Shown piece by piece: positions 1 through 42,467 of a stretch of 42,467 nt of DNA; positions within the stretch are counted from its first letter, which is position 1, and each line of letters opens with the position of its first letter. A model generated the notes under the pieces. That model ran no database searches and was not told the origin of the DNA. It saw nothing but the letters and a program-made list of their open reading frames with translations. The stretch lies in the NCBI GenBank assembly GCA_947630975.1, contig CANRJP010000011.1:1-42467 (forward strand), in the 5' to 3' direction. Both the position numbers and the translations under genes were made by a program. This DNA is from an uncultured Clostridia bacterium (GTDB lineage: Bacteria; Bacillota; Clostridia; UMGS1883).

Positions 1-85
1 AAGTGTGGTAACTCAATTATACCATACCTTTGGTTGAATTTCTCATCTTTTTGGTTCATATCATTTTACTACATACAAATTCAAC

Positions 86-113
86 AAAAAAGGGCCGGCT
101 CCGGCCGGGCCCT
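86..113 (-). terminator. Rho-independent terminator after the interrupted gene
   Basis: On the minus strand a GC-rich stem (GGGCC/GGCCC-type arms around a short loop at 92-112) is followed by six T residues. It lies just downstream of the stop codon at 121-123, so it would end the transcript of the split cysteine-rich gene. Bases 1-85 to its left are AT-rich and I see no gene in them. Confidence 0.7.
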
Positions 114-120
114 CATAGGG

Positions 121-558
121 TTATTTACAGCAGCACCCATTATTGTTATCGTCGGGATTAAAGCAATCCTGCTGGGGCGGGAAAAACTCGTCGATGGGGA
201 AGCTTATCTTCTCGAAAAGATCGCAGGGATCGTCAGGTGTAGAAGCGCTCACACACTCCTTTTCAGGAATGCAGAAGTCATAAGCGGGGATGAGAAGCTG
301 AACGTTACGCTCAAGCTTGATAATGGTAAAGAGACCAAGGGAAACGTAGACCCTTCTCTGCTGATCCCGACCGCAGATAAAGCGGTCGTCAAACACTCTC
401 CTTACGCAGTCAGGAATATTGCCCAAATCGACGGCATCGTCGTCGGCGTATTTGCAGCAACACTCGCCAACGTCGGAGAGTTTGGCGCCAAGACAGATTG
501 GGTCAACGACCTCTGTCGGTGTCACGGAGAATAGCGTTAGCCAGTTCAAATATTTCAT
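121..558 (-). CDS. 3' half of an interrupted conserved clostridial Cys-rich protein gene
   Basis: This frame encodes the C-terminal half of a conserved clostridial protein of unknown function. Family-like sequence starts at the shared core near 514 (residues VVDPICLGAKL) and runs to a Cys-rich tail ending in NNNGCCCK. Other features are a CCCK cluster near residue 35 and the segments RRVYVSLGLFTIIKLERNVQLLIPAYDFCIPEKECVS-like in style. The ATG at 558 lies inside the recombinase gene and has no good ribosome-binding site, so residues upstream of about 514 are probably not native. The matching N-terminal half lies at 2858-3303, and the 2.35-kb element between them carries a serine recombinase. 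Joining the halves at the ACCTCT core gives a continuous 277-residue protein. Cysteine richness makes a spore-coat or surface role conceivable, but that is inference. Confidence 0.75.
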   Translation of the reverse strand: MKYLNWLTLFSVTPTEVVDPICLGAKLSDVGECCCKYADDDAVDLGNIPDCVRRVFDDRFICGRDQQRRVYVSLGLFTIIKLERNVQLLIPAYDFCIPEKECVSASTPDDPCDLFEKISFPIDEFFPPQQDCFNPDDNNNGCCCK

Positions 559-1348
559 CGCTCACGATTCTAAGCTCGGGCCGAATGTGTATAAAACGCT
601 CATTTTCGGGGACTTCGCGGCGCGTGCCGGAGATGAAGTCAGCCGTTACGGTCTTATGATTGATTAGTTTCCCTATATAAATGGGATTGCGTATTATTCG
701 TCCGACCGTTTTGGCGCTCCATCTGCCGCCCAGCTTTGTTTGTACGTTTTCCGCGTTAAATTTATCGGCTATGGCCGTAAGAGAAAGTCCGTTTTCGGTG
801 TAAAGTAAAAAGACTTTACGGATATTGTAACCCTCATATTGGTTTACAATCATTGTAAAGTTATCTACCTTGTCATATCCGTAAATCAGGTTTGGCACCC
901 TGCCTTTGCGTGCGGTTTCGGTTTTACCGAAAATCACACGTTTGCTTAAGTTCTCGCTTTCCTGTTGCGCCAAGGCGGCGTATATTGTAAGTATAAACTC
1001 CGAGTCGGTAAAAATTGACGAATTTGTGCCAAGAAAGCGGACGTCTATCCCAACAGCCTTAAGTCTGCGTATTCCCGTAAGAAAATCGCAGGTATTTCGG
1101 GCAAAGCGGCTCACGTCCTTTACCGCCAAAATATCAAACTCTCCCCTCTCCCCTTCCTCTATCATGTTCAGAAAACCCGCCCTGTTCCTCATCTGTTTGC
1201 CGCTGATGCCTTCGTCACTATATATGCGGACAAGCCGAAAATTATTCTCTCTCGCGTACTCCGCGTAGTAGCTTCGCTGATTTTCAAGAGACAGCTTTTG
1301 CTCCTCCTTATCGGTGGAAACTCTGCAATATGCGGCAAGTCGCAGCAA
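503..1348 (-). CDS. Compact serine recombinase of the element
   Basis: A site-specific serine recombinase of 281 residues. The N-terminal resolvase/invertase catalytic domain (about 1-140) shows AYCRVSTD with the nucleophilic Ser, YSDEGISG, and VKDVSRFARN. A recombinase domain follows (about 145-260), with IIRNPIYIGK as a typical motif. Large serine recombinases are usually 450-550 residues and carry a C-terminal zinc ribbon and coiled coil. Both are absent here. The start is taken as TTG at 1348, about 9 nt after a GGGAGGTG ribosome-binding site. The upstream GTG at 1357 would overlap that site. The last codons and the TGA stop lie in the attachment core and the flanking host gene, so the protein's C-terminus is written by the integration junction. 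It is the likely enzyme for integration and excision of the 509-2863 element. Confidence 0.88.
   Translation of the reverse strand: MLRLAAYCRVSTDKEEQKLSLENQRSYYAEYARENNFRLVRIYSDEGISGKQMRNRAGFLNMIEEGERGEFDILAVKDVSRFARNTCDFLTGIRRLKAVGIDVRFLGTNSSIFTDSEFILTIYAALAQQESENLSKRVIFGKTETARKGRVPNLIYGYDKVDNFTMIVNQYEGYNIRKVFLLYTENGLSLTAIADKFNAENVQTKLGGRWSAKTVGRIIRNPIYIGKLINHKTVTADFISGTRREVPENERFIHIRPELRIVSDEIFELANAILRDTDRGR
509..525. repeat. Left attachment junction (core plus recombinase arm)
   Basis: The core ACCTCT (509-514) is shared with the right junction. It is followed, inside the element, by GTGTCAC at 519-525. The right junction has GTGACAC inside the element, which is the exact reverse complement. 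In an excised circle the two 7-bp arms would flank a 12-bp centre whose midpoint falls on the TC dinucleotide of the shared core. This matches the dyad organisation of serine-recombinase attP sites. Confidence 0.65.
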
Positions 1349-1374
1349 ATAATACACCTCCCGCGTTTATATAT

Positions 1375-1404
1375 GAAAAAAGGGCGGCTTTTATGCCGCC
1401 CCCT
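1375..1404 (-). terminator. Rho-independent terminator of the cargo operon
   Basis: On the minus strand GGGCGGC (1395-1401), a six-base loop and GCCGCCC (1382-1388) form a stem followed by a run of six T residues. It sits 22 bases beyond the fRMsr stop and before the recombinase start. It should separate HAD-HMA-fRMsr transcription from the recombinase gene, which then needs its own promoter or read-through. Confidence 0.85.
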
Positions 1405-1425
1405 TAAAATGTTTAATCTGTATTT

Positions 1426-1884
1426 TTACATTATTTCAGCCTTACCCCAGATCTCGCCTATAGTTGCCGCGACAGGCTCAAGTCCGGCTCTGTCCTCGTC
1501 GGTAAAACGGTCGGTGACGGGGCTGTCAATGTCGAGTACGCCGACTGCCTCGCCGCCCGCAAAAATTGGCACAACAATTTCGCTGTTGCTGGCACAGTCA
1601 CAGGCTATATGGCCGGGGAATTGATGAACGTCAGGCACCACAAGCGTTTCGCCATTCTGAGCCGCCGTTCCGCAGACCCCTCGGCCGAGAGGGATAGTAA
1701 CACAGGCCGTCTTGCCCTGAAAAGGCCCCAGTAACAGCTTGTCCACTTTGCGGTAATAGAAGCCTACCCAGTTGATTCCCTCGAGATATTCATTTAGCAG
1801 CGCCGAGGCGTTACTGAGATTAGTCACCAGACTGTCGTCCGGCGACAGCAGCGATTTCATTTTTTTATTGAGCTCCGTGTACAT
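1426..1884 (-). CDS. Free methionine-(R)-sulfoxide reductase (GAF domain)
   Basis: A 152-residue GAF-fold protein of the fRMsr family, which reduces free L-methionine-(R)-sulfoxide in the cytoplasm using a Cys relay. The family Cys pattern is visible: TACVTIPLGRGVCGTAA near residues 77-93, then HIACDCASNSEIVVPI near 110-125. The closing VLDIDSP motif is also present. The length is typical. Its ATG overlaps the stop of the upstream HMA gene by one base (TAATG), so the two are translationally coupled. It is cargo of the recombinase element. A separate MsrA for protein-bound Met-S-sulfoxide is encoded at 11191-11715. Confidence 0.88.
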   Translation of the reverse strand: MYTELNKKMKSLLSPDDSLVTNLSNASALLNEYLEGINWVGFYYRKVDKLLLGPFQGKTACVTIPLGRGVCGTAAQNGETLVVPDVHQFPGHIACDCASNSEIVVPIFAGGEAVGVLDIDSPVTDRFTDEDRAGLEPVAATIGEIWGKAEIM

Positions 1885-2117
1885 TATTTGTCAAAAAGCC
1901 CCTTTTTCTCCGCAATTCCCGTCACCTGAAAACCGGTGGCGGCCACCGCCTCGTTGAGAACGGCGTCGCTTACGTCGCCGGACAGGCTGACCGTGGCGGT
2001 TTTTTTGCCCAAATCGACCTTGGTGGAGCTTACCCCCGCGACGGCGGAAAGCGCTTTTTCAACGCTTGCCTTGCAGTGTTCGCAATGCATTCCTTCAACT
2101 GTAAGAATTTTTTTCAT
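1884..2117 (-). CDS. HMA-domain (CopZ-like) heavy-metal-binding protein
   Basis: A 77-residue single heavy-metal-associated domain. The GMHCEHC motif near residues 9-15 supplies the two Cys ligands that bind Cu(I) or a similar soft metal. The family acts as a cytosolic metal chaperone for CopA-type P-type ATPases. No copA or csoR lies nearby, so the partner must be elsewhere or the protein has another role. The gene starts 1 base after the HAD stop codon and overlaps the next gene by one base, which marks a compact three-gene cargo operon inside the recombinase element. Confidence 0.87.
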   Translation of the reverse strand: MKKILTVEGMHCEHCKASVEKALSAVAGVSSTKVDLGKKTATVSLSGDVSDAVLNEAVAATGFQVTGIAEKKGLFDK

Positions 2118-2118
2118 A

Positions 2119-2814
2119 TCAATCTACTCCTTTATTATTCAAAAATTTAATTATATCCTTTAATTCGGTTATACGCCAAGGCTCGTCCTCTCCTTCGCCG
2201 TTCCTGTCCAGCCAAAAGGAGGTAAAACCCAGCGCCCTTGCACCGTCGGCCTCGAGCTTGCAGTCGTCCGCATACAGGCTTTCCTCCGCCGTAACTCCCT
2301 GCGCGTCAAGGGCGGCGTTGTATATGATCGGACTGGGCTTACCGGTGCCCACAAGTGAGCTGGCGGTAAATGAGCTAAAATACTTTGAAATACCCAAGCT
2401 GTCCAGCGTAAGCTTCAACGACGGCGAGGTATCGCTGATAACACCCATTTTGTACCCTTTGCCGTAAAAATATTCAAGGACTTCAACGGTTTCGTCAAAC
2501 AGTCTGCGGTCGTTATTGCACCACAGCTCCGAATGCAGCAGGTCAGCCCGCTCTTCAACCCTTTCCGTAACTCCCTCGCCTATGAGCAGTTGGCGGTAAT
2601 AGCGCCGGAAGAACTCCCGTTCGTCGTCGACGTTCCTGTACCATGGGCTTTTTCCTTCACCGGCCAGTTCAAACAGGGACATCATTTTGGCGTAGTCCAG
2701 CTCAAAGGGTCTGCCGCTCCAGCCGGAGATTATTTCGTCACGCCACTTCTCTTTTTCGGGGTCGTAGTAGGTTAGTGTCCCATCGCGGTCAAAGAATATC
2801 GCTTTATATCGCAT
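2119..2814 (-). CDS. HAD-superfamily hydrolase (phosphoglycolate phosphatase-like)
   Basis: A 231-residue haloacid-dehalogenase-type phosphohydrolase. Motif I is FFDRDGTL at residues 6-13 with the nucleophilic Asp and the acid/base Asp. Motif II lies in GVISDTS, and a motif IV acidic segment appears as SLYADDCKLEADGARALGF. A helical cap lies between them. The start is ATG 2814 with GGAGG at 2821-2825. The reading frame is open upstream, with no stop between it and the N-terminal half of the interrupted gene. A 394-residue read-through fusion from 3303 is therefore possible in the integrated state. The substrate is not evident. It is the first cargo gene of the recombinase element. Confidence 0.85.
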   Translation of the reverse strand: MRYKAIFFDRDGTLTYYDPEKEKWRDEIISGWSGRPFELDYAKMMSLFELAGEGKSPWYRNVDDEREFFRRYYRQLLIGEGVTERVEERADLLHSELWCNNDRRLFDETVEVLEYFYGKGYKMGVISDTSPSLKLTLDSLGISKYFSSFTASSLVGTGKPSPIIYNAALDAQGVTAEESLYADDCKLEADGARALGFTSFWLDRNGEGEDEPWRITELKDIIKFLNNKGVD

Positions 2815-2848
2815 TTTATACCTCCGTTTAACGATAAATGATACTTTT

Positions 2849-2863
2849 GTGACACTCACCTCT
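2849..2863. repeat. Right attachment junction (core plus recombinase arm)
   Basis: GTGACAC at 2849-2855 lies inside the element, then TC, then the shared core ACCTCT at 2858-2863. It is the inverted partner of the GTGTCAC arm at 519-525. To the right of the core the host gene continues toward its N-terminus. Confidence 0.65.
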
Positions 2864-3303
2864 ACTACTGCCTTGGGCATGTTCGTTTTCTGCCAAAGCT
2901 GAGGATCGAAGCTGTCCTCCTTATACTTTGAGGTGAAAATCTTCGCGCTTCCCTCGCTGCCGAAGAGCACGACCTTCTTATTGAAGGAGGCCAGGCCTTC
3001 AACGGTCACTGGGCGGGAAACTCCTGTGTATACCTCAAGTGTCAGACGGAAAAAGTATGTCAAATCAACGGTGTAATAGCCGCGGTTGAAGGTGAGGGGC
3101 TCGACGTTGGGGAAAACCCAGATTACTTCGGCCTTGCGGCACTTCACGTCAATGGCCCGGTCAATGACTTCCTGACCGGTCTCGGTGAGAAAGACCCTCA
3201 GACATTCAATGCACTCCTTGCTGCGGCAGCTGTCATATATCTGATCCGTCTGGATGCAGACTTTTTCATTGCAGCCGAAGGAGCCGGAAATCTTTTCCTC
3301 CAT
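2858..3303 (-). CDS. 5' half of an interrupted conserved clostridial Cys-rich protein gene
   Basis: This encodes about 149 residues, the N-terminal half of the split protein. It begins MEEKISGSFGCNEKVCIQTD and has a conserved central segment (CRKAEVIWVFPNVEPLTFNRGYYTVDLTYFF). It contains GSEGSAKIFTSKY and reaches the break at NMPKAVVEV. The start at 3303 has a good GGAGG site. After the core the frame runs on through element DNA directly into the HAD gene without a stop. The C-terminal half is at 121-514. This family is known to me only as a conserved hypothetical of Clostridia, and I assign no function. A sigma-A-like and a sigma-K-like promoter both lie upstream. Confidence 0.78.
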
Positions 3304-3354
3304 GTAACAATCCTCCTATATAATCTTTGGCCGGCCTGAGCCGAACCACAGTAC

Positions 3355-3380
3355 ATATTATGAGGACTGTTGAAATTTGT
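3355..3380 (-). promoter_or_regulatory. Possible sigma-K-type promoter of the interrupted gene
   Basis: On the minus strand AC, a 16-base spacer and CATAATAT fit the AC-N16-CATANNNT pattern of the late mother-cell sporulation sigma factor. It lies about 52 bases upstream of the ATG at 3303. The pattern is short and could occur by chance. It would fit a coat-protein role for the split gene. Confidence 0.3.
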
Positions 3381-3394
3381 TACATTTCGCTCCT

Positions 3395-3423
3395 ATTATA
3401 ACATGTCACGCTGGATTTTTCAA
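3395..3423 (-). promoter_or_regulatory. Sigma-A promoter of the interrupted gene
   Basis: TTGAAA (3418-3423), a 17-base spacer and TATAAT (3395-3400) on the minus strand. It would give a leader of about 85 nt to the ATG at 3303. In the integrated state it would also transcribe the HAD-HMA-fRMsr cargo. Confidence 0.65.
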
Positions 3424-3464
3424 GTATGGACTTAAAAGTAAGTCGGTATATTTTTTGTAAGTGC

Positions 3465-4181
3465 CTATATTACCATGCCGCCGTTGGGGCTTATCACCTG
3501 ACCGGTGATATATTCTCCCCCGTCCCCGGCCAGAAAAGCCGCCGTTTTTGCCACCGATTCAGGCGCCCCGACGGCGCCGAGAGGTATTTCCTCCCTCAAA
3601 GCGGCTATGTCGTCGGCGGAAAGGTGTGCGTTCATAGGAGTGTCTATAACGCCCGGAGCGATACAGTTTACCCTTATGCCCGAAGGGCCAAGCTCCTTGG
3701 CGAGAGCCTTGGTAAAGCCTATCACACCGGCCTTTGCGGCGCTGTAATGCACCTCGCATGAGGCTCCGATCTGTCCCCACATGGAGGACACGTTTATTAT
3801 TGAGCCGCTCTTTTGGTTTATCATCTGCGGCAGTACGGCCTTACAGGTCAAAAAGCAGCTCTTGAGGTTGACGCTCATCATTTCGTCCCACTCGGCCTCG
3901 GTAATGTCGGTAAAAAGCCTTTGCCGCGCAATGCCCGCGTTGTTGATAAGCGTGTCTATTCTGCCGAAGCGCTTCACCGCAGCGTCAACGGCGGCGTTTA
4001 CGCTGTCGGCGTCGGTTACGTCGCAGTATAAGGCAAGACAGCCCGGTACGGCGTTTTTAAGGGCCTCGGCGGCCTTTTCTCCGGTCTTATAGGTGAAGGC
4101 CACATTGCAGCCCAGCGCGGCAAATTCCCGCACCATGGCCCCGCCTATGCCGCCGCTGCCGCCGGTAATAAATACTGTCAC
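3465..4181 (-). CDS. SDR-family oxidoreductase (FabG-like 3-oxoacyl-ACP reductase)
   Basis: A 238-residue classical short-chain dehydrogenase/reductase. It has the Rossmann glycine motif TGGSGGIGG near residues 6-14, NNAGIA, the catalytic Ser in NVSSMWG, the YSAAK Tyr/Lys pair, and the RVNCIAPGVIDTPM segment. The overall pattern resembles FabG, which reduces 3-oxoacyl-ACP with NADPH. However, no other fatty-acid genes are adjacent, so another carbonyl substrate is possible. The GTG at 4181 is chosen as start because an AAAGGGG site precedes it. The longer frame starts inside radA. It lies 4 bases beyond the radA stop and is probably the last gene of that operon. Confidence 0.85.
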   Translation of the reverse strand: MTVFITGGSGGIGGAMVREFAALGCNVAFTYKTGEKAAEALKNAVPGCLALYCDVTDADSVNAAVDAAVKRFGRIDTLINNAGIARQRLFTDITEAEWDEMMSVNLKSCFLTCKAVLPQMINQKSGSIINVSSMWGQIGASCEVHYSAAKAGVIGFTKALAKELGPSGIRVNCIAPGVIDTPMNAHLSADDIAALREEIPLGAVGAPESVAKTAAFLAGDGGEYITGQVISPNGGMVI

Positions 4182-4185
4182 ACCA

Positions 4186-5556
4186 TCACCCCTTTTGAAT
4201 GTAGGCCAGAACGTCGCCAAGATTCTTTACGGCCACAAGCTCAATGCTCGCTTTGTCGATAGCGCCCAGAGAATCAAAGGGCAGCATACAGCGCTTAAAG
4301 CCCATTTTCGCGATCTCCGCCACCCTGCGGGAGGCCTGAGTGACGGTGCGTATCTCACCGGTGAGGCCCACCTCGCCGAAAAAGGCCATGTCCTTGGGGA
4401 GCGGCACGTTCATGGCGCTGCTGGCTACCGCCGCCGCCACGGCCAAATCCGCCGCCGTCTCGTCCAGCTTTATGCCGCCGGTGACGTTGATATAGCTGTC
4501 CTGCATGGCGAGGTCAAGGTTTGTGCGCTTGTCCAGCACGGTTATTATAAGCGACGCCCGGTAAAAGTCAACCCCGGTAGCCATGCGCTTTGGGTTGGGA
4601 TAGACGCTCTTGGTTACAAGGGCCTGAATTTCCGCAAGGATCGGCCTTGTGCCCTCCACCGAGCAGACTATGGCCGAACCCGGCACATCTACCGGACGGC
4701 CGGAAAGTAGCATGAGCGAAGGGTTTGGCACGTCTATGAGACCCTTGTCAGACATCTCGAACACACCTATCTCGTTGGTGGAGCCGAAGCGGTTTTTTAC
4801 CGCCCGAACAACGCGGTAGCTCTGGTGCCGTTCGCCCTCGAAATAGAGGACGCAGTCCACCATGTGCTCCAGCACCCGAGGCCCGGCGATAGAGCCTTCT
4901 TTTGTTACGTGGCCCACAATGAAGAAGGTCACTCCGGTCTCTTTAGCCAGACGCATAAAGCTTAAAGTACACTCCCGCACCTGCGATACGCTGCCCGGAG
5001 CGGAGCTTATGTCCTCGGAAAATATGGTCTGTATAGAGTCAATGACCGCAAATTTCGGCTTTACATGCCGGACTGCGGAGAGGATATTCTCAAGGTCGGT
5101 CTCATTTGCCACGAGGATATTGTCGCTTGAAGCTCCCAGCCGGTCGGCCCGCAGTTTTATCTGCCGCTCCGACTCCTCGCCGGAAATATAGAGTACCTTT
5201 TCCTTCTGAGCCGCATAACGGCAGACCTGAAGAAGCAGAGTGGATTTTCCGATGCCAGGCTCGCCGCCGCAGAGTATGAGGGAGCCGTCCACTATTCCGC
5301 CGCCGAGAACCCGATCCAGTTCGTCGCTGCCGGAGGAGCTGCGCACCTCGACTTCGGTGGACACCGTGGACAGACTTTTGGGTACGACCGCCGTCCGTTT
5401 ATATACCTCTTTGCCCGGACTCCCGGCCCCCTCGCTGGTATTTTCAATTTTCTCCTCTACAAAGGTGTTCCACTGCCCGCAGCCGGGGCATTTGCCCAGC
5501 CATTTCGGATTTTCGGTGCCACACTCTTTGCAGACAAATACTGTTTTAGCTTTCAT
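4186..5556 (-). CDS. radA: DNA repair protein RadA (Sms)
   Basis: A 456-residue RadA, a RecA-like ATPase that promotes branch migration during recombinational repair and transformation. It has an N-terminal four-Cys zinc finger (CKECG...CPGCG, residues 8-28). A RecA core follows with Walker A GGEPGIGKST near residue 95 and the RadA signature KNRFGSTNEIGVFEM near 245. The C-terminal Lon-protease-like domain ends after GEVGLTGEIR. The ATG at 5556 is preferred because AAAGGAG precedes it by 6 bases. The in-frame ATG at 5580 lies inside the preceding gene. It is the middle gene of a membrane protein-radA-SDR operon. Confidence 0.96.
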   Translation of the reverse strand: MKAKTVFVCKECGTENPKWLGKCPGCGQWNTFVEEKIENTSEGAGSPGKEVYKRTAVVPKSLSTVSTEVEVRSSSGSDELDRVLGGGIVDGSLILCGGEPGIGKSTLLLQVCRYAAQKEKVLYISGEESERQIKLRADRLGASSDNILVANETDLENILSAVRHVKPKFAVIDSIQTIFSEDISSAPGSVSQVRECTLSFMRLAKETGVTFFIVGHVTKEGSIAGPRVLEHMVDCVLYFEGERHQSYRVVRAVKNRFGSTNEIGVFEMSDKGLIDVPNPSLMLLSGRPVDVPGSAIVCSVEGTRPILAEIQALVTKSVYPNPKRMATGVDFYRASLIITVLDKRTNLDLAMQDSYINVTGGIKLDETAADLAVAAAVASSAMNVPLPKDMAFFGEVGLTGEIRTVTQASRRVAEIAKMGFKRCMLPFDSLGAIDKASIELVAVKNLGDVLAYIQKG

Positions 5557-5566
5557 AATAACTCCT

Positions 5567-5848
5567 TTATCTGGGCTCAATACTCATGTCAATAATTATG
5601 CCGAGTATGCTTATAGCGCTCAAGCAGAGCAAAGACACGCGAATATATTTTACACCAAGATTATCCCAAATTTTGAATATGAGCGCTAATGACGCCAGTA
5701 TTACAAGTGCCGCCGTAAAGTACGGCGTAGCGCGGCCCACTCCGTCGGCGCAAAGTATCACGCCTGTAAATACGGCGATAACGAAAGCGGCACAGGACAT
5801 TACTGTTGTAAGACAGATTTTCAGCCCGGTAAGGAAATATTTTCTCAT
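5567..5848 (-). CDS. Small integral membrane protein, unknown function
   Basis: A 93-residue protein with three or so hydrophobic segments (roughly residues 8-28, 36-55 and 64-88) and a short polar C-terminus. The start ATG 5848 follows GGAGGGAGG. It is the first gene of the operon with radA, 10 bases upstream of it. I do not recognise the family. Confidence 0.65.
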   Translation of the reverse strand: MRKYFLTGLKICLTTVMSCAAFVIAVFTGVILCADGVGRATPYFTAALVILASLALIFKIWDNLGVKYIRVSLLCLSAISILGIIIDMSIEPR

Positions 5849-5875
5849 TTTGACCGCCTCCCTCCACATATAAAA

Positions 5876-5904
5876 ATTATAACACATAATAAAAATATTG
5901 TCAA
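5876..5904 (-). promoter_or_regulatory. Sigma-A promoter of the radA operon
   Basis: Perfect TTGACA (5899-5904), a 17-base spacer and TATAAT (5876-5881) on the minus strand, about 28 bases before the ATG of the membrane protein gene. It lies back to back with the plus-strand promoter at 5924-5952. Confidence 0.8.
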
Positions 5905-5923
5905 TATAAAACCCTCACAGCTC

Positions 5924-5952
5924 TTGACAAACACGGAAATATCATGTACAAT
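5924..5952 (+). promoter_or_regulatory. Sigma-A promoter of the export protein-metK operon
   Basis: TTGACA (5924-5929), a 17-base spacer and TACAAT (5947-5952). The expected transcription start, near 5958-5960, is only about 10 bases before the ATG at 5970 and coincides with an in-frame GTG at 5961. The first gene would therefore have almost no leader. Confidence 0.8.
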
Positions 5953-5969
5953 ATATAGCGGTGATTAAA

Positions 5970-6506
5970 ATGGTTGAAAGAATAAAAGACGCCGTCCACG
6001 GCTTTGCCGTAACGGTTGTGACAGCTTTGGGCTTCAGCGCCGCAGCGGCAAATTACTTTTACATATTCCTCATTTCCATGATACCCATTGTGGAGCTGCG
6101 CGGGGCAATTCCCGTGGCGAGGGCCCTTAATCTGGACTTCGTACCGGCTTTTCTGGTGTCGGTCATAGGCAATATGATTCCCGTCCCCTTTATTTTGCTT
6201 TTGATAACGCCCTTTTGCAATTTGCTGAAAAAGACAAGGCTCTTCGCCTGGTTCCCGCGCTGGCTGGACGCCAAGGTGGAAAAGAACCGCCACAAGGTGG
6301 AAAAATACGCCTTTTGGGGTCTGTTTGCCTTTGTAGCCATACCCTTCCCCGGCACGGGAGCGTGGACAGGCAGCCTGATAGCCAGCTTCTTGGATTTCGA
6401 CTTCAAAAAATCCCTTTTGGCGGTATTTCTTGGCGTATGTACCGCCGGGGTTATCATGACGGCAATTTCCTTTGGACTGTTTGACCTTATACTCGCTTTA
6501 TTTTGA
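5970..6506 (+). CDS. Small multidrug export-family membrane protein (Sm_multidrug_ex)
   Basis: A 178-residue polytopic membrane protein resembling the putative small multidrug export family (PF06695-type). It shows the conserved IPIVELRGAIPVA segment near residue 40 and the IPFPGTGAWTGSLIA segment near 125, with five or so hydrophobic helices. The transport substrate of this family is not established. The start is ATG 5970 or GTG 5961. Neither has a Shine-Dalgarno site, and the promoter just upstream implies a near-leaderless message. metK follows after 12 bases, so the two are cotranscribed. Confidence 0.82.
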   Translation: MVERIKDAVHGFAVTVVTALGFSAAAANYFYIFLISMIPIVELRGAIPVARALNLDFVPAFLVSVIGNMIPVPFILLLITPFCNLLKKTRLFAWFPRWLDAKVEKNRHKVEKYAFWGLFAFVAIPFPGTGAWTGSLIASFLDFDFKKSLLAVFLGVCTAGVIMTAISFGLFDLILALF

Positions 6507-6518
6507 GGAGGCATACTT

Positions 6519-7700
6519 ATGACGAACAAAAAATTATTTACTTCCGAATCCGTGACCGAGGGCCATCCCGATAAGGTTTGCGACCAGATAGCCGACGCCG
6601 TGCTGGACGATATTCTCACCCACGACCCACAGGCAAGAGTGGCCTGCGAGGTCTGTGCCGCCACCGGCCTTGTAATGGTATTCGGTGAGATAACCACCGA
6701 GCACTACTGCGACATACGGGCCATTGTCCGCCGGACTATCAGAGAGATCGGCTATACCGACCCTGAAATGGGCTTCCACTGCGACAACTGCGCGGTTATA
6801 AACACCCTGAACGAGCAGTCTCCCGACATAGCCATGGGCGTAAACCGGAGCCTTGAAGCCCGGAGCGGCGACAGCTCGGAGTTCGACACCGGAGCGGGCG
6901 ATCAGGGCATGATGTTCGGCTACGCCACCAATGAGACTGACGCCTATATGCCGGCCCCAATATATTACGCCCAGAGAATGGCTAAGCGTCTGGCTAAGGT
7001 GCGGAAGGACGGACTTATCCCCTACCTCCGCCCAGACGGAAAAACGCAGGTCACAGTTGAATACGACGGGGACAGGCCCGTGCGCATAGACGCCGTTGTA
7101 CTCAGTACCCAGCACACCCCCGACGCGGAGCTGGAAACTATCAGGAAAGACATGATAGAACAGGTCATACTCCCCTCCCTTCCGACCGAAATGGTAGACG
7201 AAGATACAAAATTTTTTGTGAACCCCACCGGGCGGTTCGTCATCGGCGGCCCCCACGGGGACAGCGGCCTTACGGGAAGAAAGATAATAGTTGACACCTA
7301 CGGCGGCTACGCCCCCCACGGCGGCGGCAGCTTCAGCGGCAAGGATCCCACAAAGGTTGACCGCAGCGCCGCGTATATGGCCCGTTATATAGCCAAAAAC
7401 ATCGTCGCCGCGGGACTGGCGGACAAGTGCCAGCTCCAGCTTGCATACGCTATTGGCGTGGCAAATCCGGTTTCGGTGCGAGTGGACAGCTTCGGCACCG
7501 GCAAGGTAAGCGACGGGGAGCTTTCCGAAATCGTGGCAAAAACCTTTGACCTGCGTCCGGCGGCCATTATAAAGCGCCTTGACCTTCGCCGTCCCATTTA
7601 CCGCCAGACGGCGGCTTACGGCCATTTCGGACGAATGGATCTCGACCTCCCATGGGAAAGGTTGGACGCCGCCGAGGAACTGAGGAAATATCTTAAGTAA
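6519..7700 (+). CDS. metK: S-adenosylmethionine synthetase
   Basis: A 393-residue methionine adenosyltransferase, which makes SAM from methionine and ATP. Family landmarks are [23 protein letters not shown] at the N-terminus and [12 protein letters not shown] near 125. [21 protein letters not shown] lies near 245, and [20 protein letters not shown] near 270. The length is normal. Ribosome-binding site GAGGAGG precedes the ATG by 7 bases. No SAM riboswitch is visible upstream. The gene is read from the promoter at 5924-5952. Its stop codon TAA forms the first bases of a family-1 repeat, so the element abuts the gene. Confidence 0.98.
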
Positions 7701-7977
7701 TACTAATCCTTAATTAAAATCAGACACCGAGCGGCGAGTATTTTTCGTGTCAGGCAAGGAAGAGGCCGCAGGCAATACTGTATGTATTGTCAAGCACCGC
7801 GGGCCCCACAAAAACAAACCTGTTGTTTTTGTGGGAAGAGGAGAAGCGACCGATTGAGCCAAAATTCTAATTTTCGCAAAAATTAGAATTTGCGATATGA
7901 GGTCAGCTTCGACGAGACGCCGCTTGGCGCGGAAAAGGCCGTCGCAAATGTCTGATTTTAGTTGGGGATTAGTATAA
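7698..7977 (-). repeat. Family-1 inverted-repeat element (MITE-like), copy 1
   Basis: A non-coding element of about 280 bp with terminal inverted repeats. The left end reads TAATACTAATCC and the right end GGATTAGTATAA, and homology extends inward through AAAATCAGACA/TGTCTGATTTT. It contains an internal hairpin with arms CCACAAAAACAA/TTGTTTTTGTGG (about 7803-7833). A second palindrome lies around AATTCTAATTTT at 7864-7891. It is in the opposite orientation to copies 2 and 3 at 26363 and 42011. No long open frame is present. The small size, inverted termini and intergenic copies suggest a miniature transposable element. A structured intergenic RNA is the alternative. Confidence 0.8.
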
Positions 7978-7990
7978 GTTAACAACGCCG

Positions 7991-8018
7991 CCCCGATGAG
8001 CATACTGTGTTATCGGGG
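7991..8018 (+). promoter_or_regulatory. Hairpin overlapping the ribosome-binding site of the 8028 gene
   Basis: CCCCGAT (7991-7997) is perfectly complementary to ATCGGGG (8012-8018). The second arm includes part of the GGGGTGA ribosome-binding site that precedes the ATG at 8028, so the hairpin could mask translation initiation. It is a purely structural inference. Confidence 0.45.
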
Positions 8019-8027
8019 TGATTGTTT

Positions 8028-8210
8028 ATGACGGAAGTTTTAGTCGCCGTTTTAATTGGTTTTTTGATATTATTTTGTTTTTATTCTCTGTTTTTCGGAA
8101 GTAATAAATGCGGAAACTGCTGCGGTGTGTATTCAAGAGACGACTTGGTGGAAATACTGAAAAATCTTCCCGACAACGCGAGGATATACATATCGGTGGA
8201 CAGAAGGTGA
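8028..8210 (+). CDS. Small single-pass membrane protein, unknown function
   Basis: A 60-residue protein. An N-terminal transmembrane helix (VLVAVLIGFLILFCFYSLFF) is followed by CGNCCG and a short soluble tail (SRDDLVEILKNLPDNARIYISV). The start ATG 8028 has GGGGTGA upstream. It ends 13 bases before recD2 and is probably cotranscribed. I do not recognise the family. Confidence 0.65.
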   Translation: MTEVLVAVLIGFLILFCFYSLFFGSNKCGNCCGVYSRDDLVEILKNLPDNARIYISVDRR

Positions 8211-8223
8211 AAGGAGGGTTCGT

Positions 8224-10437
8224 ATGGCGGACATTGTTGAAGGCGAGGTCTGTGACGTCGTTTATGTAAATGAGGACAGCGGCTACACCGTGTGCGAGGT
8301 AGACTGTAACGGCGAGCTTACCGTCATTGTTGGGCATATGCCTTTCATCGCTCCCGGCGAGACCGTCAGGGCTACCGGCGTGTGGATAACCCACACCGAA
8401 TATGGCCGTCAGCTCAAGGTAGAGAGCATCGAGCATATCCTGCCTCAAAATTTGGGTTCAATTTACGCATATCTGGCCTCCGGGGCCATAAGCGGCGTCG
8501 GGCCTTCCACAGCCCGGCGGATAGTGGACAAGTTCGGCGAGGACAGCCTTGATATTATCCGCAACGAACCGGCCAAGTTAGCCGCTGTCCGGGGCATAAG
8601 TCCGGCCAAGGCCGCCGCCATAAGCGAAAACTTTATTCTTCGTCAGGATACGGCGGAAACGGTAATGTTCTTTCAAAAATACGGAGTTGCTCCGGCTTTG
8701 GCAATGAGGGTGTATAACGAATACGGCCCCGATTCCATCAATATTGTGCGCGAAAATCCGTATTCTCTCTGTGAGACTGTGCGCGGAATGGGCTTTAAGA
8801 CCTGTGACAAGATAGCCGTAGCAATGGGTCTGCCGTTCGACAGCCGCAGCCGGATAAAAAGCGGGCTGCGCTACGCTATGACGGAAACGGCGGCGAACGG
8901 TCACACCTGTTATCCGGCGGATCAGTTGTTGAGCTACGCCGCCAAGCTGCTGGATTGCCCCGTCGAAGCGGTAAAGGACTGTTACAGCGAGTGTATTCTC
9001 AACGGCGGCCTTATTTCAAATAAGGATATGGTTTATCTGCCTTCATACTATAACATGGAGCTTTCGGTAGCCAACAGACTTGCGGCTCTTTCGAGGATTA
9101 AAACCGACGGGGATCCGAAAACGGCGGCCTTTCTTGAGGAATTTGCCACCGGCAGCAGCATCGTCCTTTCCGACGAGCAGCGCCGGGCCATAATTACCGC
9201 CAATACAAGCAAGGCACTGATAATCACCGGCGGTCCCGGCACCGGAAAAACCACGATAATGAAAGGCGTACTGCACACTCTTTTGCGCAGAGGTATGGAG
9301 GTGGCGCTTTGCGCCCCCACGGGCAAGGCGGCCAAGCGCCTTGAGGAGTCCTGCGGTCACGAGGCAAAAACCGTCCACCGGCTGTTGGAGGTAGGCGGCG
9401 ACATCGACGGCGACGAACAGACCTTCAGCCGCAACGAGACTAATCCTCTTGAGGCGGACTGCGTAATCGTTGACGAGATGAGCATGATCGACCTTCCTCT
9501 GATGGACGCGCTGCTGAAAGCGCTTAAACGCGGGGCCGGACTTATAATGGCCGGAGACGTGGATCAACTGCCCTCTGTGGGAGCAGGGAATGTCTTGAGC
9601 GACATGATAGAGAGCGGACTTATCCCCACCGTGAGGCTCACCACCGTGTTCCGTCAGGCGGAGGAAAGCCTTATTGTAGTAAACGCTCACCGTATAAACA
9701 ACGGTGAAATGCCCGTCCTTAACAACAAAAGCTCGGATTTCTTTTTCATGAACCGGCCCGACCACCGATCCGCCGCCGATGTGATTTTGGATCTGGTTCG
9801 GTCGCGTCTGCCAAAGGCCTACGGCTATGACAGTCTGACGGACATTCAGGTGCTTTCGCCCTCGAAGAAAGGAACCGCCGGTACCGTAAGCCTCAACGTA
9901 ATGCTTCAGGAACGTCTCAATCCCCCTTCCCGAAACAAAGAGGAGCACAAGAGGGGCACAACGGTGTTCCGCGAGGGTGACAAGGTCATTCAGATGAGGA
10001 ACGACTACGGCATAAATTGGACAAACCCCGTCGAGGGAGCAGAGGGCGCCGGAATATTCAACGGCGACGTGGGCGTCATAAAGAGTATTGATAACGGCGA
10101 ACGCGCTCTGACAGTCGTCTTTGACGACGGAAAACTGGTGGAATACCCCTTCACTTCCCTTGATATGCTGGAATTGGCCTACGCCCTTACGGTGCATAAG
10201 AGTCAGGGCTGTGAGTTCAAGGCCATTGTTATCCCCGTGTGCCGTTTTATGCCCCTTCTCATGACCAGAAATCTCCTTTATACAGCTATCACAAGGGCCC
10301 GTGAAATGGTGGTGCTGGTAGGCGATCAGGAGGCTGTGGCCTACATGGTTCACAATGACCACAGAACAAAGCGTTACACCGGTCTGCGGGAAAAGCTTGA
10401 GTTGTTTGCGAGGCGTGAGAATGAAGGAGAAAATTAG
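8224..10437 (+). CDS. recD2: RecD2-type ATP-dependent 5'-3' DNA helicase
   Basis: A 737-residue superfamily-1B helicase of the RecD2/YrrC type, which lacks RecBC partners and acts in DNA repair and replication-fork processing. It has an N-terminal OB-like domain and helix-hairpin-helix repeats (about residues 80-200). Walker A is GGPGTGKTTIMKG near residue 337, and Walker B is VIVDEMSMID near 415. GDVDQLPSVGAG, an SH3-like insertion, and the final ALTVHKSQGCEFKAIVIP and LLYTAITRAR motifs complete the fold. The length is normal. GGAGGG precedes the ATG. Its last 17 bases overlap the next gene. Confidence 0.95.
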   Translation: MADIVEGEVCDVVYVNEDSGYTVCEVDCNGELTVIVGHMPFIAPGETVRATGVWITHTEYGRQLKVESIEHILPQNLGSIYAYLASGAISGVGPSTARRIVDKFGEDSLDIIRNEPAKLAAVRGISPAKAAAISENFILRQDTAETVMFFQKYGVAPALAMRVYNEYGPDSINIVRENPYSLCETVRGMGFKTCDKIAVAMGLPFDSRSRIKSGLRYAMTETAANGHTCYPADQLLSYAAKLLDCPVEAVKDCYSECILNGGLISNKDMVYLPSYYNMELSVANRLAALSRIKTDGDPKTAAFLEEFATGSSIVLSDEQRRAIITANTSKALIITGGPGTGKTTIMKGVLHTLLRRGMEVALCAPTGKAAKRLEESCGHEAKTVHRLLEVGGDIDGDEQTFSRNETNPLEADCVIVDEMSMIDLPLMDALLKALKRGAGLIMAGDVDQLPSVGAGNVLSDMIESGLIPTVRLTTVFRQAEESLIVVNAHRINNGEMPVLNNKSSDFFFMNRPDHRSAADVILDLVRSRLPKAYGYDSLTDIQVLSPSKKGTAGTVSLNVMLQERLNPPSRNKEEHKRGTTVFREGDKVIQMRNDYGINWTNPVEGAEGAGIFNGDVGVIKSIDNGERALTVVFDDGKLVEYPFTSLDMLELAYALTVHKSQGCEFKAIVIPVCRFMPLLMTRNLLYTAITRAREMVVLVGDQEAVAYMVHNDHRTKRYTGLREKLELFARRENEGEN

Positions 10438-11185
10438 ACTCCGCGCCAATGAGCTTGGAATAAAGGAAGTCGGTTTTACCGAATATTCAGGCAAGAGCGC
10501 CGTTGTCTGCCTCTTCCCCTATTTTTCCGGTTATGAGACCGGCAATCTGTCGGTTTACGCCTACTCGCCGGACTATCACGTCATCGTCAGGGATAAGCTG
10601 AAACAGCTCGGCAATTTTTTGTCGGAAAACGGAGCGGAGACGGTCGAGGGCTTCGTGGACATCGGCCCCGAGGTGGACAAAAATCTCGCTTATCAGGCGG
10701 GGCTTGGCTTTTTCGGTCGGAACAGTCTGCTGATAAACCCACGGCTCGGCAGCTATTTCTTTATCGGCTATGTGCTGACCGACTTAAAATTGGAACCGGA
10801 CAAGCCGGCGGGAACCTGCTGCAAAGGCTGCGGACGCTGCGCGGCGGCCTGTCCCGGCGGAGCGCTGGACGGCGGCTTCAACGCGGAGCGCTGCGTTTCG
10901 GCCATCACCCAGAAAAAGAGCGAGCTGACGCCGAAGGAAAAGGCGCTTATAAAAAAAGCGGATTATGTTTTTGGCTGTGATATTTGTCAAAAGGTCTGCC
11001 CGCACAACAATATTGATTTCGAGCCCATGCCGGAATTCACCCATGATCGGATCTTTGACCTTAAAGCGGAAATGCTCGACGGTCTGAGCAACAGAGAATT
11101 CAAAGAAAAATTCGGCGGCTACGCTTTCGCCTGGCGGGGAAAGGGCGTATTGTTGAGGAATTTAAAAATACTTGACGAGGAGTGA
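10421..11185 (+). CDS. Short QueG-like double [4Fe-4S] cluster protein
   Basis: A 254-residue iron-sulfur protein resembling epoxyqueuosine reductase QueG, which performs the last step of queuosine synthesis in tRNA using a cobamide. Two ferredoxin-like cluster motifs are visible: CCKGCGRCAAACPGGAL near residues 127-143, and FGCDICQKVCPHN near 184-196. LGFFGRNSLLINPRLGSYFFIGYVL near 90-115 resembles QueG. It is shorter than the usual 300-380 residues, lacking the HEAT-repeat C-terminus and part of the N-terminal domain. It could therefore be a related reductase rather than true QueG. Its ATG lies within the end of recD2 (17-base overlap), indicating translational coupling. Confidence 0.78.
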   Translation: MKEKIRLRANELGIKEVGFTEYSGKSAVVCLFPYFSGYETGNLSVYAYSPDYHVIVRDKLKQLGNFLSENGAETVEGFVDIGPEVDKNLAYQAGLGFFGRNSLLINPRLGSYFFIGYVLTDLKLEPDKPAGTCCKGCGRCAAACPGGALDGGFNAERCVSAITQKKSELTPKEKALIKKADYVFGCDICQKVCPHNNIDFEPMPEFTHDRIFDLKAEMLDGLSNREFKEKFGGYAFAWRGKGVLLRNLKILDEE

Positions 11186-11190
11186 ATATA

Positions 11191-11715
11191 ATGAAAGAGA
11201 TATATCTGGCCGGGGGCTGCTACTGGGGTGTTGAGGCCTATATCTCCGGACTTAAAGGGGTCAATGCGACCACAGTGGGCTTTGCCAACGGCAGAACCGC
11301 CGCGCCCAGTTACAAACAGGTCTGCACCGAAAACACCGGCCACGCCGAAACGGTGAAGGTAGAGTACGATCCGGAGATCATTTCCCTCCGCGCTCTGCTA
11401 AGACTGTTCTATAAAATAATCGACCCCACCAGCGTTGACCGGCAGGGCGAGGACGAGGGTCATCAATACAGGACGGGCGTATATTACACCGACCCGAAGG
11501 ACGCACCCGTTGTCACATCTACATTAAAGGAGCTTGAGAAAAGCTTAGACGGCCGGAAGATAGCCGTGGAAAACTGCCCGCTTGAAAATTTTTATGACGC
11601 CGAGGAGTATCATCAGAAATATCTGGTGAAAAATCCTTCCGGTTACTGTCATGTGGCGCCGGGATTGATAGCCTGGGGCAGGACGGTTAACCCGATGGAA
11701 TATGACTATGACTGA
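11191..11715 (+). CDS. msrA: Peptide methionine-(S)-sulfoxide reductase
   Basis: A 174-residue MsrA, which repairs protein-bound and free Met-S-sulfoxide. The active-site motif is GGCYWGVE (residues 8-15). Most members have GCFWG, so the Phe-to-Tyr change is a conservative variant. Also present are VGFANGRT, GHAETVKVEYDP, and DRQGEDEGHQYRTGVYYTD, with the conserved HQYR segment. A GAGGAG site overlapping the end of the queG-like gene places the start at ATG 11191. It is the last gene of the recD2 operon, and a terminator follows directly. Confidence 0.95.
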   Translation: MKEIYLAGGCYWGVEAYISGLKGVNATTVGFANGRTAAPSYKQVCTENTGHAETVKVEYDPEIISLRALLRLFYKIIDPTSVDRQGEDEGHQYRTGVYYTDPKDAPVVTSTLKELEKSLDGRKIAVENCPLENFYDAEEYHQKYLVKNPSGYCHVAPGLIAWGRTVNPMEYDYD

Positions 11716-11722
11716 AATTTGA

Positions 11723-11747
11723 AAAGCCCGGCTCAATGCCGGGCTTT
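11723..11747 (+). terminator. Bidirectional terminator between msrA and the 3D-domain gene
   Basis: AAAGCCCGGC and GCCGGGCTTT form a perfect 10-bp stem with a 5-base loop. A and T runs on both sides let it serve msrA on the plus strand and the convergent 3D-domain gene on the minus strand. Confidence 0.85.
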
Positions 11748-11780
11748 CTATATTAAGGCCTGATAGCCGTTATGTGCAAT

Positions 11781-12491
11781 TTAAAGAACATATACCAGAC
11801 AAGATCTCCTGCCAAAATTGTTACACTCACTCTTTGTGAGGAAAAGCAGATCAACTCTCTTGCCCTTTATAGCTCCGCCGGTGTCAGCCGCGACGGCATA
11901 TCCGTATGACCAGCTTCCGTCGGGAGCCTCCACATAAACTCTGCTGCCCAAAGGTATAACGGAGGGATCAACGGCTATGACGCCCTTCTGAAGGGGAAGA
12001 CCGGTAGCGCTCATGCCTCCCCAGCCGCCGTTCTCTTCGGGAGAAGGGTCATAGGCGGTGGCGGTACATTCAATAACGTACTTATACTCGAAGGGTTTGT
12101 CGCTTGACGCCGCCGCTTCGGGATCGGCCGTGCCGTACTCGACTATCTCATCGACGGGCTCAACGACGGTCTCGTATGAAACGGGTTCACGGTTTGTTTC
12201 AACGCCGTCGGTGTAGGATACTTCATATTCTACCTCCCGCACTCCGTCGGTGCCTTCCTGCACGGTCACCATCTCACCCTTTGTCATGGAATTGTTCGCC
12301 CGGCGGATGATGCCGTGAGCGACAACTTCAAGTTCTGTGACGGTGGAGGTGTAACCCACGCTGTAACTGTAATTTTTTTCATAGCTTCTGTTATTCGCGA
12401 CGGCGGTGGCACTTGTCATCAGCATCGTTGCGGAAAGTACACAGACCGCCCGGCGATTAAGCAGAAGCCCTTTCAATCGGTTTAAATCCAT
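11781..12491 (-). CDS. G5 and 3D domain cell-wall protein (YabE/Rpf-like)
   Basis: A 236-residue secreted protein. An N-terminal signal or anchor (VCVLSATMLMTSATAVA, about residues 16-32) precedes a G5 domain (about 55-115, with KGEMVTVQEGTDGVREVEYEVSYTDGVE-type repeats). The C-terminal 3D domain (about 140-236) resembles lytic transglycosylases. It shows ATAYDPSPEENGG, GVIAVDPSVIPLGSRVYVE and AADTGGAIKGKRVDL, with the three conserved Asp residues. Such proteins remodel peptidoglycan, as YabE and YuiC of Bacillus do. The start ATG 12491 follows AAAGGAATG. A perfect sigma-A promoter lies 63 bases upstream. Confidence 0.88.
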   Translation of the reverse strand: MDLNRLKGLLLNRRAVCVLSATMLMTSATAVANNRSYEKNYSYSVGYTSTVTELEVVAHGIIRRANNSMTKGEMVTVQEGTDGVREVEYEVSYTDGVETNREPVSYETVVEPVDEIVEYGTADPEAAASSDKPFEYKYVIECTATAYDPSPEENGGWGGMSATGLPLQKGVIAVDPSVIPLGSRVYVEAPDGSWSYGYAVAADTGGAIKGKRVDLLFLTKSECNNFGRRSCLVYVL

Positions 12492-12553
12492 TGTCTTTCA
12501 TTCCTTTCGCATTCATAAAGCATTTTTAGGCGCTTTCTTATTGCACGAGAATT

Positions 12554-12582
12554 ATTATATACCAACTTATTACTTTTGTCAA
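12554..12582 (-). promoter_or_regulatory. Consensus sigma-A promoter of the 3D-domain gene
   Basis: TTGACA (12577-12582), a 17-base spacer and TATAAT (12554-12559) on the minus strand, a perfect match. The rest of the 365-base gap (12492-12856) is very AT-rich and I see no gene in it. In particular there is no recognisable ydaO/c-di-AMP riboswitch. Confidence 0.85.
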
Positions 12583-12810
12583 CCCTTTTTTGAAAAAATG
12601 TTATATTTTCGTAATAATTTTTTAAATATTAAAATCGCAAATTGGTAATTATAGACAAATAGATGTCGATTTTTTGGGCATTTTGTTGTTAAAATCAAAT
12701 AATTAGACCTGTTTTCTCATATTTTTTCGTAACATTTTTCTTGAGTTTTTGAAGGGATTTTTTAAATATATTTTGTAATATTTGCCAAAAAACAAACGGA
12801 CAAAAAGAAA

Positions 12811-12844
12811 AAACCGCCCGACTGAACTATCGGCGGGCGGTTTT
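12811..12844 (-). terminator. Terminator after the DUF378 gene
   Basis: AAACCGCCCG (12811-12820) pairs with CGGGCGGTTT (12834-12843). On the minus strand the stem is followed by a T-rich tract, and it lies 13 bases past the DUF378 stop. Confidence 0.8.
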
Positions 12845-12856
12845 CGCGGAGAATTT

Positions 12857-13060
12857 CTACCTTTCTCTGACGGGCAGCTTCTCCTTAAACAGGAGAGAAA
12901 TGGACCAAAGTCCGCCAAGAGCAATGATGGTGTAAATAATGCGGCTTATGAGAGACGCCTGTCCCCCAAAAACAGAGGCGACCAAGTCCACACCGAAAAG
13001 GCCGATGCTGCCCCAGTTAAGAGCGCCGATGATCACAAGGATCAATGCTGTATTATCCAA
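12857..13060 (-). CDS. DUF378 family small membrane protein
   Basis: A 67-residue DUF378 (YuzA-like) protein with two hydrophobic helices. The family motif ALNWGSIGLFGVDLVASVFGG sits at residues 11-31 and a second helix at about 38-58. The function of the family is unknown. The TTG at 13060 is taken as the start because GAGAGGAG lies 7-8 bases upstream. The longer frame begins inside rlmB. It follows rlmB by 38 bases and may share its transcript. Confidence 0.88.
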   Translation of the reverse strand: MDNTALILVIIGALNWGSIGLFGVDLVASVFGGQASLISRIIYTIIALGGLWSISLLFKEKLPVRER

Positions 13061-13098
13061 TTTATACACTCCTCTCAGAGATAAGTATATCCGCTTTT

Positions 13099-13845
13099 TC
13101 AGAATATATTCCTCTGACGCGCACATTCGTAAATCATAAGCGCGGCGGCCACGGAAGCGTTGAGGGAGTTTACATTGCCCTTCATCGGTATTTTTACGAG
13201 GAAGTCACATTTTTCTGCCACAAGACGGCTTATGCCCTGACCCTCGGAACCGATAACAATGGCGGCAGGGCCCTTTAGATCCGCTTCATAGACGCTCCTG
13301 TCTCCCGCCGCGTCGGCTCCGGTGACCCAAATTCCTCTTCTCTTTAGTTCTTCAATAGCGCGTGAAAGATTGTTGACCCTGACCACAGGAGTGTAGGCCG
13401 TGGCGCCGGCGGCAGATTTTTCAACCGCCGCCGTGACCGAAACACTGTCATGCTTGGGTATAATTACTCCATGAGCGCCGGCACAGTTGGCGGTACGGAT
13501 AACGCTGCCCAAATTGTGAGGATCGTTTATTCGGTCAAGTATCACGATGAACGGCGGTTCGCCTTTTTGCTCCGCAATATTCAGAACATCATCAAGCTCG
13601 GCGTATTCAATGGGCGGGACGAGAGCGATAACACCCTGGTGGCTGCCGGTTTCGCTCATCTCATCAAGCTTTGCGCCGTCAACCTCGGTGACGATTATAC
13701 CTTGTTTCTTTGCCTGACGGATAATGGGGATAATACTACCCTGCTTTTCGCCGCGTCGGACATAGAGCTTATCGATTTGCCGGCCGCTGCGCAAAGCCTC
13801 CGCCACCGGATTACGGCCTTCTATGCGATCATTTTTCTCACTCAT
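13099..13845 (-). CDS. rlmB: 23S rRNA (guanosine-2'-O-)-methyltransferase RlmB-like (SpoU/TrmH family)
   Basis: A 248-residue SPOUT methyltransferase. The N-terminal substrate-binding domain has IEGRNPVAEALRSG. The catalytic SpoU domain shows LDRINDPHNLGSVIRTANCAGAHGVI (motif 1), IVIGSEGQGISRLV (motif 2) and IPMKGNVNSLNASVAAALMIYE (motif 3). It matches RlmB, which methylates G2251 in the 23S rRNA peptidyl-transferase P loop. The start codon overlaps the end of the upstream P-type ATPase-like gene by 8 bases, so translation is coupled. Confidence 0.93.
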   Translation of the reverse strand: MSEKNDRIEGRNPVAEALRSGRQIDKLYVRRGEKQGSIIPIIRQAKKQGIIVTEVDGAKLDEMSETGSHQGVIALVPPIEYAELDDVLNIAEQKGEPPFIVILDRINDPHNLGSVIRTANCAGAHGVIIPKHDSVSVTAAVEKSAAGATAYTPVVRVNNLSRAIEELKRRGIWVTGADAAGDRSVYEADLKGPAAIVIGSEGQGISRLVAEKCDFLVKIPMKGNVNSLNASVAAALMIYECARQRNIF

Positions 13846-16426
13846 GAGCGATCCTTTCCGCGGGTTTGGCCTGTTTTTTGCGCTTGGCCTTGCCGCTGTT
13901 TGAGGTAAAAAGCTTAGCCGTCTCCGTTATCAGCAGCGGAATTACAGCCGCGATCACGCAGAAGGTCAATATACTGCTGCCGGGCCGGTTCAGCTCAAGG
14001 AGACGGCACAAAGAGTCCGAATTAAAGGTCAGGACGCAGATGAATATATTGAGCGCGAAACAAATCAGTGAAACGGGATTTTTAACAAACCTTTTATACA
14101 GCGGCTCGCCGCTCCGGCAGCTTTGTCCCATGAAAGCCAATCCAAGGGCCAATATCAGCAGTACCGCTCCCCGCCGCTGATAAATATCATATTTACCGGC
14201 GCAAAAGCCGTAGACAGCCATTGCCGCCGCGCCAAGCAATATGCCGCGCCCGACGCTGTTCAAAAGTATCGGGGTGGCCACACGCCCGCTTTTCATGTTG
14301 TTAAGCTCGGCCTTTTTGACCGGTCTGCGGTGATAGGGTTCGCACCATATTCCTATTGCGGAAAGGGCCGCCACAGTAAACTCAAGCCAAATTACACCCG
14401 AAGGTGAAAATGGAGATGAATACCCGGCAATAAGTGAAACAATGACGCAAATCGCCTGAGCGATGCTGCAAGTCATAAGATAACCTATCATGCGCTCGAC
14501 ATTGAACAGGCTGCGTTTGCACTCCCGTACAGCAAGCGTGATCGACCCCATGCCGCTGCCCTTTATCTTCACGTCCGCCGCCGCGGAGCAAACCTTGGCT
14601 CCCGCGTCGGTGGTAACGGACACATCCGCAAAATTCATGGCGTTTATGTCACGGGCGCCTCGGCCCACGGTGATAACGTTTTCCTTTTCAGCGTTCATTG
14701 CGGCGACGATGTCGGCCTTCAACTTTGCGCCTATGTCGGCGAACACCGAGGTCTTTCTAAGCATGGCCACGTTTACACAGTCCACGTTGGCTCCTTGGGC
14801 CACCGTATCGGTGGGAATGCCGCTCTGACGGGCGACAGCCACGGCGGTGGTAAGATTTTCGTTAGTGATAAGGCAGGTTCTCACGCCCATGCTTTTGAGC
14901 TGTCTGACCGAGGCGACGGTGTCGGGGCGGATGGGATTGCTTAGACCGATAAGGCCGGCGAATATCATATTTGTGCCGGGATAACCGTCCTCCACGGGCA
15001 GGAACATGGTATCGCAGTAGGCCACCGCCATAACGGACAGAGCCTCATCGGCCATACGGTTGCTTTCACCTATTATATCGGCAAGATCCTTTGACTTGTC
15101 AAAGGGGCGCACTCCGCCGTCATATATGCATCCGCAACAGGCGGCCACAGCATCGGGAGCGCCCTTGCATACCACCATATAGCCGTTTTCAAGCTTATGT
15201 ACCGTCGTCATCAGGCGGTTTTCCCTGTGATTGTCAAGCACCTTTACCATAGGCGCGGAGGTTCTTATCTCCTCAACGGTACAGCCGTTTGCTATCGCGT
15301 CCTTGACAATGGCAACCTGCATCGGGTCGCCGACAGGAATATCGCCGCTGACGTCCACGGTTGTGCAAAGGGCGGCCAAACGGCGGATATAGTTTTCCTC
15401 CAGTCCCTTGCCGGGCTTTACCGCACCCACGCCGAAGCCCTGTTCCGTGAGGGTGCCCCGCTTACCCACGCACAGAAGGGTCGAGGCTCCCAAATTTTCA
15501 ACGGTATTTGTGGAATGAAGATCTATACCCTTGCCGCGCAGACGAAGAATATCAATGCTCACCGTGATGAGCACCAAAATCGGAAGCGTTATAGGCAGAA
15601 CGGCAAGGGCCGCCGAAAGGGAATTATTAAAGGCTGACTCTATCCCATACCCTCCGGCAAGACGGATAACCAGCGCCACAAGCCACATCAAAGCCGCAAT
15701 GGCACTGAAAATATTCCCAATCGAACTGAGCTTTCGCGCCAGAGAGGGACGCTTTTCGTCACTGAGAGAGAGAATGCTCACAGTGGAACCCAGTTGCGTA
15801 TTGTCCCCCACCTCCGTGGCAATGGCCTTGATGGTGCCGGTAAGCACTCGGCTGCCCATATAGATTGTGACGGCGTCGTCACCCTGTCCCGGATCGGCGG
15901 ACTTCATAACGGAACCGCCGTCTCCGCTGAGGATGCTTTCGTCCACGACCGCGTTGTCACATTCAATTATTCTGGCGTCGGCCGGAACTATCTGTCCGGC
16001 CTCGAGGAAAAACACATCGCCCTGGGCCATAAGCATGGCTGGGATAACCTTTTCAATACCGCTGCGCAGCACCCTGACCGCGCTGTACTGAACCGAATTT
16101 ACCGTTTTCACAGGCGAATTGTCCCGTCTGAAGCTGATGCAGCCCGCAACGGCGTTGATGACCGCGCAGGCCAAAAGGAGCACGGAAAGGTACCACTGTC
16201 CGCCGCCGGCAACTATATAGACCGCCGCCATGACCGCAAGGATCACATTCATAAGCGAAAAAATGTATTTGCCCATCCCCGTGAGAGCGTTTATCTTTTT
16301 GGGAATGCGCACCATATTCCTTCCTCTGCTGTGTATCCTCCCATGGGCCTTTTCAATACTCAGCCCCTTATCCAGATCGGAGCCCAGCTCCTCGGCAAGC
16401 TCCTTGGCCGACCGTTTATAGATCAT
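13838..16426 (-). CDS. Degenerate P-type ATPase homologue, catalytic residues lost
   Basis: An 862-residue protein with the full architecture of a P2-type cation ATPase: N-terminal cation_ATPase_N segment, actuator domain, helices M1-M6 or more, P and N domains, and C-terminal helices. The defining motifs are altered. The phosphorylation motif DKTGTLT reads GKRGTLT, so the phosphorylated Asp is Gly. The actuator TGES reads SGDG. TGD reads TNE. The hinge GDGVNDAP reads GRGARDIN. The membrane PEGLP reads PITLP. The nucleotide-domain KGAPD segment is retained. The gene is full length with no frameshift, so it is either a pseudoenzyme under selection or a recently silenced gene. It lies between the cytidylate-kinase-like gene and rlmB, overlapping rlmB by 8 bases. 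Confidence 0.85.
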   Translation of the reverse strand: MIYKRSAKELAEELGSDLDKGLSIEKAHGRIHSRGRNMVRIPKKINALTGMGKYIFSLMNVILAVMAAVYIVAGGGQWYLSVLLLACAVINAVAGCISFRRDNSPVKTVNSVQYSAVRVLRSGIEKVIPAMLMAQGDVFFLEAGQIVPADARIIECDNAVVDESILSGDGGSVMKSADPGQGDDAVTIYMGSRVLTGTIKAIATEVGDNTQLGSTVSILSLSDEKRPSLARKLSSIGNIFSAIAALMWLVALVIRLAGGYGIESAFNNSLSAALAVLPITLPILVLITVSIDILRLRGKGIDLHSTNTVENLGASTLLCVGKRGTLTEQGFGVGAVKPGKGLEENYIRRLAALCTTVDVSGDIPVGDPMQVAIVKDAIANGCTVEEIRTSAPMVKVLDNHRENRLMTTVHKLENGYMVVCKGAPDAVAACCGCIYDGGVRPFDKSKDLADIIGESNRMADEALSVMAVAYCDTMFLPVEDGYPGTNMIFAGLIGLSNPIRPDTVASVRQLKSMGVRTCLITNENLTTAVAVARQSGIPTDTVAQGANVDCVNVAMLRKTSVFADIGAKLKADIVAAMNAEKENVITVGRGARDINAMNFADVSVTTDAGAKVCSAAADVKIKGSGMGSITLAVRECKRSLFNVERMIGYLMTCSIAQAICVIVSLIAGYSSPFSPSGVIWLEFTVAALSAIGIWCEPYHRRPVKKAELNNMKSGRVATPILLNSVGRGILLGAAAMAVYGFCAGKYDIYQRRGAVLLILALGLAFMGQSCRSGEPLYKRFVKNPVSLICFALNIFICVLTFNSDSLCRLLELNRPGSSILTFCVIAAVIPLLITETAKLFTSNSGKAKRKKQAKPAERIAHE

Positions 16427-16473
16427 GAGTCACCCTCCTTCCAACACACGATAACAATGTCAGGCGCTCCGCG

Positions 16474-17085
16474 TCAATCGGCCAGCTCCGCCTCCCTGAT
16501 CTGTGCCGCGCCGGCAATAAGATCCACCGTGCCGTCTATGCCGAGCAGGCCGCTGTTGATGCTTATGTCATAGTGCTTGGCCTCGCCCCAGCGTTTGTCG
16601 GTATAATAGGTGTAATATTTGGCTCTTTTCTTGTCCACCGAGCGGATATGAGCCTCGATTTGGGCGTCCGTCTTGTCGGTGAGTATCTGTTTTTTGCGGG
16701 CGATCTTGTCCTCCATGTTCGCGCAGATGAAAACCCGTACAAGTCCGGGATTTTTCTCAAGCACCACATCGGCGCAGCGCCCGACAATGACGCAGCTTCC
16801 CTTTTCGGCAATGGCACGGATAGCCCTGCTCTGCTCCAGATATACCCTGTCGCTCATGGGCATCTGATAGATGTCGAACAAAATCGAACCGGTAGCAAAA
16901 ATGGGCGAGGAATGATGCTCGTCATAGTAATCCATGACGCTTTCCACAATCCCGGAATCCTCCGCGGCCTTACGGATAATCTCCTTGTCAAAAAAGGGAA
17001 TATCCAGCTTCTTCGCCAGCTTGAGACCTATCTCTCGTCCGCCGCTGCCGAATTCACGGCCAATAGTTATGATTACTTTTTTCAT
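16474..17085 (-). CDS. Cytidylate kinase-like family protein
   Basis: A 203-residue P-loop protein of the cytidylate-kinase-like family common in Clostridia. It begins VIITIGREFGSGGREIGLKLAKKL, a variant phosphate-binding loop, and has a later IVGRCADVVL segment and an Arg/Lys-rich lid (KKRAKYYTYYTDKRWG). The substrate of this family is not firmly established. True Cmk has GPSGSGKST instead. GGAGGAG precedes the ATG. It sits 21 bases after citrate synthase and 47 bases before the ATPase-like gene, apparently in one transcript. Confidence 0.85.
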   Translation of the reverse strand: MKKVIITIGREFGSGGREIGLKLAKKLDIPFFDKEIIRKAAEDSGIVESVMDYYDEHHSSPIFATGSILFDIYQMPMSDRVYLEQSRAIRAIAEKGSCVIVGRCADVVLEKNPGLVRVFICANMEDKIARKKQILTDKTDAQIEAHIRSVDKKRAKYYTYYTDKRWGEAKHYDISINSGLLGIDGTVDLIAGAAQIREAELAD

Positions 17086-17106
17086 TACGTTCTCCTCCTG
17101 TTTTTT

Positions 17107-18453
17107 TTATTTTCTGTCCGCTATCGGGACATACTCTCTTCTTGGCGCCACGGCCTTATAAGCCGGACGGATGATCTTTTCGGCGCTGACTATTTCCTCC
17201 AAACGGTGAGCGCTCCAGCCCACAATACGCGCCACGGCAAACATGGGGGTATACATCTCCACCGGAAGGCCCAGCATATTGTATACAAAACCGCTGTAAA
17301 AGTCCACGTTTGTGTTGACGCCTTTATATATTTTGCGTTCCTGGGCGATGAGTTGAGGGGCAAGCCTTTCCACCGTCTCATACAGCTCAAATTCGTCGGA
17401 AAGACCTTTTGCCTCGGCAAGACGTTTTACAAATTCCTTAAAGATTTCCGCTCTCGGATCGGAAATGGAGTACACCGCGTGGCCTATGCCGTAGATGAGT
17501 CCGGCGCTGTCAAAGGCCTGCTTATGCAGCAGCCGCCGCAGATAGTCGGCAACCTCTTCCTCGTCCTTCAAGTCGCGGACATTTTCCTTCAAATCGTCGA
17601 ACATCTGAACGACCTTTATATTCGCGCCGCCGTGTCTGGGCCCCTTGAGAGAAGCCAGGGCCGCCGCCATTACCGAATAGGTGTCCGTTCCGGACGAGGT
17701 GACGACTCTCGTGGTAAACGAGCTGTTGTTGCCGCCGCCGTGCTCCATGTGCAAAATCAGCGCCATATCCAGAACCGAGGCCTCGAGCTGGGAATAGCTC
17801 TTGTCGGGACGAAGCATACGGAGAATGTTCTCGGCAGTGCAAAGCTCCGGATCGGGCTGGTGAATGTAAAGGCTGTTGCCCAAGCTGTGACTGTAAGCGT
17901 TATAACTGTAGACCGCCAGCATGGGGAACTGACTGATGAGGTTCAGACACTGCCGGGTAACGTTGGGTATGGATGTGTCCTCGGGATTTGGGTCATAGGA
18001 ATAAAGGGTCAGCAGGCTCTTTGCCAAGGTTATCATCATATTTTCGCTGGGCGCCTTCATTATGACGTCGCGGGTAAAATTCTGGGGCAGAGTTCGACGC
18101 TGCGCAAGCTCCTCCTTAAACTCGTCCAGTTGGAGCTGCGTGGGCAGATCGCCGATGAGGAGCAGGTACGCTATCTCCTCAAAACCAAAACGCTTTTCTT
18201 CGACCACGTGCTTGACGAGATCGCGAACATTATAGCCGCGGTAATACAGCTCACCGGGGCAGGGCTTGCCGTCCTCCTTGGCCTTTACCTCGGAAATATT
18301 CGTAAGCCCCGCCACAACGCCGTTTCCGTCAATATCGCGGAGGCCTCGCTTTACATCGTATTTTTGATAAAGCTCCGCCGGCACGGTATTATTTAACGCG
18401 CAGCGCTTTGAATTTTCAATATCGAGAGCGGTTATTTCAAATATTCTTTCCAT
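17107..18453 (-). CDS. Citrate synthase
   Basis: A 448-residue citrate/2-methylcitrate synthase-family protein, which condenses acetyl-CoA with oxaloacetate. Catalytic residues appear in LHMEHGGGNNSSFTTRVV (His), YGIGHAVYSISDPRA (His), and NTNVDFYSGFVYNMLGLP (Asp). The N-terminal extension (about 60 residues) is typical of the clostridial form. A promoter with TATAAT lies 43 bases upstream. It heads an apparent minus-strand operon with the cytidylate-kinase-like protein, the ATPase homologue, rlmB and DUF378. Confidence 0.94.
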   Translation of the reverse strand: MERIFEITALDIENSKRCALNNTVPAELYQKYDVKRGLRDIDGNGVVAGLTNISEVKAKEDGKPCPGELYYRGYNVRDLVKHVVEEKRFGFEEIAYLLLIGDLPTQLQLDEFKEELAQRRTLPQNFTRDVIMKAPSENMMITLAKSLLTLYSYDPNPEDTSIPNVTRQCLNLISQFPMLAVYSYNAYSHSLGNSLYIHQPDPELCTAENILRMLRPDKSYSQLEASVLDMALILHMEHGGGNNSSFTTRVVTSSGTDTYSVMAAALASLKGPRHGGANIKVVQMFDDLKENVRDLKDEEEVADYLRRLLHKQAFDSAGLIYGIGHAVYSISDPRAEIFKEFVKRLAEAKGLSDEFELYETVERLAPQLIAQERKIYKGVNTNVDFYSGFVYNMLGLPVEMYTPMFAVARIVGWSAHRLEEIVSAEKIIRPAYKAVAPRREYVPIADRK

Positions 18454-18495
18454 ATTATACTCCTTTTAACATAAAATGTATAATTTTATATTTGT

Positions 18496-18524
18496 ATTAT
18501 AACATAAAACCGTTAAATTCGCAA
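18496..18524 (-). promoter_or_regulatory. Sigma-A promoter of the citrate synthase operon
   Basis: TTGCGA (18519-18524), a 17-base spacer and TATAAT (18496-18501) on the minus strand, about 43 bases before the start codon. Confidence 0.7.
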
Positions 18525-18571
18525 GTATCGGAAGAGAATATTTACAGTTTAGTAACAGTTTAGATAAAATT

Positions 18572-19732
18572 TTACGGAATTAGCCCCATTTCCCGTTTCA
18601 GTGACAAAATTCGCTCCACGCTCTCGTCGATGCGTTCCTCGGAGATCCTCCCGGACTTCACTGCGGAGAGAAGTCCGGCATGAGCTTCCATGAGATCTTC
18701 CGGCATGAGCAGCATATCGGCTCCCGCCTCCACAGCCATAACGCTCGCCTCGCCGGGAGAATAGACGGTGGCCGCCCCCATGTTTAGGGCGTCGGTTATG
18801 ACTATGCCTCCGTAGCCCAGCTCATTGCGGAGGATATCGGTGACGATATACTTTGAAAGGCTTGACGGCGCTTCGCTGCCGGTGACATTCGGCAGCGAGA
18901 GGTGAGATACCATGACGAAGTCCGCTCCGGCCTGTATTCCCCTTTCAAAGGAAATTAGTTCAGTGTCGCGGATCTCCTGGAGGGTTCGCCGGCTGACACT
19001 GGTACCGTCGTGAGAATTTGTAACGGCGCTGCCGTGGCCCGGAAAGTGCTTAAGCACCGCACCGATGCCCATGCTCTGCATTCCTTCCACCTCGGCGGCC
19101 ACCTTCTGTGCCACGTCCTCCGGATCGGTGCCAAAGGAACGTCGCCCGATCTCTGTGTTATCCTTGTTGACAAGCACGTCCGCCACCGGGGCAAAATCCA
19201 TGTTAAAGCCGAGTCCGCCGAGTTCCGAACCCAGTCTCTCGCCTATTTCACGGGCCTCTTCGGCGGTCTGCACGTCCATCATGTCGCCGTTGTCCGTGAC
19301 GCCGCATTTTTTCGACAGTCGGGTCACAAGGCCCCCTTCCTCGTCGACGCCAAGGAAGGGCGTTACGCCTGAGGAATCCTTAATTCCGCCGAGCAGGTCG
19401 GCGACCTGTTCCCTATCCTCAATATTCTGGGCGAAAAGTATGATACCGCCCACAGGATATTTGTCCAATCCCTCGCACAGACCATCGGAAAGTTCCGTAA
19501 CCGCCGCCCCATCGGTAAGGGCTTCGGGGGCGACATAAAACATCTGCCAGAGCTTTTCCTCAAGGGTCCATTGACTGACGTCCGAGGCGGGATTTTCCCC
19601 TGTTTCGACGGAGCCGGCATCCGTATCCGTCGGGGGAAAATTTTTTTCGGTTTTGTCGCCAAAGCCCGTACAGCCTGACAAAAGCATGGTAAGGGTCAGG
19701 CAAAGCGGGAGGATTTGTTTACGTTTTTTCAT
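18572..19732 (-). CDS. nagZ: GH3 beta-N-acetylhexosaminidase lipoprotein (NagZ-like)
   Basis: A 386-residue glycoside hydrolase family 3 protein. A lipoprotein signal peptide (LTMLLSGCTG, Cys21) indicates attachment to the outer face of the membrane. The NagZ signature is present: LGVDEEGGLVTRL, FAPVADVLVN, KHFPGHGSAVTNSH (His/Asp dyad loop) and VITDALNMGAA with the nucleophilic Asp. It should remove GlcNAc from peptidoglycan fragments during wall recycling. The start ATG 19732 follows AGGGGTGA, and it begins 15 bases after the dtxR-type gene. Confidence 0.92.
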   Translation of the reverse strand: MKKRKQILPLCLTLTMLLSGCTGFGDKTEKNFPPTDTDAGSVETGENPASDVSQWTLEEKLWQMFYVAPEALTDGAAVTELSDGLCEGLDKYPVGGIILFAQNIEDREQVADLLGGIKDSSGVTPFLGVDEEGGLVTRLSKKCGVTDNGDMMDVQTAEEAREIGERLGSELGGLGFNMDFAPVADVLVNKDNTEIGRRSFGTDPEDVAQKVAAEVEGMQSMGIGAVLKHFPGHGSAVTNSHDGTSVSRRTLQEIRDTELISFERGIQAGADFVMVSHLSLPNVTGSEAPSSLSKYIVTDILRNELGYGGIVITDALNMGAATVYSPGEASVMAVEAGADMLLMPEDLMEAHAGLLSAVKSGRISEERIDESVERILSLKREMGLIP

Positions 19733-19747
19733 TAACGCTCACCCCTA

Positions 19748-20113
19748 TCAAAGCTTTTCATAAAGCTTTTTCAGCGCCTCGAAGGTCTCCGGACTGATGT
19801 CGTGCTCTATACGGCAGGCGTCCTCCAAAGCAACGCTCTCCTCGACGCCCAGCTTTTTAAGCAGGGCTGAAATGAGCCGGTGGCGCTCATATATCCTTTC
19901 GGCGATCTCCATTCCGGAACGGGTAAGTTCAATATGTCCGTGTTCATCCATGGTTATATAGCCGTTCTGGCGGAAATTTTTCATGGCCACGCTGACGCTG
20001 GGCTTGCTGAAGCCAAGCTCCGCCGCGATGTCCACAGAGTGAACCTCGCCCTTTCGCAGCTTTATCATGAGTATAGCCTCAAGATAATTTTCCGCGGATT
20101 CCTGAATTACCAT
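19748..20113 (-). CDS. DtxR/MntR-family metal-dependent transcriptional regulator
   Basis: A 121-residue regulator. An N-terminal winged helix-turn-helix has ESAENYLEAILMI, VDIAAELGFSKPSVSVAMKNFRQNGYI and LTRSGMEIAERIYERHRLI. The metal-binding dimerisation domain has EDACRIEHDISPETFEAL. There is no SH3-like third domain, as in MntR. It is expected to sense Mn or Fe and repress target genes. The start ATG 20113 follows GGGAGGG. A 20-bp palindrome over its own -10 box suggests autoregulation, which would also control nagZ downstream. Confidence 0.9.
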   Translation of the reverse strand: MVIQESAENYLEAILMIKLRKGEVHSVDIAAELGFSKPSVSVAMKNFRQNGYITMDEHGHIELTRSGMEIAERIYERHRLISALLKKLGVEESVALEDACRIEHDISPETFEALKKLYEKL

Positions 20114-20198
20114 ATTATTTCCCTCCCAGTATTTTTTATGACGCATAAACGAGCCTGTTTTACGGATAAACTTCCATAATTCGGCTTCTGAAGCTTTT

Positions 20199-20218
20199 AT
20201 ATGATAATTATATCATAT
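20199..20218. promoter_or_regulatory. Palindromic operator candidate over the dtxR -10 box
   Basis: ATATGATA and TATCATAT are perfect 8-bp inverted arms around ATTA. The palindrome covers the -10 box of the regulator's own promoter, so binding would block transcription. Whether the DtxR-family protein binds it is inference. Confidence 0.45.
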
Positions 20219-20235
20219 CATGGATTTTTTTTCAA
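20207..20235 (-). promoter_or_regulatory. Sigma-A promoter of the dtxR-nagZ operon
   Basis: TTGAAA (20230-20235), a 17-base spacer and TATAAT (20207-20212) on the minus strand. Confidence 0.7.
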
Positions 20236-20294
20236 CTCTTTTTTGTGCAAATAAAAATAAATCTAAATTTTGTTTTACATTTCTGTTAAAACTA

Positions 20295-20323
20295 TTGCAA
20301 AAGGCAAAACGATGTTGTAAAAT
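20295..20323 (+). promoter_or_regulatory. Sigma-A promoter of ireB
   Basis: TTGCAA (20295-20300), a 17-base spacer and TAAAAT (20318-20323), 30 bases before the ATG at 20353. Confidence 0.65.
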
Positions 20324-20352
20324 ATAGATAAATCATAAAAGGAGGGGTACGC

Positions 20353-20619
20353 ATGGCGTTAAATCAGTCCACCGTAAACCAGACAACACAAATAGAGATA
20401 AACCGTTCGCGGGAAACTGAGATAGAGACCATCATCAGCCGCGTCCATAACGCGCTGGTCGAAAAGGGCTACAATCCCATAAGCCAGCTCGTGGGTTACA
20501 TCATGTCAGGCGATCCCACGTATATCACCGGCCACAAGGGTGCCCGCAGCCTTATAACAAAGGTGGAGCGGGATGAGATACTTGAAGTGGTTTTCAAGCG
20601 CTACCTCAGTGAAAAATAA
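20353..20619 (+). CDS. IreB family regulatory phosphoprotein (UPF0297/DUF965)
   Basis: An 88-residue protein matching the IreB family, which in Enterococcus faecalis is a substrate of the IreK Ser/Thr kinase and influences cephalosporin resistance. The conserved core is [32 protein letters not shown], followed by [22 protein letters not shown] precedes the ATG. In many Firmicutes the gene precedes ruvX/yqgF. Here it stands alone, facing tRNA-Ser and tadA across a terminator. Confidence 0.93.
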
Positions 20620-20688
20620 CCGGTCGGCGGTTTTACATTCGGATAAATGACGGGGCTGCTCCATGAGCGGCCCGTATTATATTTAACG

Positions 20689-20735
20689 AAAAAAGTCGCG
20701 TATCTGCCAAAAACACGGCAAATACGCGGCTTTTT
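20689..20735 (+). terminator. Bidirectional terminator between ireB and tRNA-Ser
   Basis: A long stem of AAAAAGTCGCGTAT-TGCC against GGCA-ATACGCGGCTTTTT with a short A-rich loop. T runs on both strands let it end ireB transcription and the convergent tadA/tRNA-Ser transcription. A weaker hairpin (ACGGGGCTGCTC/GAGCGGCCCGT) lies just upstream at about 20650-20675. Confidence 0.85.
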
Positions 20736-20738
20736 GTT

Positions 20739-20827
20739 TGGCGGACAGGGTGGGATTCGAACCCACGAGCCCGTGAGGACTACCTGATTTCGAGTCAGGG
20801 CCGTTATGACCACTTCGATACCTGTCC
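20739..20827 (-). tRNA. tRNA-Ser (anticodon CGA)
   Basis: On the minus strand the acceptor arms GGACAGG (20821-20827) and CCTGTCC (20743-20749) pair. The anticodon loop CTCGAAA-type between CTGA/TCAG stems gives anticodon CGA. A long variable arm typical of serine tRNAs is present, then the T-loop GGTTCGAATCC. The 3' CCA is encoded at 20739-20741. The gene lies 4 bases downstream of tadA, so it may be cotranscribed. Confidence 0.93.
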
Positions 20828-20831
20828 ATAT

Positions 20832-21287
20832 TCATTTTTTTGCGGAACGAACCGTGCCGAAAAACCTGTTCAACAGCTCGGCGCACTCGTTCTCCATTAC
20901 GCCGCCTGTGACCTTCGCAGTTCCACCGTAGCAATGGCGGGCGAAAAGATCAAGCCTGCCCCCGGCGGCTCCATATTCGGGATCGTAGGCCCCGAATATC
21001 AGGTTATCCATTCTGGCATTAAGGATAGCGCCGGAACACATGACACAAGGTTCAAGGGTGACATAAATGTCACAACCGTTGAGACGCCAATCGCCAACGT
21101 TCCTTGCCGCCTCTGATATGGCCGTCATCTCAGCGTGGCGAAGGGGGTTTTTGTCTTTTTCGCGAAGGTTATGCCCGGCGCCGATGACCTTTCCGCCGCA
21201 AACCACCACCGCCCCGACCGGAACTTCACCCAAGGCGAGAGCTTTTTCGGCCTCGGCAATAGCAAACTTCATAAATCCGCCATCCAT
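20832..21287 (-). CDS. tadA: tRNA-specific adenosine deaminase TadA
   Basis: A 151-residue cytidine-deaminase-fold zinc enzyme, which converts A34 to inosine in tRNA-Arg(ACG). The zinc site is visible as HAEMTAI (His and catalytic Glu) near residue 51 and TLEPCVMCSGAILNAR with the two Cys ligands near 80. The C-terminal tail is typical of TadA. The start MDGGFMKFAIAEAEKA follows the usual family pattern. A promoter lies 39 bases upstream. Confidence 0.95.
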   Translation of the reverse strand: MDGGFMKFAIAEAEKALALGEVPVGAVVVCGGKVIGAGHNLREKDKNPLRHAEMTAISEAARNVGDWRLNGCDIYVTLEPCVMCSGAILNARMDNLIFGAYDPEYGAAGGRLDLFARHCYGGTAKVTGGVMENECAELLNRFFGTVRSAKK

Positions 21288-21325
21288 ATAGGGCCGCCCC
21301 TCTCCCCGTTTTTTAGCTATTGGTT

Positions 21326-21354
21326 ATTATACCATATCAAACCGGTTTAGTCAA
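21326..21354 (-). promoter_or_regulatory. Sigma-A promoter of tadA
   Basis: TTGACT (21349-21354), a 17-base spacer and TATAAT (21326-21331) on the minus strand. Confidence 0.75.
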
Positions 21355-21418
21355 GTGTTTTTTATTTCAATATGGCCAATTTATTTCCGCAAAACGCTAA
21401 AAATATTGTATTCCGCAC

Positions 21419-21447
21419 TTGATTTTTCTTCATGGATGTGATATAAT
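21419..21447 (+). promoter_or_regulatory. Sigma-A promoter of the Lys/Pro-rich protein-pncB operon
   Basis: TTGATT (21419-21424), a 17-base spacer and TATAAT (21442-21447). Confidence 0.75.
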
Positions 21448-21483
21448 TGAAAAAAATTATATCATCTGAAAGGGATGAGTTTC

Positions 21484-21888
21484 ATGGAAAAAAAGGCAGA
21501 AGCTCCCAAGACCGGAACAAAAAAAGCCGAAAAACCCAAGACCGAGAAACCGAAAACCGAAAAGCCCAAAGCCGCAAAGCCAAAGGCTGAAACTCCCTCG
21601 GAAGGGACTCCCAAATACTTCACTTACGACGGTAAGCCCATGGTTCGCAGGGGCGACGTGATCTATTACGGCGATCCCAAGGAAAAGTATATCATTATCT
21701 TCACTATCAATTCAAAGAAAACGGTGGGCGATCTTGAGGTAGCCGACTCGGTGACGATTGAGCTCAGCACGAACAACGGCCACGGCAAGGAAAAAATCAT
21801 TCGCAAGGCCAAACGCGAGGGTCTTTACAGCGCTTTCGACATCGGGGAGTTCTGGCTTAGGGACACTCTTGAAAACGCTCAGGCGTAA
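21484..21888 (+). CDS. Lys/Pro-rich low-complexity protein, unknown function
   Basis: A 134-residue protein. The first 45 residues are a basic low-complexity tail built from repeated KTEKPK/KAAKPK units. The remaining 90 form a compact domain (KYFTYDGKPMVRRGDVIYYGDPKEKYIIIFTI to GEFWLRDTL) that I do not recognise. The start ATG 21484 follows AAAGGGATGAG. It ends 15 bases before pncB and shares its promoter, so a link with NAD metabolism is possible but unproven. Confidence 0.75.
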   Translation: MEKKAEAPKTGTKKAEKPKTEKPKTEKPKAAKPKAETPSEGTPKYFTYDGKPMVRRGDVIYYGDPKEKYIIIFTINSKKTVGDLEVADSVTIELSTNNGHGKEKIIRKAKREGLYSAFDIGEFWLRDTLENAQA

Positions 21889-21903
21889 AGTGAGGCGTTT
21901 TGT

Positions 21904-23367
21904 ATGACTGACTGGACAAAGGAACAGAACTTTACCATGCTGGCGGACTTTTATGAGTTCACTATGGCCAACGGCTATCTGGCCAACGGCATGGCGGATA
22001 AAATTTGCTATTTCGACCTATATTTCCGCAATATTCCCGACGGCGGCGGCTTCGCCATCATGGCGGGAACTCAGCAGGCCATCGAGTATCTGGATAACCT
22101 CCATTTCACGGACAGGGACATTGAGTATTTTCGCAGCCGGAACATTTTCAGCGAGGAATTTCTGAAATATCTGGCGGACTTCAAATTCTGCTGTGATGTT
22201 TGGGCCGTGCCCGAAGGCACTCCGGTGTTCCCCCACGAGCCCCTGATGATAATCCGCGGGCCGGCAATTCAGGCCCAGATGGTGGAAACAATGCTGCTCC
22301 TCACCATAAACCACCAAACCCTCATCGCCACGAAGTCCAACCGCATTGTCCGCGCGGCTCAAGGTCGGGCGGTAATGGAGTTCGGCTCCCGCAGGGCCCA
22401 CGGCTACAGCAGCGCCATTCTTGGGGCGCGGGCCGCCTACATAGCCGGCTGCGCCGGTACGGCCTGCACCATTAGCGACGAGTTTTTCGGAATTCCCGCC
22501 CTCGGCACCATGGCCCATAGCTGGGTGCAGATGTTCCCAAGCGAATATGAGGCCTTCAAGGCCTATGCCGAGGTGTACCCCGACGACTGCACTCTGCTCA
22601 TCGACACATATAATGTACTGAAAAGCGGCGTTCCAAACGCCATAAAGGTATTTGACGAGGTGCTGACGCCAATGGGCAAACGTCCCAAGGGCGTCCGTAT
22701 CGACAGCGGCGACATAACCTATCTGTCAAAAAAGACAAGAAAAATGCTGGACGAGGCCGGTTATCCCGACTGTAAGATCGTGGCCTCCAATTCTCTGGAC
22801 GAGTATATCATACGCGACACTATAAGCCAGGGGGCCTGTATCGACTCCTTCGGTGTTGGCGAAAGACTGATAACCGCCAAGAGCTCCCCTGTTTTCGGCG
22901 GAGTTTATAAGCTGGTGGCCGTGGAGGAGGACGGGCACATCGTCCCGAAAATCAAAATCAGCGAAAATATTCAGAAGATAACCATTCCCGACTTCAAGGA
23001 AATATACCGCCTTTACGACAACGAGACCGGCAAGGCCATCGCCGACGTGCTCACCAACCATGACGAAGAAGTCGACGACACAAGGCCCTACGAGATATTT
23101 GACCCGGAACATACATGGAAGCGTAAGACCGTCACCAACTTTACGGCCAAGCGCCTGCTTGTGAAGGTTTTTGACAAGGGCAAGCTGACCTATACCTCCC
23201 CCGCTCTCAATGAGATACGCGACTACTGCGCCGCTCAGATAGAAACTATCTGGGACGAGGTAAAGCGGTTTGAAAATCCCCACAAATACTATGTGGATCT
23301 TTCCTCCCGCCTGTGGATAATCCGTCATGGACTGCTGGAAAAATATTCGGCCGGTTACAGCAACTAA
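21904..23367 (+). CDS. pncB: Nicotinate phosphoribosyltransferase
   Basis: A 487-residue NAPRTase, which converts nicotinate and PRPP to nicotinate mononucleotide in NAD salvage. Landmarks are MLADFYEFTMANGY at the N-terminus and EFGSRRAHGYSSAILGARAAYIAGC near 160-185. GTMAHSWVQMFPSEYEAF lies near 205 and RIDSGDITYLSKKTRKMLDEAG near 262. The length fits the long bacterial form. It is the second gene of the operon, and a terminator follows. Confidence 0.95.
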   Translation: MTDWTKEQNFTMLADFYEFTMANGYLANGMADKICYFDLYFRNIPDGGGFAIMAGTQQAIEYLDNLHFTDRDIEYFRSRNIFSEEFLKYLADFKFCCDVWAVPEGTPVFPHEPLMIIRGPAIQAQMVETMLLLTINHQTLIATKSNRIVRAAQGRAVMEFGSRRAHGYSSAILGARAAYIAGCAGTACTISDEFFGIPALGTMAHSWVQMFPSEYEAFKAYAEVYPDDCTLLIDTYNVLKSGVPNAIKVFDEVLTPMGKRPKGVRIDSGDITYLSKKTRKMLDEAGYPDCKIVASNSLDEYIIRDTISQGACIDSFGVGERLITAKSSPVFGGVYKLVAVEEDGHIVPKIKISENIQKITIPDFKEIYRLYDNETGKAIADVLTNHDEEVDDTRPYEIFDPEHTWKRKTVTNFTAKRLLVKVFDKGKLTYTSPALNEIRDYCAAQIETIWDEVKRFENPHKYYVDLSSRLWIIRHGLLEKYSAGYSN

Positions 23368-23388
23368 TGCGCTATAAAAATGTACAGC

Positions 23389-23414
23389 AAAAGGGGCCCT
23401 TATGGGTCCCTTTT
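23389..23414 (+). terminator. Bidirectional terminator between pncB and putP
   Basis: AAAAGGGGCCC (23389-23399) pairs with GGGTCCCTTTT (23404-23414), with a 4-base loop and flanking A/T runs. Confidence 0.8.
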
Positions 23415-23434
23415 AACGTAACGCTTTATATCAA

Positions 23435-24955
23435 TTAACCTCTCGCGGCCTCAAACTCGGCCTCGATCTCTTTGCTTGGAGCCTTGGTCAGCAGGCTGAC
23501 AACAACAATGGCAGCTATTCCCACTATAAAGGCGGGGAGCAGCTCATATATCGACCAAATTCCGCCCATGGGAGCGATGAGGTATTTCCAAATGAACACC
23601 ATGGCTCCGCCGGCAACCATACCGGCGACAGCGCCGGGCAGTGTGGTGCGCTTCCAGAACAGAGAGCATATCATCACCGGGCCAAAGCCGGCTCCGAAGC
23701 CCGCCCATGCGAAGGACACTATGCCAAAAATCGAGCTGTCGGGATCGCGGGCTATAAATACGCCCAAAATCGCGATTATTATGACCGTCACTCTGGCGGC
23801 GATCATGCTGCCCTTGGCGGAAAGCTTGAGGTGCATGACCTCCTGAAGGAGGTTCTGGGAAACGCTGGACGAAGCCGCAAGCAACTGAGAGTCGGAGGTG
23901 GACATCGTGCTTGCCAGAATACCCGCCAGAATAAGACCGGCCATAAGAGCGGGCAGCACGCCGTACTTTGAAAGCAGGTCGGCAATGTGTACAATTACGG
24001 TTTCGGTATTGCTGCCGGAAAGGGCCTCAATAAGTCCGGAAGCGCTGAGAGCTTTGCCCACAAGGCCGATAACAACGGCCAGCGCCATGGCGATAACTAC
24101 CCATACCGACGCCACGCGGCGGGAGAGCTTAAGCTTCTTTTCGTCCTCAATAGCCATGAAGCGCAGGAGGATGTGGGGCATACCGAAGTAGCCCAGACCC
24201 CAGGCGCAGGTGGACGCAATCTTAAGCGGCCCGTAGGGCTGAGCCCCCGCCTCGGTGTGTGTTGCCGTAAAGCTGAGATAGCCGGGCAGAGACTTGGCGT
24301 TTTCCATAACGGCGCCGACGCCGCCGGCCATAGTCGTGGCGAATACCAACACGAAAATTATGGCGACCGTCATGATTATGCTCTGGATAAAGTCGGTGGT
24401 GGACGCGGCCATGAAACCGCCCGCCGCCGTATAGCCCACGATCACGATGGCTGATATTATCATCGCCGTCATGTAGTTCCAGCCGAAAAGGGAGGAAAAC
24501 AGCTTACCGCAGGCGGCGAAGCCTGAGGCGGTATAGGGCACGAAGAACACAATTATAATGACGGCGGCAATGGCCGCTAAAATGTTCTTATTGTCGTGAT
24601 AACGCTTTGAGAAAAACTGGGGTATGGTGAAGGAGTCCGTCACCTGGGTGTAGCGGCGCAGTCTTTTGGCGGTCAGCAGCCAGTTGAGATAGGTGCCCAC
24701 GGCAAGGCCGATGACCGTCCAGCCCACGTCGGCGACGCCGGAAAGGTAGGCCAGTCCCGGCAGACCCATCAGCAGATAGCTGGACATATCCGATGCCTCG
24801 GCGCTCATCGCCGTAACAAAGGGGCCGAGCTTCCTGCCGCCAAGGTAGAATTCCGAGCTTGACGAGGTCTTTCTCGCAAAGCGGAAGCCTACCGCCAGCA
24901 CCAGCACCAGATAGACGATAATGGTAATAAGTATGCAGATAGATTCCTGAGTCAT
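23435..24955 (-). CDS. putP: Sodium/proline symporter (SSS family)
   Basis: A 506-residue sodium:solute symporter of the PutP type with about 13 transmembrane helices. Family segments are FYLGGRKLGPFVTAMSAEASDMSSYLLMGLPGLAYLSG (residues about 36-72), TAAGGFMAASTTDFIQSIIM near 180 and AGILASTMSTSDSQLLAASSSVSQNL near 330. It imports L-proline with Na+. Other SSS substrates cannot be excluded. The start ATG 24955 follows AGAGGTGA. Confidence 0.92.
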   Translation of the reverse strand: MTQESICILITIIVYLVLVLAVGFRFARKTSSSSEFYLGGRKLGPFVTAMSAEASDMSSYLLMGLPGLAYLSGVADVGWTVIGLAVGTYLNWLLTAKRLRRYTQVTDSFTIPQFFSKRYHDNKNILAAIAAVIIIVFFVPYTASGFAACGKLFSSLFGWNYMTAMIISAIVIVGYTAAGGFMAASTTDFIQSIIMTVAIIFVLVFATTMAGGVGAVMENAKSLPGYLSFTATHTEAGAQPYGPLKIASTCAWGLGYFGMPHILLRFMAIEDEKKLKLSRRVASVWVVIAMALAVVIGLVGKALSASGLIEALSGSNTETVIVHIADLLSKYGVLPALMAGLILAGILASTMSTSDSQLLAASSSVSQNLLQEVMHLKLSAKGSMIAARVTVIIIAILGVFIARDPDSSIFGIVSFAWAGFGAGFGPVMICSLFWKRTTLPGAVAGMVAGGAMVFIWKYLIAPMGGIWSIYELLPAFIVGIAAIVVVSLLTKAPSKEIEAEFEAARG

Positions 24956-24985
24956 TTTATCACCTCTGTAAATTTATATATTCCT

Positions 24986-25014
24986 ATAATATCACATTAT
25001 TTTAACTAATTCAA
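24986..25014 (-). promoter_or_regulatory. Sigma-A promoter of putP
   Basis: TTGAAT (25009-25014), a 17-base spacer and TATTAT (24986-24991) on the minus strand, about 30 bases before the start codon. Confidence 0.6.
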
Positions 25015-25058
25015 GACTTTTTTGTGTATATATTTTATCATTATTTGCCAAGTTTATC

Positions 25059-25129
25059 ACAAATAGGGGCGCACATTTTTGATACAGTCCGTCAATGAAA
25101 ATGTACCAAAAATACGCGTCCCCATTTGT
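25059..25129. repeat. Long imperfect palindrome upstream of putP
   Basis: The left arm 25059-25085 (ACAAATAGGGGCGC then ACATTTTTGATAC) is an imperfect inverted repeat of the right arm 25103-25129 (GTACCAAAAATACGCG then TCCCCATTTGT). They flank a 17-base loop. It has no T tail and is not adjacent to a gene end, so it is more like a small inverted-repeat element or its remnant than a terminator. Confidence 0.5.
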
Positions 25130-25136
25130 CATCATT

Positions 25137-25211
25137 TGGCACTCCCAGCGCGAGTCGAACGCGCGACTAGCCCTTAGGAGGGGCTTATTATATCCACTTA
25201 ACTATGGGAGC
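25137..25211 (-). tRNA. tRNA-Arg (anticodon CCU)
   Basis: On the minus strand the acceptor GCTCCCA (25205-25211) pairs with TGGGAGT (25141-25147), with a G-U first pair. The anticodon stem AGCCC/GGGCT encloses CTCCTAA, giving anticodon CCU. The T arm contains GTTCGACTC, and 3' CCA is encoded at 25137-25139. Confidence 0.92.
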
Positions 25212-25236
25212 AAACATAAACAAAACAGGCCATATC

Positions 25237-25263
25237 CCGTCCGGACGTAAAAGGCCCGGACGG
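25237..25263 (-). terminator. Hairpin after rpmF, possible terminator
   Basis: CCGTCCGG (25237-25244) and CCGGACGG (25256-25263) form a perfect 8-bp stem with an 11-base loop, 26 bases past the rpmF stop. The following T tract on the minus strand is weak. Confidence 0.5.
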
Positions 25264-25289
25264 AGAATGCAGGCTTCCTTAATAATGAT

Positions 25290-25472
25290 TTAGGCTTCCT
25301 TTTTGGCCACGACCTGAACACCCTTGTAATAGCCGCAGTGCTTGCATACTACGTGGGGTTTGATAAGCTCGCCGCAGTTGGGGCACTTTACCATGCCGGG
25401 CACGCTGAGCTTCCAGTTAGCACGCCGAAGGTGCTTCCTCGCCTTTGAAGTTCTTCTCTTGGGAACTGCCAT
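25290..25472 (-). CDS. rpmF: 50S ribosomal protein L32
   Basis: A 60-residue zinc-ribbon ribosomal protein. It has [22 protein letters not shown] at the N-terminus and four zinc Cys in [18 protein letters not shown]. It is therefore the zinc-binding (C+) form. It follows the DUF177 gene by 39 bases, which is the normal gene order in bacteria. Confidence 0.97.
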
Positions 25473-25511
25473 TTCTTAACACCTCGCTGTTAAATATTTG
25501 GTATAGAGCCG

Positions 25512-26003
25512 TTATCGCCCTTTATTGAATATAGCGAACCTCGGGTCGTAAACCGTACGGTCGCAATTACAAACAGTTTCGTTCAGGTCACAGCCGCATA
25601 TGCCGCACAGACCCTTGCAATCCTCCCGGCACAGCAGCCGCATGGGGAGGTTTTCCCACACAAGGGAGTTGATCAGGCCGGATATATCCAGCACGGTACC
25701 GTTCAGTGAAAAACATTCCGAATCATAGTCCTCGGTCTCGGAGTTCAGCGTTTCGTCAAAATCGACGCTTATATCCCCTTCCACAGGCTTGCCGCACAGA
25801 TCGCAGGAGGAAAAGTAATGGCCGTCAATCCTTCCCTTAAGCTCCAGCGTGCCGCCGATGCTCCTGACCCTGCCGGTTACGCGAACGGGCTCCCGAAAGT
25901 CAAAGCCGGCGCCCAAATAGTCCAGTCTGCCGAAATCCACTCCGCTGTCAATGTTCAGCGCCGAGCCCTCGTTCTTCAGGACAGGGCCTATATTCAGCTT
26001 CAT
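25512..26003 (-). CDS. DUF177/YceD family protein, 23S rRNA accumulation-type
   Basis: A 163-residue YceD-family protein. The central segment SSCDLCGKPVEGDISVDFDETL and the C-terminal CREDCKGLCGICGCDLNETVCNCD carry the conserved Cys cluster. The family lies next to rpmF almost universally and is linked to 23S rRNA processing or accumulation. The start ATG 26003 is preferred because the first ATG at 26009 lies only 1-2 bases from GGAGGG. Confidence 0.9.
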   Translation of the reverse strand: MKLNIGPVLKNEGSALNIDSGVDFGRLDYLGAGFDFREPVRVTGRVRSIGGTLELKGRIDGHYFSSCDLCGKPVEGDISVDFDETLNSETEDYDSECFSLNGTVLDISGLINSLVWENLPMRLLCREDCKGLCGICGCDLNETVCNCDRTVYDPRFAIFNKGR

Positions 26004-26040
26004 GTCCATCCCTCCAAAAGCTCTCTACACACACTCAATA

Positions 26041-26069
26041 ATTATAATACATAAAATGAATTTTGTCAA
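26041..26069 (-). promoter_or_regulatory. Consensus sigma-A promoter of DUF177-rpmF
   Basis: TTGACA (26064-26069), a 17-base spacer and TATAAT (26041-26046) on the minus strand, a perfect match. Confidence 0.85.
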
Positions 26070-26149
26070 TATTTTTTGGGAAATTTTTTTAAAGATTTGG
26101 CTTCGCCGCCCGTTTTCAGAAAAAAATCGGACTATATATCCGTTCGGTC

Positions 26150-26178
26150 TTGCAAAATCAACGCCGCTGTGCTATACT
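26150..26178 (+). promoter_or_regulatory. Promoter upstream of two repeats and the MBL-fold gene
   Basis: TTGCAA (26150-26155), a 17-base spacer and TATACT (26173-26178). The predicted transcription start falls at the first bases of the family-2 repeat. A transcript would cross both repeats, about 430 bases, before reaching the ATG at 26618. Confidence 0.65.
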
Positions 26179-26182
26179 GAAA

Positions 26183-26360
26183 TTAAGGCAATACCGCACA
26201 AAGACCGCCAATGAGCTTTGCACCCGTCTTGCTTGCATCTTTTCCGACGTTTCTTACGAAAACTCCTTAAAATACGACAGTATTCCCTCGTCGTTTTCGT
26301 AATTCCGTCAAAAAATCCGCAGCGCAATACGGGCAAAATCTCTGTGCGGTATTGCCTTAA
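26183..26360 (+). repeat. Family-2 inverted-repeat element (MITE-like), copy A
   Basis: A 178-bp non-coding element with perfect 18-bp terminal inverted repeats, TTAAGGCAATACCGCACA and its reverse complement. The interior contains GTTTCTTACGAAAAC and GTTTTCGTAATTCCG, which form an inner palindrome around TACGACAGTATTCC. Copy B at 30704-30881 has the same length and about 90% identity by eye, in the opposite orientation. The TTAA ends may be part of the target site. No open frame is present. Confidence 0.85.
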
Positions 26361-26362
26361 CT

Positions 26363-26602
26363 AATACTAATCCCCAACTAAAATCAGACATTTGCGACGG
26401 CCTTTTCCGCGCCATCTCGTCGAAGCTGACCTCATATCGCAAATTCTAATTTTTGTGAAAATTAGAATTTTGGCTCAATCGGTCGCTTCTCCTCTTCCCA
26501 CAGCGCTTGACAATACATAAAGTATTGCCTGCGGCCTCTTCCTTGCCTGACACGAAAAATTCTCGCCGCTCGGTGTCTGATTTTAATTATGGATTAGTAT
26601 AA
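26363..26602 (+). repeat. Family-1 inverted-repeat element (MITE-like), copy 2
   Basis: About 240 bp, starting TAATACTAATCC 2 bases after the family-2 copy and ending GGATTAGTATAA. It lacks the internal CCACAAAAACAA hairpin found in copies 1 and 3, which accounts for its shorter length. Its right end runs straight into the GGAGG site of the MBL-fold gene at 26618. Confidence 0.82.
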
Positions 26603-26617
26603 AAGGAGGTAATCACC

Positions 26618-27208
26618 ATGGCAAAACTGCTCTATCAGGGACACGGCAGCTTCCGCATGACGACGGACGGCGGCGTAACCGTTTACATCGACCCCTTCGC
26701 CGGAGAGGGCTATGATCTGCCGGCGGATCTCATACTGGTGACACATCAGCACCACGACCACAACTGTATTGATCTGCCGCCGCACAAGGCGGGGTGCGGG
26801 GTTATACAGAACTTCGACGCCCTGAAGGACGGAAAGTATAATTCATTCGACGTACCGGGCCTGCACATCGAGGCGGTCGAGGCTTACAACAAAAACCACG
26901 ACAGGTCGCAGTGCGTGGGCTATCTCATCACCGTCAACGGCAAGCTGCTGTACTTCGCCGGGGACACCTCGACGACCGGGCAGATGTCCGAGCTGGCCGA
27001 GCGGAATATCGATTGGGCCTTTCTGCCAACGGACGGGATATACAACATGGATATTCCGGAAGCCATGGAGTGCGCCCGAACAATCGGCGCGAAGCACACC
27101 GTGCCGGTACACATGGCCCCGGGCAAGCTCTTCGACATGAAAAAGGCAAAAAAATTCACCGTTCCCGGGGCTTATATACTTGAGCCGGGGCAGGAGCTGG
27201 ATATATGA
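26618..27208 (+). CDS. Metallo-beta-lactamase-fold hydrolase (UPF0173-like)
   Basis: A 196-residue MBL-fold protein similar to the UlaG/UPF0173 type. Metal-binding motifs are VTHQHHDHN (HxHxDH, residues about 46-54), FAGDTSTTGQM with the Asp near 109 and VPVHMAPGK near 163. The first strands (LLYQGHGSFRM...VYIDPFAG) are typical of the group. The substrate is unknown. A strong AAAGGAGGT site abuts the end of a family-1 repeat, so the native promoter is separated from the gene by two repeat elements. Confidence 0.9.
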   Translation: MAKLLYQGHGSFRMTTDGGVTVYIDPFAGEGYDLPADLILVTHQHHDHNCIDLPPHKAGCGVIQNFDALKDGKYNSFDVPGLHIEAVEAYNKNHDRSQCVGYLITVNGKLLYFAGDTSTTGQMSELAERNIDWAFLPTDGIYNMDIPEAMECARTIGAKHTVPVHMAPGKLFDMKKAKKFTVPGAYILEPGQELDI

Positions 27209-27267
27209 AATATTAAGGCACCCCATCTCCCGGAAATCGGGAGTCTGCGTGACTTTTTTACAGCACA

Positions 27268-27312
27268 TAAAACTCCCTCCGGCGTAAATCCTTACGCACC
27301 GGAGGGAGTTTA
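27268..27312 (+). terminator. Bidirectional terminator between the MBL gene and the acetyltransferase
   Basis: TAAACTCCCTCCGG pairs with CCGGAGGGAGTTTA, with an inner GTAA/TTAC extension. It lies between two convergent genes. Confidence 0.8.
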
Positions 27313-27358
27313 TCTCATTCAAAATAATGGTGTCTGCACCGCAGCGAAAAGCCTTGTG

Positions 27359-27967
27359 CTATCCCCAAACATCAAGCTTTCTGTCTTTGTAATAAAACTC
27401 CCTGTCTTTCTCACCAATTTCACGAATAACTTGGCAGGGTACGCCAAAGGCTACCACATTTGAGGGAATATCATGTGTTACAACACTACCCGCTCCAATA
27501 ACGGAATTATCGCCTATCTTAATACCCGGCATAATTTGACAGCCTGATCCTATCCAAACATTTTTTCCAATATGAATTGGGAGGTTGTAAACATAGTGGT
27601 GCTCACGTAAAACAGGCAAAATGGGGTGTCCGGAGGTTGTAAAGACTACATTAGGTGATACCATCGAATAATCGCCGATGTAGATGTGTTCATCATCAAC
27701 AAATGTGACATTTGAATTGATATAAATTCCTTTGCCAAGATGTACGTGTTTACACCCCCAGTTTGCGTGGAGAGGTGTTTCGACAGTACACCCTGTTCCA
27801 ACTTCGGCAAATACCTCATGAAGGAGTTCTTGACGAAGTTTCGTCTGGGTAGGTAAAGTGCGGTTATACTCCGTCATCTTGTCTTGACAGATATGCTGGT
27901 CTCCAAGTAACGCGGGGTCATCATAGCGATAGGGTAAACCGTGTTGTTTTCGTTCAACATTATCCAT
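27359..27967 (-). CDS. Maltose/galactoside O-acetyltransferase-type protein (Maa/LacA-like)
   Basis: A 202-residue left-handed beta-helix acetyltransferase. It has the N-terminal Mac domain (RKQHGLPYRYDDPALL to LLHEVFAEVG). Hexapeptide repeats contain HANWGCKHVHLGKGIYINSNVTFVDD, with a catalytic His in TSGHPI, and IGKNVWIGSGCQIMPGIKIGDNSVIGAGSVV. It transfers acetyl from CoA to sugars. Its base composition is visibly more AT-rich than its neighbours, with A/T-ending codons, which suggests acquisition by transfer. A relic of a family-1 repeat lies immediately upstream. Confidence 0.92.
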   Translation of the reverse strand: MDNVERKQHGLPYRYDDPALLGDQHICQDKMTEYNRTLPTQTKLRQELLHEVFAEVGTGCTVETPLHANWGCKHVHLGKGIYINSNVTFVDDEHIYIGDYSMVSPNVVFTTSGHPILPVLREHHYVYNLPIHIGKNVWIGSGCQIMPGIKIGDNSVIGAGSVVTHDIPSNVVAFGVPCQVIREIGEKDREFYYKDRKLDVWG

Positions 27968-27987
27968 AATGTATTAACACCTTCTTA

Positions 27988-28034
27988 TACTGACCCCAAA
28001 TTAAAACCATCAACTCGATACGGTCTTTTTCGTG
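27988..28034 (-). repeat. Relic of a family-1 repeat end
   Basis: The segment starts TACTGACCCC and contains AAAACCATCAACTCGATACG. It aligns with the left end of family-1 copy 3 (TACTAATCAC, AAAATCATCAATTCGGTGCG) with mostly transition differences. The matching right end is not recognisable in 28035-28119, so the copy is truncated or decayed. Confidence 0.5.
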
Positions 28035-28119
28035 TACCTGTTTCTGTATTGTAGGTCATGCTCGTGATGTTCTAACTGTTGACAAATTTGAGAAGTAATT
28101 CTTTTGATGTTTTTTTCCA

Positions 28120-29466
28120 TTATTCTTCGTCGAGCTTTTCCCTCATTCGGGCCTCGGCCTCACGGCGGCGCCGGGCACGAAGCCGACGCTGACGCTCTCT
28201 CTTACGCTTCGCCCTCTGATACCATATATAAATCAGCAAAACGATAAGGACGATAACACCAAGAATAAAAAACGGCGATGTAACAAAGGTCTTGAAGCCG
28301 TTGCCGACAAACTCTATAACGTCAAACTTGTATTCCTTGTCCGTCACAAGGTTTACCACTCCGGCGGAAACCCCGTCATAGAAATACTCACACTCCCCCA
28401 CGACCTGGCCTTTTTCCAACGGAGCCTTCAAAAACTCGTCCGTCCTTATCTCAAAGGTGGGTTCGGCAAGCTCCTCGTCACGGGGGTGTAAATAATAAAG
28501 ATTTGTTTCGGCCTCAAGGAGAACCTGACCGGTTCGTCTGGCGTTCCTGACAGGAACCTGGCCCAAAAGGGTGCCGCCAGAAACCACTATCTCGGATTTA
28601 TAGTTTTCAAAAGTATCGGTAAAAAATTTCAGACAGTCGTCATAGCCCTGCGCCCGACCGTCAACGGTGTCGGAGCCGAAGGTGAGAGCGAGCAGTTCCG
28701 TATTGCCGTCCTTTGCCACCTCCACAAGGCAGCTCTTCGCCTCCGCCGTGTATCCGGCCTTAACGCCGACGGCTTTGCTGTAATAATAGTCGGAGCGCTG
28801 AACCCGGCTCACCATATAATTTGTGTTGACGAGGTTACGAAGCTCCTTATATTTTTCGGTGGGCTGGACGGTATATTGCTCGGTTTTGACTATCTCGCGG
28901 AAGTCCGGATTTTTCATGGCATAGCGGGCAAGGAGGGCCATGTCGCCGACTGTTGTGTATGTGCGGTCGTCATGCTCGCCGTGGGTGTTTGAAAAATTGG
29001 TGTTATCCATGCCCAGCTCCTTTGCCTTGGAGTTCATCAGGCTCACAAAATCACTGATGCTGCCGCTGACCGCCTCGGCCAGCACATTCGTGGCGTCCGC
29101 CGCCGAGGCAAGCATGGCCCCGTAAAGCAACTGGCGGACAGTGAGCTCCTCCCCGGGCATTATGTCCATGACCGTCACACCGTCGGGAACCGCGTCCAGC
29201 GCCGTCTGAGACGCGGCGCACTTTTCCTCAAGGTCGCAGTTTTCAAGGGCAAGTACGGCGGTCATTATTTTGACGGTACTGGCGGGATAGACCTTTTCGC
29301 CGGAGTTTTTTTCATACATTACTCTGCCGGTGTTCATATCCATGAATATTACGTAGGGCGACGCGGCTGAAAAGCCCCCGCCCTCCCCCGCTCCGTCATC
29401 GGGAGCGGCGCAGACAGAGGTCGAGAGCAGAACCGCGCACAACAGGAAATAGATAAATTTCTTCAT
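28120..29466 (-). CDS. D-alanyl-D-alanine carboxypeptidase-type (S11, DacF-like) with variant active site
   Basis: A 448-residue penicillin-binding protein of peptidase family S11, which trims the terminal D-Ala of peptidoglycan. A signal peptide (residues 1-20) is followed by the catalytic domain with ASTVKIMTA, the SxxK motif. The usual SxN motif reads SAA (LASAADATN), and the usual KTG reads KAG (GVKAGYTAEA). A C-terminal PBP5-like beta domain, one transmembrane helix (FFILGVIVLIVLLIYIWY) and an Arg-rich cytoplasmic tail follow. The nucleophile is intact, but the substitutions in the other two motifs may reduce or change activity. It follows the ctpA-like gene by 25 bases. Confidence 0.88.
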   Translation of the reverse strand: MKKFIYFLLCAVLLSTSVCAAPDDGAGEGGGFSAASPYVIFMDMNTGRVMYEKNSGEKVYPASTVKIMTAVLALENCDLEEKCAASQTALDAVPDGVTVMDIMPGEELTVRQLLYGAMLASAADATNVLAEAVSGSISDFVSLMNSKAKELGMDNTNFSNTHGEHDDRTYTTVGDMALLARYAMKNPDFREIVKTEQYTVQPTEKYKELRNLVNTNYMVSRVQRSDYYYSKAVGVKAGYTAEAKSCLVEVAKDGNTELLALTFGSDTVDGRAQGYDDCLKFFTDTFENYKSEIVVSGGTLLGQVPVRNARRTGQVLLEAETNLYYLHPRDEELAEPTFEIRTDEFLKAPLEKGQVVGECEYFYDGVSAGVVNLVTDKEYKFDVIEFVGNGFKTFVTSPFFILGVIVLIVLLIYIWYQRAKRKRERQRRLRARRRREAEARMREKLDEE

Positions 29467-29491
29467 CTGTAATATCCTTTCACATTCAGGC

Positions 29492-30685
29492 TCACTTCAA
29501 GGCTCCGGCAGCCTTCAAGGCTTCGACAGCCTTTTCAAGTGGAACGTCCTCGTTTTCATCAAACACGATATTGCCGTACTCGTCCAAAGCGGGAACGCTG
29601 GCGGCCTCAATGTCGGGGGTAACGCCCTCGTTGAGCCAAATGCCGTCAGGACGGTAATTTTTATAGCTTGTAAACTTGACTATGCCGTCGTCGCCGGAAG
29701 GGCCAACGGCGCAGACCACCTGGCTCACGCCTTTGCCGTAGGTTTTTTCTCCCACAATTACGCCCCTGCCCCGAGCCTGCATACAACCGGCCACTATCTC
29801 GCTGGCCGAGGCCGTGCCCCCGTCCACAAGGACGGCAAGAGGAAGATCGCAGGCTCCCTCGGCGGCGTATTCCTCGTCCCGCCGGCCTTCCTTGTCCTCG
29901 GTGTACATTATCAGCCCGTCGTCCAGGAACAGATCGCAAAGCTCCACGGCGGCGTCAAGATCGCCGCCGGGATTTTCCCGCAAGTCCAGTACGATACCGG
30001 TGACGCTTCCGTCAAGGCCGTCGATTATATTCCGGAACTTCTCGGCAGACTCCGCCGAAAATCCGGTATAGCGAAGGTAAAGCAAGCCGCCTTCGAGCTG
30101 TTTCTGTTCAATGCTGTACAGGTCTACCTCCTCGCGCTTAATCTTAAATTCCATTGTCTGACCGTCACGGTTCACGGTGATGGCCATTTCTTTATCCGTG
30201 TCGCTGTCGGAGCCTCTCATGTAGGCCACGGCGGCGTCCATTGTGGACGCGTTATATTCCGTTCCGTCGATGGCGGTGATCACGTCTCCGCTCTTCATAC
30301 CCGCCCGCTGAGCCGGGCCGCCGCTGTATGCGGTTATCACCACTATCTCGCCGCTCTCCGCGGCTCCCACCTCTACGCCTATGCCCTTATAGCTGCCGTT
30401 TATGGTGGTCTCTATGGACTGGGTGCTTTCCTCATCGTAAAATTCCGAATAGGGATCGTCTATGGTGGAAAGCATGGCGTTTATGGCGGCGTCCTCCGCC
30501 TCTCTCACGTCAAAATCCCCTATATATCTGCTCTCGAGCATCCTGCCCACAGCTTCCAGCCGTCGGAAGCGGCCGCCCCACGCACTGATACCGAGACCGT
30601 TAAAAACCAGTATGAACAGTATGCAGGTGAAGCTGAAGGTAAGAAGCACCGCAAGAAACACTTTGGATTTGCCGCTCAAAAACAA
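29492..30685 (-). CDS. S41 family C-terminal processing protease (CtpA-like)
   Basis: A 397-residue membrane-anchored protease. An N-terminal helix (VFLAVLLTFSFTCILFILVF) precedes a PDZ domain (about 95-180, GIGVEVGAAESGEIVVITAYSGGPAQRAGMKSGDVI). The S41 domain has LDLRENPGGDLDAAVELCDLFL, VDGGTASASEIVAG with the catalytic Ser, and GEKTYGKGVSQ with the Lys. It acts outside the membrane on exported proteins. The start is TTG at 30685, 7-8 bases after GCGGAGGTG. It belongs to the ftsEX-M23-ctpA-dacF cluster, but a family-2 repeat separates it from the M23 gene. Confidence 0.92.
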   Translation of the reverse strand: MFLSGKSKVFLAVLLTFSFTCILFILVFNGLGISAWGGRFRRLEAVGRMLESRYIGDFDVREAEDAAINAMLSTIDDPYSEFYDEESTQSIETTINGSYKGIGVEVGAAESGEIVVITAYSGGPAQRAGMKSGDVITAIDGTEYNASTMDAAVAYMRGSDSDTDKEMAITVNRDGQTMEFKIKREEVDLYSIEQKQLEGGLLYLRYTGFSAESAEKFRNIIDGLDGSVTGIVLDLRENPGGDLDAAVELCDLFLDDGLIMYTEDKEGRRDEEYAAEGACDLPLAVLVDGGTASASEIVAGCMQARGRGVIVGEKTYGKGVSQVVCAVGPSGDDGIVKFTSYKNYRPDGIWLNEGVTPDIEAASVPALDEYGNIVFDENEDVPLEKAVEALKAAGALK

Positions 30686-30703
30686 GCACCTCCGCTTGGA
30701 TGA

Positions 30704-30881
30704 TTAAGGTAATACCGCACAGAGATTGTACCCAGATTGCGCCGCAGATTTTTTGACGGAATTACGAAAACGACGAAGGAATACTGTCGTATTTCAAGGA
30801 GTTTTCGTAAGAAACGTCGGAAAAGATGCAAGCAAGGTGGGTACAAAGCTCCTTAGCGGTCTTTGTGCGGTATTGCCTTAA
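30704..30881 (-). repeat. Family-2 inverted-repeat element (MITE-like), copy B
   Basis: A 178-bp element starting TTAAGGTAATACCGCAC and ending GTGCGGTATTGCCTTAA. It is in the opposite orientation to copy A and closely similar along its length. It is inserted 1 base beyond the stop codon of the M23 peptidase gene and before the ctpA-like gene, inside an operon. A transcript through it could fold into a long hairpin. Confidence 0.85.
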
Positions 30882-30882
30882 C

Positions 30883-32100
30883 TTATTTCAAATAATTAAG
30901 TGGGTTCTGAAGATTTCCGTTATAGCTGACCTCAAAATGACAGTGCGGCCCGGTGGAATTGCCGGTGGAACCGGCCTTCGCTATGACCTGACCCCGCTTT
31001 ACCGTTTGGCCCGGGGACACCAAAAGCTGACTGTTGTGGGCATAAAGGGTTGTGTAGCCGTTGCCGTGGTTGATGGAGATATATCTTCCGTAGCTGCTGT
31101 TGTACTGGGCGATTATTACTACGCCGTCCTCGGCGGCAAGTACATTCGTACCGTAAGCGGTGGAAATGTCGATACCCCGGTGGAAGCTGTAGGTGTGGCT
31201 GATAGGATGGTAACGGTAGCCGAAGGGGCTGGTTATCCTTACGCCGCTCGGCGCCGGCCAGCAAAACTTGCCGCCGGTATAGTTGGACGCCAGAACGGAC
31301 TTTTGGCTCTCAAGCTGTTTTCTCCGTATTTCCTCCTGAGCCTTGCGCTCCTCCTCCTCGTATTCCTTTTCGGCGGCGGCATAGGCTTTGGCCGCAAGTT
31401 CCTCGTCGCCGGAAAGCTCGTCGATGAGAGCCTGCTGTTTTTCGAGGGTGAGCTCAAGCTGTTCCTGCTTGAGCTCGAGGCTCCTGTGCTGGCTGTTCTG
31501 CCGTTCAAGAAGCTTTTCCTGTTCTTCCTTGGCGGTCTTGATTATCCGCTGGTTTTCGGCATATTTATTCAGCACGTCCTTGTCGTAGTCAAGTATGCTG
31601 CCGATAATCTCCACGCGCTCCAAGAGATCACTGAAGCTTTCGGCGCCGAAAAGCACCTCCAGATATGAGGTGCTGCCGTTTTCGTACATAATGCGCGCCC
31701 GGGTCTTGAACTCCTCCTCGTAGGCGGCGGTGTTGGCCTTGGCCTCCTCCAGCTCAATCGCCTTGCGCTCTATTTCTTCCTCGGTGTTCTGTATGTCGCT
31801 TTGCAGCGCGGCCACCTCGTCCTCAACGGCGGTGAGTTCGCTGTCAAAGTTGGCGTAGGCCTTAACAACATTTGCCTTTTTATTCTTTATGTCGTCAAGC
31901 TCCTGCTTGGCCTTGTCCCTCGCCGCCTTGGCGTCGTCCACCGCCGATGCCCGGCTTATCACCGGATAAAGGCACGAGAACAGGAACAGCACCGCCACGG
32001 CGATGGCGCAGATACCAGCCACGATGCGCTTTTTCTCATATTTCCGCTTGGGCCCGCCCGAAGCGGGCTTACCCGGAGCGGGTCTTTTATCCTTGCTCAT
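30883..32100 (-). CDS. M23 murein hydrolase with coiled coil (EnvC/PcsB-like)
   Basis: A 405-residue exported protein. A basic N-terminus and transmembrane segment (IVAGICAIAVAVLFLFSCLYPVI) precede a long coiled coil (about residues 50-260, Glu/Lys/Gln-rich). The C-terminal LytM/M23 domain shows the zinc motifs HRGIDIS and HCHFEVSYNG, so catalytic residues are intact. It sits directly after ftsX, and FtsEX is known to activate such hydrolases through the coiled coil. That pairing is the likely role here. The start ATG 32100 follows AAAGGACGG. Confidence 0.92.
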   Translation of the reverse strand: MSKDKRPAPGKPASGGPKRKYEKKRIVAGICAIAVAVLFLFSCLYPVISRASAVDDAKAARDKAKQELDDIKNKKANVVKAYANFDSELTAVEDEVAALQSDIQNTEEEIERKAIELEEAKANTAAYEEEFKTRARIMYENGSTSYLEVLFGAESFSDLLERVEIIGSILDYDKDVLNKYAENQRIIKTAKEEQEKLLERQNSQHRSLELKQEQLELTLEKQQALIDELSGDEELAAKAYAAAEKEYEEEERKAQEEIRRKQLESQKSVLASNYTGGKFCWPAPSGVRITSPFGYRYHPISHTYSFHRGIDISTAYGTNVLAAEDGVVIIAQYNSSYGRYISINHGNGYTTLYAHNSQLLVSPGQTVKRGQVIAKAGSTGNSTGPHCHFEVSYNGNLQNPLNYLK

Positions 32101-32119
32101 AGCAAACCGTCCTTTCACG

Positions 32120-32992
32120 TCAGACCTTCAAATGGCGGCGCACCGCCGTTCTGCTGCCGAGACTGCCCATGACCACGCCGAATATGAGAAGTCCTCCGCA
32201 CACCGGCAGGGCCATCTGGCTGAAGCTGTAAAGCTCGAAAAGGTCAAGGAACTCCACGACACGGCTCACGGCGGCATTGTAACCGAAGGCGATAACGATT
32301 ATTGCCGCCGCCGCTCCGATTATGCCCACTATGACCCCCTCAAGGACAAAGGGACGCCGGATAAAGCCGTCGGTTGCGCCCACAAACTTCATGATGTGAA
32401 TTTCTTCCTCACGGGCGTGGACGCTGAGCTTGATTGTGTTCTGGATAATGAACACGGCGGTCAGCAGGAGGATAAGCATGGCGATAAGGCTGCCGATCTT
32501 TATGACGTTGGTGACCGAAATCACCCGGCGGATTATATCCTCACGGTTCACTACACGGGCCACGCCGCGTACACCGGCGGCGGCCTTCTCAAGCTCGCCC
32601 ACCCGAGTCAGATCCTCCGGAGTTATCTTGACGCTGGCGCGGAGTATGTCCGAGCCGTCCATACCGCTGAAATTGTCGCTGTATTCGCTGCCCAGCTCCT
32701 CCTTGTAATTTTCAAAGGCCTTCTCCTTGCTCTCGAACTCGGCGGACTTAACGTTGGGCAGGGCGGATATTTCTTTGAGTATACGCTCCTCGCCGGCGGA
32801 GCTGACGGTATCCTCAATAAAGGCCTGAAGCTCGCACTGGCTGGATATCTGCTCGCCGATATAATTTATATTAAATGCAAAGAGCAAAAATACGCCGAAC
32901 AAAAACAAACAACACGCTATTGTGATTATGGAGGCAGCCGTCATGACGGCGTTCCGCCCCAGAGAACTCATCGCTGTTTTAAACGAGTACAT
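32120..32992 (-). CDS. ftsX: Cell division protein FtsX
   Basis: A 290-residue membrane protein with the FtsX/MacB permease plan. The first helix (VMTAASIITIACCLFLFGVFLLF) is followed by an extracellular domain of about 120 residues. Three C-terminal helices include IGSLIAMLILLLTAVFIIQNTIKLSVHAREEEIHIMKFVGATDGFIRRPFVLEG. It couples FtsE ATPase activity to extracellular peptidoglycan hydrolases. The ATG at 32992 overlaps the ftsE stop by 14 bases and has GGAGG about 11 bases upstream. Longer starts are less likely. Confidence 0.94.
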   Translation of the reverse strand: MYSFKTAMSSLGRNAVMTAASIITIACCLFLFGVFLLFAFNINYIGEQISSQCELQAFIEDTVSSAGEERILKEISALPNVKSAEFESKEKAFENYKEELGSEYSDNFSGMDGSDILRASVKITPEDLTRVGELEKAAAGVRGVARVVNREDIIRRVISVTNVIKIGSLIAMLILLLTAVFIIQNTIKLSVHAREEEIHIMKFVGATDGFIRRPFVLEGVIVGIIGAAAAIIVIAFGYNAAVSRVVEFLDLFELYSFSQMALPVCGGLLIFGVVMGSLGSRTAVRRHLKV

Positions 32993-33671
32993 CCGAGTTA
33001 TAGCCTCCTTCCATTTCATCGCGCACAACAACGCCGCTCTCCAACTGGATAACCCGCCGGTGAGCGTCGTCGACTATCTTAGAGGAATGGGTCACCATAA
33101 CTATGGTGGTGCCCATACGGTTTATTTCCATAAGAAGCTTCATTATTTCCTCGGCGGTCTCCATGTCAAGGTTGCCGGTGGGCTCGTCCGCGACGACTAT
33201 CGCCGGACTGTTGACCAGAGCGCGGGCTATGCAGACACGCTGCTGCTCGCCGCCGGAAAGCTCGTTGGGATAGTTTTTAGCCCTGTCGGAAAGACCGACA
33301 AGGCTGAGTATAGTGGGTACCTTGCGCCGTATTTCCCGCTTCTTTGCCCGGACAACCTCCATCGCGAAGGCCACGTTCTCATACACGGTCTTGTTGGGCA
33401 GGAGCCTGAAATCCTGAAACACCACGCCAACGCTGCGGCGGAGATAAGGCAGCTTTTTCTTTTTAAGCCTGTTGACCGTGATCCCGTTGACGATAACGTC
33501 GCCGGCGTAGGGCTTTACCTCGCCGGTGAGCAGCTTTACGGCGCTGCTTTTGCCCGCACCGGTCTTGCCCACAAGAAAGACAAATTCCCCATCGGCGATC
33601 TTGAAGCTGACATTTTCGAGCCCTATAATGTCGTTGTCATATATAACAGTAACATCTCTGAATTCAATCAA
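32979..33671 (-). CDS. ftsE: Cell division ATP-binding protein FtsE
   Basis: A 230-residue ABC ATPase. Walker A is [15 protein letters not shown] (near 34-47), the ABC signature is [17 protein letters not shown] (near 137-153), Walker B is [11 protein letters not shown] and the switch is [32 protein letters not shown] is the Q-loop segment typical of FtsE. It pairs with FtsX. The start is TTG 33671 after GGGAGG. Confidence 0.95.
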
Positions 33672-33692
33672 ACCAATGCCTCCCGATCATGT

Positions 33693-34781
33693 TTACATTT
33701 TTGATGGGTTGGACTGCAAATACTTCTTGACCATCATGGCCACCTTGAACACGATGGCGTGGTCAAAAATACGAAGATCAAGGCCGGTTATCTTCTGAAC
33801 CTTGTCAAGGCGGTACACAAGGGTGTTGCGGTGAACATAGAGCTGACGGGAGGTTTCCGACACATTCAGATTGTTGTCAAAAAACTTCTGAATGGTAAAA
33901 AGCGTCTCCTGATCAAGGGAATCGATGGAGTCCTTCTTGAACACCTCGGAGAGGAACAGCTCGCACAGCGTGGTCGGAAGCTGATATATGAGGCGGCCTA
34001 TGCCCAGATTTTCATAGTTGACGATGTGCTTGTCGTTGTCAAAGACTCTGCCCACCTCTATGGCGATGTTGGCCTCCTTGAAGCTGCGGGCTATGTCTCG
34101 AATGTTGGCGGCGGGTGTGCCTATGCCCACAATTACGTTCACCATGGCTTCGGTCTGGAGAGTGTCGACTATGCTGCGGGCCATTTTTTCAACATCCTTG
34201 AATATCATACCGTCCCGCATTTCCTTGACGAGGACAATGGTGCTGCCGTCCAGATCTATCACAAAGTCACGGTTGTTTTCGGGAAAGATACCCGATATGA
34301 CGTCAAAAACGTCCAAATCCTTTTTGTCGTATTTCCGCACCACAAGCACAACTCTCGACGACTCGTAGGCCAGATGAAGCTCCTTGCTCTTGACGAAAAC
34401 GTCGCCGGGCAGGATGTTGTCCATGATTATGTTCTTCACAAAATTCGTCTTGTCGAACTTGTCGTCATAGAACTGGCGCATATTGTCAATGGATATGGTC
34501 AGAATTTCGGCAAACTTGGCCGCGGAGGCGTCCTCCCCCTCCACAAAACTCACAAATTCCAGCTTGCCTCTGGTTTCCACAGGCAGAAAGCTGTAGCCGA
34601 GATAGTGGACGACGCTGCCGCCCGAGGACTCGCACTTGGAGAGTATGACGCTCACGTTCGCGTCGATTTCCGCGGGGTTGCCCGGTGAGGTTATGTACCC
34701 GGTATAGTCGATCATACCTATCTTCCTGCCAAAAGCTTCCTTAAGCTGATAGAGCATTGTGTTCAGATACTTGCTTGCCAT
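33693..34781 (-). CDS. PucR/CdaR-family helix-turn-helix regulator
   Basis: A 362-residue protein. The C-terminal PucR-type HTH reads FFDNNLNVSETSRQLYVHRNTLVYRLDKVQKITGLDLR at about 300-340. A GGDEF-like or CdaR-type domain precedes it (about 130-280). The N-terminal 120 residues are a sensor region of no obvious family. It begins with a promoter 80 bases upstream and lies 21 bases before ftsE, so it is probably transcribed with ftsEX. Regulators of this class usually control carbon or nitrogen use. An effect on the envelope operon is inference. Confidence 0.85.
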   Translation of the reverse strand: MASKYLNTMLYQLKEAFGRKIGMIDYTGYITSPGNPAEIDANVSVILSKCESSGGSVVHYLGYSFLPVETRGKLEFVSFVEGEDASAAKFAEILTISIDNMRQFYDDKFDKTNFVKNIIMDNILPGDVFVKSKELHLAYESSRVVLVVRKYDKKDLDVFDVISGIFPENNRDFVIDLDGSTIVLVKEMRDGMIFKDVEKMARSIVDTLQTEAMVNVIVGIGTPAANIRDIARSFKEANIAIEVGRVFDNDKHIVNYENLGIGRLIYQLPTTLCELFLSEVFKKDSIDSLDQETLFTIQKFFDNNLNVSETSRQLYVHRNTLVYRLDKVQKITGLDLRIFDHAIVFKVAMMVKKYLQSNPSKM

Positions 34782-34860
34782 TTATCCCAATCCTTTCGCT
34801 GTTTAGTAAGTAAGCCGCGATACCGCCCAATCGGATGAGACGTCCGAACCCAATACGGTA

Positions 34861-34889
34861 ATTATACTACATCCGCCGGAATATTTCAA
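34861..34889 (-). promoter_or_regulatory. Sigma-A promoter of the PucR-ftsEX cluster
   Basis: TTGAAA (34884-34889), a 17-base spacer and TATAAT (34861-34866) on the minus strand. Confidence 0.75.
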
Positions 34890-35115
34890 TAAGAATTTTG
34901 TAACATTTTTGAAAACATTGTAACATTTTTGAAAAGTTCGGCGTATCGTGACTAAAACTCAATAATATTGTATCACCTTTATGCAAAAATGTCAAGAAGA
35001 TAAAATTCATTTTAGGAAACAAATTATTTACGGAACAAAATATTTCGGGAACTGTCTTTCGGTTTTTCCACTGACCGCTAACCACTAAAAATCTTTTCAC
35101 TTTTAAAAAATTATG

Positions 35116-35144
35116 TTGCATTCCCAGCATTTATATGATATAAT
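35116..35144 (+). promoter_or_regulatory. Sigma-A promoter of the M60 operon
   Basis: TTGCAT (35116-35121), a 17-base spacer and TATAAT (35139-35144). The leader from about 35151 to the GTG at 35288 is about 135 bases. The region 34890-35115 between the two divergent promoters is AT-rich and I see no gene in it. Confidence 0.75.
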
Positions 35145-35155
35145 ACTGATGAAAT

Positions 35156-35264
35156 CAGTCGGCGCGGCCCGGAACCTCGGCGGAGACGGAGAAAAACTTT
35201 GATAATTCGTCGCCTCAAAGGAATTTTTACGTTAAACCGGCCCGGGCTCCACTCGCGGCGACTG
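35156..35264 (+). ncRNA. Structured 5' leader of the M60 operon
   Basis: The leader can fold into nested helices. CAGTCGGCGCG (35156-35166) pairs with CGCGGCGACTG (35254-35264) with one mismatch. GCCCGG (35167-35172) pairs with CCGGGC (35242-35247). Inside, AAAAACTTTGA (35192-35202) pairs with TCAAAG-TTTTT (35215-35228). GTCGCC at 35209-35214 could pair alternatively with GGCGAC at 35257-35262, which would open the outer helix. I cannot match it to a riboswitch class that I know. It is a candidate regulatory RNA only. Confidence 0.4.
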
Positions 35265-35287
35265 AAAAATGTAAAGGAGAAATGCAC

Positions 35288-38200
35288 GTGAAAAAGACGA
35301 GACTTTTGGCATTAGTGATCTGTCTTGCCTTCGTGTTCACCATGGCGCCCATGGCGAGCTTTGCGGAGGAAGCGGCTCCCGGTACGGATACCGTTGTGGA
35401 GTCCTACGGTACGATCACCGCCACACTGAGGTTTGATTATCCTCAGCGCACAGATTTGGTAACATCCAAAAACATCAACGTTTTCCTCCTGGATGAAAAC
35501 GGAAACATGCTTCGCGAGGCGAAGATCAACGGCAACGCTTCGACCGACACCGTTGTTACCCTCAAGAACACCGACGGTGTTCAGCTCACGACCGAGCAGG
35601 AGATCGGCTATATGGACGTACTGTTCAACAACGTTCCCGCCGGCGTTTCCTATGTGCTTGAGTACACCGGCGACGGCTATAAGAATTATATTTCCGAGCC
35701 GTTCGCAATTGAAAATTATTCCAAGCGCGCAATAGTCGGCACGGACGGCAACACCTTCTCTCTCGGCGACGTTACCGGTGACGAGCTCATTGATCAGGCC
35801 GACATCGACGCCATAAGCGGCGCTCTTGGCAGCGAGACCGCCGAGGACATCGCCCTTTACGACCTGAACGGCGACGGCAAAATCGACATCGTTGACCTCA
35901 TGTACGTCAACCATCAGGCCGCTCAGGAAAAAGGCGGCCCGGGCTTTGCAAACGAGCCCATTGAGATCTATGACACCAACCTTATAATGACAAAGGTCAT
36001 AGAGGTCAAGAAAATTCAGGAAGAGATGGAACAGACTTTGGACGTTTCCGGCAATGTGGCCAACCTCTTTGCCGAGAACAACGCCGATACCATCGCCTTC
36101 AGCTCTAAGAACGACGAGCCCGTGGCCATCCCCATCACCTTTGAGGAGCCTGTGGAGATGGAGCAGATCGAGATCGTAAGCCCCTCCGTTACAGGCGCTA
36201 TCACCGCCGGTCTGGCCAAGGTGGAGTGCGAGGATCTGGACACCAAGGAAACCTTCTTTGTAGAGGTTCCCTTCAACACCGAAACACCCGAAGAGGTTCT
36301 ACCCCTTGCCGCCGACGGCGACACCGGTCGCAGCAACATCGTTATCAACCTTGGCCGCCGGGTGGCTGTCAAGAAGGTAACCATCAATGTTGAGAAGGTA
36401 GAGGGCGCTGACGGAAAGGCCACCTTCGCCGTAGTTCAGGAGATCAAGTTCCTCAAGGACATCGTTCCCGAGAACCCCGCCTCCCAGAACATGGCCGTGA
36501 CCGGCCTCACCGCCACCCCCGGCAACGAAGAGATCAGCTTCACCTGGGACGCTTATCCCAACGTTACCGGCTACATAATCTACTACACCAACACAAAGAA
36601 GCCCGGCGAGGGTGAAAAGCAGGTATTCTTCGATACCAACAGCGGTACCGTTGACGGCCTGACCAACCTGACCCCCTACAACTTCTGCATCACAGCCGTA
36701 AGCGGCGACGAGGGCGCCGGCCGGTGGGAGAGCATCCGCTCCGAGACAATCACCGCCACTCCCGAGCCCAGTGGCCCGCCCACAGAAAAGACGACCATGA
36801 TCGTTGTTAAAAACAGCGAGGACGACAACACTGTAAAGAGCGGCGAGCTGAACGTATCTTGGAAGGAAGTTGACAACACCTCTTTCTACCGCGTTTATTA
36901 TAAGGATACCGGCGTACTTACGGACAATCCATCCTATAAAAACGAGGACGAACTCATAGCTGACGGCTACACGGTATACAGCCTTACCGGCGAAGAGGGC
37001 GCAACCGACGTAGCCACCTTAAGCGTGACACTGACCGGCCTTACAAATGACGTTGAATACAGCATCTTTGTCATCGTCGGCAATGACAAGGGTCTCGGCC
37101 CTGTGTCCGACCGCTATACCGGCACTCCCAAAGAGAGCAAGATCGAGTTCCCCAAGCTGCCCACTATGGATAGGCTGGAAAATGAACACATCACCGGCGG
37201 ATGGCTTTTAAACAGCAACTATGACCCCAACGAAACTGCCGATGGTAAGACCTTTGATCCCAAGGTAATGTATGACGAGAATCCCACTACATACTGGCAA
37301 TCCTCCAGTAGATGGTGGGAGGACACAAATGTTGCCTTTGAGTTTGACCAGGAATATGAGATGAACTATCTGTTCTATATTCCGAGGCTTGACGGCACAT
37401 ACCGCAACAACCACCGTCTCTACTCAATATGGACATATGACGAAGAAGCTTATCAAAAGGTAGTGGACGGCGGATATATTGAAGAACTTAAGGCAAAGAA
37501 TTGTATCAGTGACAGTAAAAAGATTGAAGCCCTCAAGGCTTTAGCTACCACCACTACCATTAACGGCAATGTAAATGTTTCCGAACGTATAAACGGTTAC
37601 ATGATATTCCCCTTCGACAAGACAAATGTAAGATTTATCATTATCAGAACCGAACAGGAAAATTACTGGGTACGTTCGCTTACTGATGTATTCTTCTATA
37701 AGGGTAATAGTCTTGCCGAGGATGTTTCCGCTCTCTTTGGAGACGACGCTTACACCACTCTCAGCGAGTCTGCCGCTAACGCAAGTGACGCAGCTTTCAA
37801 ATCGACTATTAGTCAGCTCAAAAGCCGCGCCAACAGCTCTGACGGTTACTATGTTGACAAGGACAGCCTTCTTGACGAGATCAGTCTTGCCGAAGCACTC
37901 AAGAACAACAAGCCCACCGGCGGCTTTGTAAAGAGCGACTTCCGCTCTCGCGGCGCAGGAAAAGACTCCACCAAGTTCGGTCAGAGCGCCAGCGACCTTC
38001 AGCCCCTCGGCGTGGCCTGCTGGTCCGGCCCAGACGCCATCCGCGCCGACCGCGGCAAACTGAATGACGGTGCGCTGGTAGTTTACGCTCAGCTTCCCGA
38101 CGATGCAGACACCCATCCCGTGACCCTTGTGGGCACCCAGTATTACGGCGAGGCCAACGCCTGGCAGACCTCCGTTCCTCTGAGCAAGGGCCGCAACCGC

Positions 38201-40606
38201 GTCAAGTTCCCCAACATGGGCGGCAACTCCACCGAGCGCGGCGGTTCGGTATACATTCGCTACGACGGCGCTCATCCCGAGCAGATAAAGCTTCAGGTTC
38301 GCGGCAAAAATGCCACGATCATTCCCATGCTTGAGCTTCAGGATTGGGATACAATGAGTGTTGAAGACCGCAAGGCCGCCATAAGCACTTACGTTGCCGA
38401 GCTTAAGAAATTTGTTACAAATCCCCCGTATGTCAACAACAGTCTTGACTACAGAATTTTGAATTCCACCGAGATCTCCATGCCCAGCGTCCTGCTGTCC
38501 ATGCCCGCTACTCAGGTGAAGAACGCCATCTTCCCCACCGGCGCGACAGATGAAGATGCCGCCCAGACCCTGTACAACAACGTACTCGCCTGGGAGGAGT
38601 TCATGCACGTTGTGAACGCCATTCAGGGCATCGACGAGATCACCTTCGACGCCGACAAGCCCAACGTTATGGAGAGCCGTCAGAACATCCGTTACATGAA
38701 GATGTTCGGCAAGGCCTTCATGTACGCCGCCGGCAGCCATGTGGGCATAGGCTGGGGTTCCGTTGGCGGAGTTGTTACCGGACGACCCACCTCCACCCTC
38801 GCCGAGGGCGACGAGAGCAACGGTCTCTTTGGCTGGGGCATCGGTCACGAGGTCGGCCACAACATGGATAAGATAGGCCGCGCCGAGCTGACCAACAATA
38901 TTTACTCCATCGCTCTTCAGGCTTACGACGGCAAGCAGTCTACAACTCTGCCCACCCGTCTCGAGCTCAGCGACAAGTACGCTCAGGTATATGACAAGGT
39001 AAGCGCCAGACGGCCCGGCACCTCCAACGACGTATTCGTCCAGTTGGCCATGTACTGGCAACTCCATCTGGCATACGACGAAGCCAACCCATTTGAATTC
39101 TATAACAAATTCTTCACTAAGTGGAAGAACAACGAGCACAGCGATAAGACCACTGACGAGCGCATTGCCCTCATCGCCAGCGAGGTCGCTCAAAAGGATC
39201 TCAGCGACTTCTTCTACAGTTGGGGCATGAGACTCAGTGAGGATGTGATTAACACCATTAAGACCCAACCCGCTGAAGAACGCTCCATTCAGTACCTTAA
39301 CGACGAATCTTACAGGCTCCGTCTTAAGGGATATGAAGTAACTCCCGGCAATACTACCGCAAGCTCCAGCCTGCTCATCGACCTTCCCGCCGATGAGCGC
39401 GTGCCCGCCATGCCCGAGGTGGCCGAGGGCGAGACCGCTCCCGAGCCTCCCGAATACGACGACGAAAAGACCGTTAAGATAACCTTCAACAATCCTTCTC
39501 CCGACGTACTGGGCTACGAAATCGTCCGCAACGGCGAGACCATCGCCTTTGTGACCGAGGGCAACGAATACTTCGACGTTATCGGTTCCGCCAACAACAT
39601 GGCATTCGAGTACAAGGTAAAGGCCTATGACACCATGGGCGGCATCCTTGACACGGATTTTGTTAACGCCGGTCAGGTGCGCGTGGCTTACGAAAACACC
39701 ATCCCCGCCGCCGATTACTCTCTTGTGACGGCTGACGGCACCGCAACCTTCACACTGAACAAAAAGACCGCCATCTCCGGCATCAAGGTGACTCCCGCTC
39801 CCACTGAGGGAACCTTTGAGGTGAAGGTCACCCGCACCGTTACCGATGAGAACAACAGTGAGACTCAGGTTACCGTCACCGCCAAGAACGGCGACTTCAC
39901 AAAGAGTGACGCGGCCGCGGGCAAGGATTACTATGTATCTTACTTCAACAAGCCCGGCGCGGAAGCCTCCGACACCCGCATCTGGACATATGACGCCGAG
40001 ACCGTGGTTGTGACCGGCGTTCCCGCCGACGCGACGGTAGAACTCATAGGCTACCCCGGCGACAAGGTTGACTTCTACGCCGACGCCACCGTGGGCATTC
40101 TCAGCGCCGACTATCAGTACGGCGAGGTTTACACCGAGGAAGAAAAGGCCGCCAATCCCAAGCTTGAGGACAAGATTATTCCCGCCGGCAGCCTTGTGAT
40201 CGTCGGCACATACCGCGGCGACCCCGTCTACAACCTTGTTCAGATAGACGGTCGCTTCGTTACCAACGACGATACAAACACCACCACGCCTTACACCGTG
40301 ACCGAGCGTCCCGTTGACGGCTATAGCCTGCTCTTTGCCGAAATACCCACTGACGGCGAAGTAAGCGACATCAGCGACGGTATGTTCATCTTCGTGCCCA
40401 ACACTCAGAAGGAAGCCGAGCTCCAAGGCAAGGACGTTTCCGACTGCGCCGCCTCCAGCGTGCTTCCCGCTCAGATTAAGGCCGTATTCTACCGCACCGA
40501 CAACCCTGAAGACGCAACTCAGAAGCGCAAGACCAGCGACACAATCTGGATCGACTCTCCCTCTTATGAGTCCATGCCCACTATTGAGCTTGCTCACACT
40601 AACTAA
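35288..40606 (+). CDS. Secreted multidomain M60-type metallopeptidase with dockerin
   Basis: A 1772-residue exported protein. The signal peptide is residues 1-26 (ends MASFA). Then come a beta domain, a type I dockerin-like duplication at about 157-213 (DVTGDELID and DLNGDGKID calcium loops), and two fibronectin type III-like domains (about 400-495 and 500-620). A discoidin-like domain (about 620-805) precedes a peptidase M60 domain (about 880-1340). Its zinc motif is HEVGH at 1187-1191 with Glu 1200, matching HExxH-x8-E. C-terminal beta domains include another Fn3-like unit. M60 enzymes act on mucin-type glycoproteins, so host-glycoprotein degradation is likely. No LPxTG or transmembrane anchor is visible. 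GTG 35288 is preferred over ATG 35282 because AAAGGAG lies at the right distance. Confidence 0.88.
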   Translation: MKKTRLLALVICLAFVFTMAPMASFAEEAAPGTDTVVESYGTITATLRFDYPQRTDLVTSKNINVFLLDENGNMLREAKINGNASTDTVVTLKNTDGVQLTTEQEIGYMDVLFNNVPAGVSYVLEYTGDGYKNYISEPFAIENYSKRAIVGTDGNTFSLGDVTGDELIDQADIDAISGALGSETAEDIALYDLNGDGKIDIVDLMYVNHQAAQEKGGPGFANEPIEIYDTNLIMTKVIEVKKIQEEMEQTLDVSGNVANLFAENNADTIAFSSKNDEPVAIPITFEEPVEMEQIEIVSPSVTGAITAGLAKVECEDLDTKETFFVEVPFNTETPEEVLPLAADGDTGRSNIVINLGRRVAVKKVTINVEKVEGADGKATFAVVQEIKFLKDIVPENPASQNMAVTGLTATPGNEEISFTWDAYPNVTGYIIYYTNTKKPGEGEKQVFFDTNSGTVDGLTNLTPYNFCITAVSGDEGAGRWESIRSETITATPEPSGPPTEKTTMIVVKNSEDDNTVKSGELNVSWKEVDNTSFYRVYYKDTGVLTDNPSYKNEDELIADGYTVYSLTGEEGATDVATLSVTLTGLTNDVEYSIFVIVGNDKGLGPVSDRYTGTPKESKIEFPKLPTMDRLENEHITGGWLLNSNYDPNETADGKTFDPKVMYDENPTTYWQSSSRWWEDTNVAFEFDQEYEMNYLFYIPRLDGTYRNNHRLYSIWTYDEEAYQKVVDGGYIEELKAKNCISDSKKIEALKALATTTTINGNVNVSERINGYMIFPFDKTNVRFIIIRTEQENYWVRSLTDVFFYKGNSLAEDVSALFGDDAYTTLSESAANASDAAFKSTISQLKSRANSSDGYYVDKDSLLDEISLAEALKNNKPTGGFVKSDFRSRGAGKDSTKFGQSASDLQPLGVACWSGPDAIRADRGKLNDGALVVYAQLPDDADTHPVTLVGTQYYGEANAWQTSVPLSKGRNRVKFPNMGGNSTERGGSVYIRYDGAHPEQIKLQVRGKNATIIPMLELQDWDTMSVEDRKAAISTYVAELKKFVTNPPYVNNSLDYRILNSTEISMPSVLLSMPATQVKNAIFPTGATDEDAAQTLYNNVLAWEEFMHVVNAIQGIDEITFDADKPNVMESRQNIRYMKMFGKAFMYAAGSHVGIGWGSVGGVVTGRPTSTLAEGDESNGLFGWGIGHEVGHNMDKIGRAELTNNIYSIALQAYDGKQSTTLPTRLELSDKYAQVYDKVSARRPGTSNDVFVQLAMYWQLHLAYDEANPFEFYNKFFTKWKNNEHSDKTTDERIALIASEVAQKDLSDFFYSWGMRLSEDVINTIKTQPAEERSIQYLNDESYRLRLKGYEVTPGNTTASSSLLIDLPADERVPAMPEVAEGETAPEPPEYDDEKTVKITFNNPSPDVLGYEIVRNGETIAFVTEGNEYFDVIGSANNMAFEYKVKAYDTMGGILDTDFVNAGQVRVAYENTIPAADYSLVTADGTATFTLNKKTAISGIKVTPAPTEGTFEVKVTRTVTDENNSETQVTVTAKNGDFTKSDAAAGKDYYVSYFNKPGAEASDTRIWTYDAETVVVTGVPADATVELIGYPGDKVDFYADATVGILSADYQYGEVYTEEEKAANPKLEDKIIPAGSLVIVGTYRGDPVYNLVQIDGRFVTNDDTNTTTPYTVTERPVDGYSLLFAEIPTDGEVSDISDGMFIFVPNTQKEAELQGKDVSDCAASSVLPAQIKAVFYRTDNPEDATQKRKTSDTIWIDSPSYESMPTIELAHTN

Positions 40607-40621
40607 AAGGAGGTCACGAGC

Positions 40622-41734
40622 ATGAAAAACACCACTAAAAATCTTATTTCAATTATAGCTTCGGCTTCCGTGGCCATGACGGCAATGCCCGCCATGGCTG
40701 CCCCCTCGGTTCTCCTGTCCGGCAAGGGCAAGGATGTGGCCGTGTCCATAAAAGACGCCGGCACTCAGTTTTACGCCGCTCAGTTGGAGATAACCGTGGG
40801 CGAAAACACTTACGACCTTATTGCCGCCGGAGATGATTTGGGCGTAATCAAGGTTTTGGAGGGCACTCCCATTCCCCTGACCCTTTACATCGACTCTCTT
40901 GACCTCCGCGAGGCCACCGGCGAGATGAAGCTGGGCGACATAAAGTCCGGCGCTGACATCGACTTTACCGGTATCAGCGACAAAGCTCAAGTAACGCTTG
41001 TGAACCGTTCCTACAAGCCCGTCGAGCTGACCGACGTGGACGTGATCGTTCCCAAAAAAATCGACCTCGCCGCCAAACTTGGCTGGGACGGAGAAAACTT
41101 CACCATCGACTTTATCTATGACGGTGAGACCGTGGGCGACGCCATCAGAGTCTACGCCGAGGACGACGAGGCCGGAGTTTATACCCAGGCCGACCTCAAC
41201 GAGGGAATGACCGGCGCGTCCTTCACCACAGTCAACACCAACCGCCAGTATCAGGCCAAGGGCGTTTCGGAGGGAATGGAAAGCCTTAACGCCACCGAGC
41301 CCGTCAGCGTGTACAGTCTTGTAATGGAGGCCATAGCCGGTTTTGAGGAAAACACACGCATCAGCGCCACGCAGTTGGTCAAGGTCAACGAGGTGCTCAA
41401 AAACGGTAAAATCTTCATTGACAAGGATGGCAACCTCACCAAAGAGGCCCAGCTTGTAATGGAAAAGACCGACAATGTGCTCAAGCTCACCGACAAAGCC
41501 GTCACGGCGGGTCTCGCCTTCACCGACGGCACCGGCGCCGAGGATCAGACCGGCAAGTACAATATGCTCACCCTCAACGATGACGGCACGGCCACTCTTT
41601 CCAGCGGGGCGGAAATTTCCGTCGTTGAGGTACTCTCCCTCGACGCGGTCAATCTCGAGTTTGTTCCCACCGAAATCGCTGAATCCGAAGTGGACGACAG
41701 TGATTTCAATATGGACTTCACACCTGAAATATAA
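40622..41734 (+). CDS. Secreted companion protein of the M60 peptidase, unknown function
   Basis: A 370-residue exported protein with a signal peptide ending near AMPAMAA (residue 27). Residues about 30-140 form a beta-rich domain (KDVAVSIKDAGTQFYAAQLEITVGENTYDL, then LTLYIDSLDLREATGEMKLGDI). It loosely resembles a cohesin-like fold, but I cannot confirm this. The rest is acidic with no recognised family. AAAGGAGGT precedes the ATG 16 bases after the M60 stop, so it is cotranscribed and probably functions with that protein. If it is a cohesin, it could bind the dockerin of its neighbour. That is speculation. Confidence 0.75.
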   Translation: MKNTTKNLISIIASASVAMTAMPAMAAPSVLLSGKGKDVAVSIKDAGTQFYAAQLEITVGENTYDLIAAGDDLGVIKVLEGTPIPLTLYIDSLDLREATGEMKLGDIKSGADIDFTGISDKAQVTLVNRSYKPVELTDVDVIVPKKIDLAAKLGWDGENFTIDFIYDGETVGDAIRVYAEDDEAGVYTQADLNEGMTGASFTTVNTNRQYQAKGVSEGMESLNATEPVSVYSLVMEAIAGFEENTRISATQLVKVNEVLKNGKIFIDKDGNLTKEAQLVMEKTDNVLKLTDKAVTAGLAFTDGTGAEDQTGKYNMLTLNDDGTATLSSGAEISVVEVLSLDAVNLEFVPTEIAESEVDDSDFNMDFTPEI

Positions 41735-41746
41735 GGAGGTACCACG

Positions 41747-41941
41747 ATGAAAAAGACATTTGTTATTCCTTCCGTTAACGCGGTTCGGCTCACCTCCTGT
41801 GAGGACATTATGGCTCTTCAGTCCGCCGATCTGGCTGTCACCAACAAATCCATTATTCAGACGGGCGGCAGCTTCGCCGACACCGCCGCCAATGACAAAT
41901 TCAGTTATTGGGGCGGCAAAACCGATAGCTGGGTAGAGTAA
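41747..41941 (+). CDS. 64-residue peptide of the M60 operon, unknown function
   Basis: A short protein with no signal peptide. It has the MKKTFVIPSVNAVRL-type N-terminus seen in many small clostridial and Bacteroides proteins of unknown role, then a polar middle and an aromatic C-terminus (FSYWGG...DSWVE). A consensus AAGGAGGT precedes the ATG, 12 bases after the preceding stop. The end of the operon and a terminator follow. It may be a signalling or precursor peptide, but I see no maturation genes in the window. Confidence 0.65.
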   Translation: MKKTFVIPSVNAVRLTSCEDIMALQSADLAVTNKSIIQTGGSFADTAANDKFSYWGGKTDSWVE

Positions 41942-41954
41942 AATAAATAACGAC

Positions 41955-41989
41955 GGCCCCCGGAACTCTTAAAGTTCCGGGGGCCTTTG
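41955..41989 (+). terminator. Terminator of the M60 operon
   Basis: GGCCCCCGGAACT (41955-41967) pairs perfectly with AGTTCCGGGGGCC (41973-41985), followed by TTTGTT. It is a strong rho-independent terminator 13 bases past the last stop. Confidence 0.92.
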
Positions 41990-42010
41990 TTCTATATTCT
42001 AATCCCAAAT

Positions 42011-42288
42011 TAATACTAATCACTAATAAAATCATCAATTCGGTGCGGCCTTTTTTGCGCCATACGGCGTCTCGTCGAAGCTGACCTCATATCGCAACTT
42101 CTAATTTTTGCGAAAATTAGAAGTTTGGCTCAATCGGTCGCTTCTCCTCTTCCCACAAAAACAACTCTGTTGTTTTTGTGGGGCCCGTAATGCTTGTCAA
42201 TACATACAGTATTGCCTGCGGCCTCTTCCTTGTCCGGCACAAAAAATCCTCGCCCCTCGGTTGACGCTTTTAATAGGGATTAGTATTA
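42011..42288 (+). repeat. Family-1 inverted-repeat element (MITE-like), copy 3
   Basis: About 278 bp from TAATACTAATC to GGATTAGTATTA, in the same orientation as copy 2. It has the CCACAAAAACAA/TTGTTTTTGTGG hairpin (about 42154-42181) and the AATTAGAAG palindrome. It lies between the M60 operon terminator and a convergent gene and is directly followed by a family-2-derived hairpin. Confidence 0.82.
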
Positions 42289-42338
42289 AAACAATACCGC
42301 ACAAAATCCTTTAACGGTTTTGTGCGGTATTTGCGCCT
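42288..42338. repeat. Internally deleted family-2 element (hairpin)
   Basis: The left end reads TTAAAACAATACCGCACAAA, close to the family-2 terminus. The right end GTTTTGTGCGGTATT is its inverted copy. Only 9 bases separate the arms, so nearly the whole interior is missing. The 14-bp stem could also act as a terminator for the partial gene on the minus strand. Confidence 0.6.
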
Positions 42339-42359
42339 ATAATCGATCAAACCACGCGA

Positions 42360-42467
42360 TCATATGGGATGAACCTTGTCCGTCTTATCTGCCAGCTCGG
42401 CGTCAACCTTATACTTCCCCGCCTGACGGAACCGGAAGAACTTGGTCGCCACCTGACCGAAGAGGGC
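42360..42467 (-). CDS. Partial CDS at the window edge, C-terminus only
   Basis: A minus-strand frame enters from the right edge and ends at TGA (42360-42362), giving 35 residues. The start of the visible part is ALFGQVATKFFRFRQAG and the end is DKTDKVHPI. It is open throughout and GC/codon pattern fits its neighbours, so it is probably the 3' end of a real gene. It is too short to name. Confidence 0.5.
   Translation of the reverse strand, partial: ALFGQVATKFFRFRQAGKYKVDAELADKTDKVHPI

Follow-up and report, generated by a model that had tools for sequence, protein, structure and literature searches.

A dockerin-bearing M60 metallopeptidase of gut Clostridia is encoded with a putative cohesin-type adaptor and with a small peptide that accompanies a genus-wide C-terminal domain

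Introduction

The anchoring scaffoldins of the cellulosome, of which SdbA and OlpA of C. thermocellum are examples, combine cohesin with SLH. In the type IX system of the Bacteroidota, C-terminal sorting domains are carried by many secreted enzymes. A further arrangement is the mucinolysome of Limousia, in which many dockerin enzymes share multi-cohesin scaffoldins, and an LPxTG wall anchor is present on cSca5 (PMC12997984). Linear polyphosphorylated (LPP) RiPPs, reported in 2026, are made from precursors whose leader has the motif YxxPxV and whose C-termini vary; the paper describes what they do in Bacillota as unknown (PMC13381572). The LPP gene set consists of an RRE (PqqD), an SpI-like peptidase, an HprK-like kinase, an NTP transferase and an MsbA-like exporter (PMC13381572).

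The window analyzed here is the whole of contig 11 (42,467 nucleotides) from the 2.95 Mb, 191-contig assembly of an uncultured Clostridia bacterium (genome G000). It contains three adjacent genes for a secreted M60 metallopeptidase with a dockerin (gene A), a secreted companion (gene B) and a small peptide (gene C). The companion is similar to SdbA and OlpA in that a secreted cohesin-fold domain, as predicted, is joined to a domain in the surface-anchor position, and its relatives in families f18 and f31 do bear SLH. It differs from those scaffoldins in that its one cohesin-like domain is unrecognizable by sequence and is encoded beside what appears to be its sole partner enzyme, and in that the domain at the anchor position in the window genus is a new one, referred to here as the CTD. 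The gut habitat, dockerin-bearing peptidases, glycan enzymes and, if B is what its predicted fold suggests, a cohesin protein with a wall anchor are likewise features of the Limousia mucinolysome (PMC12997984), but in the present case a single protease appears to have an adaptor to itself, and it is the CTD, not a dockerin, that the glycan enzymes bear. The single cohesin-like domain of B also sets the locus apart from cellulosomes and mucinolysomes as a class, which are defined by a multi-cohesin scaffoldin and several dockerin enzymes. As with the type IX sorting domains, the CTD is a single conserved domain that closes secreted enzymes of many kinds; it is found, however, in Clostridia, each CTD gene has its own peptide gene behind it, and the likeness drawn here is one of layout.

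Results

All features of the window given below lie on the + strand. Genes A and B are separated by 15 nt and genes B and C by 12 nt, GGAGG ribosome sites are present in these gaps, and a strong intrinsic terminator of 13 pairs (41955..41985) lies immediately 3′ of gene C. These short gaps, ribosome sites and terminator indicate that A, B and C form one operon, and the three-gene operon of the original prediction was thus confirmed with its open reading frames in place. In three relatives, a gene pair for SbcD/SbcC-like nucleases is located downstream of A-B-C (L044, 14799-18115; L045, 13033-16103; L046, 9356-12513); the window's contig stops short of the corresponding region.

Gene A (35282..40606) encodes a secreted protein of 1774 amino acids with an N-terminal beta-rich region, a dockerin, two fn3 domains (both over cut-offs) and the M60 peptidase domain. 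Translation may begin at the ATG at 35282 or at the GTG at 35288, the start chosen in the original prediction, and the GTG has the better ribosome-site spacing. The M60 profile PF13402 scored 65.9 bits (cut-off 25.8) over residues 1064-1315 (38471..39226), and the zinc motif HExxH is present as HEVGH at residue 1189 (38846-38860), so that both defining features of the M60 family are found in A. M60 structures were also among the closest solved relatives of the protein. The Dockerin_1 profile matched residues 161-211 (35762..35914) with 26.3 bits against a cut-off of 22.9, and this segment contains the two calcium-binding loops that, with the profile match, define a type I dockerin (GDVTGDELID and DLNGDGKIDIVD). 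The analysis therefore bears out the earlier description of a secreted zinc peptidase with a dockerin near its N-terminus. A is probably a mucin-directed peptidase, it being the M60 family alone that points to mucin.

Gene B (40622..41734) encodes a 370-amino-acid protein that consists of a signal peptide (judged by eye), a putative cohesin-like domain (residues 27-152; 40700..41077) and the CTD (residues 153-370; 41078..41731). No Pfam or NCBIfam match was obtained for B. The cohesin profile PF00963 did not match its N-terminal domain, a profile-profile comparison of this domain with the cohesins of G000 itself using hhalign gave a probability of only 2-3%, and searches of the PDB with sequence profiles of the N-terminal domain or the CTD returned nothing useful. 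An AlphaFold model of the N-terminal domain was built from six sequences and was of moderate quality (pLDDT 61.5, pTM 0.57). When this model was compared with 350,542 PDB chains using Foldseek, the first 27 matches were all cohesins, with probabilities of 0.96-1.00, E-values from 5e-4 and TM-scores of about 0.5. Modeling of full-length B gave a poor result (pLDDT 50), and the matches of that model to tandem fn3-type folds were set aside. The possible cohesin-like domain of the companion, as originally proposed, is thus supported at the level of the predicted fold and not at the level of sequence.

A search of 391 Clostridia genomes with the N-terminal domain of B gave eight strong matches in three families, and all eight (8/8) are encoded directly 3′ of an M60-dockerin gene. 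This count includes G203, whose contig holds only the 3′ end of the A homologue, and family f31, in which the A-type genes were recognized by sequence similarity and not by Pfam. Every complete neighbor carries a dockerin, so the two proteins are best read as a dedicated cohesin-dockerin pair. In family f18 (L047 and L048), a linker and three SLH repeats (E 3e-32) stand behind the N-terminal domain in place of the CTD, and the f31 homologues have a tail of the same kind, as judged by eye from the sequence. SLH repeats are absent from the window's B, and no peptide gene was seen behind the SLH-bearing B genes of f18 and f31. The fold match, the strict pairing with M60-dockerin genes and the exchange of SLH for the CTD together make it most likely that B serves A as a surface adaptor with one cohesin, to which A would bind. 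In terms of gene linkage, A and B remain together in three families and the A-B-C order is kept in four of the eight genomes of the genus, while the third gene of the proposed trio is missing where B bears SLH. It is therefore the CTD, rather than the protease, that the peptide accompanies.

G000 also owns a cohesin-dockerin set that is separate from the window operon. It encodes four large surface proteins with the domain order cohesin-dockerin-cohesin (L001, L002, L004 and L010, on contigs C16, C155, C38 and C28), in which these domains come after Listeria-type repeats, leucine-rich repeats or Ig-like domains. Because the other four dockerins of the genome sit in these proteins, the window's pair is not part of a classical many-enzyme scaffold.

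The CTD recurs at the C-terminus of about 90 ORFs, at 91 places, in the eight genomes of the genus, with 18 copies in G000, 24 in G004 and 2-12 in each of the other six. It was found in none of 28 other genomes of the order, and in the 391 genomes of the class only genus members matched. The proteins that carry it are mostly giant (750-2000 amino acids) and begin with signal peptides, and their known domains include GH78, GH88, GH39-like, heparinase II/III, PI-PLC-X, LamG, CBM and Ig-like domains. Although these passenger domains differ widely, the CTD is always C-terminal. The best explanation of this distribution is that the CTD is the general tail of the genus for large secreted, often glycan-active proteins. 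Where some families carry the cohesin-like domain on SLH, the window genus has the CTD, which thus occupies the anchor position; by analogy, the CTD may attach proteins to the surface. SLH repeats and SLH proteins are abundant in the genus alongside the CTD, so the CTD appears to be an additional device, and its interpretation as a full genus-wide replacement for SLH was rejected. Two other candidates were also rejected: a sortase anchor, as no LPXTG tail was seen by eye and the proteins end in DFxPEL, and a polymorphic toxin with an immunity peptide, as the C-terminus here is conserved and the passenger varies.

Gene C (41747..41941) encodes a 64-amino-acid peptide with a leader-like conserved N-terminus of about 22 residues that contains an FxxP motif, followed by a variable C-terminal part. 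Searches of Pfam and NCBIfam gave no match for C or for its peptide family, and no signal peptide was seen in C by eye. The dN/dS value of C between G000 and G004 was 0.37, and values of 0.08-0.37 were obtained for 10 of the 11 peptide pairs tested, the remaining pair having a value of 1.06. Values well below 1 are indicative of purifying selection, and the 64-residue peptide can accordingly be regarded as a real, translated-type gene, as had been supposed.

An independent peptide profile, built for C-like sequences, detected 88 places in the genus. Such a peptide was located downstream, on the same strand, of 84 of the 91 CTD places, nearly always 15-32 nt away, and conversely a CTD was located upstream of 84 of the 88 peptides. 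The seven CTD genes without a peptide match were G001:C248, G005:C3:59380, G006:C1, G003:C5, G005:C4, G003:C204 and G001:C118; in two of these seven (L020 and L026), the stop codon is followed directly by a GC-rich, terminator-like stretch. The four peptides without a CTD upstream were G001:C222:12293, G001:C21:7145, G007:C35:6158 and G002:C12:54854. The consensus of the genus peptides was MKKxFxxPx[IV]xxxxLxxxExVM...D...W, and their mean identity was 44% over the first 23 positions and 23% beyond. Distances among CTDs and among peptides were correlated (Mantel r 0.69 overall, 0.77 in G000 and 0.75 in G004; p < 0.001), which fits co-inherited pairs but can also be caused by linkage alone. Identical peptides are encoded behind two G004 genes that are recent duplicates. 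Read-through of the B stop codon as a source of the peptide was rejected, as the spacing differs from pair to pair and often does not keep the reading frame.

The narrow genus profile also gave weak matches in other families, likewise behind secreted proteins. With a broader profile, 42 of 321 genomes, from 29 of 194 genera, yielded such peptides; outside the window genus, a single genome had as many as 18 copies. They are 35-68 amino acids long, with a conserved stretch over the first 20 residues ([YF]xxPx[IVM]x[IV]xxFxxE[DN][IV][IVL]TxS) and a variable remainder. Outside the genus, 89 of 92 peptides lie immediately behind an ORF of 100 or more amino acids on the same strand, with a median gap of about 17 nt; 11 of the 92 were seeds of the broader profile, which was seeded by peptide sequence and not by position. 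By a simple custom rule, signal peptides were called on 69 of 80 complete upstream ORFs versus 83 of 247 other ORFs of the same loci (Fisher p 5e-17). The upstream proteins had a relative sharing the C-terminus in 49 of 72 cases, compared with 21 of 72 each for the N-terminus and the middle. In families f18 and f19, the proteins upstream of the peptides share C-terminal regions of their own, which appear as separate, lineage-specific counterparts of the CTD (L291-L296, L332 and other G043 loci; L302, L306, L310 and other f18 loci).

The peptides resemble LPP precursors (PMC13381572) in being short, with a conserved N-terminal aromatic-xx-P motif and a variable C-terminus, and LPP-type neighbor genes are located beside the peptide in a few Clostridia genomes. 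They differ in that up to about 20 copies are present per genome, each behind a secreted protein, in that they show no HQ/FET motif, in that the window-genus peptides have FxxP, and in that no LPP cassette lies at the window locus. The [Y/W]xxP motif of LPP precursors is replaced by FxxP in 59 of 59 peptides of the window genus, and the aromatic residue in the 92 peptides of other Clostridia was Y in 63, F in 28 and W in one. In G022, G240 and partly G110, the peptide is followed by genes for a P-loop kinase-like protein, PqqD, an S24/S26-type peptidase and an ABC exporter; the LPP-type set is full in G240 (including NTP_transf_5), mostly present in G022 and partial in G110. The kinase-like proteins had no Pfam match and were named from their GTGKST motif. 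A true lasso peptide was rejected, as no cyclase or B2 gene was seen on inspection of the G022 and G240 clusters.

PqqD proteins are present in all eight genomes of the window genus. In G000, the PqqD genes lie by ispG and other unrelated genes and the kinase-like gene is located elsewhere, and in G005 the NTP_transf_5, kinase-like and PqqD genes are close together. A stand-alone PqqD of 88-89 amino acids is encoded directly upstream of ispG in G000, G004 and G005 (L220, L222 and L224; contigs C46, C17 and C14), and this ispG-linked PqqD resembles the PqqD of the RiPP-like cluster in G240. Because the window-genus peptides have FxxP and not YxxP, and no cassette is present at their loci, membership in the LPP class is not established. 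Perhaps the peptide works like an LPP-type precursor, and we do not claim that it is one.

Discussion

The operon probably encodes a cell-surface protease in which A is docked on B, B is held by its CTD, and the peptide partners the CTD. In such an assembly, the cohesin-fold domain of B would bind the dockerin of the secreted A one to one, and the CTD would keep B, and hence A, on the cell surface, as SLH does in two other A-B families. Nearly every CTD gene has a small peptide gene of its own behind it. Most likely, the conserved N-terminus of this peptide would be recognized as a leader by a PqqD-type protein and then cut off, while the variable remainder would act with the cognate CTD outside the cell, either in attachment or in maturation. 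Gene order, protein families, pairing statistics, purifying selection, the fold match and the anchor swap all speak for this assembly; binding of A to B, surface attachment by the CTD and export of the peptide as a partner would follow from it, and the role of the peptide is the least certain. The original prediction of a self-contained mucin-degrading complex is not supported in this form, as about 90 gene pairs across the genus share the CTD and the peptide, and B has the look of a surface adaptor and not of a free subunit. A wider interpretation, which we put forward tentatively and consider rather doubtful at present, is that protein-plus-RiPP surface display of a kind not described before exists across the class, in which lineage-specific C-terminal domains would each have an RRE-guided, processed and exported peptide that attaches or matures the protein.

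Two alternatives concern the peptide. It is conceivable, although unlikely, that the peptides give rise to a separate RiPP (a signal, an antimicrobial or a capsule-linked product), lie behind secreted-protein genes for co-expression only and never touch the CTD protein. They have in common with LPP precursors the [YF]xxPx[IVM] motif, the small size, a conserved leader and a C-terminus that varies (PMC13381572), and PqqD, peptidase and ABC genes neighbor them in G022, G240 and G110. However, the position behind a secreted protein is nearly strict across many families and copies, the peptide co-diverges with the CTD, and up to about 20 different copies per genome are many for one product. It is somewhat less likely that the peptide remains in the cytoplasm as a partner of the CTD protein, such as a dedicated chaperone or a secretion pilot, and is never exported. 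The lack of a Sec signal peptide by eye is consistent with this role, as is the GGAGG site at the stop codon, which suggests translational coupling and matched amounts; but the N-terminus resembles an RRE-bound leader more than a folded chaperone, and exporter and peptidase genes adjoin the peptide in three genomes.

The N-terminal domain of B could also be a different beta-sandwich, for example a glycan-binding module, in which case A and B would be merely co-secreted. We regard this as improbable: the lack of a sequence match to cohesin and the modest confidence of the model leave room for it, but cohesins fill the first 27 places of the PDB search, the pairing with the dockerin gene is strict in three families, and the placement of the domain on an SLH anchor in L047 and L048 is the known layout of anchoring scaffoldins. 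It is likewise improbable that the CTD, instead of being an anchor, is a mere spacer or has spread through recent gene duplication. Such a reading would agree with its restriction to one genus, its many copies and recent duplicates such as the two G004 genes, but it is less easily reconciled with a CTD that is C-terminal on passengers as diverse as GH78, GH88, heparinase, PI-PLC-X and LamG and that takes the place of the SLH repeats in B.

An M60 protease that is held by a dedicated cohesin-type adaptor, as the proposed binding of A to B would have it, is a variant of cohesin-dockerin surface display and is the ordinary part of this locus. More unusual are the CTD-peptide pairs, together with their counterpart across the class; no description of such peptides behind secreted proteins was found in the literature searched, the coverage of which was incomplete. 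That the cohesin-like domain is joined to SLH in some families but to the CTD in this one hints at the job of the CTD. The class-wide pairing of leader-bearing peptides with secreted proteins would give LPP-like RiPPs (PMC13381572) a testable role. If the proposed display is correct, it would represent an unrecognized way for gut Clostridia to present glycan- and mucin-degrading proteins on their surface.
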